Positions 1-64,000 of a stretch of DNA of 64,000 nt are shown piece by piece. The stretch is taken from assembly GCA_018669475.1 (NCBI GenBank), contig JABHCC010000104.1, positions 62,001 through 126,000 on the forward strand, written 5' to 3'. The notes under the pieces are model-generated. The model made no database searches. It worked only from the letters and a program-made list of their open reading frames with translations, and had not been told where the DNA came from. The position numbers and the translations under genes are program-made. This DNA comes from Bacteroidota bacterium. GTDB lineage: Bacteria; Bacteroidota; Bacteroidia; Bacteroidales; UBA12481. The first letter of the stretch is position 1; each line of letters begins with the position of its first letter.

Positions 1-525
1 TCTCTTGATTCTACGGCTCAGGTTATTATTCTTTTGCGAAATTGATTTCCGAATTGATAAAAGATCTTGTGATGCATTATCTCTTATCTGGCCGGTTTTG
101 CTAATTATTTGATCCAACTTATCCTGAATAAACGGAAATATCTGGATGCTTTTAGTTAGATATTTTAGTCTGGGATACTGCTCTGGCTTTGTTTTAGAAA
201 AGAAAGTAAGAATCTTCTTAACTGATCGATAATTCTCCCGGATGGAAACAAAATCTTCAAGGTTTAAGAAAATACCAGGAACAGAAGCAGTTTTCAATGC
301 TTCTCGCAAATCTTGCGTAGGATACCATTCAAAGCTCCTCTCAAAGCTCAGAAGCTCAGTAAATTCCTGAGTTTCTTCGAGCTTTATTCTTATCTCAGCA
401 ATATCGCTTGAGAAAGAAAAGGAATAACATTCTTCTTTCCCTAAACTGGTATCACAGTATGAACTGAGTCGATCTCTGATTAGATCGAAACCAATTTTCT
501 TTTCCAGGTTTTTAGGATATATCAA
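1..525 (-). CDS. mutS2: MutS2 family protein, N-terminal part (runs off left edge)
   Basis: Translation of the minus strand from 525 to the window edge gives an open frame of 175 codons beginning IYPKNLEKKIGFDLIRDRL, followed by SSYCDTSLGKEEC. This matches the typical start of MutS2 proteins. MutS2 is a MutS-like ATPase, usually with a C-terminal Smr nuclease domain, linked to suppression of recombination and to rescue of collided ribosomes; only the N-terminal and early core domain is inside the window. There is no in-frame ATG: upstream the frame stays open back to about 573. The TTG at 523-525 aligns with the family's usual Met-Ile-Tyr-Pro start and is chosen here. It lies 36 bases after the sensor kinase stop on the same strand, so the two may be co-transcribed. 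Identification is confident; the start is inferred. Confidence 0.85.
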   Translation of the reverse strand, partial: MIYPKNLEKKIGFDLIRDRLSSYCDTSLGKEECYSFSFSSDIAEIRIKLEETQEFTELLSFERSFEWYPTQDLREALKTASVPGIFLNLEDFVSIRENYRSVKKILTFFSKTKPEQYPRLKYLTKSIQIFPFIQDKLDQIISKTGQIRDNASQDLLSIRKSISQKNNNLSRRIKR

Positions 526-560
526 AATACCACAGATTTGTTCGCCCCAAAAATAACAAA

Positions 561-3107
<2,547 letters not shown>

Positions 3108-3315
3108 TCAACTTCACTATTCCATAATCTGGACTCTAAATGCAAAGTATTATTGTGAGTAGGACAAAACCCATCCTGATTACAACATGCTCCCACCACT
3201 TGACTTTCAGCATATTTAGAGAACCATACCATCACGCAAATTCTATATTTAAACTGTAGTTAATAAATTCTTCATAGATATATGCCAAGAATGGTGCCAT
3301 ACAAAATTCTAAGTA

Positions 3316-3369
3316 TATTTTTGTCTCACAATGGATCAGGTATGACAAAAAGCAAAACCATTCTGAGAC
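3316..3369 (+). promoter_or_regulatory. Candidate -7 box and 5' leader hairpin before HAD gene
   Basis: TATTTTTG at 3316-3323 fits the Bacteroidota -7 consensus TAnnTTTG. An inverted repeat starts at its last base: GTCTCACAATGG (3323-3334) pairs with CCATTCTGAGAC (3358-3369) with 11 of 12 positions complementary and a 23-base loop. The right arm ends 7 bases before the ATG at 3377. It could be an operator or a structure in the leader; no clear -33 box is visible. Confidence 0.45.
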
Positions 3370-3376
3370 ACGTGTA

Positions 3377-4039
3377 ATGAATATATTATCAAATATCCGG
3401 CACATCATCTGGGATTGGAATGGAACATTATTAAATGACAGATGGTTGTGTCTAAAGTCGATCAATCATTTATTACACAAACGTGGCTTACCATTATTAG
3501 ATGATCAGAAATACCTTCAAATATTTCGATTTCCGGTAAAGGATTATTACGAGCTGGCCGGATTTGACTTTACAAAGGAAGATTTTGCCACTCCTGCTAT
3601 GGAGTTTATCAATCTTTATAATGATGGGAAGTTCTCATGCTCAATGCATGATGGTGCCTTTGATGTTTTGGATAAGCTATATGCAAAAGGAATTAAGCAA
3701 TACCTGTTATCAGCAAGTGAAAAAATCGTATTGAGTGAAATGGTCAAACACTACAATATTGGGCACTATTTCACTCACCTCGAAGGACTTGACAATCACT
3801 ATGCGGCTGGCAAACTTGGACTTGGCAGGGAGCTATTGTCAAAAATTAAAGCGGAGAAGAGTAAAATTGTCATGATTGGTGACACTTGTCATGATGGTGA
3901 AGTTGCAGCCGATCTGGGAATTGAATTTATTAGCTATTCCAATGGGCATTATCTTCCAGAACGGCTTTCAAGCTGCTCCAGTCTCCAAATAGACAAACTT
4001 TCTGAGTTATTATCCCTGGTCAACACCCAGGAGGCTTAA
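3377..4039 (+). CDS. HAD-superfamily phosphatase, phosphoglycolate-phosphatase-like
   Basis: 220 residues. HAD motif I is near the N-terminus as DWNGTLL (the usual second Asp of DxD is Asn, a variant I recall from related proteins), a Ser of motif II lies in YLLSAS, and motif III/IV is KIVMIGDTCHDGEVAADLG. The helical cap lies at roughly residues 20-85. It is predicted to be a cytoplasmic phosphatase acting on a small phosphorylated metabolite, possibly phosphoglycolate; the substrate cannot be read from sequence. The gene is convergent with tex and their 3' ends overlap by 30 bp (4010-4039). The Asn in place of the acid/base Asp could lower or alter activity. Confidence 0.85.
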   Translation: MNILSNIRHIIWDWNGTLLNDRWLCLKSINHLLHKRGLPLLDDQKYLQIFRFPVKDYYELAGFDFTKEDFATPAMEFINLYNDGKFSCSMHDGAFDVLDKLYAKGIKQYLLSASEKIVLSEMVKHYNIGHYFTHLEGLDNHYAAGKLGLGRELLSKIKAEKSKIVMIGDTCHDGEVAADLGIEFISYSNGHYLPERLSSCSSLQIDKLSELLSLVNTQEA

Positions 4040-6151
4040 TTGAATCCTTTTCCTTTCAATATCAACTGACACTACACGAACAATCAGTTGCTGATTAATT
4101 TTCACAAGCTCGTTTGGATGTTTTATAAAACGATCTGCCAACTGGGAGATATGGATCAGACCATCCTGCTTTGCTCCAATGTCTACAAACGCACCAAAAT
4201 CAGTTATGTTTGTCACAATACCCGGCAATATCATCTCAGTTCTGAGGTCCTGAATAGCATGAACATTGGGATCAAACTGAAAAACTTTTATTATCCCTCT
4301 GGGGTCTCTTCCTGGTTTCTCAAGTTCTTTGATGATGTCTTGTAAGGTCGGTAATCCAACATCCTCTGTCATGTACTTTTTCAAATCTAAACTCTCGAGA
4401 ACTTGCTTGTTTGCAATTAGCTCACGCATGCTTAAATTCTGATCTTCAGCCATTCTGCGAACTGTTTTGTACTGTTCAGGATGCACTGCAGTGTTATCAA
4501 GAGGATTTTCAGCATTTGTAATACGTAAAAAACCAGCTGCTAACTCATATGCTTTTGCTCCCATCCGTTGAACATTGAGCAATTCTTTTCTGGAATTAAA
4601 GGGACCGTTTTCACGAATATGCTTCTCAATATTTTCAGCCAGCTGTGGTCCTAGACCTGAAATATGTCTGAGTAAATATTTACCTGAAGTATTCAAATGA
4701 ACTCCTACTTTATTTACGCATATCTCTACAACCTGAGCCAGGCCATCCTGGAGTTTCTTTTGATCAACATCATGCTGATACTGCCCTACTCCGATTGATT
4801 TTGGATCAATCTTCACCAATTCAGCCAGCGGATCCATGAGCCTTCTTCCGATCGACACTGCCCCTCTTACGGTTATGTCATACTCTGGAAATTCCTCACG
4901 GGCAATTGATGAAGCAGAGTAGACAGATGCTCCGCTCTCATTAACAATATACACCTTGACTTCTCTGTTAAAATGCAAATAATCTTGTACAAACCGTTCT
5001 GTTTCACGACCTGCTGTGCCATTTCCAATCGCAATGGTATCAATCTTATAAGTCTCGACTAATGATGATAGTTTTCTTGCTGCTTGTTTTTTCTCGTTTT
5101 GTGGAGGATGAGGAAAAATGGTTTCATTGTGAAGCAATCCTCCCTGGCTGTCAAGACAAACCAGCTTACATCCAGAACGAAAACCAGGATCCAGACCAAT
5201 AATCCTTTTTTGCCCCAGAGGAGGCATGAGAAGCAGCTGTTCAAGGTTCTCGGCAAAAACGTGAATAGCATGATCATCTGCCTCCTCTCTACTCGTTTGT
5301 CGTAGCTCAGATTCAAGAGATGGAGCCAACAACCTTTTATATGAATCCTTAATGGCCAATTTCACATGGTCGGCAGCAGGATTATCAGCTTTTATTAGTA
5401 TCTGCTCCATTTTTTCCACTGCTGCTCTCTCTTCAGGCTGAATACTTAGCTTCAACTGACCTTCTCGTTCTCCTCTGAATACAGCAAGCAGACGATGCGG
5501 AGGGCACTTCCGAATTGGCTCTGAAAATTCGAAATAATCACTATACTTATGTGCTTCATCTGTGCTTTTTGAATGCTTCGAGGAACTTACAAGGGCATCA
5601 TTCTCAAAATATCTCCTTAACATTTGTCTGATTCGGATATTCTCGCTGTTCCATTCAGCAATGATGTCACGAGCTCCACTGAGAGCTTTTTCAACATTCT
5701 CTACTCCATCTTTCACAAAGGCACCTGCTCGCTCATCCATATTCCACTCCCGTTGTGCCATCATGATTTTTGCTAATGGCTCTAAACCGAGATCTCTCGC
5801 CATTGAGGCTCTGGTTTTTCTTTTCGGCTTGAAAGGCAAATAAATATCCTCAAGTTCAGAAAGGGAATAGACGCCTTCGATTCTACTTTTCAGCTCTTTT
5901 GTCAGAAGACCCTGTTCATCGATCGTTTTCAATACTGTCTCACGTCGGGCTTCCAATTCCATAGCTTTTTTCCATGCATCCTGAATTGAAGAAATTGCTA
6001 CTTCATCCAGACTTCCCGTTTTTTCTTTTCGGTATCTGCTAATAAAAGGAATGGTTGCTCCTTGCTCCAGCATTTCAACTGTATTGGCTACCTGGAAATC
6101 CTTAACACCAATTTCCCGGGCCAAACGGGCAATGATTAATTGTTTATCCAT
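4010..6151 (-). CDS. tex: Tex family RNA-binding transcription accessory protein
   Basis: 713 residues, close to the usual Tex length. The order fits Tex: an N-terminal helical region (AREIGVKDFQVANTVEMLEQG, shown in part), a YqgF/RNase H-like domain (IIGLDPGFRSGCKLVCLD at about residue 325), helix-hairpin-helix motifs (about 490-560, including LLRHISGLGPQLAENI) and a C-terminal S1 domain (GIVTNITDFGAFVDIGAKQDG). Tex binds nucleic acid and is implicated in transcription and RNA metabolism; no enzymatic activity is assumed here. It begins one base before the stop end of the relA-type gene (gap 6152), so the two are very likely one transcript. Confidence 0.95.
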   Translation of the reverse strand: MDKQLIIARLAREIGVKDFQVANTVEMLEQGATIPFISRYRKEKTGSLDEVAISSIQDAWKKAMELEARRETVLKTIDEQGLLTKELKSRIEGVYSLSELEDIYLPFKPKRKTRASMARDLGLEPLAKIMMAQREWNMDERAGAFVKDGVENVEKALSGARDIIAEWNSENIRIRQMLRRYFENDALVSSSKHSKSTDEAHKYSDYFEFSEPIRKCPPHRLLAVFRGEREGQLKLSIQPEERAAVEKMEQILIKADNPAADHVKLAIKDSYKRLLAPSLESELRQTSREEADDHAIHVFAENLEQLLLMPPLGQKRIIGLDPGFRSGCKLVCLDSQGGLLHNETIFPHPPQNEKKQAARKLSSLVETYKIDTIAIGNGTAGRETERFVQDYLHFNREVKVYIVNESGASVYSASSIAREEFPEYDITVRGAVSIGRRLMDPLAELVKIDPKSIGVGQYQHDVDQKKLQDGLAQVVEICVNKVGVHLNTSGKYLLRHISGLGPQLAENIEKHIRENGPFNSRKELLNVQRMGAKAYELAAGFLRITNAENPLDNTAVHPEQYKTVRRMAEDQNLSMRELIANKQVLESLDLKKYMTEDVGLPTLQDIIKELEKPGRDPRGIIKVFQFDPNVHAIQDLRTEMILPGIVTNITDFGAFVDIGAKQDGLIHISQLADRFIKHPNELVKINQQLIVRVVSVDIERKRIQLSLLGVDQG

Positions 6152-6152
6152 A

Positions 6153-8333
6153 CTATATTAGTTCGTCAGACCTTATTACGTTCATTACACCTTTGACTCT
6201 TTTCAGTTTTGCAAAAATAACCTCCAAATGATATTTATCCTGGACTGCCAGAGTTATCAGGCCGATAAAAAAGCCATCATCTGATGAAACATTCATTGCT
6301 CGCATATTTACTTTGAGATCTGCTGAGATTACCCGGCTTATCTCATTAATAATACCAATATCATCAAAACCAGTAATCCTGATGTTAACCGAATAATTAG
6401 CTTCATCACCATGCTTATCAGTCCATTGAACCTTTAATACCCGATAAGGATATCTTTTTATCATTTGCTTCGCATTTGGGCAATTCAGTCTGTGAATTTT
6501 GGTACTGTCACTTACAGTTACAAAACCAAATACTTCGTCCCCAAAAATAGGATTACAACATTTGGCAAGCCGATAATCAACATTGTCCAATGAGCCATCG
6601 ATAATTAAGTAGTCTTCTTGTCTTACTGGTGATTTTATAAAACTGTCAATGGATTTATCCTGCTCCGGCTTGTCTTTTAAATGTCCTGCCGGATCTTTAT
6701 CTTTCAATAGATCACGTATCTGGGTCAGGTCCACCTTACCATCCGCTACCTCCTGATAGAGCTCCAATGCATTTTTTAGTTTCAGGAAATTCACCAATCT
6801 GTGAATGGTTGTAACATCGTATTTTATTCGCCATTGCTCAAACTTACGCTTTAGAGTATCTTTCCCCTTCTCAGAACCTTGATAGTCGGCTTCTTTAAGA
6901 AACCTCTTAATTCTGGAGCGTGCTTTTGATGTTTTAATCCAATTGAGCCAATCCACTTTCGGTCTTTGTTGGGCAGATGTTAAAATCTCAACCTGATCAC
7001 CATTAATCAAAGTATGCTTTATAGGAACTATTTTTCCGTTCACCTTTGCTCCAGTGCAATGAACACCAACATTTGAATGGACTGCAAAAGCAAAATCAAG
7101 TACAGTAGAGCCTACCCGCAATTTGATCAAATCGCTTTCGGGAGTGAAAATGTATATTTGATTTGAATAAAGTTCTGTTTTGGAGGAATGTTCTGATTCC
7201 TGATCGCCTGCTTCAGGAGATTGAAGCGCTGCCTTAATCTGTCCAAGCCAGCTATCATCATCCGCAATCCCCCTGTTTTCTTTATACTTCCAGTGAGCTG
7301 CATGGCCATGTTCAGCTATCTCATCCATCCGTTTTGTTCTAATCTGAACTTCAACCCATTTCCCATCTGGCCCGATTACCGTGGTATGCAAACTTTCATA
7401 ACCATTAGGTTTGGGTGATGATATCCAATCACGCAGACGATTTGGGTTAGGTTGGTAGATATCTGTAATATATGAATATACCTGCCAACAGTCAGCTTTC
7501 TCTGATGATCCTGATGAATGCAAAATCACTCTAATAGCAAATAGGTCATATACTTCTTCGAATTCAACCTCTTGCATCGACATTTTATTCCAAATGGAAT
7601 GAATAGATTTTGGCCTTCCTTTTATGTCACAATTCAAGCCATTTGACTTGAGCATTTTATCCAGTGGTTCTACGAAATTATTAATATAAACTTCTCTGGA
7701 TTTTTTGGTTTCATTAAGTTTTCGGGCAATATGCCTGTATGATTCAGCTTGTAAATATTTAATTGCCGCCTCTTCAAATTCATTTTTTATTAAGTATAAG
7801 CCTAAACGATGGGCTATAGGTGCATACAAATCACGAACCTCTTTAGCTAGTCCTCTGGGATTGACACCCTCATTATCTTCAACTTGCCTTATTGCATACA
7901 AACGTTCGGCGACTTTAATAAGAATTATCCGTACATCTGAAGACAGGCTTAACAGTAACTGAATAAAATGTTCTGAATGAATATCAGTCTTGCTCATATC
8001 CAGTCCTTCAAGCTTCTTAAGTCCAACCAGAATACTTGCAATACTTTCATCAAACGACTCTGTAAGTTCGTGTGTTTTGATTAAGTCATTATCATAAACA
8101 GGCCATAAAATCACAGCCATAACTGAGGTGAAACCCAAACCAACTTCATCAATAAGTAAATTACTTATCCCACCAACCTTTTTATTGATAGCAAACTGCT
8201 CATCATTGCTAAATGATGAGCTTAACTTCGCATACACAGCTTGAGCCTGATCAAAAAGCAAAGACTGGATCTCACTGGAAAAATCAAGCTTCTGTTTTAG
8301 CTTTTCCCAATTGATATTTATATTTTGCGACAC
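6153..8333 (-). CDS. relA: RelA-type (p)ppGpp synthetase with inactive hydrolase domain
   Basis: 726 residues with the full RelA/SpoT order: HD-like (1-200), synthetase (about 225-345, with GRPKSIHSIWNKM, YDLFAIRV and PKPNGYESLHTTV), TGS (about 390-450), a Cys-containing region (AKCCNPIFGDEV, HRLNCPNAK) and a C-terminal ACT domain. In the HD domain the metal-binding His-Asp pair is absent: the position reads AVILWPVYDND (residues 73-83), and the usual KLADRL Asp is Glu (KVAERL). The protein should therefore make but not hydrolyse ppGpp/pppGpp, which implies another hydrolase in the genome. The synthetase loop reads RLRDWISSP, basic like the RxKD class rather than the ExDD of E. coli RelA. It is co-directional with tex. 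Confidence 0.93.
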   Translation of the reverse strand: MSQNININWEKLKQKLDFSSEIQSLLFDQAQAVYAKLSSSFSNDEQFAINKKVGGISNLLIDEVGLGFTSVMAVILWPVYDNDLIKTHELTESFDESIASILVGLKKLEGLDMSKTDIHSEHFIQLLLSLSSDVRIILIKVAERLYAIRQVEDNEGVNPRGLAKEVRDLYAPIAHRLGLYLIKNEFEEAAIKYLQAESYRHIARKLNETKKSREVYINNFVEPLDKMLKSNGLNCDIKGRPKSIHSIWNKMSMQEVEFEEVYDLFAIRVILHSSGSSEKADCWQVYSYITDIYQPNPNRLRDWISSPKPNGYESLHTTVIGPDGKWVEVQIRTKRMDEIAEHGHAAHWKYKENRGIADDDSWLGQIKAALQSPEAGDQESEHSSKTELYSNQIYIFTPESDLIKLRVGSTVLDFAFAVHSNVGVHCTGAKVNGKIVPIKHTLINGDQVEILTSAQQRPKVDWLNWIKTSKARSRIKRFLKEADYQGSEKGKDTLKRKFEQWRIKYDVTTIHRLVNFLKLKNALELYQEVADGKVDLTQIRDLLKDKDPAGHLKDKPEQDKSIDSFIKSPVRQEDYLIIDGSLDNVDYRLAKCCNPIFGDEVFGFVTVSDSTKIHRLNCPNAKQMIKRYPYRVLKVQWTDKHGDEANYSVNIRITGFDDIGIINEISRVISADLKVNMRAMNVSSDDGFFIGLITLAVQDKYHLEVIFAKLKRVKGVMNVIRSDELI

Positions 8334-8386
8334 TTTGTACTATACATTTATTGACACAGGTGTCAAAGGTAGAAAATTGCTAGAAT

Positions 8387-9154
8387 ATGATAATCTTGCT
8401 ATCTCCGGCAAAAACTCTGGAAACTAATCCTGAGCAAAAGAGGATCAATCCTACTGAACCAGTATTCAGGAAGCAGGCTCAGTATCTGGCAGGTTTGCTT
8501 AAAAAGTACACTATTGAAGAACTTTCTGAATTATTTTCTGTCAACTCTGATTTGGCGAGATTAAATTTTCAACGTTTTCACCTTTGGCAGGGCAACTTCG
8601 AAACATGGGCTTATGCTCCTGCCCTACTAACTTTTAAAGGCGAAGTATTCAGAGGGGCAGAATCCTGGAATCTTTCTGAAAAAGACCTGAATTATGCTCA
8701 GGATCATTTGCGAATATTATCAGGACTATTTGGTGTTCTTGCCCCATTGGATAATATACAGCCATACAGGCTTGAAATGGGCATTCCTCTTTCCAACCGC
8801 CGGGGAGAAAATCTGTATTTATTTTGGAGAAAAACTTTAACAAATTATTTCAAACAATTCATCCGGCAGGAAGGTTCTGGTATTATCATTAACCTGGCTT
8901 CAAAGGAATACACTAAAGCCATTGAGCTAAAGTCACTTAATGCGAGAGTTCTGGAACTATCATTTAAAGATTTTCACAATGGAACTTATAAATTTCTCAC
9001 AGTTTATGGTAAGCACGCCAGAGGCTTAATGACGAGGTTTATTATTCAAAACCAGATAGAGGAAACTGAGCAGTTAAAAGCTTTTGATCTTGGAGCTTAC
9101 GTATTCAATGAGAAGCTATCGAAAAGTAACAATCTGACCTTTACCAGAGGTTGA
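8387..9154 (+). CDS. yaaA: YaaA family peroxide-stress protein
   Basis: 255 residues starting MIILLSPAKTL, the signature N-terminus of the YaaA/UPF0246 (DUF328) family, with the conserved LTFKGEVFRG and YRLEMG segments and SKEY (about residue 167) and KFLTVYGKHARGLM near the C-terminus. In E. coli YaaA limits free iron and DNA damage during peroxide stress and binds DNA. Cytoplasmic, no signal peptide. It is divergent from the relA-type gene, with only 53 bp between starts, so their promoters probably overlap. Confidence 0.93.
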   Translation: MIILLSPAKTLETNPEQKRINPTEPVFRKQAQYLAGLLKKYTIEELSELFSVNSDLARLNFQRFHLWQGNFETWAYAPALLTFKGEVFRGAESWNLSEKDLNYAQDHLRILSGLFGVLAPLDNIQPYRLEMGIPLSNRRGENLYLFWRKTLTNYFKQFIRQEGSGIIINLASKEYTKAIELKSLNARVLELSFKDFHNGTYKFLTVYGKHARGLMTRFIIQNQIEETEQLKAFDLGAYVFNEKLSKSNNLTFTRG

Positions 9155-9178
9155 GCTCCTTACATTATTTACAATCAT

Positions 9179-10378
9179 TTACCTTCTTCTGCGACTATAT
9201 TGAGACCGCCTTCTTTGCTGCATTGGTTGATATGCCGGGCCGTCAGGTATTCCTTCAGGTGTTGGGGATTTAACTACAACTCTCTCTATCAGCTTTTCAA
9301 TTCTCTGAAATTCATTTTGATCCTTCTCATTAATCAGGGTAATTGCAACTCCAGATTGCTTTGCTCGTGCTGTCCTGCCGATACGGTGTACATAGTCTTC
9401 CGGATCTCTGGGTACATCATAGTTAATTATAAGATCAATGCCTTCAATGTCAATTCCACGCGACACAATATCAGTAGCAACCAGAACCTGAAATTTTCTT
9501 GATTTATAGAGTCGCAATGTCTCCTCCCTTGTTTTCTGATCCAGGTCAGAGTGAATCTCACCAACGGTTAATTTCAGACTTTTAAGAGTTTTGGCAACAA
9601 GTTTAACTGCAATTTTTGTAGCTGCAAATAGCAATACACTACTTAGATCTTTCCCCTTCAGAAGCTGGGCAATTAATTGTGGTTTATCTTTATCATACAC
9701 AAGGTAAGCGGCCTGAAGAACATTCTCAGCGGGTTTTGATATTGCTATACTAATTTCTACCGGCTCATTCAGTATCTTTTTAGCCATATCCCGTATTTTA
9801 GGAGGCATAGTAGCTGAATACATGAGGGTTTGGTGTTTAGCTGAAACATGTTTCATGATTTTAAGAATGTCTTCAAAGAAACCCATATCCAGCATTCTGT
9901 CAGCTTCATCTAAAACTACTGTTCGAATTTCATTCAGATTAACATATCCCAGATTCAAATGCGAAATTAACCTCCCGGGTGTAGCAACTACCACGTCCAC
10001 CCCTGTTGTAAGAGCCTTTTTCTGCTGATCCCATCCCACAGAGTCATTCCCACCGTATACTGCGAGAGAACAAACATTTGCATAATAGCCTAATCCCAGA
10101 AATTGCTGATCAATCTGCACAGCTAATTCCCGGGTTGGTGCAATAACGAGTGCCTTTATACCATTACCTGGTTGATGGATAATATTATTTAATACGGGTA
10201 ATACAAAAGCTGCTGTCTTTCCAGTACCTGTTTGAGCGCATGCAATCAGATCCCTACCTTCAATTGCGGGAGGAATGGCCTGGGACTGTACAGGAGTGGG
10301 AGTTTTATAGCCCATCATTGTCATAGCTTCAACCAGCTCAGGGTTCAAACCAAATTCAGTGAATGTTTGTTTGGTCAT
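9179..10378 (-). CDS. DEAD-box RNA helicase, RhlE-like
   Basis: 399 residues containing the DEAD-box core with almost no tail. Q motif (GYKTPTPVQSQAIP), Walker A AQTGTGKTAAF, PTRELAVQ, DEAD in VLDEADRMLDMGF, SAT in YSATMP, and motif VI HRIGRTARA are all present, followed by a short basic end (QQRRRSQYSRRRR). The protein should unwind RNA structures in ribosome assembly or RNA decay. The basic tail likely binds RNA. It lies 16 bp downstream of the exonuclease gene on the same strand, suggesting a shared transcript. RhlE is the closest family I recognise; CsdA or SrmB type is unlikely given the short C-terminus. Confidence 0.92.
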   Translation of the reverse strand: MTKQTFTEFGLNPELVEAMTMMGYKTPTPVQSQAIPPAIEGRDLIACAQTGTGKTAAFVLPVLNNIIHQPGNGIKALVIAPTRELAVQIDQQFLGLGYYANVCSLAVYGGNDSVGWDQQKKALTTGVDVVVATPGRLISHLNLGYVNLNEIRTVVLDEADRMLDMGFFEDILKIMKHVSAKHQTLMYSATMPPKIRDMAKKILNEPVEISIAISKPAENVLQAAYLVYDKDKPQLIAQLLKGKDLSSVLLFAATKIAVKLVAKTLKSLKLTVGEIHSDLDQKTREETLRLYKSRKFQVLVATDIVSRGIDIEGIDLIINYDVPRDPEDYVHRIGRTARAKQSGVAITLINEKDQNEFQRIEKLIERVVVKSPTPEGIPDGPAYQPMQQRRRSQYSRRRR

Positions 10379-10394
10379 TGATAGTTAACAATAT

Positions 10395-10976
10395 TTAATG
10401 ACGATTGTTAATCAGATTCTGATAAACTTTCAGAGAAACCCAAGCATCTGTAGCTGCATATGTAGCTTGTTGCGGACTTAACTCATTTGCCTCCCAATTT
10501 GAGAGTTGCTGAGATTTTGAAATCCGAAATCCAAGCACAATTGCGGCAAGTTTTTTGAGACTAAAACTTTCAAAACCCAAGTCTTTAACTTGTATTTGCA
10601 GGTCGACAAAACCAGCTGGTGTAAATGGTTTAATTGAAATTAAGCTTTTAATATCATCCCGTATAGCTGCCCCAACTTTTATTCTTTTTTCATCAGAGAA
10701 AATTTGAATTAAACCATCGGGGAGTCCAATTTTATTCAAACGAAAGAGGAAAGCCTCATCAGCTGATGATAACTGCAATAAAGCAACCTTGTGTTTGAGA
10801 CCTTTTTTAAATGAGGGCCGTGTCTCAGTATCAAAACCAAAATCTTTTATCTTCATCAGCCGGGGCAGAATCTGGAAGTAATCATCAATATCTGATACCA
10901 GATGAATTGGGCCCTTAAAAAACTTCAATGGAAGCTGGTTTAGTTCTGTACTATCGATTTTTTTGGCATACTCCAT
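10395..10976 (-). CDS. DEDDy 3'-5' exonuclease (RNase D/WRN exonuclease-like)
   Basis: 193 residues from the ATG at 10976; a TTG at 10988 would add four residues (MTPH). The four acidic residues and the Tyr of the DnaQ-like DEDDy class are visible: FGFDTETRP (motif I), GAAIRDDIKSL (motif II) and YAATDAWVSLKVY (motif III). The protein consists of the nuclease domain alone, without HRDC, so it resembles the single-domain 3'-5' exonucleases common in Bacteroidota. It lies between recQ (upstream, 47 bp) and the helicase gene, a setting that fits nucleic-acid repair or RNA processing. Substrate (RNA or DNA) cannot be decided. Confidence 0.9.
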   Translation of the reverse strand: MEYAKKIDSTELNQLPLKFFKGPIHLVSDIDDYFQILPRLMKIKDFGFDTETRPSFKKGLKHKVALLQLSSADEAFLFRLNKIGLPDGLIQIFSDEKRIKVGAAIRDDIKSLISIKPFTPAGFVDLQIQVKDLGFESFSLKKLAAIVLGFRISKSQQLSNWEANELSPQQATYAATDAWVSLKVYQNLINNRH

Positions 10977-11023
10977 ATGGGGGGTCAATGTTATAAAAAA
11001 AAGTCAGCCTGATAAATATTTAA

Positions 11024-12925
11024 TCATGCTTTCCCTAAAAAGATAATCTGGCCTTCCTTAATTTGAATCACCCTTTTGTCAATTAGGGATGTAAGCACTT
11101 GGTTTACTTCATCTTCATCAACTCCGAGCTCTTGACAAAGATTTTTCGGATCAATTGGCCCATTCTTGAGAATTGAGGTGATTTTCTCTACGAGATTTGT
11201 TGTTGAAACTTGCTTTTTCTCATCCAATCCCTTACAAAAATCACATTGCTTACAACGAAACGGATCTTTTTCACCAAAATACATTAGTAAAATCTGAGAT
11301 CTACAACGCTCATTTGACTCAGAATAATAGAACATTGTATCTAAGCGCTTTCTAAACTCTTTTTCTCTCCATGCATATGTTTCAACTGGAAGCAACAGAG
11401 ACTTATCTTCTAATTTCTCGGTGGTGAAAACTAATTTGGGAGTTTGACTTGGCTTAATATAATAGATAATTTCCCGATTATGGAGTGTAGTCAGTACTCG
11501 TTCGATCACTTCAACTTTTACTCCAACTTTCTTTGCTATTGCACTTTCATTTATATGAATAAAATCACTAAACAAACCGGCATATAGCCTTAATAACAGC
11601 TTAATGATACCATCAAATTGAGAGTTCACAACCTGAAATTTATACAAATCATCACGGCTAACCCTGAAATGCAATCGTGCGGGCAAATCGATCTCCTCAG
11701 TTAATTCAATGTATCCAGCCCGACTAATATGTTTGATGGAGTGGTATGCTACCAGGGTATGAAATCCAAATTTCGAAGAGAAATCACTCAGAGAAAAATC
11801 AAAAACTTGTCCTTTACCTGTTCCGGTCACCAATTGATAATAGTGTCCAAGAGCCTGGTAGACAGATCTGATTGTTTTTATATCAGGGAATCGCACTCTA
11901 AAGCTCTGATTGAGTGAAACTTTATCTCCAGGATGCGAAAGTAGAATGGCGTAAGCTTCCTTTCCGTCTCTCCCCGCCCTTCCAGCTTCCTGAAAATATG
12001 CTTCAGGAGATTCGGGCAGATCCCAGTGCACCACCACTCTAACATCCGGCTTATCAATCCCCATCCCAAATGCATTGGTTGATACCATTATTGGGATGGT
12101 GTCATTTTGCCACTCTTCTTGTTTTCTTGCTCTCTCCGCCATTGTCAAACCCGCGTGGTAATAATCAGCTGAAAAGCCTTCTTTAATCAGCAACTCTGCA
12201 ATTTCTCTGGATCGCTTTCTTGATCTGACATAGATGATTGCACTTCCCTGTTGCTGTTTAATAATCCTCAGGAGGTACATTCGCTTATCTTCCGTCTGTT
12301 TTACCCAATAAACCAGGTTTTTACGCTCAAAGCTTTGTCGAATAGTATTGTTTACTGCGAATCCAAGCTGTTTCTGAATATCTTCGCTTACAGATTTAGT
12401 TGCAGTTGCTGTTAATGCCATAACCGGCACATCAGGCAATAATTCCCTTAATTCATTAATTTTCAAGTATGAAGGTCGGAAATCATACCCCCACTGAGAG
12501 ATACAATGAGCTTCATCAACTGCAATTAGGTTGATCTTCATACTCTCCAAACGCTTCCTGAACAATGGAGATCCCAATCTTTCTGGAGACAAATAGAGAA
12601 ACTTATAATCACCATAGATGCAGTTGTCTAATGCAATGTCGAGTTCAAATCTTGATAAGCCCGAATGAATTGCAACTGCTTTAATCTTTCTGGATCTTAA
12701 ATTGCTTACCTGATCACGCATTAATGCGATCAAAGGAGTTATTACAAGGCATAAGCCTGGCTTTGACATGGCCGGGACTTGAAAAGTGATAGATTTACCG
12801 CCGCCGGTTGGCATAAGGGCAAGTGTATCTTTTCCATCTGCAACTGACTGAATAATTTCTTCTTGCAGTGGTCTGAACCGGGTAAATCCCCAGTACTTTT
12901 TTAGTATTTCTCTATACTCCTCCAA
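11024..12925 (-). CDS. recQ: ATP-dependent DNA helicase RecQ
   Basis: 633 residues. Walker A MPTGGGKSITFQ, DEAH in AVDEAHCISQWGYDFRP (with the aromatic-rich loop) and motif VI QEAGRAGRDGKEAYA are present. The RecQ zinc-binding segment follows with four Cys (RCRSQILLMYFGE, then CKQCDFC), then a winged-helix region. No HRDC domain is visible; the C-terminus instead carries a short predicted helix-turn-helix (LCQELGVDEDEVNQVLTSL). RecQ is a 3'-5' DNA helicase in recombination and fork repair. First gene of a minus-strand run with the exonuclease and helicase, divergent from guaB with 57 bp between starts. Confidence 0.95.
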   Translation of the reverse strand: MEEYREILKKYWGFTRFRPLQEEIIQSVADGKDTLALMPTGGGKSITFQVPAMSKPGLCLVITPLIALMRDQVSNLRSRKIKAVAIHSGLSRFELDIALDNCIYGDYKFLYLSPERLGSPLFRKRLESMKINLIAVDEAHCISQWGYDFRPSYLKINELRELLPDVPVMALTATATKSVSEDIQKQLGFAVNNTIRQSFERKNLVYWVKQTEDKRMYLLRIIKQQQGSAIIYVRSRKRSREIAELLIKEGFSADYYHAGLTMAERARKQEEWQNDTIPIMVSTNAFGMGIDKPDVRVVVHWDLPESPEAYFQEAGRAGRDGKEAYAILLSHPGDKVSLNQSFRVRFPDIKTIRSVYQALGHYYQLVTGTGKGQVFDFSLSDFSSKFGFHTLVAYHSIKHISRAGYIELTEEIDLPARLHFRVSRDDLYKFQVVNSQFDGIIKLLLRLYAGLFSDFIHINESAIAKKVGVKVEVIERVLTTLHNREIIYYIKPSQTPKLVFTTEKLEDKSLLLPVETYAWREKEFRKRLDTMFYYSESNERCRSQILLMYFGEKDPFRCKQCDFCKGLDEKKQVSTTNLVEKITSILKNGPIDPKNLCQELGVDEDEVNQVLTSLIDKRVIQIKEGQIIFLGKA

Positions 12926-12982
12926 ATCTTTGAGAATTTTGTAATTTAGCGCAAATTTATCAGAACAAAAAAAAAGTCAGCC

Positions 12983-14452
12983 ATGTCATTTCACAAAGAG
13001 AAAATTGAAACTGAAGGATTAACTTTTGATGATGTACTGCTAATACCAGCCTATTCCGAGATAATGCCCAGAGAAGCTGATATTTCAACACATTTTACAC
13101 CTGGCATACAGCTCAAGAGTCCGATTGTATCAGCTGCTATGGATACTGTTACAGAAGAAGCTCTTGCTATGGCCATTGCTCGTGAGGGAGGCATTGGCGT
13201 TATTCATAAAAATATGAGTGTTGAAGAACAGGCAAGACAGGTGGTTTCGGTAAAGCGTGCTGAGAATGGTATGATTATGGATCCAATAACAATTCATCCT
13301 GAGCAATCCGTTGGAGATGTCAGAGCACTGATGTCGGATTACGGTATTGGTGGCATACCTGTTGTGAATCAGAATTCTGTTTTGGTGGGTATTGTAACGA
13401 ACAGGGATCTGCGCTTCGAGCATAATCTTGAGACTAAGGTTGAAGAAGTAATGACAAAGAACAACCTCATCACTACAGGTGAATCAACTAACCTTGGTCA
13501 GGCAGCAGAAATTCTGCAAAAGCATAAAATTGAAAAACTTCCGGTAATCGATAAGGAAAACCGACTGGTTGGTTTACTGACTTACAAAGACATCACATTA
13601 ACCAGTGATCGTCCGAACGCTTGCAAAGACGATCGGGGTCGATTAAGAGTTGCAGCTGCTGTTGGTGTTACGCCAGACACCATGGATAGAATTGATGCTC
13701 TTATTGAGGCCAGTGTTGATGCTATCACTATTGATACAGCACATGGCCATTCCGTTAATGTTATAGAAACACTTCGGAGAGCTAAGAATAAATACCCTGA
13801 AATGGAATTTATTGTTGGCAATATAGGTACAGGTGAAGCTGCTGTCGCTCTGGCATCTGCTGGTGCCTCTGCAGTTAAGGTTGGAATTGGGCCCGGGTCA
13901 ATTTGTACTACTCGTGTTATTGCAGGTGTAGGGCTACCACAATTATCAGCAATCTATGATGTTGCCAAAGCCCTGAAAGAATATGATGTTCAGGTAATTG
14001 CTGATGGAGGCATTCGCTATTCAGGAGATATAGTTAAAGCAATAGCTGCTGGTGCTGATTCAATTATGGCTGGATCTCTATTTGCTGGAACAGAGGAATC
14101 ACCTGGTGAAACAATAATATATCAGGGTAGGAAATTTAAGTCATATCGTGGAATGGGATCAATCGAAGCTATGCAAAAAGGATCAAAAGATCGATACTTT
14201 CAGGATGTGGAAGATGACATTAAAAAACTTGTTCCTGAAGGAATCGCCTCACGCGTACCATATAAAGGGAATTTAAATGAAGTGATCTATCAAATGATCG
14301 GAGGATTAAGAGCCGGTATGGGATATTGTGGAACGGTAAACATAAAAGAACTTCAGAAGGCTCGTTTTGTGAGAATTACAAACTCCGGAATGATTGAAAG
14401 TCACCCACATGACGTAACAATCACAAGGGAGGCACCAAATTATAGTCGATAG
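12983..14452 (+). CDS. guaB: Inosine-5'-monophosphate dehydrogenase
   Basis: 489 residues, normal for IMPDH. It converts IMP to XMP with NAD in guanine nucleotide synthesis. The barrel begins with [14 protein letters not shown]; two CBS domains (about residues 95-215) follow, including [10 protein letters not shown] and [21 protein letters not shown]. The catalytic loop is [17 protein letters not shown] with Cys in SICTT, and the flap region contains [10 protein letters not shown] and KGSKDRY. The CBS pair suggests allosteric control by adenine or guanine nucleotides. It is transcribed alone; the parvulin operon begins 89 bp downstream with its own candidate promoter. Confidence 0.97.
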
Positions 14453-14483
14453 ACCATTTTTTAGATAACAATTTAGTCATATA

Positions 14484-14491
14484 TACGTTTG
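14484..14491 (+). promoter_or_regulatory. Candidate -7 promoter box of envelope operon
   Basis: TACGTTTG matches the Bacteroidota -7 consensus TAnnTTTG and lies 50 bp before the ATG of the parvulin gene in an AT-rich gap. The -33 element is weak (TTTT about 21 bp upstream). Promoter calls of this kind are predictions only. Confidence 0.4.
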
Positions 14492-14541
14492 TTTTTAATT
14501 ATATATACAGCAATTAATTTTTCAGAGAAAAATTCACAGTT

Positions 14542-16512
14542 ATGAAAAGAATTATACTGGGCTTACTATTCCCAGCCTTATTTTTCGGAATTGAACTAAA
14601 CGGGCAGGATCAAGTACTATTTACTTTAGATGGTGAAGCCATAATGGTTTCTGAATTCACACGTATTTTGAATAAGAATATCCAAAATAATACTGATACC
14701 GATTTAAAGGAAGCGTTGGACTTATTTGTCAATTTTAAATTAAAGGTAAAAGAAGCTCATGCTTTAGGTTTCGATACCACTCAGCAGTTCATTAGAGAGT
14801 TGGAAAGGAATAGAAAGGAAATAGCAAAACCATATTTGCTCGATCAAACTGTCAATGAAGAACTTCTGGAGGAGGCTTATCAAAGATCCCTGGAGGAGAT
14901 TAGATCGAGTCATATTCTGGTGGGTGTTAAAATGGATGCTCCCCCATCAGACACATTAAGAGCTTACCAAAAGGCTATGAAGATTAGAAACAGATTGCTG
15001 GCTGGTGAAAGTTTTGATGCAGTTGCTCGTGAAGTAAGTGAAGATCCTTCGGCACAAACCAATGGTGGAGACCTGGGATATTATACTGTTTTCCAACTGG
15101 TTTACCCCTTTGAAAATGCAGTTTATAACACACCTGTAGGCTCGGTTAGCCATCCGGTACGAACTCAATTTGGTTATCATGTGATCAAGGTTACCGAAAG
15201 ACAAGCAGCCAGAGGTCAGATTCAGGTGGCAGTGATTCTTAAAGCTTTCAACTATGCCATGACTGATGAGGAAAAAGTTGATGTCAAAAATGAAATATTC
15301 CGATTGTATGATTTGATACAAGATGGGGAAGAGTTCTCGGATATTGCTGAGAAATATTCGGATGACCGCAACACTGGCAACCGTGGAGGAATTACCAGGT
15401 GGTTTGGTATTGGAGAAAAACCAAGAGACTTTGAAGATGCATCCTTTTCACTCGTTGAGGATGGACAAATATCCGAACCGGTTGAAACCGGTATGGGTTG
15501 GTATATCATTAAGCGAATCGGAATCAAGGACAATCCTCCCCGGATTGAAGTTGAACCCAGCCTGATACGTTCAATAAGCAGGGATACCAGGTCAGCGAAA
15601 AGCAGAAAAGTAATTGCCGAAAAACTCAAGTCTGAATACAATTATAAACTCAACAAGAAGAACTACGAAGAATTTTACAGATTAGTGGATCCATCAATAT
15701 TCAGTGGGACATGGGATCCCACACCTGCATTGCAAAAGCTGGGTGTACTTTTTTCTTTGGGTGATTTAAAAGTATTACAAAGGGAATTTGCTGAGTTTCT
15801 GGCCTTGAACATGAACAATGCAGCAGCTTCAACAATTGCAGAGTTTATAGACGGAGAATTTAAGAAATTTGAAGAATCGCATATTCTGGATTATGAAGAA
15901 ACTCAGTTGGAAAGAAAGTACCCTGAGTTTAAGTATCTTTATCAGGAATTCAGAGACGGAAATCTTTTATTTGAAATCACTGACCAGTTAGTCTGGTCAA
16001 AAGCAGTTAAAGACAGCCTCGGATTACAGCAGTTCTACGAAGAGAACAAAAACAATTATCTCTGGGATGACAGAATTGACGGTTTTATTATTCAATGTAA
16101 ATCAAAACTGGACTCTGATCAATTTGCCAATAAAGTTCAACGTGAATTAAACAGGCAAAGTAAAAAGGACCTGAATTATGATCAAATTATTGAACTCATT
16201 GGAGGTCTGACAGATACTCAATCTGGTGACTCTTTTGAGATAAAAACCGGACCATTCTCAAAAGGAGATAATTGGGTTCTGGATGAAATGAGGTGGAAAC
16301 GAGGCATTTCAGATATTACAAAAGAAAAGGACGTAAGAATCATTGTTTGGATTCAGAACGTTCTGAAACCTGAGCCCAAGGCACTAGATGAAGCTAAAGG
16401 GCAGATAACAGCTGATTATCAGGATTACCTGGAAAAAGAATGGGTTAAATCACTAAAAAACAAGTATTCAGTTATTGTCAATGAACAAGCTCTTCGATCA
16501 ATTGAGAACTAG
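14542..16512 (+). CDS. Periplasmic peptidyl-prolyl isomerase with two parvulin domains
   Basis: 656 residues with an N-terminal signal peptide (MKRIILGLLFPALFFGIELNG, shown to the probable end). Two rotamase (PpiC) domains can be seen: about 115-230 (SSHILVGV ... GGDLGYYTVFQ ... FGYHVIKV) and about 231-340 (GGITRWFGIGE ... GMGWYIIKRIG). The remaining C-terminal half is helical and charged and unassigned. It probably assists folding of outer membrane or secreted proteins in the periplasm, like SurA/PpiD. It heads a cluster with a SurA-N-like lipoprotein and SurA; the next gene overlaps its end by 32 bp, which implies translational coupling. Confidence 0.9.
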   Translation: MKRIILGLLFPALFFGIELNGQDQVLFTLDGEAIMVSEFTRILNKNIQNNTDTDLKEALDLFVNFKLKVKEAHALGFDTTQQFIRELERNRKEIAKPYLLDQTVNEELLEEAYQRSLEEIRSSHILVGVKMDAPPSDTLRAYQKAMKIRNRLLAGESFDAVAREVSEDPSAQTNGGDLGYYTVFQLVYPFENAVYNTPVGSVSHPVRTQFGYHVIKVTERQAARGQIQVAVILKAFNYAMTDEEKVDVKNEIFRLYDLIQDGEEFSDIAEKYSDDRNTGNRGGITRWFGIGEKPRDFEDASFSLVEDGQISEPVETGMGWYIIKRIGIKDNPPRIEVEPSLIRSISRDTRSAKSRKVIAEKLKSEYNYKLNKKNYEEFYRLVDPSIFSGTWDPTPALQKLGVLFSLGDLKVLQREFAEFLALNMNNAAASTIAEFIDGEFKKFEESHILDYEETQLERKYPEFKYLYQEFRDGNLLFEITDQLVWSKAVKDSLGLQQFYEENKNNYLWDDRIDGFIIQCKSKLDSDQFANKVQRELNRQSKKDLNYDQIIELIGGLTDTQSGDSFEIKTGPFSKGDNWVLDEMRWKRGISDITKEKDVRIIVWIQNVLKPEPKALDEAKGQITADYQDYLEKEWVKSLKNKYSVIVNEQALRSIEN

Positions 16513-17362
16513 TAAGCTGCTCATCTTTTGTTTATTCGTACTGCTCAGTATGTCAACTGGCTGCGATAATTCAGCAGATAGAGACGGATCAACGCCCATG
16601 GCCAGAGTGTATGATAAGTTTCTGTATAGCAACGATCTGATGGATATAATTCCCACCGGGCTTGTTGGTCCTGATAGCAGCGAAATTGCAAAATCGTATA
16701 TTGATCAGTGGATTAAAAAACAATTACTGCTTAAGCATGCTGAGTTCAATCTGGAGGAAAAAAACAAAGATTTCACTGCTCTGATTGAAGATTATCGTGC
16801 CTCTCTTCTGATATATGAGTACAAGAAGCAAATGCTACTCGATAAAGTTGATACAGTGGTTTCAAACAATCAGATTGAACAATACTACTCCAGGAACCTT
16901 CAGTCATTTAAACTGGCCAGTTCGGTTGTAAAGGCTCTTTATGTGAGGATTAACAAGAGTAACACCAAGGTTGCAGAGATTCGACAATTAATCGGGAGTA
17001 ATAATGAGTCATCATTTGAATCACTGGTGAATCTGTGTTACCAATATGCTGACCGATTTGATTTCTTTGAAGATGAATGGGTATCACTAAATCAGATACT
17101 CCAAAAGATTCCGGACAGCCCCGAAAATGAAAATGAATTTCTAAGTTCAAACTCTCTGCTTGAAACTCAGGACGAAGAATTTATACATTTCTTACAAATA
17201 CATGAGTTTAAAAGGGGTGGAGAAACAGCTCCTGTTGAATATGTCAGGGACAAGATTCAGGATCTAGTCAGAACCCAGAGAAAAATGGAATATCTGCAGG
17301 ATCTTGAAGAATCAATATATCAGGATGCCATACAAAAAAATGATTTCGAAATATTTGAATAG
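16481..17362 (+). CDS. Lipoprotein with SurA-N-like region, no isomerase domain
   Basis: 293 residues from the ATG at 16481 (a TTG two codons earlier is possible). A signal sequence with lipobox LLSMSTGC places it as a lipoprotein anchored at Cys about residue 28. The rest is largely helical; AKSYIDQWIKKQLLLKHAE and VVSNNQIEQYYSRNLQSFK resemble the chaperone arms of SurA/PpiD-type proteins, but no parvulin domain follows. It may be a chaperone subunit working with the flanking parvulins. It overlaps the upstream isomerase gene by 32 bp and is 7 bp from surA. Family assignment is inference from arm-like segments and context. Confidence 0.75.
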   Translation: MNKLFDQLRTSKLLIFCLFVLLSMSTGCDNSADRDGSTPMARVYDKFLYSNDLMDIIPTGLVGPDSSEIAKSYIDQWIKKQLLLKHAEFNLEEKNKDFTALIEDYRASLLIYEYKKQMLLDKVDTVVSNNQIEQYYSRNLQSFKLASSVVKALYVRINKSNTKVAEIRQLIGSNNESSFESLVNLCYQYADRFDFFEDEWVSLNQILQKIPDSPENENEFLSSNSLLETQDEEFIHFLQIHEFKRGGETAPVEYVRDKIQDLVRTQRKMEYLQDLEESIYQDAIQKNDFEIFE

Positions 17363-17369
17363 AATAACA

Positions 17370-18746
17370 ATGAAAAAACGCATTTCGCATATTCTAATTA
17401 TACCAATACTTCTGCTTTTTTGTCAGGCCAGCGGCCTCGCACAGGTGGTTGGACAAAACGATGAACCTGTTATTCTTGACAGGGTATTGGCCGTTGTAGG
17501 AGGACATCCTATTTTTCAATCTGATGTTGAAAGTCAGTATTTACAAGCCAGAGCTATGGGTTATACTGCTCAGGGAGATATTAAGTGCTCAATCTTCGAG
17601 AAACTGCTTGTTAGCAAACTCTTACTTAATCAATCAGAGATTGATAGTGTTGAGGTAACTGAAAACGAAGTGGAGTCTGAGGTCAAAAACAGGATTCAGG
17701 GTCTATTGGCTGAAGCCGGAGGTTCTGAAGAAATGATCGTCGATTATTTTAAGAAATCCATGCTGGAGATTGAAAAAGACATGTATAAACCTATCAGGGA
17801 GCAAATGCTCACAGCGCGTATGGAACAAACGATTACTGCAGACGCCCGTATTACTCCATCTGAGGTTCAAAAATTCTTTCAAGGTCTTTCCAAAGAGGAT
17901 ATTCCATTAATACCAGAAATGCTTGAAATAAAGCAAATTGTAATTGAACCTCAAATTAGTGAAGATGAGAATCAGAACGTTCAAAAACGCCTGAGAGAAT
18001 TCAGACAGCAGATATTGGATGGCCAGAGCATGGCCACATTGGCGGTTTTGTATAGCGAAGACCCTGGTAGTTCTAATAATAGCGGTGAACTTGGCCTCTT
18101 GCCAAGAGGAGTGCTTGTTCCTGAGTTCGCTGCAGTTGCTTATAACCTTAAACAAGGTGATTTATCTAGAGTAGTAAAGACAGATTTTGGCTATCATATC
18201 ATGCAACTTATTGAGAGAAAAGGCGATATGATTAACGTTAGACATATTTTGCTACGTCCGAAGGTTTCTCAGGAATCCAAAATAGCTACCCAACAGGATT
18301 TAGACTCAATTGCCACCCGGATACGAGCTAATGATATAAGTTTTGATATTGCTGCTCAGCAATATTCAGCTGATGAAGATTCAAGGGCAAATGGGGGTTT
18401 GATGGTTAATGAAAAAACAGCATCATCCAAGTTTGAACCCAAGGATCTGGAGCCAGAGATTATGGTTGCAATCAAAAGTTTAAAAGTTGGGGAAATATCT
18501 GAGCCTTTTGTAGCAAAGGATCGAACTGATAATCTGGTATACAAGATTATCAGTATTAAATCAAAGATCCCTGCTCACCGGGCTGATATTGATAAGGACT
18601 ATCAATTCATTCAGGAAATGGCTTTGCGGCAAAAACAACAGGAGATTATTGATGAATGGGTATACGATAAGCAAAAAACAATGTATCTGAAGATTCACAA
18701 TGACTTTAAAAATTGTGCTTTCGAATACAGTGGCTGGATCAAATAG
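17370..18746 (+). CDS. surA: SurA-type periplasmic chaperone/peptidyl-prolyl isomerase
   Basis: 458 residues from the ATG at 17370, which gives a proper signal peptide (MKKRISHILIIPILLLF...GLAQ); the longer frame starting at 17304 would add a 22-residue non-signal extension overlapping the previous gene. A SurA N-terminal domain (LDRVLAVVGGHPIFQSDVESQ) is followed by two parvulin domains (about 190-285 and 290-400, e.g. LGLLPRGVLVPEFAAVAYNL and VRHILLRPKV). SurA-type proteins escort outer membrane beta-barrel proteins to the Bam complex. The third member of the periplasmic folding cluster. Confidence 0.92.
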   Translation: MKKRISHILIIPILLLFCQASGLAQVVGQNDEPVILDRVLAVVGGHPIFQSDVESQYLQARAMGYTAQGDIKCSIFEKLLVSKLLLNQSEIDSVEVTENEVESEVKNRIQGLLAEAGGSEEMIVDYFKKSMLEIEKDMYKPIREQMLTARMEQTITADARITPSEVQKFFQGLSKEDIPLIPEMLEIKQIVIEPQISEDENQNVQKRLREFRQQILDGQSMATLAVLYSEDPGSSNNSGELGLLPRGVLVPEFAAVAYNLKQGDLSRVVKTDFGYHIMQLIERKGDMINVRHILLRPKVSQESKIATQQDLDSIATRIRANDISFDIAAQQYSADEDSRANGGLMVNEKTASSKFEPKDLEPEIMVAIKSLKVGEISEPFVAKDRTDNLVYKIISIKSKIPAHRADIDKDYQFIQEMALRQKQQEIIDEWVYDKQKTMYLKIHNDFKNCAFEYSGWIK

Positions 18747-18775
18747 TTCTCATATTCTGTTTTATTAGTTGATAC

Positions 18776-19744
18776 ATGAAGAAATATTCTAATGACAAGG
18801 AAGCTGTTGATGATTTGCGACAGTCTTATTATCGTCTGACCAAGGAGATTGGAAAAGTAATTATTGGACAGGATCAGGTTATCAAAGAGGTTATTATAGC
18901 AATCTTATCAAATGGTCATGGTTTACTGGTAGGTGTTCCAGGATTGGCGAAAACATTATTGGTAAATACTATAGCACAGATTTTAGGACTGAAATATAAC
19001 AGAATACAATTCACTCCGGATCTGATGCCTTCAGACATTATTGGAACAGAAATCCTGGATTCAAACAAAAACTTCAAATTTATCAAAGGGCCACTATTTG
19101 CAAATATCTTATTGGCCGATGAAATTAACAGAACCCCGCCGAAAACACAATCAGCCCTTTTGGAGGCCATGCAGGAAAGAGCAGTAACCACTGCCGGGGT
19201 TAGGTATAAACTTGACAGGCCTTTCTTTGTTTTGGCAACACAGAATCCAATTGAACAGGAAGGGACTTATCCCCTGCCTGAAGCTCAACTTGACCGATTT
19301 ATGTTTAACATAAATGTTAGCTACCCATCTGTTGATGAAGAAATTGAAATTGTAAGGCAAACAACAGGTGAAAAACTCCATAATTTAGAACCCGTTGTTA
19401 GCAAAGAGGAAATACTATCTTTTCAGGATCTTATCAGGAGGATTCCGGTCAATCATAATGTACTCGAATATGCAGTAAACATTGCAGCAAAATCAAGACC
19501 AGGGCTCAAACACAGCTCCAGCATAGCTTCTGAATATTTAGTTTGGGGAGCAGGTCCAAGAGCTTCACAGTATCTCATTCTTGGAGCTAAAACTCATGCC
19601 GTGCTAAATGGCAAGTATTCTCCCGACATTGAGGACATAAAAGCAATAACACCAGCGATTTTAAGACACCGACTGGTGAAAAACTATAAGGCAGAAGCTG
19701 CTGGAGTATCCATAGAAAATATAATAGATGAATTACTGGTGTAA
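18776..19744 (+). CDS. MoxR-type AAA+ ATPase
   Basis: 322 residues. Walker A GVPGLAKTLLVN, Walker B ILLADEINRTPPKTQSALLEAMQE and the sensor region LATQNPIEQEGTYPLPEAQLDRF are diagnostic for the MoxR AAA+ family. MoxR ATPases are thought to act as chaperones that insert cofactors or remodel partner proteins, commonly beside DUF58 and VWA proteins. Here none of those partners follow; the next gene, overlapping by 17 bp, is an OstA-like periplasmic protein, and the previous is SurA. The placement suggests a link to envelope assembly, but that is inference. Confidence 0.93.
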   Translation: MKKYSNDKEAVDDLRQSYYRLTKEIGKVIIGQDQVIKEVIIAILSNGHGLLVGVPGLAKTLLVNTIAQILGLKYNRIQFTPDLMPSDIIGTEILDSNKNFKFIKGPLFANILLADEINRTPPKTQSALLEAMQERAVTTAGVRYKLDRPFFVLATQNPIEQEGTYPLPEAQLDRFMFNINVSYPSVDEEIEIVRQTTGEKLHNLEPVVSKEEILSFQDLIRRIPVNHNVLEYAVNIAAKSRPGLKHSSSIASEYLVWGAGPRASQYLILGAKTHAVLNGKYSPDIEDIKAITPAILRHRLVKNYKAEAAGVSIENIIDELLV

Positions 19745-21254
19745 AAACATCAGATACTTAGCTGTAGTTTTAATTTTGTTTTCCGGACTTCAATCTCAAG
19801 GCCAGGAAAAGGAGAATGAGAAGCGTATTGTAAATTTCAGTTCTGACCTAATGGATTATGATGAATCCCTTGGGCCCCAGGTGCATAGGTTAACAGGCAA
19901 TGTCTGGATGGAACATGAAGACATAATTCTTAGCTGTGACAGTGCACACCTTAATCAAGGAACTAATCGCTTTAAAGGATTTGGAAATGTACATATCATA
20001 AAGGCTGATTCAATCAATTTATATGGAGATTTTCTGGATTATGATGGCAGCAGCCGGATGGCTCTGTTAGAAGGCAGAGTCAGAATGGAACATAACAATA
20101 CCCTGCTAAAAACTAATCACCTTCATTACAATATGGAGGAGGAAATATCGTGGTATTTTGAAGGAGGACAAATAATTGACAGCATCAATACTCTGGAAAG
20201 TACCTGGGGATATTATTTTATGGAGACTGAAGAATACCATTTTAAGAATCAGGTTTTTTTATCAAATGAGGATAATACTCTGTCAACAGATACTTTGTTT
20301 TATAATGGCAAAACTGAATTGGTTAAATTCCTCGGACCAACACAGATTTTTGGTGACACCAATTACATCTATTGTGAGAACGGATGGTATGACTCACCGA
20401 ATAATTTATCAAGTTTTAATAAAAATGCTGTATTTCAATCTCGTGATCAAATTCTTCAGGGAGATAGCTTGTTATACGACAGGGAAAACAATATCACTGA
20501 AGCTTTTGGTAATGTTACTGCTCGTGACAGCATACAGAACAGCATTATTAAAGGAGAAAAATTATACTTTGATGAAGCGGCAGACCATATTGTAGTTACA
20601 GAGAACACCTTGTATATAATGATTGATGGTCTTGATTCACTATTTCTTCATGCCGACACATTGTTAAGTTATAGCATTGATTCTGTTGACAGCAGGAAAA
20701 TAGAAGCCTTTCATCAAGTCCAATTCTTTCGATCAGACATGCAAGGCAGATGCGACTCTCTTGATTATCTGGTAGTTGACTCGATAATTCACTTATACAA
20801 TGAACCTATCCTCTGGCAAGAAAAAAACCAGCTGACAGCAACTGAGATTTCCATCAAAATGTCAGATGAAGGAATTGATTTTATAGAAATGCTTGATATG
20901 GGATTTCTTATAACAGAAATTGACAGTATCCTCTATAATCAGATAAAGGGAAAAACTATCCGTGGGTATTTCAAGGATAATGACTTGAATCGGGTTGAAG
21001 TTATTGGAAATGGGGAGTCATTATTTTATCCGGAGGAGGACAGTAGTCATATCGGACTCAATAATGCAGTCAGCAGTGAAATCATTATGGTATTTCAGGA
21101 TGGAAAGATTACCGGAGTAAAATTTTTATATGATCCGAATTCAAAACTAACCCCTTTAAAGCAGATTACAAGCGAGGAAAGAAAGCTCGAAGGCTTCATT
21201 TGGCACGGTTTATTGCGCCCAAAAAACAGAAAAGACGTGTTTGAATGGAAATAA
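19728..21254 (+). CDS. OstA-like periplasmic protein (LptA/LptD-N type repeats)
   Basis: 508 residues with a signal peptide (YLAVVLILFSGLQSQGQ). The body is made of repeated short beta segments of the OstA/LptA jellyroll type (HRLTGNVWMEHEDIILSCDSA, LEGRVRMEHNNTLLKTNHLH, LQGDSLLYDRENNITEAFGNV and others). Proteins of this type in Bacteroidota are annotated OstA-like and are thought to shield lipopolysaccharide lipid chains on the way to the outer membrane. It begins inside the end of the moxR-type gene (ATG at 19728, overlap 17 bp). Longer than LptA of E. coli, so it may form a larger part of the bridge; the precise role is not shown. Confidence 0.85.
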   Translation: MNYWCKNIRYLAVVLILFSGLQSQGQEKENEKRIVNFSSDLMDYDESLGPQVHRLTGNVWMEHEDIILSCDSAHLNQGTNRFKGFGNVHIIKADSINLYGDFLDYDGSSRMALLEGRVRMEHNNTLLKTNHLHYNMEEEISWYFEGGQIIDSINTLESTWGYYFMETEEYHFKNQVFLSNEDNTLSTDTLFYNGKTELVKFLGPTQIFGDTNYIYCENGWYDSPNNLSSFNKNAVFQSRDQILQGDSLLYDRENNITEAFGNVTARDSIQNSIIKGEKLYFDEAADHIVVTENTLYIMIDGLDSLFLHADTLLSYSIDSVDSRKIEAFHQVQFFRSDMQGRCDSLDYLVVDSIIHLYNEPILWQEKNQLTATEISIKMSDEGIDFIEMLDMGFLITEIDSILYNQIKGKTIRGYFKDNDLNRVEVIGNGESLFYPEEDSSHIGLNNAVSSEIIMVFQDGKITGVKFLYDPNSKLTPLKQITSEERKLEGFIWHGLLRPKNRKDVFEWK

Positions 21255-21279
21255 AACAGGCGCAGGAAGCGCCTATAAC

Positions 21280-21561
21280 TTAGTATTCATCTTCGTTAAA
21301 AAAGAAATCATCTTTACTTGGGTAATCAGGCCAAATATCCTCTATACTCTCGTATACCTCCCCCTCATCTTCCATTTCCTGCAGATTCTCAATCACTTCC
21401 AGAGGTGCTCCGGAACGAATACCAAAATCTATAAGCTCATCCTTAGTTGCCGGCCAGGGTGCATCCTCAAGTTTTGATGCCAATTCAAGTGTCCAATACA
21501 TATGCGTCCAATTAGTGGCAATAATTTTTGGCGAATATACATCTTTTACTGACAAATCCAA
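21280..21561 (-). CDS. DUF2795 domain small protein
   Basis: 93 residues, cytoplasmic, acidic. The central part WPATKDELIDFGIRSGAP followed by LEVIENLQEMEDEGEVYESI matches the DUF2795 family, and the acidic end DDFFFNEDEY is typical of its Bacteroidota form. Function unknown. It starts 9 bp after the stop of the ABC ATPase gene on the same strand, so both are probably one transcript. The strong conservation of this small protein in my memory of Bacteroidota genomes argues for a housekeeping role. Confidence 0.85.
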   Translation of the reverse strand: MDLSVKDVYSPKIIATNWTHMYWTLELASKLEDAPWPATKDELIDFGIRSGAPLEVIENLQEMEDEGEVYESIEDIWPDYPSKDDFFFNEDEY

Positions 21562-21570
21562 CTTAAAAAA

Positions 21571-22272
21571 TTACACCTTATGAACAGCAGTTTTAACTTC
21601 ATCTGATTCCACCATCCCATCTATGAGTCGAATTATTCTTTGAGCTTGCTCCGCAATGTCCTGTTCATGTGTCACAACAATAATGGTATTGCCCTGTTCA
21701 TGGATATCGGAAATCAATCTCATAATGTCAGCTGAAGTTTTTGAGTCAAGATTTCCGGTAGGTTCATCAGCAAGAATCATTGATGGATTGTTAACTAAAG
21801 CTCGTGCAACAGCAACTCTTTGACGCTGACCTCCGGATAATTCATTAGGTTTATGTTTTACCCTGTCATCCAAACCCACGTTAAATAGTACTTTTCGAGC
21901 TTGTGCCTGCCTATCAGATTTTGGAACGCCTCCGTAAATTAATGGCAAAGTAACATTCTCAAGTGCAGTATATCTTGGTAAGAGGTTGAAAGTTTGAAAA
22001 ATAAATCCAATTTCCTTATTTCTTATTTCTGCAAGTTTTTCATCAGTAAGTACACTTACATTTGTACCATTAAGAATATAATCTCCTTCTGTGGGAGTAT
22101 CAAGGGCACCAAGAATATTCATCAGTGTAGATTTACCTGATCCTGATGGTCCCATAATAGCAACGTATTCACCTCGTTTAATCTCTAAATCAATTCCACG
22201 AAGAGCCTTTACTACCTGATTACCAACATAGTAATATTTTAATATCCCTTTTAATTCAATAATAGTTTCCAT
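21571..22272 (-). CDS. ABC transporter ATP-binding protein, LolD/MacB-like
   Basis: 233 residues. Walker [17 protein letters not shown]-loop FQTFNLLPR, signature [15 protein letters not shown], Walker [14 protein letters not shown] and the switch His in VVTHEQDIA are intact. The sequence after the signature ([13 protein letters not shown]) is typical for the LolD/MacB/FtsE branch that powers lipoprotein release or efflux with FtsX-type permeases. No permease gene is next to it in this window; the neighbours are a DUF2795 protein (downstream) and the divergent recG. Its membrane partner must be encoded elsewhere. Confidence 0.93.
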
Positions 22273-22292
22273 ATCCGAATCTTGATTTACTG

Positions 22293-22318
22293 CAAAAATA
22301 CCTCCTTAATTAGTTTTG
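22293..22318. promoter_or_regulatory. Overlapping divergent -7 boxes between ABC gene and recG
   Basis: Minus-strand TATTTTTG (22300-22293) sits 20 bp before the ABC gene start and plus-strand TAGTTTTG (22311-22318) sits 68 bp before recG. Both fit TAnnTTTG. The -33 elements are poor, so these remain predictions. Confidence 0.4.
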
Positions 22319-22386
22319 CGACCCAAGCAAAAGAATTATTAACATAATTTAACAGAGAAATGAATAAGCTGTACATTTAAGGCATT

Positions 22387-24498
22387 ATGTCTGTAATTCT
22401 TGATCAGGATATTAAGTTTCTAGCAGGAGTCGGTCCCAAACGTGCCGATCTTTTGGCGAAGGAACTGGCTATTAAAACGTTCAAAGATCTTCTGTTCCAT
22501 TTTCCCTATAAATATGCTGACAGGTCAAGAATATGTCCAATCCGTGAAATCAAAGATGGTGAAAGCCATATACAGCTAAAGGGAAAAATCACAGGCATGG
22601 AAATATTTGGAGTGAGGCAAAAACAACGCCTGGTTGCTACACTTGAAGATGACACAGGCACTGTTGAGCTTATCTGGTTCAAGTCTGTTAAATGGATGAG
22701 TCAGTCACTAAAAGAGGGTATTGAATATATGGTCTTTGGGAAACCAGTCTTTTTCAAATCAAGAATAAACATACCTCATCCGGAGGTGGAAGAAATGGCC
22801 AGGATTAGCAAGGTCAGCTACCCGTATATTTTTCAGGCCTCATATCCCCTGACTGAAAAGCTCAAAAATGGTTTCATTACGTCAAGAACCCTTCATAAAC
22901 TCCAGTACAACTTGCTTCAAAAGGTTTATGGACAGATTGAAGAGACCATGCCTGGCTACATTTTAAGAAATCTGGGACTACCTGATCTGAATACTTGTTT
23001 ACTTAATATTCATTATCCTTCTGATGAGGAACTATTGAAAAAAGCCCGTTATAGAATAAAATTTGAAGAGTTATTCTATATCCAGCTAAAGTTATTGAGA
23101 TTGCGTGAGGGCCGTAAAGTCAAACATAAAGGTTGTTTGTTTTCAGAAATTGGGGATCGGTTTAATAGATTCTATCACGACCATCTGCCTTTTAATCTGA
23201 CAGATGCCCAAAAACGAGTTATTAAAGAGATCAGAAAGGACGTGGGTTCGGGAAAACAAATGAACCGCTTATTGCAAGGAGATGTTGGAAGCGGTAAAAC
23301 CCTCGTAGCTCTGCTTACTATCCTCATGGCAATTGATAATGGATTTCAGACCTGCATCATGGCACCAACCGAGATTCTGGCACAGCAACATTTCGCTACT
23401 TTCAAACAAATGCTGGGAAATCTTCCTATTAAAATAGGTATTCTAACTGGTTCAAGTAAAAAAGCTGCAAGAGAAGAGCTTCATTCTCTTTTGCAAAATG
23501 GCGAAATGAAAATTTTGATCGGAACTCATGCTCTGATTGAAGATATAGTAATCTTTAATAATCTGGGATTGGTGATTATTGATGAACAACATCGTTTTGG
23601 TGTTGCACAGAGAGCTAAACTATGGAAGAAAAATCCTTTACAGCCGCCTCATATCCTGGTCATGACGGCTACACCCATTCCACGAACTCTTGCTATGACA
23701 GTTTATGGTGATTTGGATGTTTCGGTCATTGATGAACTGCCTCCTGGTCGTAAACCAGTGAAAACCGCACATTATTATGATAGCAAACGCCTTCAGCTAT
23801 TCAAATTCATGAAAGATCAGGTAGCAGCTGGTCGCCAGGTATATGTGGTATATCCTCTAATTAAGGAGTCTGAGAAAATGGATTACAAGGATCTTGAGGA
23901 TGGATATGCCAGTATCAGCAGAGCCTTCCCTACCCCACAGTATGCAGTGTCGGTTCTTCATGGTCGCATGAAAGCAGAAGAAAAAAATAAAGCAATGGCG
24001 CTGTTTGTCAATGGAACAACACAGATCATGGTCTCTACAACTGTAATAGAAGTTGGTGTTGACGTTCCTAATGCCAGCGTGATGATAATTGAAAGTACTG
24101 AGCGATTTGGACTGAGCCAGCTACATCAGTTACGCGGAAGAGTAGGTCGGGGTGCCGAACAATCATATTGCTTATTAATGTCGGGTGTGAAGCTGACTAA
24201 GGATGCAAGGACACGAATAGAAACAATGGTAAGAACAACTGATGGTTTTGATATTGCAGAGGTGGATATGAGACTCCGAGGACCTGGTGATCTTGAAGGC
24301 ACACAACAAAGTGGTATTCCGTTCGACCTGAAACTTGCTAATTTGGTAAAAGACCAGAAAATACTTGAACATGCGCGAAACGTTGCCTCCGATATTCTGG
24401 ACGATGATCCCCTGTTGGATAAAAAAGAGCATGCAATTCTGAGTAAAGAATTATCCCGAATTAATAATCATAATCACAATTGGAGCGAGATTTCATAA
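22387..24498 (+). CDS. recG: ATP-dependent DNA helicase RecG
   Basis: 703 residues, normal for RecG. An N-terminal wedge/OB domain (LAGVGPKRADLLAKELAI; KGKITGMEIF) is followed by the helicase core with Walker A GDVGSGKTLVALL, the DEQH box VIIDEQHRFGVAQRAKL, TATPIPRTLAMT, and the C-terminal QLRGRVGRGAEQSYCLLM and LRGPGDLEGTQQSG. RecG reverses stalled replication forks and processes branched DNA. Monocistronic by spacing: it is divergent from the ABC gene and followed by a 129-bp gap. Confidence 0.97.
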   Translation: MSVILDQDIKFLAGVGPKRADLLAKELAIKTFKDLLFHFPYKYADRSRICPIREIKDGESHIQLKGKITGMEIFGVRQKQRLVATLEDDTGTVELIWFKSVKWMSQSLKEGIEYMVFGKPVFFKSRINIPHPEVEEMARISKVSYPYIFQASYPLTEKLKNGFITSRTLHKLQYNLLQKVYGQIEETMPGYILRNLGLPDLNTCLLNIHYPSDEELLKKARYRIKFEELFYIQLKLLRLREGRKVKHKGCLFSEIGDRFNRFYHDHLPFNLTDAQKRVIKEIRKDVGSGKQMNRLLQGDVGSGKTLVALLTILMAIDNGFQTCIMAPTEILAQQHFATFKQMLGNLPIKIGILTGSSKKAAREELHSLLQNGEMKILIGTHALIEDIVIFNNLGLVIIDEQHRFGVAQRAKLWKKNPLQPPHILVMTATPIPRTLAMTVYGDLDVSVIDELPPGRKPVKTAHYYDSKRLQLFKFMKDQVAAGRQVYVVYPLIKESEKMDYKDLEDGYASISRAFPTPQYAVSVLHGRMKAEEKNKAMALFVNGTTQIMVSTTVIEVGVDVPNASVMIIESTERFGLSQLHQLRGRVGRGAEQSYCLLMSGVKLTKDARTRIETMVRTTDGFDIAEVDMRLRGPGDLEGTQQSGIPFDLKLANLVKDQKILEHARNVASDILDDDPLLDKKEHAILSKELSRINNHNHNWSEIS

Positions 24499-24556
24499 CG
24501 AGTTTTCATCTGTCGAAGAAATACCTATTCCGAAAACTGATCTCGAATGAGTATTC

Positions 24557-24575
24557 TTATGCTGTATAAGCATAA
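24557..24575. other. Small hairpin upstream of M1 peptidase gene
   Basis: TTATGCT (24557-24563) and AGCATAA (24569-24575) form a perfect 7-bp stem with a 5-base loop, 52 bp before the M1 peptidase ATG. No T-run follows, so it is not an evident intrinsic terminator. Its role is unknown. Confidence 0.35.
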
Positions 24576-24627
24576 ACCCCTGTCAGTATAATGATTTGAC
24601 TATTTTTAAATCTTAAAATACTCTACC

Positions 24628-26232
24628 ATGAAAACTATTCTCGCCGGAATAATCCTATTAGTATTGTCAAGCTCCTTATTTGCACAGGATCCATATCCTG
24701 TTAATCCAAATCTGGATGTAATCCATTACAAATTTGACTTGAAAGTATCTGAAAATAACGATAGTCTGACGGGAAAGGCAATTATCACCTGTCGGATGAG
24801 TGCTGCCGAAAACCAACTTTTATTCGATCTTATCTCAGAGAATGAAGGCAAAGGCATGAAGGTTTTGTCAGTTTGCAACAAACATAAGCAACTGCCTTTT
24901 AGACATGAAAATGATCAAATTAGAATAACGGTGCCAGCTTATTCCCAAAAAGATACTCTGGTGACTATTCAAATTGCTTATGTCGGAATCCCTAAGGACG
25001 GACTTATAATCTCCCAAACTAAGCATGGCAAGAACTCATATTTTGGTGACAACTGGCCCGACCGTGCCAGGCATTGGCTCCCTTGTGTGGATCATGTTTC
25101 AGATAAAGCAACTGTTGAGTTTATTGTAAGTGCACCAGAACAATACGAAGTTATTGCTGTTGGTTATCGTAAAGCCCTATACCCGGGCGAAAATCACCAT
25201 AATATTACTCACTATGTTTCAAGCGTTCCACTTTGTACAAAAGTTATGGTTATTGGCATTGCTGATTTTTCTATTCAGACTGCAGGATTTGCTGGTCATA
25301 TTCCGATTGAGAGCTGGGTGTATACTGAGGATCAAAACAATGGCTTCCTTGATTATGCACCAGCTGTTGACATCGTTGATTATTTCTCCAGAAAAATCGG
25401 ACCTTTTGCTTTTGAAAAGCTTGCAAATGTACAATCGAAGACTGTATATGGAGGGATGGAAAACTCTGGTGCCATTTTCTATTATGAAAATTCTGTGAGT
25501 GGAAATAATCGTTTACACAGCCTGCTTGCTCATGAAATTGCACACCAATGGTTTGGTGATGCAGTGAGCGAAGCGGATTGGCATCATATATGGCTTAGTG
25601 AAGGATTTGCAACCTATTTGGAATCGGTCTATATGAGTGAAAACTATCAGGGACGTACTTTATCAGAACGAATGGCCAGATCAAGAAACCGTGTTACTGC
25701 CTATTACCAGCGAAATCCCGCTCCTGTTATTGATACCAGTATCGTAAATCTCAGACGATTACTTTCGACAAATTCATACCAAAAGGGAGCTTGGTTTTTA
25801 CATATGCTCAGGCGCGACCTGGGTGAATCTACTTTTTGGACAGGCATGAACAGTTACTATTTGAAGTTCATGAATAAAAATGCATTGACTGAGGATTTCA
25901 GACATTGTATGGAAGAAGTTTCAGGCAGGAATCTTGAACAATTTTTCAACCAATGGCTCTACCAGGCCGGGCATCCTGTTCTTAAGGTTTCACACAGTTA
26001 TAATGAAGAAAAAAAGATGTTTACAATTGAGCTTGAACAAACACAAGATATCCTTTTCTGTTTCACGCTTGATATACTGCTGGGATCAAAGGATGGTGAG
26101 GAATCTGAAATACTTCAAATCAAGCTCGATCAGAAAAATAGTATCACAGAAATGCCCTTATCTTTCAATCCGGGAACTATCACTGTTGACCCCGATAACT
26201 GGCTTCTCTTTGAAGAGGCCAAAACAGAATAA
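24628..26232 (+). CDS. Secreted M1 family aminopeptidase-type metallopeptidase
   Basis: 534 residues with a signal peptide (MKTILAGIILLVLSSSLFAQ). The M1 substrate-binding motif YGGMENSGAIFYYE and the zinc motif HEIAHQWFGDAVSEADWHH...SEGFATYLE (HExxH followed by the third ligand Glu) are intact. The protein ends after the catalytic and a short beta domain and lacks the long helical C-terminal domain of aminopeptidase N. It probably trims N-termini of peptides in the periplasm. Flanked by 129 bp and 92 bp gaps, so likely transcribed alone. Confidence 0.93.
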   Translation: MKTILAGIILLVLSSSLFAQDPYPVNPNLDVIHYKFDLKVSENNDSLTGKAIITCRMSAAENQLLFDLISENEGKGMKVLSVCNKHKQLPFRHENDQIRITVPAYSQKDTLVTIQIAYVGIPKDGLIISQTKHGKNSYFGDNWPDRARHWLPCVDHVSDKATVEFIVSAPEQYEVIAVGYRKALYPGENHHNITHYVSSVPLCTKVMVIGIADFSIQTAGFAGHIPIESWVYTEDQNNGFLDYAPAVDIVDYFSRKIGPFAFEKLANVQSKTVYGGMENSGAIFYYENSVSGNNRLHSLLAHEIAHQWFGDAVSEADWHHIWLSEGFATYLESVYMSENYQGRTLSERMARSRNRVTAYYQRNPAPVIDTSIVNLRRLLSTNSYQKGAWFLHMLRRDLGESTFWTGMNSYYLKFMNKNALTEDFRHCMEEVSGRNLEQFFNQWLYQAGHPVLKVSHSYNEEKKMFTIELEQTQDILFCFTLDILLGSKDGEESEILQIKLDQKNSITEMPLSFNPGTITVDPDNWLLFEEAKTE

Positions 26233-26324
26233 TAACTGACAATTTTTCTTTATTTACTGACAAAACTTCGCTTTAGGATTCTGGCACAGTTTATGTAAAC
26301 ATCTACATATATTTATTATTCAAC

Positions 26325-26906
26325 ATGAACATTAAAAGTATAGAATCCCACGATGAATTAAGCGGCTGCTTTAAAGAGCATTCACGCTTTTTTCTATTGC
26401 TTTACAAATCTGGTTTAGAGAAAAGTGATTGTGCCTTTGATAATTTACAAAGCATTGACATTGATCAACCAGGTTTCACTGTTTACACAGCAGATGTGAA
26501 TCAGGTAATTGATATTCATCCAAGATATAACATCACTACCGTACCAGCTTTGCTCGAGTTTGATGATGGGGTATATAAAAATGTGTTAAAAGGATGCCAT
26601 CAATCTGATGTCTTGAAAGCAGTATTTGAAGAGGCTGTATACAGCGCCAAGATGGAGAAAGAGGGTAAAACTGTCAAAAGTGTCACAGTGTATTCAACCC
26701 CTGCTTGTTCATGGTGCACAACACTAAAGACATACTTGAGAAAAAACAAAATCAGGTTTACTGACGTTGATATATCAAGGGATCCCAAGCTGGGTCAGGA
26801 ATTAGTTGCCCGAACCGGTCAACAAGGCGTACCACAGACCGAAATAAATGGTCAGTGGGTTGTTGGATTTAACCAAACAAGAATCAACGAATTATTGGAA
26901 ATATAA
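26325..26906 (+). CDS. Thioredoxin-fold/glutaredoxin two-domain protein
   Basis: 193 residues without signal peptide. The C-terminal half (about 115-193) is a glutaredoxin-like domain with the redox motif CSWC (YSTPACSWCTTLKTYL), the cis-Pro segment QQGVPQTEINGQWVVGF, and a GxxxxxINELL end. The N-terminal half (about 1-110) looks like a thioredoxin fold with the cis-Pro segment TTVPALLEF but without the CxxC: the expected site reads KSGLEKSDCAFD with a single Cys. It is therefore probably a redox-inactive or single-Cys binding domain fused to an active glutaredoxin. It precedes a periplasmic thioredoxin gene by 13 bp. Confidence 0.85.
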   Translation: MNIKSIESHDELSGCFKEHSRFFLLLYKSGLEKSDCAFDNLQSIDIDQPGFTVYTADVNQVIDIHPRYNITTVPALLEFDDGVYKNVLKGCHQSDVLKAVFEEAVYSAKMEKEGKTVKSVTVYSTPACSWCTTLKTYLRKNKIRFTDVDISRDPKLGQELVARTGQQGVPQTEINGQWVVGFNQTRINELLEI

Positions 26907-26919
26907 AAACAATATAATA

Positions 26920-27456
26920 ATGAGAAATAAACTATTTCTATTCGCAATTGCACTCTCTTTTAGCTTGTTATCTTGTAATCAGGCTGGAGCCAGTGCTGGA
27001 AATGATCTGAAGGATGATCAAAAAGCCTCGAAGATCAGTGTGAGTCAACAAGACAAAAAAGTAGCTGATAAGCCAATAAAGCTTACAAAATCAGAATTCC
27101 TTACAAAGGTAATGGATTACGAAACAAACACTGAAACCTGGGTTTACGAAGGTGATAAACCTTGCATCATTGATTTCTGGGCTGATTGGTGTGGCCCATG
27201 TAAAAAAGCTGCTCCTGTTCTTGATGAATTAGCCAAAGAATATGCAGGTGAGATTATAATTTATAAGGTAAATACTGATCAGGAAAGAGAACTTGCCAGC
27301 GTATTTGGCATTAGTGGAATCCCTGCTTTTCTGTTTGTTCCTATGAAGGGCAAACCTCAAATGACCAGTGGTATTGCACGCACCCACGCGGATACAAAAA
27401 AGATGTTCGCCGGTCTTATTGATGAAATACTATTGAACAAACCAAAAGTTAATTAA
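26920..27456 (+). CDS. Thioredoxin-domain lipoprotein
   Basis: 178 residues from the ATG at 26920, which yields a signal peptide with lipobox SLLSCNQAG; the longer frame from 26848 overlaps the previous gene and lacks a signal. The thioredoxin domain (about 65-175) has the intact motif DFWADWCGPCKKAAPVLDELA and cis-Pro SGIPAFLFVP. It should be anchored by lipid in the periplasm and exchange disulfides there. The gene is placed between a cytoplasmic-type Grx fusion and a GroES-like gene, all within 15 bp of each other, so it is one operon. Confidence 0.92.
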   Translation: MRNKLFLFAIALSFSLLSCNQAGASAGNDLKDDQKASKISVSQQDKKVADKPIKLTKSEFLTKVMDYETNTETWVYEGDKPCIIDFWADWCGPCKKAAPVLDELAKEYAGEIIIYKVNTDQERELASVFGISGIPAFLFVPMKGKPQMTSGIARTHADTKKMFAGLIDEILLNKPKVN

Positions 27457-27458
27457 GA

Positions 27459-27740
27459 ATGAAAGAACTGCAACCCGTTAATCAACAGGTATTATTAGAA
27501 TTTGCAAAAAAAGAAGAAAAAACCCAAAGTGGAATTTTCATTCCTGACTCAGCTCAGGAGAAACCCAAATTTGCGAAAGTAATAGCATTAAGTGGCATAG
27601 AGAATAGTGAAATTGCTGTTGGAGATCAGGTATTTTATAAAGAATACTCTGGCACAGAGATCACATTTGAAGGTAACGATTACTTACTTGTCCCGTATGG
27701 TGATATTATGGCAAAAGTAGTTGAAACAGATTCTATTTGA
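27459..27740 (+). CDS. GroES-like co-chaperonin
   Basis: 93 residues, the size of GroES. The mobile-loop region EEKTQSGIFIPDSAQEKPK and the core VGDQVFYKEYSGTEITFEGNDYLLVPYGDIMA follow the Cpn10 pattern. No groEL lies next to it; it follows the thioredoxin lipoprotein gene by 2 bp and ends the operon at a strong terminator. It may be a second co-chaperonin beside the regular groES, or the only one; the window cannot tell. Confidence 0.85.
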   Translation: MKELQPVNQQVLLEFAKKEEKTQSGIFIPDSAQEKPKFAKVIALSGIENSEIAVGDQVFYKEYSGTEITFEGNDYLLVPYGDIMAKVVETDSI

Positions 27741-27766
27741 TTTGACTTATTAATTCAAAAAGTATT

Positions 27767-27807
27767 AACTGCCGGATAGATCGAAAGATTATCCGGCAGT
27801 TTTTTTT
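27767..27807 (+). terminator. Intrinsic terminator after GroES-like gene
   Basis: Stem AACTGCCGGATA (27767-27778) pairs perfectly with TATCCGGCAGTT (27790-27801), and the loop can extend the stem with ATC/GAT closing a GAAA tetraloop (27783-27786). A run of eight Ts (27800-27807) follows. It also abuts the convergent crp-type gene stop at 27807-27809, so it may act in both directions. Confidence 0.9.
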
Positions 27808-28478
27808 CAATCGAGATAGGCAATAAGTTTCTCCTGATCCATAATAGTCACCTGTCTGTTCTTAATCCGAAGGATATCTTCATCCTCTAGCTGCGAAAAC
27901 ACCCTTGCAATAGATGGTCTTGCAGCACCAAATAACTCTGCCATAGCCTGTTGCGAAATAGGAATTTGAATTGAGCCTGAATTTTTTTGATTTTGCTGAA
28001 GTAAGTAATGTGCCAATTTACCTTTTAGAGTCTTGAATGACAGAAACTTAAGCTTTCGCGTAAGGAACTGAGTCTTTTTGGAGATCAGGTTCAAATAGTT
28101 TATTTGTGCCTGTGGACAGTAATGAAGAAGCTTTAAAAATTGATCCTTGTAAATAATCAATACAACGACATCTTCATTCGCCAAAACATCGACGGGAAAA
28201 TAGTTATCATCTCCAAAAACAAAAGCTCCAGCCAGAGGTTTTGGTGCTGAAATATCCTCAATTTTGATCATCCGACCTGAAAAATCAGTCATCTCTGCTC
28301 TTACGCTTCCTGTGAGGAGGATGTTCAAACCTTTAACTTCATCTCCCTGTATAGCCAGCAGCTCATCTTTTTTATATCTTTTAACCTGGTATTCAACTAT
28401 CCCAAACACTTCTATTAAACGGTCATGACTAATCCCATGAAGTACTGGACAGGCACCAGCTTTACTTAACCATTTCAT
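27807..28478 (-). CDS. Crp/Fnr family transcriptional regulator
   Basis: 223 residues. The N-terminal cyclic-nucleotide-binding-like beta roll (KRYKKDELLAIQGDEVKGLNILLTGSVRAE, shown in part) is followed by a dimerisation helix and a winged-helix domain with the HTH MAELFGAARPSIARVFSQLE. No FNR-type cysteine cluster is visible, so no iron-sulfur sensing is inferred. Ligand unknown. The gene is preceded by a repeated leader element and a 15-codon frame (28489-28536), and its RBS is AAAAGG just before the ATG. Convergent with the groES-like gene, sharing the terminator. Confidence 0.93.
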   Translation of the reverse strand: MKWLSKAGACPVLHGISHDRLIEVFGIVEYQVKRYKKDELLAIQGDEVKGLNILLTGSVRAEMTDFSGRMIKIEDISAPKPLAGAFVFGDDNYFPVDVLANEDVVVLIIYKDQFLKLLHYCPQAQINYLNLISKKTQFLTRKLKFLSFKTLKGKLAHYLLQQNQKNSGSIQIPISQQAMAELFGAARPSIARVFSQLEDEDILRIKNRQVTIMDQEKLIAYLD

Positions 28479-28488
28479 CCTTTTATAT

Positions 28489-28536
28489 TTATTTATTTAT
28501 TTTGTCTGATGGAGCTCGCACAACAAAAACAATCAT
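28489..28536 (-). CDS. Possible 15-residue upstream ORF before crp-type gene
   Basis: A short frame MIVFVVRAPSDKINK starts at the ATG that ends leader copy 1 and stops 10 bp before the crp-type ATG. In the other two leader copies the ATG at this place is the start of the main gene (phzF, mnmA), so this frame occupies the position of a regulated gene. It may be translated as an upstream ORF that couples to crp expression. No function is known. Confidence 0.4.
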   Translation of the reverse strand: MIVFVVRAPSDKINK

Positions 28537-28582
28537 CCGCGTGTGTGTTAAAATATTTTTCCTTTTGTCATGCTCGGTTCAT
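28534..28582 (-). promoter_or_regulatory. Leader element copy 1 (MNRA frame) before crp-type gene
   Basis: On the minus strand the 49-base element begins with the four-codon frame ATGAACCGAGCATGA (28582-28568, Met-Asn-Arg-Ala-stop), then ACAAAAGGAA, an AT palindrome AAAATATTTT, AACACACAC and CGG-ATG (ATG 28536-28534). It shares about 45 of 49 positions with copy 3 (43649-43697). Upstream AAGGAG (5 bases before the first ATG) gives this mini-frame a good ribosome-binding site, and a promoter (28605-28634) precedes it. Confidence 0.7.
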
Positions 28583-28604
28583 CTTTTCTCCTTTTTGCGA
28601 AGTG

Positions 28605-28635
28605 CAAAATTAATTATCTCACTTGAATCAAGCAA
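28605..28635 (-). promoter_or_regulatory. Predicted promoter of crp-type gene leader
   Basis: TAATTTTG on the minus strand (28612-28605) matches TAnnTTTG, with TTG about 20 bp upstream as a -33 element. It lies 22 bp before the Met-Asn-Arg-Ala frame, so transcripts should carry the entire leader element. Confidence 0.5.
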
Positions 28636-28745
28636 GCATATTATCTTATCTATAAAGAATACATAATTAGCTATATTTCTGATATTGCTTTTTTTTGGAA
28701 TATTGATAGCTTTTCGGTAGATTGGAACAAACCTATTTCATTGTT

Positions 28746-31583
28746 ATGAAACGTATAAGCCTCTTAATACTTGCCTTTCTTTGTTTCAATAACCTTGCCT
28801 ATTCACAAGACTTTGGGAGCTACTCTCCAGATATTAAATGGAAGCAAATCAATACAAGGTCGGTGAGGGTGATTTTTCCTGTCGGACTTGAAAATGCAGC
28901 AAACAGGGTTGCTAATAATCTGGTTTACATTGACCAGAATAATCGCACCAGTATTGGATCAAGATCTAAGAAGCTCAGTTTAATTCTGAATAATCAGGGA
29001 ATTATTCCGAATGGATATGTAACACTTATGCCATTCAGATCAGAGTTCTTCACGACACCTTTTCAGCAAAGTCATGCCCTGGGTTCATTGCCATGGCTTG
29101 ATTTATTATCAATTCATGAATACCGCCATGCTCTGCAGTACTCAAATTTCAACCAAGGTCTGACTAAACTCGGGTATATTCTGGGTGGACAGCAGATTTG
29201 GGCATTAGTTGCAAATCTCACGACCCCTAACTGGTATTTTGAAGGAGATGCGGTAATGAGTGAAACAGCTCTTACTGAACAGGGTCGAGGCAGAATTCCG
29301 GCATTCTACCAGGGATATAGGAGTATTCTGGGAACAGAGAATACCTATTCATACATGAAAGCTCGAAATGGATCATATAAAGATGCCATTCCGGATCACT
29401 ATCCATTAGGATATTTGTTATGCAAATACGGACGTGAGGAATATGGGGATGATCTTTGGATGAGAGTCATAAAAGGTACAGCAAATTTCCAAGGTATTGT
29501 GTTCCCTTTCTCAAAGGCATTACGCAGAATTACTACTCATTCAACAAGATCTTTTTATAACTCTGCAATGCTGAAGTATCAGGACGACTGGAGTAATCAA
29601 CTCCAGACACTGGTATCAATTCCAGCTCAAACAATAAACATAGAATCTCGTACTGTTACTTTCTATAAGCACCCATTATTTGAAAAAGAAAAAGGCAGTT
29701 TATTAGTTTATAAATCCAGTTTTAAACAAACTGGTGCCATATATGAAATACAAGCCGATGGTACTGAATCCAAAATAACTGATACAGGTATTAGCCTGGA
29801 TCCTTATTTCTCAGGAAGCCAGAATTACTTATCATGGACTGAGTATTCAGGAGACATGCGATTTTCCACAATCACCTGGTCTGATATTGTTATTTATAAC
29901 AGAAATACTCAGAAGCTGAAATATCTGACTGAAGGAGAAAGACTGTTCTCTCCGGATATCTCTCCGGATGAAGCTGAGATTCTGGCTTTGGAGTCTACAC
30001 AGGAACTGAGCCATCAATTGGTAATTATTGACCGTGAATCAGGGGATATTAAACAAAGAATACCCAACCCTGAAAACCATTATTATACTTATCCACAATG
30101 GGATAATAGTAATAAATATTTGATCTCATCTGGCAGAACAAAAACAGGAAAAATGTTTATTGCACGAATTACCCGTTCCACGGGTAGTGTACAAATGATC
30201 CTGAATCCTTTTAATCACATCATTGGTAGCATTACCCCAGGTAAAGAACATATTTATTTCTCAGCTTCTTTTGGAGGCAAAGATGATATTTATGCTATTA
30301 AAAGGACGGGAGGTACAATATTTCAGTTAACTGATAGTCCATATGGAGCCTATCATTCAAGTATTAGCCATAACGAGGAACAGCTGGCATATAGCGCTTT
30401 CACATATAACGGAAGGAATTTAAAGCAAGTCAGGATACAGGACGCTTTATGGAAACAAGTAAGTCCTGTTCCTCTTCACCAAACAGAAGGATACGTCCCT
30501 GCTTATGCATCTGTTGAGGGTGGTAATATTCTAAACAGGATTCCAAATCAGGAATACAAAATCAAAAACTATTACCCGATTCTCCATTCACTTAAAATTC
30601 ACAGTTGGTCACCAACATCACGGAATACATTAACTTCAGTCGGCCTGGCAATCCAGTCTGATAATGTGATGAACAATTTACATCTTGATGCAGGGGTAGA
30701 TTATTACTTAAACGAAAGATCTACAGGGTACTCTGTCAATGCTAAATATGGCAAATGGTTTCCAATCATTTCATTGTCGTATGGTGAGCTGTATAGGCAC
30801 CCGGGTATTCTTGAATTCAATGCTCGTGGTACCTGGGAGCGATCCATGTCAGCCGGACTTGAAATTCCGCTTGATTTTTCAAAAGGCACGTTTATTAAGC
30901 AAGTACTTTCACAGGCAAACGTACAACGAACTACCATACCTTCATCGGGGTATGATTTGTATTCGGGATCCAATATGAGCTTTGCTGTATTAGGACTGCA
31001 ATCAAAAGCCATAATAACAAAAATCAAGGCCTATCAAAATATCACTACGCCATTGGGAGCTGGCGTAGAATTTATAATTAACCGATCTCTTTCCAGCCTG
31101 AGAGCCTCTCAGGTTCAGGTTTTCGGTGATGCGGCGGTACGGGGTTTAATGCCAAATCATAATCTCGTATTGGGATTATCAGCCAAAATTGAACCTAGTT
31201 CAAATCAGTATCAATTCATTGACCAACATACCTATCCTCGTGGCTATCAGATCCCGGAAAATGATTTTATGATCACAGTTTCTACTAATTATCATTTTCC
31301 TCTTTTATATCCTGATATCGGAATCAATGGTATCATTTATTTATTAAGAATAAGAGCAAACTTATTCGTCGATCTGGCCCAGGGTCGGGTTGTCGATTAT
31401 TCTTCTTCAGTGATTTGCCGACGCTATCTCTCGGCTGGTTCTGAACTTATTTTTGATACGAAAGTTTTTAATATTCTTCCAATGAGTATCGGATTCAGAT
31501 ATTCACTCTTAGGTTTTTCTGATCTTCATAATCCAAGTAAAAATGGTAAATTCGAAGTCTTTCTCCCAGTTTTACGAATTTAA
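28746..31583 (+). CDS. Secreted zincin-like protein with beta-propeller and C-terminal beta-barrel region
   Basis: 945 residues from the ATG at 28746, giving the signal peptide MKRISLLILAFLCFNNLAYS; a TTG at 28722 would add eight residues. Residues about 40-290 contain HEYRHALQY (an HExxH zinc motif) and a downstream FEGDAVMSE that could give the third ligand, so a metallopeptidase-like domain is likely. Residues about 300-600 hold repeated PD40/TolB-type propeller strands (FSPDISPDEAEILAL, YTYPQWDNSNKYLISSG). The last 300 residues alternate amphipathic strands as in an outer membrane barrel, ending LPVLRI. I do not know a named family for the whole; it is probably cell-surface or periplasmic. 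Divergent from the crp-type gene. Confidence 0.75.
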   Translation: MKRISLLILAFLCFNNLAYSQDFGSYSPDIKWKQINTRSVRVIFPVGLENAANRVANNLVYIDQNNRTSIGSRSKKLSLILNNQGIIPNGYVTLMPFRSEFFTTPFQQSHALGSLPWLDLLSIHEYRHALQYSNFNQGLTKLGYILGGQQIWALVANLTTPNWYFEGDAVMSETALTEQGRGRIPAFYQGYRSILGTENTYSYMKARNGSYKDAIPDHYPLGYLLCKYGREEYGDDLWMRVIKGTANFQGIVFPFSKALRRITTHSTRSFYNSAMLKYQDDWSNQLQTLVSIPAQTINIESRTVTFYKHPLFEKEKGSLLVYKSSFKQTGAIYEIQADGTESKITDTGISLDPYFSGSQNYLSWTEYSGDMRFSTITWSDIVIYNRNTQKLKYLTEGERLFSPDISPDEAEILALESTQELSHQLVIIDRESGDIKQRIPNPENHYYTYPQWDNSNKYLISSGRTKTGKMFIARITRSTGSVQMILNPFNHIIGSITPGKEHIYFSASFGGKDDIYAIKRTGGTIFQLTDSPYGAYHSSISHNEEQLAYSAFTYNGRNLKQVRIQDALWKQVSPVPLHQTEGYVPAYASVEGGNILNRIPNQEYKIKNYYPILHSLKIHSWSPTSRNTLTSVGLAIQSDNVMNNLHLDAGVDYYLNERSTGYSVNAKYGKWFPIISLSYGELYRHPGILEFNARGTWERSMSAGLEIPLDFSKGTFIKQVLSQANVQRTTIPSSGYDLYSGSNMSFAVLGLQSKAIITKIKAYQNITTPLGAGVEFIINRSLSSLRASQVQVFGDAAVRGLMPNHNLVLGLSAKIEPSSNQYQFIDQHTYPRGYQIPENDFMITVSTNYHFPLLYPDIGINGIIYLLRIRANLFVDLAQGRVVDYSSSVICRRYLSAGSELIFDTKVFNILPMSIGFRYSLLGFSDLHNPSKNGKFEVFLPVLRI

Positions 31584-31585
31584 AA

Positions 31586-31632
31586 ATGAACCGAGCGTAA
31601 CAAAAGGAATAATATATTAACACACACGGATG
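31586..31632 (+). promoter_or_regulatory. Leader element copy 2 (MNRA frame) before phzF
   Basis: A 47-base copy of the leader begins three bases after the stop of the zincin gene. The mini-frame is ATGAACCGAGCGTAA (31586-31600): compared with the other copies, GCA TGA has become GCG TAA, so both Ala and the stop are kept. ACAAAAGGAA, an AT palindrome (TAATATATTA) and AACACACACGG follow, and the copy ends at the phzF ATG (31630). There is no TAnnTTTG box just upstream, so it may be read from the preceding gene. Confidence 0.7.
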
Positions 31633-32418
31633 CAAACAGAAATATATCAAGTAGATGCATTTACCTCCAATACTTTCGGAGGTAATCCCGCAGCCGTCTG
31701 TCCGCTTGAAGAGTGGCTTCCAAAACATATAATGCAATCTGTAGCAGCTGAAAATAATTTAGCAGAGACTGCTTTTTTTGTAGCAAAGGATGAAGGATTC
31801 GAAATCCGATGGTTTACTCCAAAAATTGAAGTTGACTTATGCGGACATGCTACTCTTGCAGCCTCCTGGGTCTTATTTAAGCACTTAAACTATTCTGAAG
31901 ATATTATTAAATTTTCATCCCGGTCAGGGGAACTGCTTGTAAGTAAAAAGGCTGACAGGATTATTTTAGATTTCCCGGCCGATTTTTGTGATCCCGTTGA
32001 AGCACCACAAGGGCTGTTTCAAGCTATTGGACAGGAACCATTATTGTGTTACCAAGGAAAAACAGATTACCTTCTTATATATCAGAATCAAAAAGTTATT
32101 GAAAACCTGAAGCCTGATTTTGCTGCTTTAGCTAAAGTTGAGGCACGAGGCATCATCGTTAGTGCCAAAGGCGATGCAGTTGACTTTGTTTCTCGTTTTT
32201 TTGCTCCCCAGGTAGGAATAAATGAGGATCCGGTTACCGGATCAGCTCATACAACTCTAATTCCTTATTGGAGCAGAGAATTGGTGAAAACTGAAATGCA
32301 TGCACTACAGATATCAGAGAGAGGTGGTGATTTGATGCTTAAGATGAAAGGTAACAGGGTTGAGATTGCAGGTAAAGCCATTACTTACTTGCAGGGACAT
32401 ATAACAATACCAGATTAA
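31630..32418 (+). CDS. PhzF family isomerase/epimerase-like protein
   Basis: 262 residues. The family start MQTEIYQVDAFTSNTFGGNP and the catalytic region NNLAETAFF (Glu as general acid/base), RWFTPKIEVDLCGHATLA and NEDPVTGSAHTTLIPYW are all present. PhzF-type enzymes share the diaminopimelate-epimerase fold and isomerise small acids; most family members, including this one, have unknown substrates, and no phenazine genes are nearby. Its start is fixed by the conserved N-terminus and coincides with the end of the leader element. The next gene overlaps by one base. Confidence 0.92.
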   Translation: MQTEIYQVDAFTSNTFGGNPAAVCPLEEWLPKHIMQSVAAENNLAETAFFVAKDEGFEIRWFTPKIEVDLCGHATLAASWVLFKHLNYSEDIIKFSSRSGELLVSKKADRIILDFPADFCDPVEAPQGLFQAIGQEPLLCYQGKTDYLLIYQNQKVIENLKPDFAALAKVEARGIIVSAKGDAVDFVSRFFAPQVGINEDPVTGSAHTTLIPYWSRELVKTEMHALQISERGGDLMLKMKGNRVEIAGKAITYLQGHITIPD

Positions 32419-32825
32419 TGGAACAAAAAGATTATTTACTGCGTCAATTAGAAATGATTGGCCCTATGATTATGTATATGCTTGGTATCTGGCGTGAGGG
32501 ACGAATTAATGATGCATTGGATTATGGTGCAGAGTCATTAGAAAACCTTACTGCTCTTCCTCTCAATGAACTTGATGTTATTCACCAGGATGACATTGTG
32601 AAGTTCCTTACTGAGGAAAAGGAATTACTAGCCGGACAAGTAAGAATTATTGCCGAGTTTCTGTACAGAATAGGAGAGATACGACATAAAGAAGACTTTC
32701 CAATCGGGAGAGAAACACTACTGAAAGCCCGTAGGCTTATTGAATGGCATGAACTGACAACAGGAGTATTTTCTTTCGAAGTGCAGAATATGAAAAAAGG
32801 AATTGAGCAAATGCTAACAGGATGA
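32418..32825 (+). CDS. Small helical protein, DUF6483-like
   Basis: 135 residues, cytoplasmic, predicted all-helical. It begins EQKDYLLRQLEMIGPMIMYM, which resembles my memory of DUF6483 proteins, and continues with TPR-like pairs (INDALDYGAESLENLTAL; RIGEIRHKEDFPIGRETLLK). Function unknown. Its ATG overlaps the phzF stop by one base (TAATG), so it is translationally coupled to phzF. The family name is tentative. Confidence 0.7.
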   Translation: MEQKDYLLRQLEMIGPMIMYMLGIWREGRINDALDYGAESLENLTALPLNELDVIHQDDIVKFLTEEKELLAGQVRIIAEFLYRIGEIRHKEDFPIGRETLLKARRLIEWHELTTGVFSFEVQNMKKGIEQMLTG

Positions 32826-32861
32826 TTTACTGATTAGAAAAACTCGTATCGATATTATTAA

Positions 32862-32891
32862 TTTGTAAATATGAAATTTTTCATACATTTG
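32862..32891 (+). promoter_or_regulatory. Predicted promoter of the trp operon
   Basis: TTTG (32862-32865), an 18-bp spacer and TACATTTG (32884-32891) give a close match to the Bacteroidota primary sigma consensus. Transcription should start about 6-8 bases later, placing the leader peptide ATG (32900) near the 5' end of the RNA, so the leader may be translated with little or no untranslated leader. Confidence 0.65.
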
Positions 32892-32899
32892 CTCCCGTA

Positions 32900-32959
32900 A
32901 TGATAATAACACAAAGAACATATTGGTGGTGGCTTAACGAACTTAGGATCGACTCGTGA
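32900..32959 (+). CDS. trpL: trp operon leader peptide with three tandem Trp codons
   Basis: A 19-residue frame MIITQRTYWWWLNELRIDS lies between the predicted trp promoter and a strong terminator in front of trpE. Codons 9-11 are TGG TGG TGG (32924-32932). This is the classic arrangement of a ribosome-mediated attenuator: scarcity of charged tRNA-Trp would stall the ribosome on these codons and change folding of the RNA. Downstream, GGCTTAACG (32931-32939) can pair with CGTAAGCC (32963-32970), the expected pause hairpin. It is too short for routine gene callers. Confidence 0.85.
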   Translation: MIITQRTYWWWLNELRIDS

Positions 32960-32986
32960 GAACGTAAGCCATTGAATAATAATATT

Positions 32987-33021
32987 AAAAGGCCCACCTA
33001 TCACGGTGGGCCTTTTTTTTT
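32987..33021 (+). terminator. trp attenuator terminator
   Basis: AAAAGGCCCACC (32987-32998) pairs perfectly with GGTGGGCCTTTT (33005-33016) around a six-base loop, followed by T residues to 33021. It ends 18 bp before the trpE ATG and after the leader peptide. The left arm contains CCACC, complementary to GGTGG within the Trp codons, so an alternative antiterminating fold is possible, but I have not been able to compute it. Confidence 0.9.
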
Positions 33022-33039
33022 GAATTAATTGAAAAACAC

Positions 33040-34437
33040 ATGTACACAATAACAACACATAGTAAGAGCACCCTGGCTGATACAATTACTCCGGTAAGCC
33101 TGTATTTAAAAATCAGGGATCTATACCCCAGATCCATATTGTTGGAAAGTAGTGACTATCACGGGGGACGCGACAACTATTCATTCATTTGCATGGAGCC
33201 TATTGCAAGTATTGAGGTTAAAGACCACCAGGTTAGTTTTCAGTTTCCGGATGAAAGAATGGAAATTAAGAATAGCAAAAATGTTAAAGGTATGTTGAAT
33301 GATTTCTTTGGCGCCTTTAAAGCTAATGCTCAAAATGCAAAAGACGAACTGAATGGATTTTTTGGTTACACCTCTTATGAAGCAGTTAAGTATTTTGAGA
33401 ATATTGATCTCAAAGCAAGAAATAATCGTTCGGATAACATTCCCGAGATAAAATATAGTCTTTATCGCTACATCATTGCCATTAATCACTTCAAAAACTC
33501 AATACAAATACTTGAGAACAGACTAGACAGTGGTCCTGATAACATTAATAACATCCTTGAATTGCTAAGCAATCGTAACTACCCTATATTTCCATTTCAT
33601 ACGGCTGGATCTGTCAGGTCAAACATGACAGACGATGATTATAAAGATCTTGTTACTGCTGGCAAATCTCATTGTCACAGGGGAAATGTGTATCAGATAG
33701 TTTTATCAAGAAGATTTGAGCAAGATTATACAGGGGACGAGTTTAATGTGTACCGGGCATTGCGCTCAATAAATCCCTCTCCCTACCTATTCTTCTTTGA
33801 TTTTGGCAATTTCAAAATATTTGGCTCCTCACCTGAAAGCCAGTTGATTGTTAAAGACCATGTTGCCCAAATCAATCCTATTGCAGGCACATTCAAACGT
33901 AGCGGAGATGACCTTAAAGATCAGGAGCTTGCGGAAAAACTCGGACAAGATAAAAAGGAAAATGCAGAACATGTGATGTTGGTCGACCTTGCACGAAATG
34001 ATCTGAGTAGAAACTCAACAAATGTACGGGTTGAAACCTTTAAGGAGGTTCAGTTCTTTTCGCATGTCCTGCATATGGTTTCTAAAGTCATTGGAGATCT
34101 GCCGAAAAACTATAATCTTATTCAGTTAATTGCAGACTCTTTCCCTGCTGGCACATTATCAGGAGCACCAAAAATTAAAGCTATGCAGTTAATTGATGAA
34201 CTCGAACCTACCGGAAGGGAATATTATGGGGGCTGTATTGGCCAAATAGGGCTAAACGGCAGTTTCAATCATGCAATTACAATACGAACATTTCTAGCGC
34301 GTAATAACACATTGATTTACCAGGCCGGAGCTGGTATTGTGGCCGATTCATCTGAAGAAAAAGAACTGGATGAAGTGAAAAACAAACTTGCCGCACTAAA
34401 TACAGCCATTGAAATGGCATCAAACCTCAACAACTGA
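33040..34437 (+). CDS. trpE: Anthranilate synthase component I
   Basis: 465 residues. It makes anthranilate from chorismate, with ammonia from TrpG. Signature segments are INPIAGTFKRSGDD, ENAEHVMLVDLARNDLSR and FPAGTLSGAPKIKAM. The N-terminal LLESSDYHGG matches the LLES motif that binds Trp for feedback inhibition, so the enzyme is probably feedback-controlled in addition to attenuation. First gene of a complete trpEGDCFBA operon; trpG follows after 4 bp. Confidence 0.97.
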   Translation: MYTITTHSKSTLADTITPVSLYLKIRDLYPRSILLESSDYHGGRDNYSFICMEPIASIEVKDHQVSFQFPDERMEIKNSKNVKGMLNDFFGAFKANAQNAKDELNGFFGYTSYEAVKYFENIDLKARNNRSDNIPEIKYSLYRYIIAINHFKNSIQILENRLDSGPDNINNILELLSNRNYPIFPFHTAGSVRSNMTDDDYKDLVTAGKSHCHRGNVYQIVLSRRFEQDYTGDEFNVYRALRSINPSPYLFFFDFGNFKIFGSSPESQLIVKDHVAQINPIAGTFKRSGDDLKDQELAEKLGQDKKENAEHVMLVDLARNDLSRNSTNVRVETFKEVQFFSHVLHMVSKVIGDLPKNYNLIQLIADSFPAGTLSGAPKIKAMQLIDELEPTGREYYGGCIGQIGLNGSFNHAITIRTFLARNNTLIYQAGAGIVADSSEEKELDEVKNKLAALNTAIEMASNLNN

Positions 34438-34441
34438 AATC

Positions 34442-35020
34442 ATGAAAGTACTCATCCTGGATAACTACGACTCTTTCACGTATAACCTGGTTCACTATGT
34501 CAGAGAATTAACTGATTCACCCATTAGCATAGCTCGTAACGATCAAATCACACTTGAAGAAGTTAATGAATTTGATCACATTTTATTATCACCCGGACCC
34601 GGAATACCAGATGAAGCCGGCTTATTAAAAGCCATTATTAAAGAATACGCTTCAACGAAAAGCATTTTTGGGGTTTGTCTGGGAATGCAGGCTATTGGGG
34701 AAGTATTTGGCTGCAAATTACTTAATCTCGATCATGTATATCATGGCGTTGATCTTCCAATAAGGGTTACAGATCCAAAAGACATCACATTTACCAGACT
34801 CCCGTCATCAATGAATGTTGGCAGGTATCATTCATGGGTGGTTGATCAGGATAGTGTGCCCGATTGTCTGAGCGTATCAGCCCTTGATGATAATAACTAT
34901 GTTATGGCTCTTTACCATAAAGAACTTAATATTCGTGGAGTACAATTTCATCCTGAGTCAATTATGACTGAGCACGGTAAAATCATGCTCAAAAACTGGT
35001 TATACCCAACAGTATTATGA
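34442..35020 (+). CDS. trpG: Anthranilate synthase glutamine amidotransferase subunit
   Basis: 192 residues from the ATG at 34442 (an earlier in-frame start at 34409 would overlap trpE and add 11 unrelated residues). Class I amidotransferase with nucleophile Cys in FGVCLGMQAIGE and the His/Glu in VQFHPESIMTEHG; the N-terminus VLILDNYDSFTYNLVHYV is typical of TrpG/PabA. It supplies ammonia to TrpE and may serve PabB as well. Overlaps trpD by 4 bp (ATGA). Confidence 0.96.
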   Translation: MKVLILDNYDSFTYNLVHYVRELTDSPISIARNDQITLEEVNEFDHILLSPGPGIPDEAGLLKAIIKEYASTKSIFGVCLGMQAIGEVFGCKLLNLDHVYHGVDLPIRVTDPKDITFTRLPSSMNVGRYHSWVVDQDSVPDCLSVSALDDNNYVMALYHKELNIRGVQFHPESIMTEHGKIMLKNWLYPTVL

Positions 35021-36012
35021 AAGACATTCTCAACCATCTATTCTCATATAAAACCCTCAGTGAGAAAGAAGCGAAAGAGGTATTAACTACAATAGCATCC
35101 GGAGGATATAACGATACCCAGATCGCAGTCTTCCTGGGAGTTTTTCAAATGAGAGCCATTACCCTCGAGGAATTAATGGGATTCAGATCAGCATTGAAGA
35201 ACCTTGCTATTCAGATAGATCTGACTGATTTTGAAACAATTGACCTTTGTGGCACAGGAGGAGATGGGAAAAACACATTCAATATCTCAACTTTAACATC
35301 ATTTATTGTTGCGGGTACAGGAGCAAAAGTAACAAAACATGGAAATTATGGTGTTTCTTCAACCTGTGGGTCCTCAAACGTACTGGAATATTTTGGATAT
35401 AAGTTCTCGAATAATAGAGATAAGCTACTCAAGGAACTCAACAAAGCAGGTATCTGTTTTCTCCACGCTCCTATGTTTAATCCAGCCATGAAAAATGTTG
35501 CTCCTGTACGCAAACAATTGGGTCTTAAAACATTTTTCAATATTCTCGGACCTATGATTAACCCTGCAAATCCTAATAATCAACTCATTGGGGTTTATAG
35601 TCTTGAATTGGCGAGAATGTATTCCTACGTGTATCAAACTACCGATTGTAATTATACAATCCTGCATAATCTTGATGGTTATGACGAAATATCTTTGACA
35701 GCTCCATTTAAAGCAATTTCACGAAGGCGGGAGGAATTGCTTGAACCCAGGGATTTAGGCCTGAATAAAATCCTCCCGGATGAAATCTTAGGCGGAAGTG
35801 ATATTCAGGAATCAGCAAGGCTTTTCAAATCAATATTAGAAAATGAGGGAACTCAACAACAAAATTCTGTTGTTGCTGCCAACGCAGGAATGGCATTGAG
35901 AATATTAAATCCTCAGCTAAGTTTGAGCGATTCAGTTTCTGTAGCACAGGATTCTCTTGATTCGGGGAAAGCTTTGAAAGCATTTAATCAATTAATGGAG
36001 CTTAACTCTTAA
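35017..36012 (+). CDS. trpD: Anthranilate phosphoribosyltransferase
   Basis: 331 residues. It joins anthranilate to PRPP. The PRPP site DLCGTGGDGKNTFNIST and KHGNYGVSSTCGSSNVLE are clear, as is FNILGPMINPANP. The coupling to trpG by a 4-bp overlap, and the 3-bp gap to trpC, place it in the middle of the operon. Confidence 0.97.
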   Translation: MKDILNHLFSYKTLSEKEAKEVLTTIASGGYNDTQIAVFLGVFQMRAITLEELMGFRSALKNLAIQIDLTDFETIDLCGTGGDGKNTFNISTLTSFIVAGTGAKVTKHGNYGVSSTCGSSNVLEYFGYKFSNNRDKLLKELNKAGICFLHAPMFNPAMKNVAPVRKQLGLKTFFNILGPMINPANPNNQLIGVYSLELARMYSYVYQTTDCNYTILHNLDGYDEISLTAPFKAISRRREELLEPRDLGLNKILPDEILGGSDIQESARLFKSILENEGTQQQNSVVAANAGMALRILNPQLSLSDSVSVAQDSLDSGKALKAFNQLMELNS

Positions 36013-36015
36013 GCC

Positions 36016-36825
36016 ATGATAAGTATTCTCCATACAATAGCCCGGAAAAAACTAGATGAACTGAGGCTTGCTAAACAAACAACCCCGCTGGAGGAATTGA
36101 AAGACAGACTATTATATTTTTCACCATGCTATTCACTGGCTAATAAACTGCGATATGCCAAAACACCACAGATTATAGCCGAGTTTAAAAGACGAAGTCC
36201 TTCAAAGGGAATAATTAACATGCATTCTCAAGTTGATGTAATCGGATCGGGATATGAATTGAATGGGGCAGCGGCGATATCTGTTCTGACTGATGAATCC
36301 TTTTTTGGTGCTACAAAACACGATTTTCCTTCTGTGAGAAAAACTGTCTCAGTCCCAATAATCCGGAAGGAATTCATAATCGATCCTTATCAGATACATG
36401 AATCAAAGGCTATGGGAGCTGATGTCATTCTTTTGATTGCAGCTATATTGAGTCCTTCCCAGGTGAATGAGCTTGCTCACCTGGCCCAATCATTAAAAAT
36501 GGAAGTCCTGCTTGAAATTCATGATCCGGCTGAACTGGACAGAATATCCGATCATGTGTCGATAATGGGAGTGAATAATAGAAATCTCAATGATTTCTCA
36601 GTCAACCTGGACCAATCAGCGATGATGATTAAAGATCTTCCTGATCACCTTCCCAGCATTGCCGAATCGGGTATACACAATCCATCTGATCTGCTAAAGC
36701 TATACAGAAAAGGTTTTGCTGGCTTTTTAATGGGTGAGTACTTTATGAGAGTCAGAAATCCGGTTTCAGCACTTAAAGACTTTCAATATCAGATTAATAA
36801 ACTAATCGATGAAGCGGAAAATTAA
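36016..36825 (+). CDS. trpC: Indole-3-glycerol-phosphate synthase
   Basis: 269 residues, a TIM barrel that closes the indole ring of the anthranilate-derived ribulose phosphate. Conserved motifs include IIAEFKRRSPSKG, PIIRKEFIIDPYQIHESKAMGAD (in part), GVNNRNLNDF and AESGIHNPSD. It overlaps trpF by 17 bp, and the two are separate genes here, in contrast to the TrpC-TrpF fusion of E. coli. Confidence 0.97.
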   Translation: MISILHTIARKKLDELRLAKQTTPLEELKDRLLYFSPCYSLANKLRYAKTPQIIAEFKRRSPSKGIINMHSQVDVIGSGYELNGAAAISVLTDESFFGATKHDFPSVRKTVSVPIIRKEFIIDPYQIHESKAMGADVILLIAAILSPSQVNELAHLAQSLKMEVLLEIHDPAELDRISDHVSIMGVNNRNLNDFSVNLDQSAMMIKDLPDHLPSIAESGIHNPSDLLKLYRKGFAGFLMGEYFMRVRNPVSALKDFQYQINKLIDEAEN

Positions 36826-37432
36826 GATATGTGGAATCACTGATCCAGATAACCTGATCGATATAATTCGTCTGGGACCTGAATTTATAGGGCTGATTTT
36901 TTACGAAAAATCACCGCGATTTGTCACAGAAATAAGCAGGATGATTCCTATATTATCATTGCCAAGACAATATAAACTTATCGGTGTATTTGTGAATGAG
37001 AGTCTGGATAAAATACTTGAGATCAGTATAATCGCCAGACTGGATGGAGTACAATTGCATGGCAGTGAGAGTCCTGAATTCTGTCGTGAATGCCAAAACA
37101 ACGGGCTTTTTGTAATAAAGGCTTTTGGTGTTGGTAAAGAATTTAATTTTGAAGATATTGATATATACCAGCCAAATATTGATCTCTTCCTTTTTGACAG
37201 CAACAGTCCGGGGCATGGAGGGAGCGGAAATAAATTCGAATGGAATGTATTGAGTGCTTACCACGGTGAAACTCCATTTTTATTGAGCGGAGGTGTTAGT
37301 CCTGATGATCAAATAACTGTGAAAAATAGCTCATTTCTCGGAGTGGACTTGAATAGTCGTTTTGAAATAAAAGCCGGATTAAAAAATATTGAAAGTCTGA
37401 ATTACTTTATAACTAAATACAGAAATGAATAA
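36809..37432 (+). CDS. trpF: Phosphoribosylanthranilate isomerase
   Basis: 207 residues. Catalytic Cys near the N-terminus in [38 protein letters not shown] and [10 protein letters not shown] are typical, with the catalytic Asp expected in [13 protein letters not shown]. It isomerises phosphoribosylanthranilate to the ribulose form. It starts inside trpC (17-bp overlap) and ends inside trpB (8-bp overlap). Confidence 0.96.
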
Positions 37433-38618
37433 TATCTCAGCTCATCCTGATTCCGATGGCTTCTATGGTGACTATGGAGGAGCCTATATTCCTGAAATGC
37501 TTCTGCCAAATATTCAGGAATTAAAAGAGAAATACCTGGAGATTCTTGAGAGCCCCTCATTTATCAAAGAATTCACTTCACTTTTAAGAGATTATACCGG
37601 TCGTCCTACCCCACTCTTTCATAGCAAAAGACTCTCTCAGAAAATTGGCTGTTCAGTATATTTAAAAAGGGAGGATCTTAATCACACCGGGGCTCACAAG
37701 ATTAATAATACTATTGGTCAGGTTTTAATAGCCGGATTTCTTGGGAAAAGTAGAATAATTGCTGAAACGGGGGCTGGTCAGCATGGGGTGGCAACAGCTA
37801 CCGTTTGTGCCCTGAAAGGTTTAGAGTGCATTATATATATGGGTGCTCTTGATATTGAAAGACAAGCACTCAATGTGTATAAAATGAAAATGCTGGGAGC
37901 AAAAGTTGTTCCTGTTCATTCGGGAAACAAAACTCTCAAGGATGCCACTAATGAAGCCATTCGCGACTGGATCAACCATCCGGAGGAGACACATTACATA
38001 ATCGGATCTGTAGTTGGGCCCCATCCTTACCCTGATATAGTTACCCGTTTACAATCAGTAATTGGACATGAGATTAAACAACAATTCAAAGAAAAAAATC
38101 CAGGGAAAAATCCCGATTATATTATTGCATGTGTAGGTGGAGGCAGTAATGCTGCCGGGGCATTTTATCCATTTATCAGTACAGATGAAACGCAATTAAT
38201 TGGAGTGGAAGCTGCCGGAAAAGGTAATGAAACCAGCATGAGTGCAGCAACACTCGAATTGGGCAGGCCTGGAATAATTCATGGCAGTATGACTATCCTC
38301 ATGCAGGATCAGGATGGCCAGATTACGGAACCCTATTCGATTTCAGCCGGGCTTGACTATCCTGGTATAGGTCCGGTTCATGCCTGGCTTGATGCTAAAG
38401 GCCTTGTAAAATATCTGAGTGTTACTGATGAGGAGGCTTTGCAGGCAGCCAAAGATCTAACTGTACTAGAAGGGATTATCCCAGCGCTTGAATCAGCACA
38501 TGCTATCGCCGCACTTTACAAAATGAATTTCCGGTCTGATGAAACTGTAGTGGTAAACTTATCCGGCAGGGGAGATAAAGACATGAGTACTTATAAAAAA
38601 GAATTTGGTGATGAATAG
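37425..38618 (+). CDS. trpB: Tryptophan synthase beta chain
   Basis: 397 residues, the TrpB1 type. The PLP lysine lies in [31 protein letters not shown] follows, and the phosphate loop [10 protein letters not shown] and [11 protein letters not shown] are intact. It condenses indole with serine. Overlapped by trpF (8 bp) and trpA (8 bp), consistent with tight coupling of the alpha and beta chains. Confidence 0.98.
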
Positions 38619-39402
38619 AATTGACTTGCTTTTTAAGCGAAAGCAAAATGATATCCTTTCAGTATATTTCACTGCAGGCCACCCTGAAATTAACAGCCTG
38701 GCAGAGATCTTGCCAGCCCTGGAGAATGCTGGTGTTGATTTGATTGAGATTGGAATGCCTTTTTCTGACCCCATTGCAGATGGGCCCGTGATTCAGAAAT
38801 CAAGTCAAACAGCCATCTCAAATGGGATGAGTCTGAAGGTACTTTTTGAGCAGCTTCGTAATATTGAGTTTAACATACCTGTTATACTAATGGGTTACCT
38901 GAATCCGATTCTTCAATATGGAATTGAGAACTTCCTGATATCCTGTAAGGAAGCAAATGTAAGCGGTACTATCATTCCGGATTTGCCCCTTAGTCAATAT
39001 TTGATCCAGGAAGAAACATTTATTAGAAATAATATCCATAATATCTTGTTGATTACTCCACTAAGCACAGATAGGAGAATTACGGATCTGGCAGAAAAAT
39101 CCCGTGGGTTTTTATATGCAGTTGCCAGTTCAGCCACTACAGGAAGCAGCTCATTTCATAATGCTGACACAAGCTATTTTGAACGAATAAGATCATTAAA
39201 TCTAAAAATTCCAATAATATTCGGTTTTGGAATCAGTTGTCACGCAGATTTCATTAAGGCCTGCGATTGGGGATCAGGAGCTATTATTGGAAGTGGCTTC
39301 ATCAAGCTTCTTGAACATATCGAGTCCCGGAAAATGGATTACACACGAACTATTGCTGATTTTGTTTGTCGTATTAAATACGGTAACAGTATCCAGAAAT
39401 AG
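38611..39402 (+). CDS. trpA: Tryptophan synthase alpha chain
   Basis: 263 residues from the ATG at 38611; in-frame TTG and GTG lie just before. Catalytic Glu and Asp are found in [17 protein letters not shown], preceded by [10 protein letters not shown]; the loop [22 protein letters not shown] is typical. It cleaves indole-3-glycerol phosphate and passes indole to TrpB. Last gene of the operon; no clear terminator is visible before the next gene's region. Confidence 0.97.
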
Positions 39403-39446
39403 TATTTAATTGTTGAGGTTTTCAAAGGTTGGAGACATTGGTCAAA

Positions 39447-39454
39447 TAATTTTG
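39447..39454 (+). promoter_or_regulatory. Candidate -7 box of second sensor kinase
   Basis: TAATTTTG matches TAnnTTTG and lies 49 bp upstream of the kinase ATG. The -33 element is not clear. Prediction only. Confidence 0.35.
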
Positions 39455-39503
39455 TTGTTAGAGCTATTGTTTAATATCTTTAGTAGTTAAGCAATTATCA
39501 GAA

Positions 39504-41279
39504 ATGCAAAAAGATTATATATACACACTTCCTAGTATAATATACATTTGTCTGGCATGTCTCAGCCTGATTCTCGTATTGCTGATTTGGAGAAAAAGAA
39601 ATACACCGGGAGCAAAACCAACATCTCTTTTCTTTCTAGCGCTTTTTATATGGGCATTTGCTTATATATTCGAATCTGCTGCAACGAATGTTGAAGGCAA
39701 ACTCCTCTGGTCTCAGATAGCCTATCTTGGCACACTGAGTACTCCTATGCTTTTCCTGGCCTTTTCGCAGGAATATTGTAACCGGAGACTGATCCACAAA
39801 CCATATGCATGGATATTATTGGGCATCATACCAATGGCAACATTTATTTTAGCCTGGACCAATAATTCTCATCATCTGGTATGGACAGATATTACTATTC
39901 AGGGTAATCAGCATTTAGCTGTTTATGGCCATGGAATTGCTTTTTGGGTTTTTTTCATTTATGCTTATATACTGATCATTCTCAGTTTGGGATATTTAAT
40001 ATTTACAGCTTTTCGATTACATAAAATATACCGTCAACAGGCAATTTCGACAAGCATTGCTGTTAGCTTCGTAGTCGCCGGAAATATCTTATATATGATT
40101 CCTTCAAATCCAATTCCGGGAATGGAATGGACTTTACTTGGGTTCCTGTTATGCTCTCTTATACTTTCTTATAATATTTTGGGCTTGAAACTTTTCAACC
40201 TCGTACCAATTGCACGAACTCATCTTGTTGACACAATGACATCAGGCATGCTACTCGTTGATAAAGCTGGAAGGATTAAAGATATTAACCAAAGTTTTCT
40301 GTCACACTTAAATATTCAGAATATAGATTATCTGGGGCAGCCTTATTCAGAGGTATTATGCAATACTCCTGAACTCATCGATATGCTTTCAGATAAAAAT
40401 GTTTTCGAAAACCAGAAAATATCTGAATTTCATCACCATGATCAGATTCTGGATGTAAGAATCTCTGATCTGGCTAGCAAGAATCACAAGATGACCGGTA
40501 GACTTTTACTCATAAACGATATTACAGATTTAAAACAGGCTGAACAATCTTTACAAAAAACAAACAAGTTATTATCAGACCAGATAGAGAATAGTAATAA
40601 GCTTATCCTTGAGCTAGATGCTTATGCCCATACGGTAGCCCATGATTTGAAAATTCCACTGAATAGTCTGGTTGGTTTTTCTGAATTATTGACTGAAGAA
40701 TTACAATCAGGTAATTCCGAGCTGGCCGGGAAGTACAGTACTCAAATCACGTCCTCAGCTGATAAAATGGTTCAGATAATTGAAGAACTATTGCTCCTAT
40801 CTTCAGTCAGGTCACAATCGGTTGAATTACAAAGCCTGAATATTGGTAAAAGTGTAGGTCTTGCTCAAGATAGAATCTCAGAGCTGATTAAAGCAAGCAA
40901 AACAGTTATTAAGCAGCCTGACCAATGGCCTGAGGTTATAGGTTATGAACCCTGGATCGTGGTAATATGGGTGAATTATTTATCAAATGCTATCAAATAT
41001 GGTGGTGATCCTCCTGAAATCACTATCGGATATGATGAAAGTCCTGAAGTTATATGGTTTTGGGTTAAAGACAATGGAGCCGGACTCAATAAGGATCAGT
41101 TGAATCAATTATTTAAACCATATTCAAGACTCTCACCTCATACAGCCGATGGTCATGGGCTGGGTCTATCCATTGTAAAAAGAATTCTCGAGAAACTCAG
41201 AGGTGATTACAATGTAAAAACCCTGGATGAAGGTAATGGTTCAGTATTTCTCTTTTCATTACCCCGGATATCAGGCTAA
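39504..41279 (+). CDS. 7TM-PAS sensor histidine kinase
   Basis: 591 residues. About seven hydrophobic helices (1-230) form a histidine-kinase 7TM domain, then a PAS-like domain (about 240-345), a short coiled coil, a HisKA domain with H-box YAHTVAHDLKIPLNSLVGF (His380) and an HATPase domain with N box WVNYLSNAIKYGG, G1 DNGAGLN and G2 DGHGLGLSIVKRIL. It shares its domain order with the sensor kinase at 561-3104 but has no receiver domain. Signal and partner regulator unknown. It lies between the trp operon and a convergent membrane-protein/sigma pair. Confidence 0.92.
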   Translation: MQKDYIYTLPSIIYICLACLSLILVLLIWRKRNTPGAKPTSLFFLALFIWAFAYIFESAATNVEGKLLWSQIAYLGTLSTPMLFLAFSQEYCNRRLIHKPYAWILLGIIPMATFILAWTNNSHHLVWTDITIQGNQHLAVYGHGIAFWVFFIYAYILIILSLGYLIFTAFRLHKIYRQQAISTSIAVSFVVAGNILYMIPSNPIPGMEWTLLGFLLCSLILSYNILGLKLFNLVPIARTHLVDTMTSGMLLVDKAGRIKDINQSFLSHLNIQNIDYLGQPYSEVLCNTPELIDMLSDKNVFENQKISEFHHHDQILDVRISDLASKNHKMTGRLLLINDITDLKQAEQSLQKTNKLLSDQIENSNKLILELDAYAHTVAHDLKIPLNSLVGFSELLTEELQSGNSELAGKYSTQITSSADKMVQIIEELLLLSSVRSQSVELQSLNIGKSVGLAQDRISELIKASKTVIKQPDQWPEVIGYEPWIVVIWVNYLSNAIKYGGDPPEITIGYDESPEVIWFWVKDNGAGLNKDQLNQLFKPYSRLSPHTADGHGLGLSIVKRILEKLRGDYNVKTLDEGNGSVFLFSLPRISG

Positions 41280-41301
41280 CATTAGTTAATTCAAGCAGAC
41301 A

Positions 41302-41919
41302 TCACTCCTCATTCACAGCATCCTTCAATTCCAAAAGTTTAACCAGCAAAGGTTTTTTATCCTTTCTCCATTGACGAATTGATGACCACAAGGCAAATCC
41401 CATTATCAGAAAGAATCCACCATTTACTAAAAGAATTCCCAGCCAAAGAGACCAATCATCAGGCCAATATCTGGCAAAGACGGTAGTATTGAGCCCCCCA
41501 AGAAGTAAGAGAATATAGGGTACTAACATCCATGAATCCTTTGTCCAGTATCTCAGCCTTTCTTCCGATATATCAATAAACTCCCGGGTTGACATTCCAT
41601 ACTCCAGATATTTCAATTTCATATATGCTTTGTAGGCAAATGGTATGTACAATACAAATGCAAGGAATAAAAACCCTCCCTGTACGCGTTGGGCATATGT
41701 CATTTCAGGATCAGGATTAAACATAAAAACGATTACAAGTACGACCATAGCTCCCATAATCAGTCTGATCATAAATCGAATTGTTTTAAGACTTTTCTTA
41801 TTCGATTCCCTTACCTGATCCAAAATAAGATCTGACTTATTCTGTGACTGATCTGCAATAAAATCTAATCCAGACGCATCAGTTTCTTTTATCCTTTTGC
41901 TAAACTCTTTAATATCCAT
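41302..41919 (-). CDS. Four-helix membrane protein, putative anti-sigma partner
   Basis: 205 residues. A charged cytoplasmic N-terminal part (about 1-45) precedes four likely membrane helices (about 48-65, 78-95, 130-150, 158-180). Its start overlaps the stop of the ECF sigma gene by 11 bp, the arrangement usual for sigma/anti-sigma pairs. No zinc anti-sigma motif (HxxxCxxC) is present. Role as anti-sigma factor is inferred only from position. The pair at 51073-52283 has the same layout. Confidence 0.7.
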   Translation of the reverse strand: MDIKEFSKRIKETDASGLDFIADQSQNKSDLILDQVRESNKKSLKTIRFMIRLIMGAMVVLVIVFMFNPDPEMTYAQRVQGGFLFLAFVLYIPFAYKAYMKLKYLEYGMSTREFIDISEERLRYWTKDSWMLVPYILLLLGGLNTTVFARYWPDDWSLWLGILLVNGGFFLIMGFALWSSIRQWRKDKKPLLVKLLELKDAVNEE

Positions 41920-42445
41920 TATTTTCCTCCAACATTACTTTCAGTTTCTTTTTAACCCTATGGACTTTCACTCTCACATTCCCTTCATGCAATCCGGTAA
42001 TTTCAGCTATCTCTCTCATACTTAACTCCTCAAGAATCATCGAGATTAGAGATCTATCAAAAGCGGGAAGCTTGTTTATCTGCTGATACAGATCTTCGAT
42101 AGTTTTCTCCTGCCGGATTTTTTTATCAAGATCATGCTCATGGGAATCAATCAATGGAATAAGCTCATGATCAACTTGATTATGCTCCTTCTTCTTCTGA
42201 GAAATTACATATTGCAGAGCTGTATTGTTGGATATTCTGTATATCCATGTCTTCAAAGCACCCATGCTTCTCAAACCTTCTAATGCATTCCAAACCTTTG
42301 TCAGTATCTCCTGAAACAGATCCTGGCGGTCTGCCTCAGAAGACAGATAAATGCAGCAGGTTCGGTAGATCGGATCTTTAAAATCCTGATATACTTTCTC
42401 AAAGACTTGTTTTTTCTCTTCCGCTTTCATTCGGGTATATTTCAC
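41909..42445 (-). CDS. ECF sigma factor (sigma-70 family)
   Basis: 178 residues. Region 2 is DLFQEILTKVWNALEG with GALKTWIYRISNNTALQY, and region 4 ends SMREIAEITGLHEGNVRVKVHRVKKKL, a helix-turn-helix. It directs RNA polymerase to a special promoter set. It is overlapped by the membrane protein gene at its 3' end, and is closely similar in motif pattern to the sigma factor at 51073-51579. Upstream it is 33 bp from the end of mnmA, on the same strand. Confidence 0.93.
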   Translation of the reverse strand: MKYTRMKAEEKKQVFEKVYQDFKDPIYRTCCIYLSSEADRQDLFQEILTKVWNALEGLRSMGALKTWIYRISNNTALQYVISQKKKEHNQVDHELIPLIDSHEHDLDKKIRQEKTIEDLYQQINKLPAFDRSLISMILEELSMREIAEITGLHEGNVRVKVHRVKKKLKVMLEENNGY

Positions 42446-42478
42446 CCTATAGATGGGAAATGATAAAATTGTTACAAA

Positions 42479-43651
42479 TTAATTATGAATAACACCAGAA
42501 CCTATCAACTCATCATTCTGGTAAAAAGCAGCAAACTGTCCTGAGACTACAGCCCTTTGAGGATCTTTGAAGTGCACATATCCTCCATCATCTTTCATAA
42601 AGAGCGTTCCTTCCTGTAATTTCTGACGATATCGGATTCTAAAAAGAAAATCCCTTTCCTCTCCATTTGCTAAGGCCAGGTCAGGACGGATCCAATGCAT
42701 ATCTTCATTACGAATAAACAAAGCCTGTTTAAATAATAAAGGATGGTTTTGTCCTTGTCCTACATACAAAATATTTTTAACCACATCTGTCCCGATAACA
42801 AATAAAGGTTCTGGCTTACCTCCTATATTCAGGCCCTTTCTTTGTCCGACCGTATAAAAATGAGCTCCTTTATGTTTCCCTACTGAATCACCCAACTCAG
42901 GGGTGAAGGCATATGGTTTGGCTAAAGAAAAAAGATCATCCATATCTCTTACTAATGCAGAATCTGGCGGAATCTCAATCACATCACCTTCTTTTGCGGC
43001 TAACTGCTGCTGTAAAAAGGTAGGTAAGTCTACTTTGCCTACAAAACAGATCCCTTGTGAGTCTTTTCTATCAGCATTGGCAAGATTTTGTTCCCTGGCA
43101 ATTTGCCTTACCTCAGGCTTTGTAAGTTCTCCTATTGGAAAAAGTGCAGTTTCAAGCTGTTTTTGATTCAGTTGGCATAAAAAATATGACTGATCTTTAT
43201 TATCATCCAAGCCTGCAAGCAAGCGATGTCTGATTACTCCATCAGTCTCTATACTTTCTTTTCTGCAATAGTGACCTGTTGCTAAAAAATCAGCACCAAG
43301 CTTTAGTGCCTCCTCTGCAAAAGCATCGAACTTTATTTCACGATTACACAACACATCAGGATTTGGTGTTCGTCCGGCTTCATATTCCTTAAACAGATAA
43401 TCAATAACCCTTTTCCTGTATGGACCACTCAAGTCAACTTCATGCAAGAGAATTCCCAATTTATTTGCCACCATTTCAGCAAATAGAATATCATCTTCAT
43501 AAGAGCAGGCTGCTGATTTCAATCCGGTAGTATCATGCCAGTTTCTCATAAATAAACCCACAACATCATAACCTTGTTGCTGTAGTACATAAGCTGCCAC
43601 ACCAGAATCAACACCACCAGAGATGCCCACTACTACCCTTTTCTTATTCAT
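42479..43651 (-). CDS. mnmA: tRNA-specific 2-thiouridylase MnmA
   Basis: 390 residues. The ATP pyrophosphatase loop GISGGVDSGVAAYVL starts the protein, followed by the catalytic Cys in PDVLCNREIKF and the second Cys in GICFVGKVDL, and the C-terminal barrel (KGAHFYTVGQRKGLNIGG). It installs the 2-thio group on uridine 34 of Lys, Glu and Gln tRNAs. Its ATG is at 43651, exactly at the end of leader element copy 3. It is followed by the ECF sigma gene on the same strand. Confidence 0.96.
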   Translation of the reverse strand: MNKKRVVVGISGGVDSGVAAYVLQQQGYDVVGLFMRNWHDTTGLKSAACSYEDDILFAEMVANKLGILLHEVDLSGPYRKRVIDYLFKEYEAGRTPNPDVLCNREIKFDAFAEEALKLGADFLATGHYCRKESIETDGVIRHRLLAGLDDNKDQSYFLCQLNQKQLETALFPIGELTKPEVRQIAREQNLANADRKDSQGICFVGKVDLPTFLQQQLAAKEGDVIEIPPDSALVRDMDDLFSLAKPYAFTPELGDSVGKHKGAHFYTVGQRKGLNIGGKPEPLFVIGTDVVKNILYVGQGQNHPLLFKQALFIRNEDMHWIRPDLALANGEERDFLFRIRYRQKLQEGTLFMKDDGGYVHFKDPQRAVVSGQFAAFYQNDELIGSGVIHN

Positions 43652-43697
43652 CCGTTTATGTGTTAAAATATCTTTCCTTTTGTCATGCTCGGTTCAT
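43649..43697 (-). promoter_or_regulatory. Leader element copy 3 (MNRA frame) before mnmA
   Basis: The minus strand carries ATGAACCGAGCATGA (43697-43683, Met-Asn-Arg-Ala-stop), ACAAAAGGAA, an AT-rich near-palindrome and AACACATAAACGG before the mnmA ATG (43651-43649). The ATG-to-ATG distance is 46 bases, identical to copy 1. A -7 box (43709-43702) sits 5 bases before the first ATG, so the transcript may begin almost at the mini-frame. Confidence 0.7.
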
Positions 43698-43701
43698 CAT
43701 G

Positions 43702-43709
43702 CAAAGATA
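43702..43709 (-). promoter_or_regulatory. Candidate -7 promoter box of mnmA leader
   Basis: TATCTTTG on the minus strand fits TAnnTTTG. With the start of transcription 6-8 bases downstream, the RNA would start at about the ATG of the four-codon frame. The -33 element is not clear. Confidence 0.45.
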
Positions 43710-43810
43710 GCTAAATGTCGAAATTATACTGTCACACAGCAATATGCCCTTATTCCAGACAATTATCCTTCAGATTAATTATTAACAGAGATTTTCATAG
43801 TTCATTTTCG

Positions 43811-43818
43811 TACTTTTG
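43811..43818 (+). promoter_or_regulatory. Candidate -7 box of AraC-type gene
   Basis: TACTTTTG matches TAnnTTTG, 59 bp before the regulator ATG at 43878. The -33 element is weak, so this is a prediction only. Confidence 0.35.
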
Positions 43819-43877
43819 TTTTATATTCAGTCAGCTGGCCACCTGAATTATTGAAACTGAGCTAATACTTTCTTTTC

Positions 43878-45005
43878 ATGCTTGAACCAGTATTATACAT
43901 TGGACTTACGCAATCTCTCTTCGCAGGATTTGTTATTGCAACTAAAAGGCCACAATGGATCGCCGACCGTTTCATGGCTTCCTGGTTGTTTCTAATTGGT
44001 TTAGAGATGGCTTTGGCTCTTGTGAATGTAAAATGGTTAGATGCCATCCCCTATCAACTTCCTTTCCTCTTAGTTCCCATGATTTATGGTCCCCTATTGT
44101 TTTTTTATGTTAGGTCTTTACTTGTAGAGAGGCTGAGTTTCAGAATCATTGAATACATGCATTTTGTTCCCTTTTTTCTGCTTTTAGGTATTGCCTTCTT
44201 CTTCAGAGATCCTGACATAATGGATAATCCTGAGCCATTTTCACAAGAATATCCCAGTTGGTTTGCTCGTTCAATATATAACATCATTGTTTTTATCTCA
44301 ATTACTGTATACAGCTCCCTGACTTTTGTATTACTTACTAGGCACAGAAAATCAATAAAAGAACATTTTTCATACAAATCAGGTCGAAATACTTTAAACT
44401 GGCTACTATTTGTTTCCATAACTGTCTATGTATCATTTTGCCTCTCCTTTTTAAGCTCCGGAGTTCAACTTTTTGTCAGAGAAGTTCCCTTTGAGCCCAA
44501 ACTCTTCACCTATGTTGGTCTTACCTTATTTTCATTCGCATTCAGCTTCTATGGCTACCGTCAGGCTTCCATTTTTGGCTACCTGGAACCACTCATCCCA
44601 AAAGTAAACGAATCAGCAAAGACTGCAAAACCGTATAGAAAGTATGCAAAATCATCAATGGAAGTGCCAGAAATGAAATTGGTACTTGATAAGCTTGAAC
44701 AATCAATGATTCAGGATGGTTTGTATCTCAGGCCCGAACTTGACCTTACCCAGGTTGCACGGCACATCAATATCCCCAAGCATCATATAACCCAAGCACT
44801 TAATACGCTAAACGCAAAGAATTTCTACACTTTCATCAATGAATTCAGAGTTAGGGAATTTATTAACCGTCTCAAAAATGAAAATCATCAAAACCTAACC
44901 TTTTTTGCACTAGCCATGGATTGTGGATTTAACTCCAAATCAACATTCAACTCAGTTTTTAAGAAAATTACCGGACAAACACCCTCCGAATATTTAAAGA
45001 AATAG
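43878..45005 (+). CDS. Membrane-bound AraC family transcriptional regulator
   Basis: 375 residues. The N-terminal part (1-230) has six to seven hydrophobic helices, and the C-terminal 100 residues form an AraC-type double helix-turn-helix (LDLTQVARHINIPKHHITQAL and MDCGFNSKSTFNSVFKKITG). Such proteins sense membrane or periplasmic signals and bind DNA directly. It is the first gene of a cluster that continues with an outer membrane protein and an MMPL exporter; a 24-bp dyad at 45013-45036 directly follows its stop codon and is a plausible binding site. The link is inferred from position. Confidence 0.9.
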   Translation: MLEPVLYIGLTQSLFAGFVIATKRPQWIADRFMASWLFLIGLEMALALVNVKWLDAIPYQLPFLLVPMIYGPLLFFYVRSLLVERLSFRIIEYMHFVPFFLLLGIAFFFRDPDIMDNPEPFSQEYPSWFARSIYNIIVFISITVYSSLTFVLLTRHRKSIKEHFSYKSGRNTLNWLLFVSITVYVSFCLSFLSSGVQLFVREVPFEPKLFTYVGLTLFSFAFSFYGYRQASIFGYLEPLIPKVNESAKTAKPYRKYAKSSMEVPEMKLVLDKLEQSMIQDGLYLRPELDLTQVARHINIPKHHITQALNTLNAKNFYTFINEFRVREFINRLKNENHQNLTFFALAMDCGFNSKSTFNSVFKKITGQTPSEYLKK

Positions 45006-45012
45006 AATAAAG

Positions 45013-45036
45013 TGTCCGAACCATATGGGACGGACA
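45013..45036. promoter_or_regulatory. 24-bp dyad, candidate operator after AraC-type gene
   Basis: Arms TGTCCG (45013-45018) and CGGACA (45031-45036) are perfect inverted repeats, and the centre CCATATGG (45021-45028) is itself a palindrome. Twenty of 24 positions are symmetric. It starts 8 bp after the AraC-type stop and 76 bp before the outer membrane protein start. No T-run follows, so it is not an intrinsic terminator. Confidence 0.5.
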
Positions 45037-45111
45037 AAATACATATCCTATCCAAGGGGTTCGGTCGACCTCTATGCTTCTCCTCCCTACTTTTACCCAA
45101 AACAAAAGGAG

Positions 45112-46491
45112 ATGGTAATAAAATACAGATACGGAGTAATAATACTAATGTGCATTTTATATACAAGTGTACTAAATGCTCAGGGAATATTTGAGCGATC
45201 TCTGAATAACACAGAAAATGCACTGAAATCGGGTCCGGAATTATCCGGTTTCATCAGAGGAGTTTCCTACATGAACGTGTCAAATGGCGAAGCCTATACA
45301 AACGCTACATATAGCTCACTGGGATTGCGCATTTCAAGCACACTGGGTAAATATGGCAAAGCCTTCGCTGATCTAAGGTTTAAATCAGGACAACAATTTG
45401 GTGAATCTCTCTCTTTACTTGATGTTAAAGAAGCCTGGGCGGCATTCTACCTGAACAGATTAAGCATTACCATGGGGAAGCAAATAATAGCCTGGGGCAG
45501 AGCAGATGGCTTCAATCCGACAAATCATCTGGGTAGTCAGGATTATTTTTTTCTAAGTCCTGATCATGATGATTTACGCTTAGGTTCATTTATGCTGCGA
45601 AGCACTTGGAATCCCATTGATCCTTTATCAGTGGAGGTAATATTAGTTCCCGGATATCAGGCATCCAACTATCGCTTTGATCTTATAGCTATGCCCGAAT
45701 ATGTGCAAATTCAAAACAACATGGCACCGATTGTTAAACTTAGTGAAGGCTCAATTGCACTGAAAGCTGATTACAGAGGACGAGTACTTGAAGGAGCAAT
45801 TTCGTATTTCAGAGGATATGACCATTTACCTGGCTTGCGTATTGCCGAAGTTGCGGCCCCTCCTTTCGACCCGTTTTTCCTCAGATTAGCAACAGCACCG
45901 TACCGACAACAAAGTTTTGGTGCTGATGGAGCAATCACCTTAGGCAAAACAATAGTCAGAACAGAGCTATCTCTGAAGATGCCATTAACTGAAGGGAGCC
46001 AACTGTCAAATCTGCCACATAAGGAACTCAACATGGTTGTCGGAATAGAACCATCTCTCGGATCGCTACACATCATAGCTCAGTATATAGGTAAATATAT
46101 CCCCCAGTTTACCCTACCGGATGATATCCAGGAAATGAATCCTGAAGCACTGGCTGATCCTGCAAACTGGCCATATCTCGCGGGAATGTTGAATCAGAAT
46201 ATATCTTTCTATAACCAGATACTTTTTGAACAACAACACGAATACTATCATTCAGGAATGATTAATTGTTCAGTTGATTTTTTTCAACAAAGGCTATCTG
46301 CAAATATCACAGCCTTATATAATTTCACTACTGATGAATATATGTTGAATCCTGCATTTCATTATAAGCCAGGTGATCAATTATCAATAAAACTGGGCTA
46401 TCAGTACTTTACAGGCCCTGTCAACACAAGGTTTCATTGGATAAAAGACCTTTTTTCGGGCCCCTATGCTGAAATACGTATAAGTTTTTAA
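45112..46491 (+). CDS. Outer membrane beta-barrel protein (DUF1302-like)
   Basis: 459 residues from the ATG at 45112, giving the signal sequence MVIKYRYGVIILMCILYTSV and a cleavage near LNAQ; the longer frame from 45025 adds a 29-residue non-signal start. AAGGAG sits directly before this ATG. The mature part alternates strand-like stretches ending in RISF with a terminal Phe, typical for barrels inserted by the Bam complex. The sequence ITMGKQIIAWGRADGFNPTN resembles DUF1302-type outer membrane proteins that accompany MMPL exporters. It likely forms a pore or acceptor for the export cluster downstream. Confidence 0.75.
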   Translation: MVIKYRYGVIILMCILYTSVLNAQGIFERSLNNTENALKSGPELSGFIRGVSYMNVSNGEAYTNATYSSLGLRISSTLGKYGKAFADLRFKSGQQFGESLSLLDVKEAWAAFYLNRLSITMGKQIIAWGRADGFNPTNHLGSQDYFFLSPDHDDLRLGSFMLRSTWNPIDPLSVEVILVPGYQASNYRFDLIAMPEYVQIQNNMAPIVKLSEGSIALKADYRGRVLEGAISYFRGYDHLPGLRIAEVAAPPFDPFFLRLATAPYRQQSFGADGAITLGKTIVRTELSLKMPLTEGSQLSNLPHKELNMVVGIEPSLGSLHIIAQYIGKYIPQFTLPDDIQEMNPEALADPANWPYLAGMLNQNISFYNQILFEQQHEYYHSGMINCSVDFFQQRLSANITALYNFTTDEYMLNPAFHYKPGDQLSIKLGYQYFTGPVNTRFHWIKDLFSGPYAEIRISF

Positions 46492-46493
46492 TA

Positions 46494-46928
46494 ATGAACA
46501 GGTTTATACTTATTTTGATAGGTTTTTCTTTTGTAGCAAAGGCATTATGTGCTCAGGTGATTGTTGATGTTGAGATTGACGGTGTTCGTAACTCAAAGGG
46601 AGTTATACGTTTGGCGGTGTATACCGAATCTTCGCAATATCCACATAAACCAATATGCACACATATAATCAAAAAAGATTCACTTCAGGATCAAAAAATC
46701 AAAACACAAATACTCACGTTTAAGCCAGGAACCTATGTTTTTTCTTTGCTGGATGATGAGAATAATAATGATGCATTAGACTATAATCGTCTGAGAATAC
46801 CTCGTGAAGGATATGGATTTTCAAACAATATTGTGCCTTTCCTGAAAGCACCACCTTTTAAAAAATGCATTGTCATATTAAAATCCGGAAGGAATAAGCT
46901 AAACATAAAACTACGATATAAGCTATGA
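46494..46928 (+). CDS. DUF2141 domain protein
   Basis: 144 residues with a signal peptide (MNRFILILIGFSFVAKALCA). The DUF2141 pattern is visible in NSKGVIRLAVYTES and TFKPGTYVFSLLDDENNNDALDYN, with PREGYGFSNN near the end. Function unknown; the fold is a small periplasmic beta domain. It begins 3 bp after the outer membrane protein gene and overlaps the exporter gene by 4 bp, so it is part of the same operon. Confidence 0.85.
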   Translation: MNRFILILIGFSFVAKALCAQVIVDVEIDGVRNSKGVIRLAVYTESSQYPHKPICTHIIKKDSLQDQKIKTQILTFKPGTYVFSLLDDENNNDALDYNRLRIPREGYGFSNNIVPFLKAPPFKKCIVILKSGRNKLNIKLRYKL

Positions 46929-49189
46929 ACAGATTTTCTGAACTAATATCCAGATTTAGAATTCCGGTTATTCTCGCTTGCTGGCTCATTGCCATTGTCT
47001 GGATCTGGCAAGTCCCAAAGGCAAAGATTAATCCTGCTGTTGAGGCCATGATTCCTGAAACCATGGAATCACGTCAGATGACTGATAGTATTGAATCAAT
47101 CTTCGGTGGCAGCAATATGGTTCTGATAATTCTTGAACATGACGATGTATTATCTGCGACCGCTTTGGCCAGAATTCAAAGTATTTCTGATGATTTGATG
47201 GAAATTGCTGAAATCGAAAGATTGGTCTCCCCTTTCAACTCTAAAATGATATACGGCCATGACGGTATGATGATGGTAGAACCAGCCATACCTTTCCATC
47301 CCGAAACAGAAAAGGAGAAAGACTCGCTCCAGAACATTATCCGAAATAACCCTCTGATTATGGATGTGTGTTTCTCCGATAATTTTAAATATGCAGCTAT
47401 CATAGGAACTTTGCAGCGTGAAATTGACAATATAAGCCTGCTCAATGATATCAGGCAAATTGTGAAAAACAATCCTGGAGAAGGGAATATATACATAGGT
47501 GGCTTACCTGTGGTAAATGAAGCAATCACCAGCAATATCACCAAGGACTTGTGGATATTACTTCCCCTGGCCCTGTTACTAATGGTTCTTACACTCTTGT
47601 TCGCTTTCAGAAGTATTTTGGGACTTATATTACCATTTAGTGTGGTCATCATGGCCATTGCAGTTTCAATGGGATTGATTCCGGTATTTAATTGGTCCAT
47701 CGCAATTGTTACTGTGCTGTTACCCGTAATGCTTATAGCGATTGCAAACAATTATGGCATTCACTTACTTAATAAGGACATGGAACTTGAAAAGGCCATG
47801 CCTGAAATCCATGGAACAAGGCGTATTAAACTTCTGTGGCAATCAATGGGTAAGCCTGTTATTCTTACAGGCTTAACAACTATCGCAGGTATTCTGGGCC
47901 TTGTTTCTCACATAATTATTCCGGCCAGACAAGTAGGTATACTAGCGGCAATAGGTATCGCTTGGGCTTTACTCATCAGTCTCATATATATACCTGCCTG
48001 GTTATCAGGAAAACGCAAGAAATACACAGCAAGCTCAAAGCTTTCGCATCATTCCAAACAAATAAACCTACTGTTAACCCGCATGGGCATGATTATTAGT
48101 CAAAAGCCAGGACGGGTACTAATTATTTCCGGAATTGCACTTATAATAATCAGTCTGGGTTTATCCAAATTGAGAGTTGATGGTAATACAGTTAACTTTT
48201 TCAACAAGAATCATGAAGTGAGACAATCGGCTGAATTAATCGACACCAATTTCGGAGGTTCTCAATCTCTTTTAATACAATTCACCGGAAACATCAGGAA
48301 TCCTGATTTACTAAGAAAGATGGATGCATGTGGCAAACAACTAGTTGATCATCCGGGTGTTGGTAATGTCATGTCGATTTGTGATGTCATAAAGATAATG
48401 AGCAAAGCAATACTTGACCCGATGGATGAGGGATATGGCAAAATTCCAGATACTCAGGCAGCAGTATCTCAATACTTTGAACTCTATTCTTTTAGCGGTG
48501 ATCCAGCTGATTTCGAACAATTGGTTGATTTCAACTATGAAAATGCCATCATGATTGTGAGGCTTAATGATGGATCTGCTTCATCAATTCTGAAAGTCAG
48601 AAACACCATTCAGGAAATGCTTGGACAAGATCCCATTCTAAAACGGATTGGTGGTATCGGCCTCATCACTTCTGAGCTGACAAATAGTTTAATTACCGGA
48701 CAAAAGAGGTCACTTGCCTGGGCTTTAATTGTGGTTGTAATTCTGATTATGTTCATTTTTCGAAGTCTGAAAACAGGACTTCTGGCTCTCATTCCATTGG
48801 TAATGGCCTGTCTGATACTGTTTGGCTCAATGGGCTGGCTCAATATTCCTCTTGATGCAGCCACAGCACTTCTATCATCGGTAATGATTGGTGTTGGAGT
48901 GGATTATACAATTCACTATTTGTGGCGCCATAGCATGGAGTTAAATAAGGGAGCCACTCACTCTGAAGCTCTTATTACAACACTGACCACAAGCGGAAAG
49001 GGGATCTTTTATAATGCATTAACTGTGATACTTGGATTCAGTGTGTTAATATTCTCAAGCTTCAATCCAATACGCTTTTTTGGTTTACTAACAGTACTCT
49101 CTATTATCGCCTGCCTGGTGGGTGCACTTATTATCGTACCAGCTATAATTATGCTGATTAAACCCAATTTTCTAAAAACTAAAGAATAA
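46925..49189 (+). CDS. RND superfamily (MMPL-type) exporter
   Basis: 754 residues in two similar halves, each with one N-terminal helix, a large periplasmic loop and a block of five membrane helices (e.g. LLPLALLLMVLTLLFAF and ALIVVVILIMFIFRSL). Charged pairs conserved for proton coupling appear in helix 4 (IANNYGIHLL and GVGVDYTIHYLWRH). MMPL-type RND proteins move lipids or other hydrophobic molecules out of the inner membrane. No adaptor (HlyD-like) gene is present; a LolA-like periplasmic protein and an outer membrane protein are its probable partners. Confidence 0.9.
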   Translation: MNRFSELISRFRIPVILACWLIAIVWIWQVPKAKINPAVEAMIPETMESRQMTDSIESIFGGSNMVLIILEHDDVLSATALARIQSISDDLMEIAEIERLVSPFNSKMIYGHDGMMMVEPAIPFHPETEKEKDSLQNIIRNNPLIMDVCFSDNFKYAAIIGTLQREIDNISLLNDIRQIVKNNPGEGNIYIGGLPVVNEAITSNITKDLWILLPLALLLMVLTLLFAFRSILGLILPFSVVIMAIAVSMGLIPVFNWSIAIVTVLLPVMLIAIANNYGIHLLNKDMELEKAMPEIHGTRRIKLLWQSMGKPVILTGLTTIAGILGLVSHIIIPARQVGILAAIGIAWALLISLIYIPAWLSGKRKKYTASSKLSHHSKQINLLLTRMGMIISQKPGRVLIISGIALIIISLGLSKLRVDGNTVNFFNKNHEVRQSAELIDTNFGGSQSLLIQFTGNIRNPDLLRKMDACGKQLVDHPGVGNVMSICDVIKIMSKAILDPMDEGYGKIPDTQAAVSQYFELYSFSGDPADFEQLVDFNYENAIMIVRLNDGSASSILKVRNTIQEMLGQDPILKRIGGIGLITSELTNSLITGQKRSLAWALIVVVILIMFIFRSLKTGLLALIPLVMACLILFGSMGWLNIPLDAATALLSSVMIGVGVDYTIHYLWRHSMELNKGATHSEALITTLTTSGKGIFYNALTVILGFSVLIFSSFNPIRFFGLLTVLSIIACLVGALIIVPAIIMLIKPNFLKTKE

Positions 49190-49194
49190 TAATT

Positions 49195-49986
49195 ATGAAT
49201 ACACTAAGATCAGTCTTTGCAGTGCTATTAATCTTGTTTACATCAGGATCTTTGTTGGCACAATCCGGCAGGGAGATAATTGAAGAATCTCATCTAAGAA
49301 GCAGACTAGATGGGCTCGAAAGCAGATCCACTCTTGAAATTCATGATGGACGTGGAAACGTTAGAGTGCGTGAAACAACAATGGCCTCAAGAATGTTCAG
49401 CGATGGCACTGAGAAAAGGGTTATAGTCTTTATTTCCCCTGCTGATGTTAAGGGAACAAGTATGCTTATCTATGATTATAAGGCCAGGGATGATGCGATG
49501 TGGATTTTTCTACCCGCTCTACGGAAAAGCCGGAAGATTGTGAGCACAGAAAAAGCCAAAAGTTTCATGGGTTCTGAATTTACCAATGGGGATTTATCAA
49601 TTGAATCAATGGATGATTTTCTATATGAAATTTCAGGACAAGAATCGCTCGATGGTACAGATTGCTGGAAGATTATTGTCAAACCAGTCAGTAAAGTCAT
49701 ATCCAAAGAACTGGGATATAAAGAAAAGATCCTGTGGGTAGCAAAATCTGACTACATGCCCAGAAAATCTATTATCTATAATGATAAAGATGTAGCTATC
49801 AAAGAATTACTTTATTCTGGAATCAAAGAACTTGATTCAAAGAACCAGAAGTATTTCATAGGCGAAATGAAGGTTAAAAACCTCATAAATAATCGATACA
49901 GTTTGATGAGAATTGAGGATTTGCAATATAACCCATCAGTCTCAGAAGACTATTTCACTTTATCATTCCTGGAAAAACAATTATGA
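49195..49986 (+). CDS. LolA-like outer membrane lipoprotein-sorting family protein
   Basis: 263 residues with a signal peptide (MNTLRSVFAVLLILFTSGSLLAQ up to Gln). The mature part fits the LolA-like lipoprotein-sorting family often found beside MMPL exporters (DDAMWIFLPALRKSRKIVS; FMGSEFTNGDLS). LolA-fold proteins bind acyl chains in a half-barrel, so this one probably carries a lipid cargo across the periplasm. It starts 5 bp after the exporter gene and overlaps the epimerase gene by 4 bp. Confidence 0.88.
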   Translation: MNTLRSVFAVLLILFTSGSLLAQSGREIIEESHLRSRLDGLESRSTLEIHDGRGNVRVRETTMASRMFSDGTEKRVIVFISPADVKGTSMLIYDYKARDDAMWIFLPALRKSRKIVSTEKAKSFMGSEFTNGDLSIESMDDFLYEISGQESLDGTDCWKIIVKPVSKVISKELGYKEKILWVAKSDYMPRKSIIYNDKDVAIKELLYSGIKELDSKNQKYFIGEMKVKNLINNRYSLMRIEDLQYNPSVSEDYFTLSFLEKQL

Positions 49987-51014
49987 CAAGACAGTCCCAT
50001 AATCGTATTCTGCTTACGGGACCTACCGGATCGGTGGGATATGAAGTATTAAAAATACTTAGTCGGGTACATGGATTTAGAATAAGAATTCTGGATCAGG
50101 ATAAAAAATCTGTGAGAAGAATTCTTAGTTCGTTTACCAATATAGAAAAGGTCTATGGCCAGTTAAATGATAAAGCAATTGTTAATCAGGCCTGCAAAGA
50201 AGTTGATGCGGTTATCCATTTGGGAGCCCTCATTCCACCAAGAGCGGATAAAGAAACAATGCAAGCCTGGCAAACCAATGTTCAGGGAACCCATAATGTC
50301 ATTGAGGCAATGCAAAGACACAATCCGGGAGGGTCAATAATTTATGCATCTTCTATTTCGGTTTATGGAGATCGGGTAAAGAATCCATGGATAAGAGTTT
50401 CTGACCCTCTATTGCCCAGTAAGGGTGATTACTATGCTGAAACAAAGATAGAGGCAGAAAACCTGCTAAGAGAGTCTGGACTAAAATGGACGATATTCAG
50501 AGTATCAGCAGTTATGGGCAGTCAAACGAAAATGAGTTCTCTTTTCTTTCATATGCCACTGGATACCTCTTTAGAAATAGTTACCGCAAAAGATGCAGGA
50601 AGGGCTTTTGTGAAAGCTCTGGATTATTTACCAGAATTGAATCATAAAATATATAATCTTTCAGGAGGCCCAGATTGCCGAATACTTTACCTTGATTTTT
50701 TAAAGAAGGTATTCGCAATCAAAGGACTCAAAAGACCTGATTTTCCACGGGAAGCCTTTGCTAATCAGAACTTCCATTGTGGATATTACAGTGACGGATC
50801 AGATTTGCAAGAGATTATTAGATTTCAAAAAGATAATCTGGCAGACTATTATAATATCCTGGAGCAGCAGCAAAACAAACTAAGCTTTTCTCTAATCCAA
50901 TTTCTGAGTCCTGTAATTAAAAAGATCCTCTTGCTGAAATCCGATCCATTAAAGGCTTTTCGTCAGGGATCAGGGATCCACTTCAAGCGCTATTTTAATA
51001 TTATTGAGAAATAG
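49983..51014 (+). CDS. NAD-dependent epimerase/dehydratase (extended SDR)
   Basis: 343 residues. The nucleotide-binding loop is LLTGPTGSVGYEVLK, the catalytic Tyr and Lys lie in DYYAETKIEAENLL, and the Ser in YASSISVYGDR. It modifies an unknown sugar or lipid-like substrate with an NAD(P) cofactor. It is the last gene of the export operon (overlap 4 bp with the LolA-like gene) and is the only enzyme there, so it may produce or modify the exported molecule. Confidence 0.9.
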   Translation: MTRQSHNRILLTGPTGSVGYEVLKILSRVHGFRIRILDQDKKSVRRILSSFTNIEKVYGQLNDKAIVNQACKEVDAVIHLGALIPPRADKETMQAWQTNVQGTHNVIEAMQRHNPGGSIIYASSISVYGDRVKNPWIRVSDPLLPSKGDYYAETKIEAENLLRESGLKWTIFRVSAVMGSQTKMSSLFFHMPLDTSLEIVTAKDAGRAFVKALDYLPELNHKIYNLSGGPDCRILYLDFLKKVFAIKGLKRPDFPREAFANQNFHCGYYSDGSDLQEIIRFQKDNLADYYNILEQQQNKLSFSLIQFLSPVIKKILLLKSDPLKAFRQGSGIHFKRYFNIIEK

Positions 51015-51072
51015 TTGTAAAAAATATGTAATTTTTCCTGCAGGTTCATGACTAATTCAAAAAATTAGGGAT

Positions 51073-51579
51073 ATGCCTGCAATAAACAGGGAAGATTTTA
51101 TCACCCGTATGGAGGACAATCAAGGCATTCTGCACAAGGTGTGTGGAATGTTTTGTTCTGTTACGGAAGATAAAGAGGATCTATACCAGGAGATCATCAT
51201 TCAGCTTTGGAAATCCTGGCCTAAATTCAGGGGAGACAGTAAAATGTCAACCTGGATGTACCGGATTGCTTTGAATACAGCAATTTCAATGTCGGCCAGG
51301 AATAAAAAACATCAGGGTAATCGTACAATTGACAACCAGACCATCTCCACAACTGCGGATGAAGACAGTGGTGTATCCCCTGAAGACATCCAGTCATTAC
51401 AGCAGGCTATTTCAACTCTTTCGGAGATTGAGAGAGCAATTATCCTCCTACATCTTGAAGAGAAGCCTTATGAAGAGATTGCCGAGATAACAGGGTTGAC
51501 CCGAACAAATGTTGGGGTAAGAATTATGCGGATTAAGAAGAAATTGGAATCGGAAATGAAAAAACTCCTGGGCACATGA
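51073..51579 (+). CDS. ECF sigma factor (sigma-70 family)
   Basis: 168 residues. Region 2 is DLYQEIIIQLWKSWPKF with STWMYRIALNTAISMS, and region 4 is PYEEIAEITGLTRTNVGVRIMRIKKKL. It resembles the sigma at 41909-42445 in motif and layout. The following membrane protein gene overlaps its stop by 4 bp. It lies 58 bp after the export operon and might regulate it, but I see no direct evidence. Confidence 0.92.
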   Translation: MPAINREDFITRMEDNQGILHKVCGMFCSVTEDKEDLYQEIIIQLWKSWPKFRGDSKMSTWMYRIALNTAISMSARNKKHQGNRTIDNQTISTTADEDSGVSPEDIQSLQQAISTLSEIERAIILLHLEEKPYEEIAEITGLTRTNVGVRIMRIKKKLESEMKKLLGT

Positions 51580-52283
51580 ATGAGCTAACAGAAATAAAAA
51601 AAATATGGCAAGAAGCCAGCCGGAAAATAGAGGAGAATAACCGTCTTACCCGGTCGATAATTACTAAGGCAATAGAATCTAAATCTCAGGATGTAATTGC
51701 CCAGTTTCTAAGAGAGAAAAAAACAGGCCTGATTGGCGGGGCAATAGTTATTCCTGCAATGATGGTCAGTATTTTAGTATCTTTTCCTATAACCTGGTAT
51801 AGCATTTTGCTTGTAATTATTCTTGGCGGTGCAACTGGTGCTGCTGTATGGGAAGGCCTGAAGCATATCAGAAAAATGCGGAAAGTTGATGAATCCGGAA
51901 GCTTACAGGATAGTCTTGATAACAAAACGAGGTACTTGCAGCAAAACTTCAAACGGGGAAAATATCTGGCTCCGACTATCGGTTTCGGATTTTATATTCC
52001 GGTCACGCTGATATACAGATATATGGAATACGGCAGCTTGCACATGGAGACAAATGATATTATTGTTTTATGTATATCTCTTCTACTCATCATTGGTATA
52101 ACTTTGGGTATTATCAAATTTCAGGAGTATAAATATGTACAACCATTGAAAGAATGTCTTAGGGAGTTGAAAGATCTTGATCCTCCTGCTGTTAACCGAC
52201 GCCCAAGGGTAAATATCGGAATTGTTATACTTATCATTCTGTTAATAAATATTGTATTATACATTCTTGCAAAATTCTTATAA
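51576..52283 (+). CDS. Four-helix membrane protein, putative anti-sigma partner
   Basis: 235 residues. A cytoplasmic N-terminal helix pair (1-45) is followed by four hydrophobic helices (about 50-70, 75-92, 130-146, 160-182) and a final one near the C-terminus (about 213-233). Its start overlaps the ECF sigma stop by 4 bp. No canonical zinc anti-sigma motif is seen. The role as an anti-sigma factor is inference from position and from the parallel pair at 41302-42445. Confidence 0.7.
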   Translation: MNELTEIKKIWQEASRKIEENNRLTRSIITKAIESKSQDVIAQFLREKKTGLIGGAIVIPAMMVSILVSFPITWYSILLVIILGGATGAAVWEGLKHIRKMRKVDESGSLQDSLDNKTRYLQQNFKRGKYLAPTIGFGFYIPVTLIYRYMEYGSLHMETNDIIVLCISLLLIIGITLGIIKFQEYKYVQPLKECLRELKDLDPPAVNRRPRVNIGIVILIILLINIVLYILAKFL

Positions 52284-52330
52284 TCATCTGTCTAAGCAGA
52301 TTTTTAAATTGGCTTAATGTAAATAGTAAG

Positions 52331-52373
52331 GCTTGTCAACATGGTACAAACAGCCTGTTAACAGCTTATCAAC
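52331..52373. repeat. Spaced direct repeat GCTTRTCAAC
   Basis: GCTTGTCAAC (52331-52340) and GCTTATCAAC (52364-52373) are direct repeats 33 bp apart, about three helical turns, in the gap before the lipoprotein gene at 52481. A 10-bp palindrome CTGTTAACAG (52355-52364) lies between them. This could be a binding site for a dimeric regulator. Confidence 0.4.
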
Positions 52374-52480
52374 GAATAACGAACAGTTTATTATAAGTTA
52401 ATTGTTGATATCCTAATTCAACTGAAATAAGTGCAAATGGCATAGATTTTGCTTAACTTGCAGAAGATAAATACCTAATC

Positions 52481-52876
52481 ATGAATAAAATAAGTCAATC
52501 CTTTAACCAAAGCAGGAAGAAATTATTAAGAGGCTTCTTCGGCTTGTTTAGTCTTTCCGCTATGCTTTTTGTCTTCCAGGCTTGTTATGGCACTCCTCAG
52601 GATTTTGGTCTTGATGTATTGATTGAAGGTACTGTTAAAGCAGAACAAGATGGCCTTGCTGTTCCTCATATAAAAGTCAGTTTCAGTGATATTGACCAAT
52701 ATACAACAACTGATGATTCAGGCCGATTCTCTATTTATTGCCCCAGACAATCAAGCTATCAGATGTATTTTAAGGATGAGGATGGTGAATTGAACAAACT
52801 TTTTACTCAAAAAGACACCTTATTCTCAGTTCATGAGGACACTACAGAGATCAATCTGAATATTCTGATTAATTAA
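52481..52876 (+). CDS. Radical SAM-associated putative lipoprotein
   Basis: 131 residues with a long basic N-terminus, a hydrophobic helix and a lipobox-like FVFQACYGTPQDFG (Cys about residue 35). The remainder is one carboxypeptidase-regulatory-like beta domain (VPHIKVSFSDIDQYTTTDDS and GRFSIYCPRQS). I recall that lipoproteins with the CYGTPQ start are paired with TIGR04133-type radical SAM enzymes in Bacteroidota (family TIGR04134), and the next gene is such an enzyme, 16 bp away. Probable substrate or partner of that enzyme; function unknown. Confidence 0.8.
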   Translation: MNKISQSFNQSRKKLLRGFFGLFSLSAMLFVFQACYGTPQDFGLDVLIEGTVKAEQDGLAVPHIKVSFSDIDQYTTTDDSGRFSIYCPRQSSYQMYFKDEDGELNKLFTQKDTLFSVHEDTTEINLNILIN

Positions 52877-52892
52877 TAGTAATCAGGAAATT

Positions 52893-53987
52893 TTGGGAAC
52901 AACTTCCTTTTCACTCAGACAAAAAATCTTATTAGAATCATTTAAACGATTTCGCAAGGTTGAAACCGCCCTGCATCCACTGAATTATCTATTTTGGGAA
53001 TGCACCTTGCGCTGCAATCTGAGTTGCCTGCACTGTGGCTCTGATTGTTTTAAGGAGTCTTCCATACCTGATATGCCTGCTAAGGATTTCCTTGATGTAG
53101 CCCGTGAAATAAGTAAATCTGATATTGGGGATAATATTACTGTTGTTATAACAGGGGGTGAGCCTTTATTACGAAAAGATTTGGAAGAAGTGGGTTACGA
53201 ACTTAGAAAGATGGGCTTCAGATGGGGTTTTGTTACCAATGGTATGCAACTAACAAAGACACGCCTGAATAGTCTGTTGAATGCAGGATTAGGATCTATA
53301 ACTCTAAGTATTGATGGCTTTGAAGAAGACCATAATTGGTTACGCCAGAATTCACGGGCTTTTGAAAATGCTCAAAATGCATTATCTCTGATAAGTGAAC
53401 AAAAGAGACTAATCAGCGATGTTGTTACTTGTGTGAATAAAAAGAATATAAAGAGTTTAGACAAGCTTTATAAGAGTCTGGCAGAGTCGAATCTAAAAGC
53501 ATGGCGCCTGTTTACTATAACACCGATCGGCAGAGCTGCAGAAATACCAGAATTCAAGCTAAGCTCTCTCGAGATGAATTATTTAATGCAGTTTATTGAG
53601 AAATGCCGCAAAAATAAAAAAAATGGTTTGGATGTCAACTTTAGCTGCGAGGCCTATCTAGGATCATATGAAAGTAAAGTCAGAGATGGATTATTTTTCT
53701 GCAGGGCAGGAATCAATATCGGTTCAGTCTTGATCGATGGATCAATCTCAGCCTGTCCGAATATTGATAGAAATATGATTCAGGGTTCAATCTATGAGGA
53801 TTCATTTGTAGATGTCTGGAAAGATAAATTTATGGATTTCAGAGATCGTAGCTGGACAAAAACAGGCATCTGTGCTGAATGTAAAGATTACAAATATTGT
53901 GGAGGAAATGGTCTGCATTGGTGGAAGCGAAATGATCCCTCTCTGTTGCTTTGTCACAAGCATTGCCTGGATCAGGATCATTCTTAA
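52893..53987 (+). CDS. Radical SAM/SPASM domain enzyme (TIGR04133-like)
   Basis: 364 residues starting at a TTG (52893) preceded by AGGAA; no ATG is available. The radical SAM motif is CTLRCNLSCLHCGSDC (CxxxCxxC), with the GGEP segment VITGGEPLLRKD. The SPASM region near the C-terminus has CRAGINIGSVLIDGSISACPN and CAECKDYKYCGGNG, giving seven or so Cys for auxiliary clusters. SPASM enzymes typically modify peptides or proteins. Its target is probably the adjacent lipoprotein (gap 16 bp). The family name is from memory of NCBI models. Confidence 0.9.
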   Translation: MGTTSFSLRQKILLESFKRFRKVETALHPLNYLFWECTLRCNLSCLHCGSDCFKESSIPDMPAKDFLDVAREISKSDIGDNITVVITGGEPLLRKDLEEVGYELRKMGFRWGFVTNGMQLTKTRLNSLLNAGLGSITLSIDGFEEDHNWLRQNSRAFENAQNALSLISEQKRLISDVVTCVNKKNIKSLDKLYKSLAESNLKAWRLFTITPIGRAAEIPEFKLSSLEMNYLMQFIEKCRKNKKNGLDVNFSCEAYLGSYESKVRDGLFFCRAGINIGSVLIDGSISACPNIDRNMIQGSIYEDSFVDVWKDKFMDFRDRSWTKTGICAECKDYKYCGGNGLHWWKRNDPSLLLCHKHCLDQDHS

Positions 53988-54142
53988 GCTTTTTTAACCT
54001 TTTCACGAACACCCCAATTCATACTAATCCTCTAATTTTCAATCTATTCTAGTTTATTTATATTTAATCCAAATTAATAAAAAACATTGGACTGAGCGAA
54101 TTCCATCGTTACTTTTGGATCATCAAAAACAAGGCAAAAGGA

Positions 54143-54499
54143 TTGACACATCGAATAGGAGCAATATTATTATTGCCAGCCTTCGTATGGCTCATTTATA
54201 ACTATTCTGTAAATTGGCATCTTCACTATCTGGATTCAGGCTGGACTGTGACTCATGCGCATCCTTTTGATAAGAATGATGCTCCTGTCAGCAATACACC
54301 TTCGCATCATCATAATGGTTCTCAGTTGCTAATCCTTGATCAGGTATTCCAGTTATTAACACTGGCCCTGGTACTCATTTGTATTTCAGAAATATTTCGC
54401 CGTGTAGTTTCTCACAAAAGTGATGAAGAAATAAAAAAGCAGATTCTTGCTTTTCAGCATTGCATCCCACCACTTCGTGGACCTCCCTCAGCATGTTGA
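54143..54499 (+). CDS. Small membrane protein with His-rich segment (start uncertain)
   Basis: 118 residues from a TTG at 54143. The frame stays open upstream to before 54071 without any ATG, and the segment from about 54086 (ATT/CTG possible starts) reads IGLSEFHRYFWIIKNKAKG, which looks coding. Two membrane helices (RIGAILLLPAFVWLIYNYSV; LLILDQVFQLLTLALVLICI) flank a His-containing loop (HAHPFDKND, SHHHNGS); the C-terminus has Cys residues. It stands directly before a porin and a metal uptake system, so metal binding is plausible. No known family recognised. Confidence 0.55.
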   Translation: MTHRIGAILLLPAFVWLIYNYSVNWHLHYLDSGWTVTHAHPFDKNDAPVSNTPSHHHNGSQLLILDQVFQLLTLALVLICISEIFRRVVSHKSDEEIKKQILAFQHCIPPLRGPPSAC

Positions 54500-54543
54500 T
54501 AAACTGATATCCTTTCAAATTCATCTCTTAACCAATCATTTTC

Positions 54544-55869
54544 ATGAATAAGCACATCATTTTTGTGCTGGTTATGTCATTATTGATATTCTCAGATGCA
54601 CATTCTCAGCAAAATCGTAATCGCAATAAAAACAGAGTTCAGGAACAAAGCCAGAATCGAAAGCGGGGCTTGAATGAACTCGATAGTATAGTTTATAATA
54701 TAGAGGGTTACTTCAACAAACAGCAAGAACAAGATCGAATGAGGGAACTCCTTGAGCAGGCCAAGCAATTAGGAAGGCAGGACAAGGTTGAAGTAGCTGA
54801 TCTGAATAAAAAATTCCATAGCGGTATTAGAAAACAGCAGGGATTAAATCCAAATATAAGTATGGGTGGAGACTTCTTTATAGCCGGATCCACTGCAAAA
54901 AGTGATTATTTGAACACTCCCGATTCATATAGTTATGGAAACAACGGAATCTTCATGCGAGAAATGGAACTGGGCCTTGAATCTGCTCTTGATCCTTTTA
55001 CTCGTGGCAAGACATTTATGTCAATCACGAAAGAAGGGATCTCTCTTGAAGAGGCTTATATTGAGATACTAAATCTTCCGTTTAACATGAACCTGAAGCT
55101 TGGGATATTCAATCCTGAGTTTGGGCCATTAAATCGTTACCATGACCATGCTTTACCTCAATTTGACCGTCCTGGTGCCTTAGTCAATATATTTGGCAAC
55201 ACAAACTTTGGAGGCCCGGGAGTTGCAGCAAACTTCTTACTTCCCAGAATTTTATGGGCAGATGCAAGTAGCCTGGAAATTGCCACAGTACATAGTGGCG
55301 CTACAGAAGCATTCGCATCAGGCTCTCCGTGGTTGCTCCAGGGAGTAGGTCATTATAAGAATTACTATGATCTGGGAAAGAACAGCTTCTTTGAATTCAG
55401 CCTAAATACTGCTGTCGGAAAAAATCCGGCAGGTTTTGATCTGGATAAAAATTATCTCTCTACAATTTCCAGTTTGGGTCTCGTTTACAAATGGATGCCT
55501 GCCGGAAGGGCAAAATATCGAACTTTTGACTGGAAATCTGAACTTTTCTATGTTACCTATCAGGGAATTGATGGTAATACTACCACCAGCAAGGGTTTCT
55601 ATTCATCAATGCAAAACAAGCTTTCATCCAGATTCTGGATCTCAGGAAGAATTGGATACACAGAAAAGATCAAAACTCCTGACCAAAACCGTTGGGATTA
55701 TACTCTGGCACTTGATTTTTGGCAGAGTGAATTTGTATTCTTCAGATTGCAGTATCAATACAATAATCGCCCTTTATGGATTGAACAGAACCTTGATATT
55801 CCATCAGATCATTCGGTAGTATTTCAAATTGGATGGGCAATGGGTCCACATCGACATGAAGCATACTAA
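54544..55869 (+). CDS. Outer membrane beta-barrel protein linked to metal uptake
   Basis: 441 residues with a signal peptide (MNKHIIFVLVMSLLIFSDAHS). The mature N-terminus is rich in Arg, Asn and Gln and likely forms a coiled coil (about 20-80), followed by strand-rich barrel sequence (FMREMELGLESALDP; RLQYQYNNRPLWIEQN). It probably forms an outer membrane pore. It lies 44 bp after the small His-rich protein and 69 bp before the metal-binding protein gene, so it may bring metal ions into the periplasm. Confidence 0.75.
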   Translation: MNKHIIFVLVMSLLIFSDAHSQQNRNRNKNRVQEQSQNRKRGLNELDSIVYNIEGYFNKQQEQDRMRELLEQAKQLGRQDKVEVADLNKKFHSGIRKQQGLNPNISMGGDFFIAGSTAKSDYLNTPDSYSYGNNGIFMREMELGLESALDPFTRGKTFMSITKEGISLEEAYIEILNLPFNMNLKLGIFNPEFGPLNRYHDHALPQFDRPGALVNIFGNTNFGGPGVAANFLLPRILWADASSLEIATVHSGATEAFASGSPWLLQGVGHYKNYYDLGKNSFFEFSLNTAVGKNPAGFDLDKNYLSTISSLGLVYKWMPAGRAKYRTFDWKSELFYVTYQGIDGNTTTSKGFYSSMQNKLSSRFWISGRIGYTEKIKTPDQNRWDYTLALDFWQSEFVFFRLQYQYNNRPLWIEQNLDIPSDHSVVFQIGWAMGPHRHEAY

Positions 55870-55901
55870 TTGGAGAAATATAACCTTCAGATTATAACAT
55901 C

Positions 55902-55929
55902 AGAATTGACTAAATAGAATTGACTAAAC
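55902..55929. repeat. 14-bp tandem repeat before metal-binding protein gene
   Basis: AGAATTGACTAAAT (55902-55915) is followed at once by AGAATTGACTAAAC (55916-55929), 13 of 14 bases identical. It lies just before the RBS AAAGGA and the ATG at 55939. It may be a regulator binding site or slippage product. Confidence 0.6.
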
Positions 55930-55938
55930 AAAGGAAAA

Positions 55939-56964
55939 ATGATTAATAATAAAAGTTTCATAATTGTTCTGGCCCTCCTGGGAATGAGCTTTTCAAACTT
56001 AGAGGCGCAAATAAAAGTTGTGTGCTCTTTTTCAGATTATGCCGGTATAGTAAAAGAGATTGGGAAAGATAAAGTCAATGTGGAGTACATTGGTCAGGGC
56101 ACTCAGGATCCTCATTTCATACCACCAAAGCCCAGCTTTGCAATGATGCTTAAAAAGGCTGATATGTGGATAACAACCGGTATGGATCTTGAAGTTTGGT
56201 CTACTACCCTATTGGATAAAGCAAGAAACAAGAAGGTTATGGATGGGGCTGCCGGATTTGTGTCTGTCTCTGATGGCATCAGGATAATACAAAAGGTTGA
56301 AAAGGCTGACAGAACAGATGGGGACGTACACCTGATGGGTAACCCTCACATAAATACGGGGCCAATGAATTGGAAGAATATTGCTGACAATATTACAATA
56401 GGTCTCATTAAAGTTGATCCGGCAAATTCATCTTTTTATCAGACCAACCGTGATGACTTCAAAAATCGTGTTGACATAGCCATGTTTGGTGACGAACTGG
56501 TCTCTATGTTCACAGGCGATGCTCTTGGTAAGATGTTAGATAATGGTACACTTATGACCTTTCTTGAAAACGAATACGAAGGGGCAAAACTGATTGACAA
56601 ACTGGGTGGCTGGCTAAAAGAGGCTCTTCCTCTAAGAGGAATGCGCTTTATTGCTTATCACAAAAACTGGGCATATTTTGCAGAAACTTTTGGAATGGAT
56701 ATCGCTGGATATATTGAACCAAAACCAGGTATTCCACCATCTGCCAAGCATGTTCAGTACATGGTCTCGCTGATAAAAGACCAAGATATAAAGGTTATGC
56801 TGGTGGCCAGCTATTTTGAAAAGAAATCCCCCCAGATGATTGAGGACAAGACTGGTATCAAAGCCGTCTATCTTCCTCTTTTTGTCGGAGGAGTTGAAGA
56901 AGCAAGTACAAACTTCAAGCTTGTAGATTTCTGGATCCGCGAAACACTTAAGGCAACAAAATAA
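55939..56964 (+). CDS. Metal ABC transporter substrate-binding protein (ZnuA/TroA-like)
   Basis: 341 residues with a signal peptide (IIVLALLGMSFSNLEAQ). It fits the A-1 cluster metal-binding family: His in DPHFIPPKPS, NPHINTGPMNW and AYHKNWAYF are probable ligands, and the end region AKHVQYMVSLIKDQDIKVMLVA is typical. It should bind zinc or manganese in the periplasm for the two permeases downstream (4 bp and further). No lipobox. A tandem repeat and a good RBS precede the start. Confidence 0.9.
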   Translation: MINNKSFIIVLALLGMSFSNLEAQIKVVCSFSDYAGIVKEIGKDKVNVEYIGQGTQDPHFIPPKPSFAMMLKKADMWITTGMDLEVWSTTLLDKARNKKVMDGAAGFVSVSDGIRIIQKVEKADRTDGDVHLMGNPHINTGPMNWKNIADNITIGLIKVDPANSSFYQTNRDDFKNRVDIAMFGDELVSMFTGDALGKMLDNGTLMTFLENEYEGAKLIDKLGGWLKEALPLRGMRFIAYHKNWAYFAETFGMDIAGYIEPKPGIPPSAKHVQYMVSLIKDQDIKVMLVASYFEKKSPQMIEDKTGIKAVYLPLFVGGVEEASTNFKLVDFWIRETLKATK

Positions 56965-56967
56965 AGC

Positions 56968-57795
56968 ATGGATACAATTATCTTTTTAGGTCCCCCAATT
57001 GCTATTAGTGTCTTGCTGTCAATGATATTGGGCTACTTCGGAAACCATATTCTATCAAGGGGGATAATATTTATCGATATCGCTGTAGCTCAAATAGCTG
57101 CTTTGGGAACTATGATTGGACTCCTTCTCGGATTTGCCGATGAATCTTTTGGTTTGCAAATGGTATCCTATGCCTTCACAATTATCATTATTGGAGTCTT
57201 TGCCTTTACAAAGTTCGCAAATCAAAAGATACCCCAGGAAGCTTATATTGGTATAATATATTGTTTGGGTCTGGGTCTTGCGCTTTTACTTGCTGAAAGA
57301 ATCTCAGGGGGATCAAATTATATTTCCAAAACAATTACAGGTAATATTTTATGGACTACCTGGAAAGATGTACTGATTAGCTTCATCCTCTTTGGAATAA
57401 TTGGCGTATTTCATTACTTCTTTCAGAAGCCATTCAGATCTATTTCTAATGACCCGGCTCATGGTGATTCATTGAAAAAAACACGCCTTTACGACATGCT
57501 GTTCTACATGACATTCGGAATTGTAATCGTCAAAGCAGTACCCATTGGAGGTGTTTTCCTTATCTTTATTCTTCTGATAGCACCTGCTGCCTCGATTACC
57601 CTTTTCACTCAAAGCTGGAAAAAGCGATTGATCGGAAGCTGGATTATTGGTGCCGTAGGATCTGTTATTGGAATATTCCTTTCGTATAGTTTAAACATTT
57701 CTAACGGACCAGCCATTGTTTGTTTACTAGGATTGCTCACAGTGGGTCTTACTCTGTTGGTTATTGTTAAGAAATCACCAGTAGGTAACGCATAA
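56968..57795 (+). CDS. Metal ABC transporter permease (first)
   Basis: 275 residues with about eight membrane helices in the ZnuB/TroC pattern (GIIFIDIAVAQIAALGTMIG near the N-terminus, FGIVIVKAVPIGGVFLIFILLIAPA near the C-terminal part). It forms part of the inner-membrane channel for zinc or manganese. It follows the binding protein by 3 bp and precedes a second permease by 12 bp. The operon contains no gene for the ATP-binding subunit. Confidence 0.9.
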   Translation: MDTIIFLGPPIAISVLLSMILGYFGNHILSRGIIFIDIAVAQIAALGTMIGLLLGFADESFGLQMVSYAFTIIIIGVFAFTKFANQKIPQEAYIGIIYCLGLGLALLLAERISGGSNYISKTITGNILWTTWKDVLISFILFGIIGVFHYFFQKPFRSISNDPAHGDSLKKTRLYDMLFYMTFGIVIVKAVPIGGVFLIFILLIAPAASITLFTQSWKKRLIGSWIIGAVGSVIGIFLSYSLNISNGPAIVCLLGLLTVGLTLLVIVKKSPVGNA

Positions 57796-57807
57796 ACCAC
57801 TTGTAAA

Positions 57808-58650
57808 ATGGAACTATTATCATTCATGGCGGCTCCACTGGTAGCCACTCTTTTAATGGGAGGAATTCTGGTCTATTTTGGTATACATGTTATTAAAAGA
57901 GAAATTGTATTCATTGATATTGCCCTTGCCCAAATTGCGGCTTTGGGTGGCACCTTTGCAATTGTACTTTTCCCTCATGATCATGAAGGGCATTCGCATG
58001 AAGGTGGTGATTTTATTACAGAGTATCTTTTTGCCCTATTATTCACCACTTTGGCAGCCGGATTATTCTCTATTCTAAAGAATAAAAAAGTAAAAATACC
58101 TCTTGAAGCCCTGATCGGAATTAGCTATGCAGTAGCTACAACGGCCATGGTAATCATACTTGACAAAGGAGCAGGTAGTGATGTGCATATCCATGATATG
58201 CTGACTGGAGCCATCTTGTGGGTTAGCTGGGATCAAATATTACGCTTAGCGATAATTGTTTCAGTTGTTGCCCTTATCCATGTTTTGTTAAGAAAACAAA
58301 TGATCAGGCTCACTGACAATTACGTGGCGAATGAAAAAACAATTAAGAGAAAAAGACTCCTCGATTTTCTTTTTTATTTCAGTTTTGGCTTAGTCATAGT
58401 CGAGGCAGTGCAAATAGGCGGTATCCTGACAGTGTTTGCACTTTTGATTATTCCAGCATCAACAACTCTGCTATTCTTTTCCAATTGGAGAGCTCGAATT
58501 CTCGCAGGGCTGTTGCTGATAGTTTTGTTGACAATTCCAGCTTTAGCACTATCCTGGACATGGGACGTACCCGCAAGTCCAGTGTTGATATTTTTCCTAG
58601 GCATTACCTTATTAATTAGTGGATTAGTCTATCAACTAAAAAAACGGTGA
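57808..58650 (+). CDS. Metal ABC transporter permease (second)
   Basis: 280 residues, same ZnuB/TroC-type fold as the previous permease (REIVFIDIALAQIAALGGTFA; FSFGLVIVEAVQIGGILTVFALLIIPA). A His-rich loop PHDHEGHSHEGGD (about residues 57-69) distinguishes it and suggests metal contact. The two permeases may form a heterodimer. No ATPase is encoded in the cluster; the next gene is on the other strand. Confidence 0.9.
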   Translation: MELLSFMAAPLVATLLMGGILVYFGIHVIKREIVFIDIALAQIAALGGTFAIVLFPHDHEGHSHEGGDFITEYLFALLFTTLAAGLFSILKNKKVKIPLEALIGISYAVATTAMVIILDKGAGSDVHIHDMLTGAILWVSWDQILRLAIIVSVVALIHVLLRKQMIRLTDNYVANEKTIKRKRLLDFLFYFSFGLVIVEAVQIGGILTVFALLIIPASTTLLFFSNWRARILAGLLLIVLLTIPALALSWTWDVPASPVLIFFLGITLLISGLVYQLKKR

Positions 58651-58687
58651 TATGAGTAGAGCTAGCTTCCTCTTATTATAATGTGAA

Positions 58688-58720
58688 AGGTGGACATGAT
58701 TTTAATACTCATGTCCACCT
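58688..58720. terminator. Strong hairpin between convergent genes
   Basis: AGGTGGACATGA (58688-58699) and TCATGTCCACCT (58709-58720) form a perfect 12-bp stem with a nine-base loop. No T-run follows on the plus strand, so it is a likely bidirectional RNA-stabilising or terminating structure rather than a classical intrinsic terminator. Confidence 0.6.
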
Positions 58721-58753
58721 AAATTCCTTAACTCATTACTATTTCTTTTGAGT

Positions 58754-59107
58754 TCAATCCTTCTTTTCTGGTTTATTTCCCTCGGGCTCAGCCTCAGGTT
58801 CAGAACAACAATCAGTGTAATGACTGTATTTTGAAGAATCAGTCATTCTTTTTGTGAACTTTCTTTTCCAGGCTTTGCTTCTGGATGAGCTATGAGAATT
58901 CTTGCTTTTTCCCATACCTGGAGTAAACAGCAGTTTTGACAAGATAAATAAGCCCGCAGCCTGCCACAATCCTATCTCCGGCAGGTTAAAAATTTCAGGC
59001 ATCAACCAATTCCATAAAGATGATAGTATCAGTGATACTACAAAAGCTGTGAGGGCAAACAGTGAGATTCCTCCTATTACAAATCCAGTGATTTTAAGTG
59101 CTTTCAT
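58754..59107 (-). CDS. Small two-helix membrane protein downstream of ECF sigma
   Basis: 117 residues. Two membrane helices (about 8-30 and 48-65) with the segment WNWLMPEIFNLPEIG between them, then a basic Ser/Lys-rich tail and an acidic end with a CC pair (TDCCSEPE). I recall similar proteins after ECF sigma genes in Bacteroidota. It is 5 bp downstream of the sigma gene and is probably its partner or membrane sensor. Function not known. Confidence 0.75.
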   Translation of the reverse strand: MKALKITGFVIGGISLFALTAFVVSLILSSLWNWLMPEIFNLPEIGLWQAAGLFILSKLLFTPGMGKSKNSHSSSRSKAWKRKFTKRMTDSSKYSHYTDCCSEPEAEPEGNKPEKKD

Positions 59108-59112
59108 TTTAT

Positions 59113-59670
59113 TTATTCATTAATTTGTTTATACAATTCATTTAAACGTTCTCGTAAAAAGAGTATCGCATACCTTTTTCTGGCCAATAAGGTATTTTTA
59201 TTTACTCCTGTTTTTTCAGCAATTTCTTTGAAGCTGAGATTCTCAAACTCATGATATTCGAAAACCTCTCTTTGTTCATCCGGCAGTTCATCAAGAGCCT
59301 CTTGAATTTGATCCCAGATGGCATCAGCCATCATTTTATCATCAGGATTCATTCCTAATGAAGGTAACAAATTGATAAGAGTAGTACTTTGATTATCCTC
59401 CCCATTATAAACATCCTGCTCTTCCAAAGAATCTGGTCTCTTCTTTCTGAAGAAATCAACGATTCGATTTCGAGTTACTGAATAAATCCAGGCAGTAATA
59501 TTGTCTATGGTCTGGATACCGGTGACGTTAAGTATTAGCCTGAGAAAAACATCCTGCATCAGGTCTTCTGCTTCGGTCTCGTCAGGAATTCTGTTCCTGA
59601 TAAATCCAAGGAGTCGTCCTTTCTCTTGCTGATAGGTTTCTTCAACCTGATGTTTTTCTCTTTCAGTCAT
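59113..59670 (-). CDS. ECF sigma factor (sigma-70 family)
   Basis: 185 residues. Region 2 holds AEDLMQDVFLRLILNV and NITAWIYSVTRNRIVDFFRKK; region 4 holds FEYHEFENLSFKEIAEKTGVNKNTLLARKRYAILFLRERL (given in part). It is the third ECF sigma gene in 18 kb, but it belongs to a different branch from the other two, with an acidic linker (about 85-130). Followed by the small membrane protein gene. Confidence 0.93.
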   Translation of the reverse strand: MTEREKHQVEETYQQEKGRLLGFIRNRIPDETEAEDLMQDVFLRLILNVTGIQTIDNITAWIYSVTRNRIVDFFRKKRPDSLEEQDVYNGEDNQSTTLINLLPSLGMNPDDKMMADAIWDQIQEALDELPDEQREVFEYHEFENLSFKEIAEKTGVNKNTLLARKRYAILFLRERLNELYKQINE

Positions 59671-59755
59671 GCTTCATTTGTTTCACATTAGGTGACGAAT
59701 GAGCAAATTGTATATTGTAAAATGAAATGAAAAAAATAAAAACCAAGCACTAATT

Positions 59756-60934
59756 TTACTCATCCACCTGATTTCTACGATAATGCGGAAGAGTAAAAAT
59801 AAAAAAATGAATCAAACCCAGTAATAATATTCCACCAGCCAGCATAAAGGCAAAAGACAATGAAACTAAATCAGCCAACCATCCGGTATATAAGCTACCC
59901 AATCCGATTCCTAAATCCAGGCCTGTAAGAAAAGTACTGTTTGCAACACCCCTTTTGCTTTTTACAACTACATTATTGGCCATTGTTTGTAAAGTTGGAA
60001 TTACCGTACCCAAACCTGCCCCAATTACTGCTGATGCAAGTAGAAATCCCGGAAGATGTGGGTTTAGAGCAAGAATCCATAAGCCTGCAATACTCATAAC
60101 TAAGCCAAACAAAGTAATTATCCTTGGTCCGTAACGATCAAATATCTGACCTGATAAAACTCTTGCCAAACCCATTCCAACTGCCATTATAGTAAAAAAC
60201 CATCCGGTACTCTGATCCAGATTAACCTCTCTTGCATAAACAGAAACAAAGGTTAATATTCCACCATATGCTGAGATAATAATTAATACGGTGATAGTAA
60301 CCGGAAGTGATTTTTTGGCAACGAGGCTTTTAGCTGTAAACCTCAATCCCTTAGGCCTGATAAAAGGAGGGAACTTTATCATAAACAGGAATATGATACC
60401 CAAACATGAAATCAACATTGCTGATATAAACAAAGCCCGATAATTATCTTTAGCCATAATCAGCAGTCCAAGTGCCGGTCCTATAGCCATTGCAAGGTTA
60501 AACGCAAGTCCAAAATAACCAATACCTCTTCCTCTCTTTTTCATCGGAACAATGTCAACAGCTGCTGCAAAATAAGCAGTAGTTGCAGTTCCCCATTGTA
60601 ATCCGTGTAAAAACCTGATCAGCAGGAGGGGAACAAACATTAGAGCCCAGTTATAAGCATAAAAAAACAAAGAGAAAAGGATAACAGAAACAATTAACAG
60701 CCACTTTCGGCCATTTAGATCAAGAAGCAAGCCCGCAAATGGCCTTACCAGCATAGCAGCAAGTGTGTAGATAGCTATTATCAAACCAACTTTTCGCTTC
60801 TCAACCTCCAATACATCCAGAACAAATACTGGCAAAGTTGGCATTAGAAAATAAAAGGCTGTAGAAATCAGGAAAATAGACAAGGTCAGATAAATAAAAT
60901 CCCTTGTCCACAATTTTGATGGATCTGTTGTCAT
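59756..60934 (-). CDS. MFS transporter
   Basis: 392 residues with twelve predicted membrane helices. The MFS signature between helices 2 and 3 is visible as RPFAGLLLDLNGRKWLL, and the mid-protein loop KKRGRGIGYFGLAFNLAMAIGPALG resembles drug/sugar efflux members. Substrate unknown. It is divergent from the fucosidase gene (94 bp between starts) and may or may not belong to the same locus. Confidence 0.9.
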   Translation of the reverse strand: MTTDPSKLWTRDFIYLTLSIFLISTAFYFLMPTLPVFVLDVLEVEKRKVGLIIAIYTLAAMLVRPFAGLLLDLNGRKWLLIVSVILFSLFFYAYNWALMFVPLLLIRFLHGLQWGTATTAYFAAAVDIVPMKKRGRGIGYFGLAFNLAMAIGPALGLLIMAKDNYRALFISAMLISCLGIIFLFMIKFPPFIRPKGLRFTAKSLVAKKSLPVTITVLIIISAYGGILTFVSVYAREVNLDQSTGWFFTIMAVGMGLARVLSGQIFDRYGPRIITLFGLVMSIAGLWILALNPHLPGFLLASAVIGAGLGTVIPTLQTMANNVVVKSKRGVANSTFLTGLDLGIGLGSLYTGWLADLVSLSFAFMLAGGILLLGLIHFFIFTLPHYRRNQVDE

Positions 60935-61028
60935 CGAATCTTTATAAATATGTTAGCAAATTTGACAATTAATATGGCAAAGGCTTCATTTTTCCGTATT
61001 TTTAATTCTTTCAATATAACCCTGCCAT

Positions 61029-63089
61029 ATGAAAACAAAATCTGTTCTATTATGTTTGCTGATGCTATCATCTTTTGCCTGTCAAAATGTTGAATATGTA
61101 CCCGGTGAGGAAACTACCGCCGAACGAGATTCAAGAATGGAATGGTGGAGAGACGCACGGTTTGGAATGTTCATCCATTGGGGGCTATATGCGGTTCCCG
61201 CTGGCGAATGGGGTGAATCAAAGAATCATGCAGAGTGGATTCGCACTACGGCACAAATTCCCTTAGATACTTATGATCAATTTATTGATGAGTTTAACCC
61301 TGTAAAGTTTGATGCCGACCAGTGGGTCAAACTGGCCAAGGAAGCAGGCATGAAATACATTGTGATTACCTCAAAACATCATGATGGTTTTTGTTTGTGG
61401 GATTCGAAACATACTGAATTTGATGTGATGTCCACTCCATTTAAGAGAGACATTATGGAAGAATTATCAGAAGCCTGCGAGAAAGAAGATATCAAAATGT
61501 GCTGGTATCATTCAATAATGGACTGGCATCATCCTGATTATTTACCACGAAGAGCCTGGGAGAAAGACAGAACTGAAGAAGGAAGTGACTTCGACAACTA
61601 TGTTGGGTACATGAAAAAGCAGCTGAAAGAGTTACTTAGCCATTATGGAGATATAGGAGTTTTATGGTTTGATGGAGAGTGGGAAAAGACCTGGACAGGA
61701 AACTATGGCACTGACCTCTACCATTATGTTCGTGGCTTACAGCCTGATATCATTATAAATAACAGAGTGGGTGTAGGACGGTCTGGCATGGCAGGTCTTA
61801 CCGAAAGTGGAGAATTTGGTGGTGACTTTGGCACTCCAGAACAACAAATTCCTGCTACCGGCCTGCCGGGAACAGACTGGGAAACATGCATGACTATGAA
61901 CAAGCACTGGGGCTACAATCGCGTCGATAAAGATTTCAAATCGACAAAAGACCTTTTGCAGAAACTTGCTGATATTGCATCAAAAGGCGGCAACTTCCTG
62001 CTAAATGTTGGCCCAACTGCAGAAGGCCTCTTTCCTCAGGAAAGTATTGACAGATTAAAGGCAATAGGATCATGGATGGATAAAAACGGTGAATCCATAT
62101 ATGGCACAACTGCAAGTCCCTTTAAACACCTGGAATGGGGAAGATGCACGCAAAAGGCCATGGAAGAAAGTACCCGCTTATATTTTCATGTATTTGATTG
62201 GCCCGAGTCACAGAAGCTAAGGATTCCGGGATTAGGAAGTGAAACAATACGTGCATTTATCCTTGCCGATCCTCAGCAGTATGAACTAAAAATCACTAAA
62301 GAACGTGATGCTATTATTATTGACCTGCCGGATAATTGTCCCGATCCGGATAATGCAATAGTTATACTTGACATCGTTGGTGATCCGGTGATTTATGAAG
62401 CACCAAAAATAGCTGCCAGAACAAACACTTTTACAAGCGAATTACAAATTTCTCTGAACAAAACAGAAGATATATCAGATATTAGATATACAAGAGATGG
62501 ATCCTTGCCAAATGAATCATCACAAATATATAATGGCTCTTTTACCATCACTGAAACAGCAATTATCTCAGCCACATGTTTCGTGAATAATCGTCCAATC
62601 AGTGCTACCTCAAGCTATAAGTATGAAAAAGTCACTCCTCTTCCAGGTCGTACAGTAATAGGATTAAAATCCGGACTTAAGTATAATTACTATGAGGGCG
62701 AATGGGACAAAGTGCCTGATTATAATGGCCTTACTATCAAAAAACAAGGAGTAGCTGACAACTTTAATTTAGCCACAAAAGAAATAGAGGAAAACTTTTC
62801 AATTGATTACCAGGGATTTATTGATATTGAATTCGAAGGAGTTTATACTTTCTACCTGACATCTGACGATGGAAGTATTTTGTATATCGGAGAAACCGAG
62901 CTAATTAATCATGATGGATTACATAATGCAACTGAGCTTACTGGTGAGATTCCCCTTGGCAAGGGGCTCCACTCAATCAGGATTAGCTTTTTTGAGAAAT
63001 CCGGAGGAAATATGCTTGAATTAGCCTGGTCAGGACCTCAATTTGATCGCCAGGTCGTTAAGTCAGGCATTCTTCAACACCTTAATTAG
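61029..63089 (+). CDS. GH29 alpha-L-fucosidase with C-terminal PA14 domain
   Basis: 686 residues with a lipoprotein-type signal (LLCLLMLSSFACQN), so probably anchored at the outer membrane or periplasm. The GH29 catalytic domain occupies about 35-450 (FGMFIHWGLYAVPAGEW; nucleophile Asp in VLWFDGEWEKTW). Then a chitobiase/hexosaminidase C-terminal-like beta domain (about 465-535, IRYTRDGSLPNESSQIYNG) and a PA14 domain (about 550-685, VYTFYLTSDDGSILYIGE). It removes alpha-linked fucose from glycans. The convergent neighbour is a sulfatase, suggesting sulfated fucan or mucin degradation. Confidence 0.95.
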   Translation: MKTKSVLLCLLMLSSFACQNVEYVPGEETTAERDSRMEWWRDARFGMFIHWGLYAVPAGEWGESKNHAEWIRTTAQIPLDTYDQFIDEFNPVKFDADQWVKLAKEAGMKYIVITSKHHDGFCLWDSKHTEFDVMSTPFKRDIMEELSEACEKEDIKMCWYHSIMDWHHPDYLPRRAWEKDRTEEGSDFDNYVGYMKKQLKELLSHYGDIGVLWFDGEWEKTWTGNYGTDLYHYVRGLQPDIIINNRVGVGRSGMAGLTESGEFGGDFGTPEQQIPATGLPGTDWETCMTMNKHWGYNRVDKDFKSTKDLLQKLADIASKGGNFLLNVGPTAEGLFPQESIDRLKAIGSWMDKNGESIYGTTASPFKHLEWGRCTQKAMEESTRLYFHVFDWPESQKLRIPGLGSETIRAFILADPQQYELKITKERDAIIIDLPDNCPDPDNAIVILDIVGDPVIYEAPKIAARTNTFTSELQISLNKTEDISDIRYTRDGSLPNESSQIYNGSFTITETAIISATCFVNNRPISATSSYKYEKVTPLPGRTVIGLKSGLKYNYYEGEWDKVPDYNGLTIKKQGVADNFNLATKEIEENFSIDYQGFIDIEFEGVYTFYLTSDDGSILYIGETELINHDGLHNATELTGEIPLGKGLHSIRISFFEKSGGNMLELAWSGPQFDRQVVKSGILQHLN

Positions 63090-63107
63090 AAGCAGGAGGT
63101 GGTGTTT

Positions 63108-64000
63108 CTATTTTTTAACTGGTCTCACCTCATTCAAATAACCTTCTAATAGGTCAAGCAATTCTCCCTTATCGTCAGTAAGGATAGGATTCAACTCTTC
63201 GGGATCTCTTACAGGATCAAACAATTCACCGCTTCGGTAATATTTGTAATCCGCAGTTCTTACGTATTCTTTGACATTTAACGGATCTCGTCCCCTGGTC
63301 CAGTAGTACCCATATATATATTCCCTGCCGGATGAAGATTCTCCATTTAGAACAGGGAGGATACTTGATCCATCCAGCACCCGCTTTTTGGGAATCTCAA
63401 TACCGGCTATGTCGCAAAATGTTGGCAATATGTCAGTAAAATCAACTAATGTAGAGCTTACACTACCAGCCGCAATTTCACCAGGTGAATAAGCAATAAA
63501 AGGAACATGAATTCCATATTCATGTGTCAGAGATTTCCCTCCACGAACTATCCCAATATCAGTATGGGTATAAATAGCTCTTGATGTTCCATTATCACCT
63601 GTGAAAAATAAATATGTATCATTAGTCAGACCCAGCTCCTCAATTTTATTTCTTATGGTAGCAACTAGTTTGTCAGTATATTCAAGCATATTTCTGAAAT
63701 AGCTTGTGTCTTTTGCAAAAGGATCGATATCCCAATCCTCTGTATCAGGAGTAGGTATGAAAGGATCATGAGTGAGAATCATTGGATAATAAACAAAGAA
63801 GGGTTCCGATTGATTAGCCTCCATGAAATCCAAAACAAACTCAGTACACAAATCAGGACCAAATTTGCCTGCGGTATTATTAATCACCTCCCCGTTTCTA
63901 TATAGTTTTGGATCAGCATATCGAGACCCTCTCATATCCTTACCAGCCACATTGTTGTATATCTGCCATAAACAGTATTCGTCAAATCCTTCCAGAAATG
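63108..64000 (-). CDS. Sulfatase (N-terminus beyond window)
   Basis: The open frame runs off the right edge; 297 or so residues are inside, with FLEGFDEYCLWQIYNN at the edge, typical of the N-terminal domain of arylsulfatase-type sulfatases. The segments MILTHDPFIPTP, LFFTGDNGTS and GGKSLTHEYGIHVPFIAYSPG hold the metal-ligand and substrate-site residues. The N-terminal catalytic Cys or Ser motif lies outside the window. It is convergent with the fucosidase gene, 18 bp apart. Substrate unknown, perhaps a sulfated fucose polymer. Confidence 0.9.
   Translation of the reverse strand, partial: FLEGFDEYCLWQIYNNVAGKDMRGSRYADPKLYRNGEVINNTAGKFGPDLCTEFVLDFMEANQSEPFFVYYPMILTHDPFIPTPDTEDWDIDPFAKDTSYFRNMLEYTDKLVATIRNKIEELGLTNDTYLFFTGDNGTSRAIYTHTDIGIVRGGKSLTHEYGIHVPFIAYSPGEIAAGSVSSTLVDFTDILPTFCDIAGIEIPKKRVLDGSSILPVLNGESSSGREYIYGYYWTRGRDPLNVKEYVRTADYKYYRSGELFDPVRDPEELNPILTDDKGELLDLLEGYLNEVRPVKK

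Follow-up and report, generated by a model that had tools for sequence, protein, structure and literature searches.

A miniature, very probably mobile element with ATGAA as its target, mostly at gene starts, in Bacteroidales

This study reveals that a 64,000-nucleotide stretch of DNA from a Bacteroidota bacterium (hereafter the window) carries three copies of a small structured repeat, of which about 140 copies, counted by their right ends, are present in the whole genome. We regard it as highly probable that this repeat is mobile and ATGAA-targeted, and in most surviving copies of the window's genome the target would be the first five bases of a gene. Our best explanation, to which we give about an even chance, is a miniature non-autonomous mobile element that targets ATGAA, leaves the gene a start codon and is moved, perhaps, by an HUH enzyme in trans.

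The initial annotation had placed three copies of a leader in the window, and our analysis finds all three where it placed them. The 11-base start of the element, ATGAACCGAGC, occurs exactly three times in the window, against 0.63 occurrences expected even with one mismatch allowed, and copies 1 and 3, whose likeness had been put at about 45 of 49 positions, indeed match at 92% over 51 nt. The block delimited at that time is real, but it forms only the first part of a larger unit of about 101-104 bp. As read from the sequence, copy 1 is a full-length element of 104 bp (28479..28582, minus strand) that ends directly before the start codon (ATG, 28478-28476, minus strand) of a Crp-like regulator, whose gene lies outside the element (27807..28478, minus strand; Pfam HTH_Crp_2 and cNMP_binding). 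The 5' arm of a long hairpin, H1, lies in this copy at 28563..28573 (GCATGACAAAA) and the 3' arm at 28518..28528 (TTTTGTTGTGC), both on the minus strand and with a pairing conserved in the family. A guide, CATCAG, recognized by family covariation, lies at 28506..28511 on the same strand; it is only partly complementary to its target, AGGATG, and the main guide form in the window's genome is CATCCG. Copies 2 and 3 are short forms. Copy 2, which has modules 1 and 2 only, measures 44 bp (31586..31629, plus strand) and stands directly before a PhzF-like gene (31630..32418, plus strand, ATG at 31630; Pfam PhzC-PhzF), and copy 3, of 46 bp (43652..43697, minus strand), stands directly before an mnmA-like gene (42479..43651, minus strand, ATG 43651-43649; Pfam tRNA_Me_trans). 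The host genes are mutually unrelated, and their assignments as crp-type, phzF and mnmA are borne out by Pfam. The 15-codon frame that had been drawn before the crp-type gene is not: since copy 1 is full length, this frame is module 3, the second half of copy 1, and it is the ATG at 28478 (minus strand) that opens the Crp-like gene.

The full unit in the window's genome consists of ATGAACCGAGC, the long hairpin H1, the guide CATCCG and a CGG directly before ATGAA. Its modules come in the order ATGAACCGAGC (module 1), ATGACAAAAGGAAAAATATTTTAACACACACGCGG (module 2) and ATGATTGTTTTTGTTGTGCGAGCTCCATCCGACAAATAAAATTAAATATAAACGG (module 3), followed by the gene's own ATGAA, and ATGA opens every one of the three. 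The element ranges from about 90 to 110 bp, with longer forms of up to about 144 bp, and the right ends of short copies fall exactly at internal ATGA sites. Thirteen copies, read by eye and including copies 2 and 3 of the window, have modules 1 and 2 only, to which one more (L040) is added, with a junction that reads ATGATG. Copies with module 1 only are 11 bp long, and six of these sit before ORFs in other genomes. Other short copies are made by internal deletions (L006, L007, L064, L067 and L076), and tandem copies, joined at ATGAA, are also present. Some copies lack their left end although the right end is intact.

The window's own genome comprises 5.56 Mb in 215 contigs, and a search of it with a 24-base left-end pattern allowing up to three mismatches yields 96 matches (46 and 50 on the two strands), against none for the reversed control. 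The second half of the element alone gives 87 matches, and a 16-base right-end pattern that closes with ATGAA gives 98 with at most one mismatch; the reversed control gives none in either case. In total 144 right ends were counted, among which one repeats another (L070 repeats L009) and four are candidate copies only (L025:856, L043:822, L089:847 and L103:342). Fourteen of the 144 run into another copy, and 110 of the remaining 130 non-tandem right ends coincide with the start of an ORF (at least 60 codons, or at least 25 codons to the edge of a stretch). The other 20, several of which are doubtful entries, lie mostly less than about 200 bases upstream of a start, and about six copies (L023, L040, L055, L085, L101 and L109) have no sense-oriented gene downstream. 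ATGAA follows 139 of the 144 right ends, a figure biased by search motifs that themselves contained ATGAA; the ORF-start figure is free of this bias. By a rough ORF call, the window holds 25 ATGAA sites at starts and 20 at other intergenic positions, including three that belong to the left ends of the elements themselves; a further 271 lie within genes. Therefore, gene starts are favoured over other intergenic ATGAA sites, and gene interiors are avoided.

Further evidence comes from a set of three sister metagenome genomes (G061, G064 and G066), which are close relatives, 82-96% identical at the compared gene starts and 89-96% at the clean sites described here. At five of 14 reference sites a sister genome has a clean empty allele, the pairs of filled and empty sites being L181/L238, L171/L244, L174/L236 and L237, L160/L249 and L250, and L186/L240 and L241. 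The empty allele has ATGAA once (ATGCA in L236), and the filled allele has the element between two ATGAA, with intact flanks and nothing lost; these pairs include one case of the 11-bp form and two tandems. Among the other sites, three (L143, L175 and L179) have sisters that share the ends but carry another middle of CCCCGA/TCGGGG-type palindromes, one (L121/L231) is occupied by another subfamily, and in one group (L159) the sisters show only decayed tails; the remaining four (L155, L166, L176 and L183) are too diverged or unclear. The five clean sites thus display a short fixed target without loss at the site, a feature of the IS200/IS605 type. The native site has a single ATGAA, and once it is filled ATGAA stands at either side of the element; therefore the gene keeps a start codon immediately before it, and only its 5' leader becomes longer.

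The same ATGAA duplicates would also be expected if the transposase of a miniature element, whether cut-and-paste (DDE) or of another type, duplicated ATGAA as its 5-bp target, and the consensus ends, CCG...CGG, also agree with this explanation. Target duplication by another enzyme would look the same as our model because the site is nearly always ATGAA. The element further resembles RUP, Correia, ERIC and similar MITEs of DDE transposons in being non-autonomous, about 100 bp long, dispersed and structured. However, it differs from them in its fixed ATGAA site and in its ends, where long terminal inverted repeats were not found and complementarity is limited to the 3 bp of CCG...CGG. Target duplication does not usually involve a fixed 5-base target, and the right ends of the short forms (11 bp and about 46 bp) coincide exactly with internal ATGA sites, which also speaks against this explanation. 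We therefore consider a DDE-type origin to be unlikely.

Identical copies indicate that the element has moved recently. One relative's genome contains seven identical 101-bp copies at different sites, and another contains three identical copies, also at different sites. ORFs of at least 100 codons follow only three of the seven and one of the three; although these numbers are small, so few recent copies at ORF starts suggest that the start bias may grow through loss of insertions elsewhere. Enrichment at gene starts would then result from both target choice and such loss. A transcription-linked process, first suggested by the near-universal sense orientation of the copies, is disfavoured by the about six copies outside that arrangement and by the four of the seven recent identical copies that lie away from ORF starts.

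Another feature of the copies is that the left end is often cut and the right end fixed. About 90 copies are full and roughly 30 truncated, some to 12-25 bases only, as counted from 126 entries minus at least six doubtful ones (L026, L031, L067, L070, L073 and L079) that appear to be chance matches, parsing errors or stretch edges. Such a pattern, with the left end missing in roughly a quarter of the copies, favours the main rival to our model, a SINE-like retroposed RNA. Here the element RNA would be copied to DNA with the antisense gene start (...TTCAT-3') as a primer on AUGA; priming at the end, priming at internal AUGA and incomplete copying would give full, short and left-truncated copies, respectively, and template jumps would give tandems. 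The short-form right ends exactly before internal ATGA sites agree with this, as does the sense-strand fold of H1 considered below, and the window's genome does have a group II intron with a reverse transcriptase and a retron-like reverse transcriptase. However, nothing links the element to either reverse transcriptase, and about six copies are not upstream of a sense gene. The truncation points cluster just past the 5' arm of each hairpin, and this is not the place at which a reverse transcriptase would first run into the hairpin; the decayed tails of the L159 group suggest that the truncated copies may have lost their left parts after insertion, while the gene-side end was protected. Because selection would protect the gene-side end, and because of the decayed tails at this one compared site, we rank retroposition lower and think it improbable. 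It is similarly doubtful, in our judgement, that a SINE-like retroposon or some other undescribed transposition system recognizes gene starts via a start-codon-pairing guide and is the source of many 5' leaders in the order.

The element has two hairpins, and compensatory changes support both H1 and the guide-target hairpin, H2. In the first 11 pairs of H1 over 117 copies there are 1076 Watson-Crick pairs, 151 sense-strand G-U, 7 A-C and 53 other combinations. A G-U on the sense strand is an A-C on the opposite strand, and because G-U far exceed A-C, it seems to be the sense strand, either in RNA or in single-stranded DNA, that maintains the H1 fold, with the qualification that most of the 151 G-U come from two positions and reflect shared ancestry in part. 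The departures in H2 (19 A-C and 6 G-U on the sense strand) run opposite to this strand reading. In H2 the internal guide, CAT plus three bases, pairs with the right ATG together with the trinucleotide that precedes it. Guide and target read CATCCG/CGGATG in 38 of 77 copies of the window's genome, and CATCTG/CAGATG (17), CATGTG/CACATG (8) or CATATG/CATATG (6) among 40 copies of other genomes; Watson-Crick pairs in H2 number 288, against 213 (sd 6.7) with shuffled partners. An alignment of 38 copies from near relatives is 95.2% paired in this structure, with a covariation score of 0.174 against 0.101 when shuffled, and three of its pairs show double changes, the same as in shuffles. Among 40 copies of distant relatives, compensatory changes occur in 12 of 17 pairs (8.8 in shuffles) and the score is 0.290 against 0.086; this alignment had been made to follow the structure and so is biased in its favour, but slid partners score at most 0.03. 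Folding of single sequences is little better than that of shuffles (z of -1.5 and -0.9). The architecture found is one long H1 plus an H2 that includes the right junction, whereas a classic IS200/IS605 element has one hairpin at each end.

According to excerpts of PMC6006769, pairing of a guide with its target is the rule by which IS200/IS605 enzymes choose their sites. By analogy, the covariation of H2 may reflect guide pairing with a presumed cleavage site, and the single-strand rules of IS200/IS605 appear to accommodate the H2 guide, the short fixed target and the alternative ends at ATGA. We therefore propose that a single-strand HUH transposase of IS200/IS605 type, provided in trans, would fold the sense strand, use the guide to find ATGA(A) cleavage sites and move the element as single-stranded DNA, and that cleavage at internal ATGA sites would yield the short forms of about 46 and 11 bp. 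On this analogy, an IS200-like HUH enzyme as the mover is a tentative proposal, which we rate at slightly less than an even chance. Y1 transposase genes are present in eight of the nine carrier genomes examined, although such genes are common generally, and one genome (G062) has one copy of the element and no Y1 match. In the window's genome there is one Y1 gene (locus L117; 149 aa; NCBIfam IS200 transposase), with no element ends found nearby. Its motif, YIKNQREHH, resembles the YIKNQKEHH given for subclass 1.2 in excerpts of PMC6006769. In the eight other carriers, 20 loci inspected among 29 Y1 matches include none in which both element ends flank the Y1 gene. Two of them (L267 and L272), inspected with their full surroundings, are flanked by other palindromes of their own, which lowers our confidence in the HUH reading, and the lone match that resembles a right end, in L267, belongs to the gene that follows. 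The single long hairpin with H2, the H2 strand counts and the left-only truncations, which are not directly predicted, also count against an HUH enzyme. No autonomous copy was found; the Y1 gene, the group II intron and the retron-like reverse transcriptase were each considered as its site and rejected.

The initial annotation had left two readings open, a small dispersed element with insertion sites exactly at start codons and a translated leader kept by selection on its Met-Asn-Arg-Ala mini-frame. The former is well supported by the about 140 copies, the empty sites in sister genomes and the identical recent copies, and the latter is not supported. The four-codon frame is kept in 77 of 96 copies and broken in 19, under a search that allowed A or G at positions 12 and 14 and so favoured frame keeping. 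Changes are no rarer in its start and stop codons than in the rest of the frame, with 12 in the three positions of the start codon, 14 in the three of the stop codon and 22 in the nine positions 4-12, and seven of the 14 stop-codon changes leave a stop. In 10 of 29 loci from distant relatives the frame is shifted by one additional base ahead of the second ATG. Selection on the mini-frame is thus not supported. More broadly, a leader common to a regulon, whether riboregulatory or translated, and maintained by selection for gene control would account for the position directly before start codons, for the strongly conserved structure and for an H2 that would hide the start codon. However, its presence varies site by site between sister genomes, where the leader is not conserved at orthologous genes (five of 14 sites being cleanly empty in a sister), and tandem, non-start and decaying copies, the unrelated host genes in the window and the unconserved mini-frame all speak against it. 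We consider such a leader very unlikely; a regulatory side effect on host genes is possible.

The element is not confined to one genome. An exact 20-base scan of one genome per species finds it in eight other metagenome assemblies, seven labelled as Bacteroidales, Bacteroidetes or Bacteroidota and one as Mcinerneyibacteriota, and a strict pattern of the element is absent from 59 other relatives. A covariance model, with up to nine candidates scored per genome, rough E-values and no decoy, gives matches in 113 of 393 genomes of the order (the window's own included) and in 73 of 206 genera, the rest of the order being reached by this model only and not by the strict pattern. The best 29 loci of other genomes have the same architecture; at 24 of these 29 the right end starts an ORF of at least 100 codons, and at two more it runs into a second copy. 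A riboswitch or other Rfam family was considered and rejected, as neither the window nor 20 loci with the element have an Rfam match above the gathering score, the weak matches being far below it. Carriage by phages was likewise rejected, the eight viral-contig loci found with a 17-base pattern being unrelated sequence. We found no published description of the element in titles and abstract openings of the open-licence literature.

Comparison with other known systems helps to place the element. IscB and IsrB (OMEGA, HEARO) are linked to IS200/IS605-type elements and associated with insertion at ATGA. IsrB cuts targets adjoining TTGA or ATGA according to excerpts of PMC9581776, which is a point of likeness to our element, but the latter has no Rfam match of any kind. 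A search for IscB-type genes in six carriers gave zero matches anywhere and is therefore uninformative. With non-autonomous derivatives of IS200/IS605 the element shares a short fixed target, no variable target duplication, a hairpin and an internal guide complementary to the junction bases, the last being the general rule given in PMC6006769. It differs from them in that no Y1 gene with the same ends was found, in its one long hairpin with a start-codon hairpin, in its target, ATGAA, which lies mostly at gene starts, and in its alternative right ends at internal ATGA. Like REPs and REPINs with their RAYT (TnpA-REP), it is a small, structured, high-copy repeat, presumably moved in trans, with tandems. 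Canonical REPs, however, are 21-65 nt long with GT[AG]G at the hairpin foot according to PMC6006769, and our element is about 100 bp long, lies at start codons and has no such foot, the 5' foot of H1 being ACCGAGC and similar. The same paper also lists a Bacteroidetes subclass, 2.6, with 'atypical secondary structures'; the differences given here are those from canonical REPs.

What would such an element mean for these bacteria? An element that targets mostly gene starts and leaves a start codon before the gene can spread through 5' leaders at little cost. In this genome, a similar structured leader with the start codon in a hairpin stands before about a hundred genes (110 ORF starts). If our interpretation is true, 5' leaders, small upstream frames and translation starts would have to be annotated differently in these genomes, and the way in which a transposition system might become established at the starts of genes becomes open to experiment.

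At three orthologous sites, the sole difference among the sister genomes lies in the palindromic middle part of the element. Tiny palindromes of three types, TCCCGA..TCGGGA, CCCCGA..TCGGGG and the CCGCCTGACTGGCAGGCAGG type, are located either within the element or in place of the part that forms its long hairpin, H1; they occur at loci L018, L025 and L091 of the genome that the window comes from and at the further loci L118, L122, L137, L234, L235, L245 and L247. Longer copies of about 130-144 bp (loci L298, L310, L312, L318, L319, L320 and L331) contain an additional segment of about 36 bases within the loop of H1; this insert is variable and has diverged from genome to genome.

Palindromes of other kinds than those of the element flank genes for the Y1 (IS200-like) transposase at three loci (L117:1200-1900, L267 and L272), and these perhaps represent further families of small repeats in the genomes concerned. 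The window itself carries a GGTTCTGGTACA-rich repetitive array with steps of 12-18 bases at 1018-1258.

The genome that the window comes from also contains a group II intron (L115:1-1900; Rfam matches RF01999 and RF00029) that looks complete and has its own reverse transcriptase. A second locus (L116:269-3546) encodes a putative reverse transcriptase, labelled retron-like from its appearance, which is preceded by a short ORF and followed by an ATPase-like ORF, and this region is possibly a defence locus.
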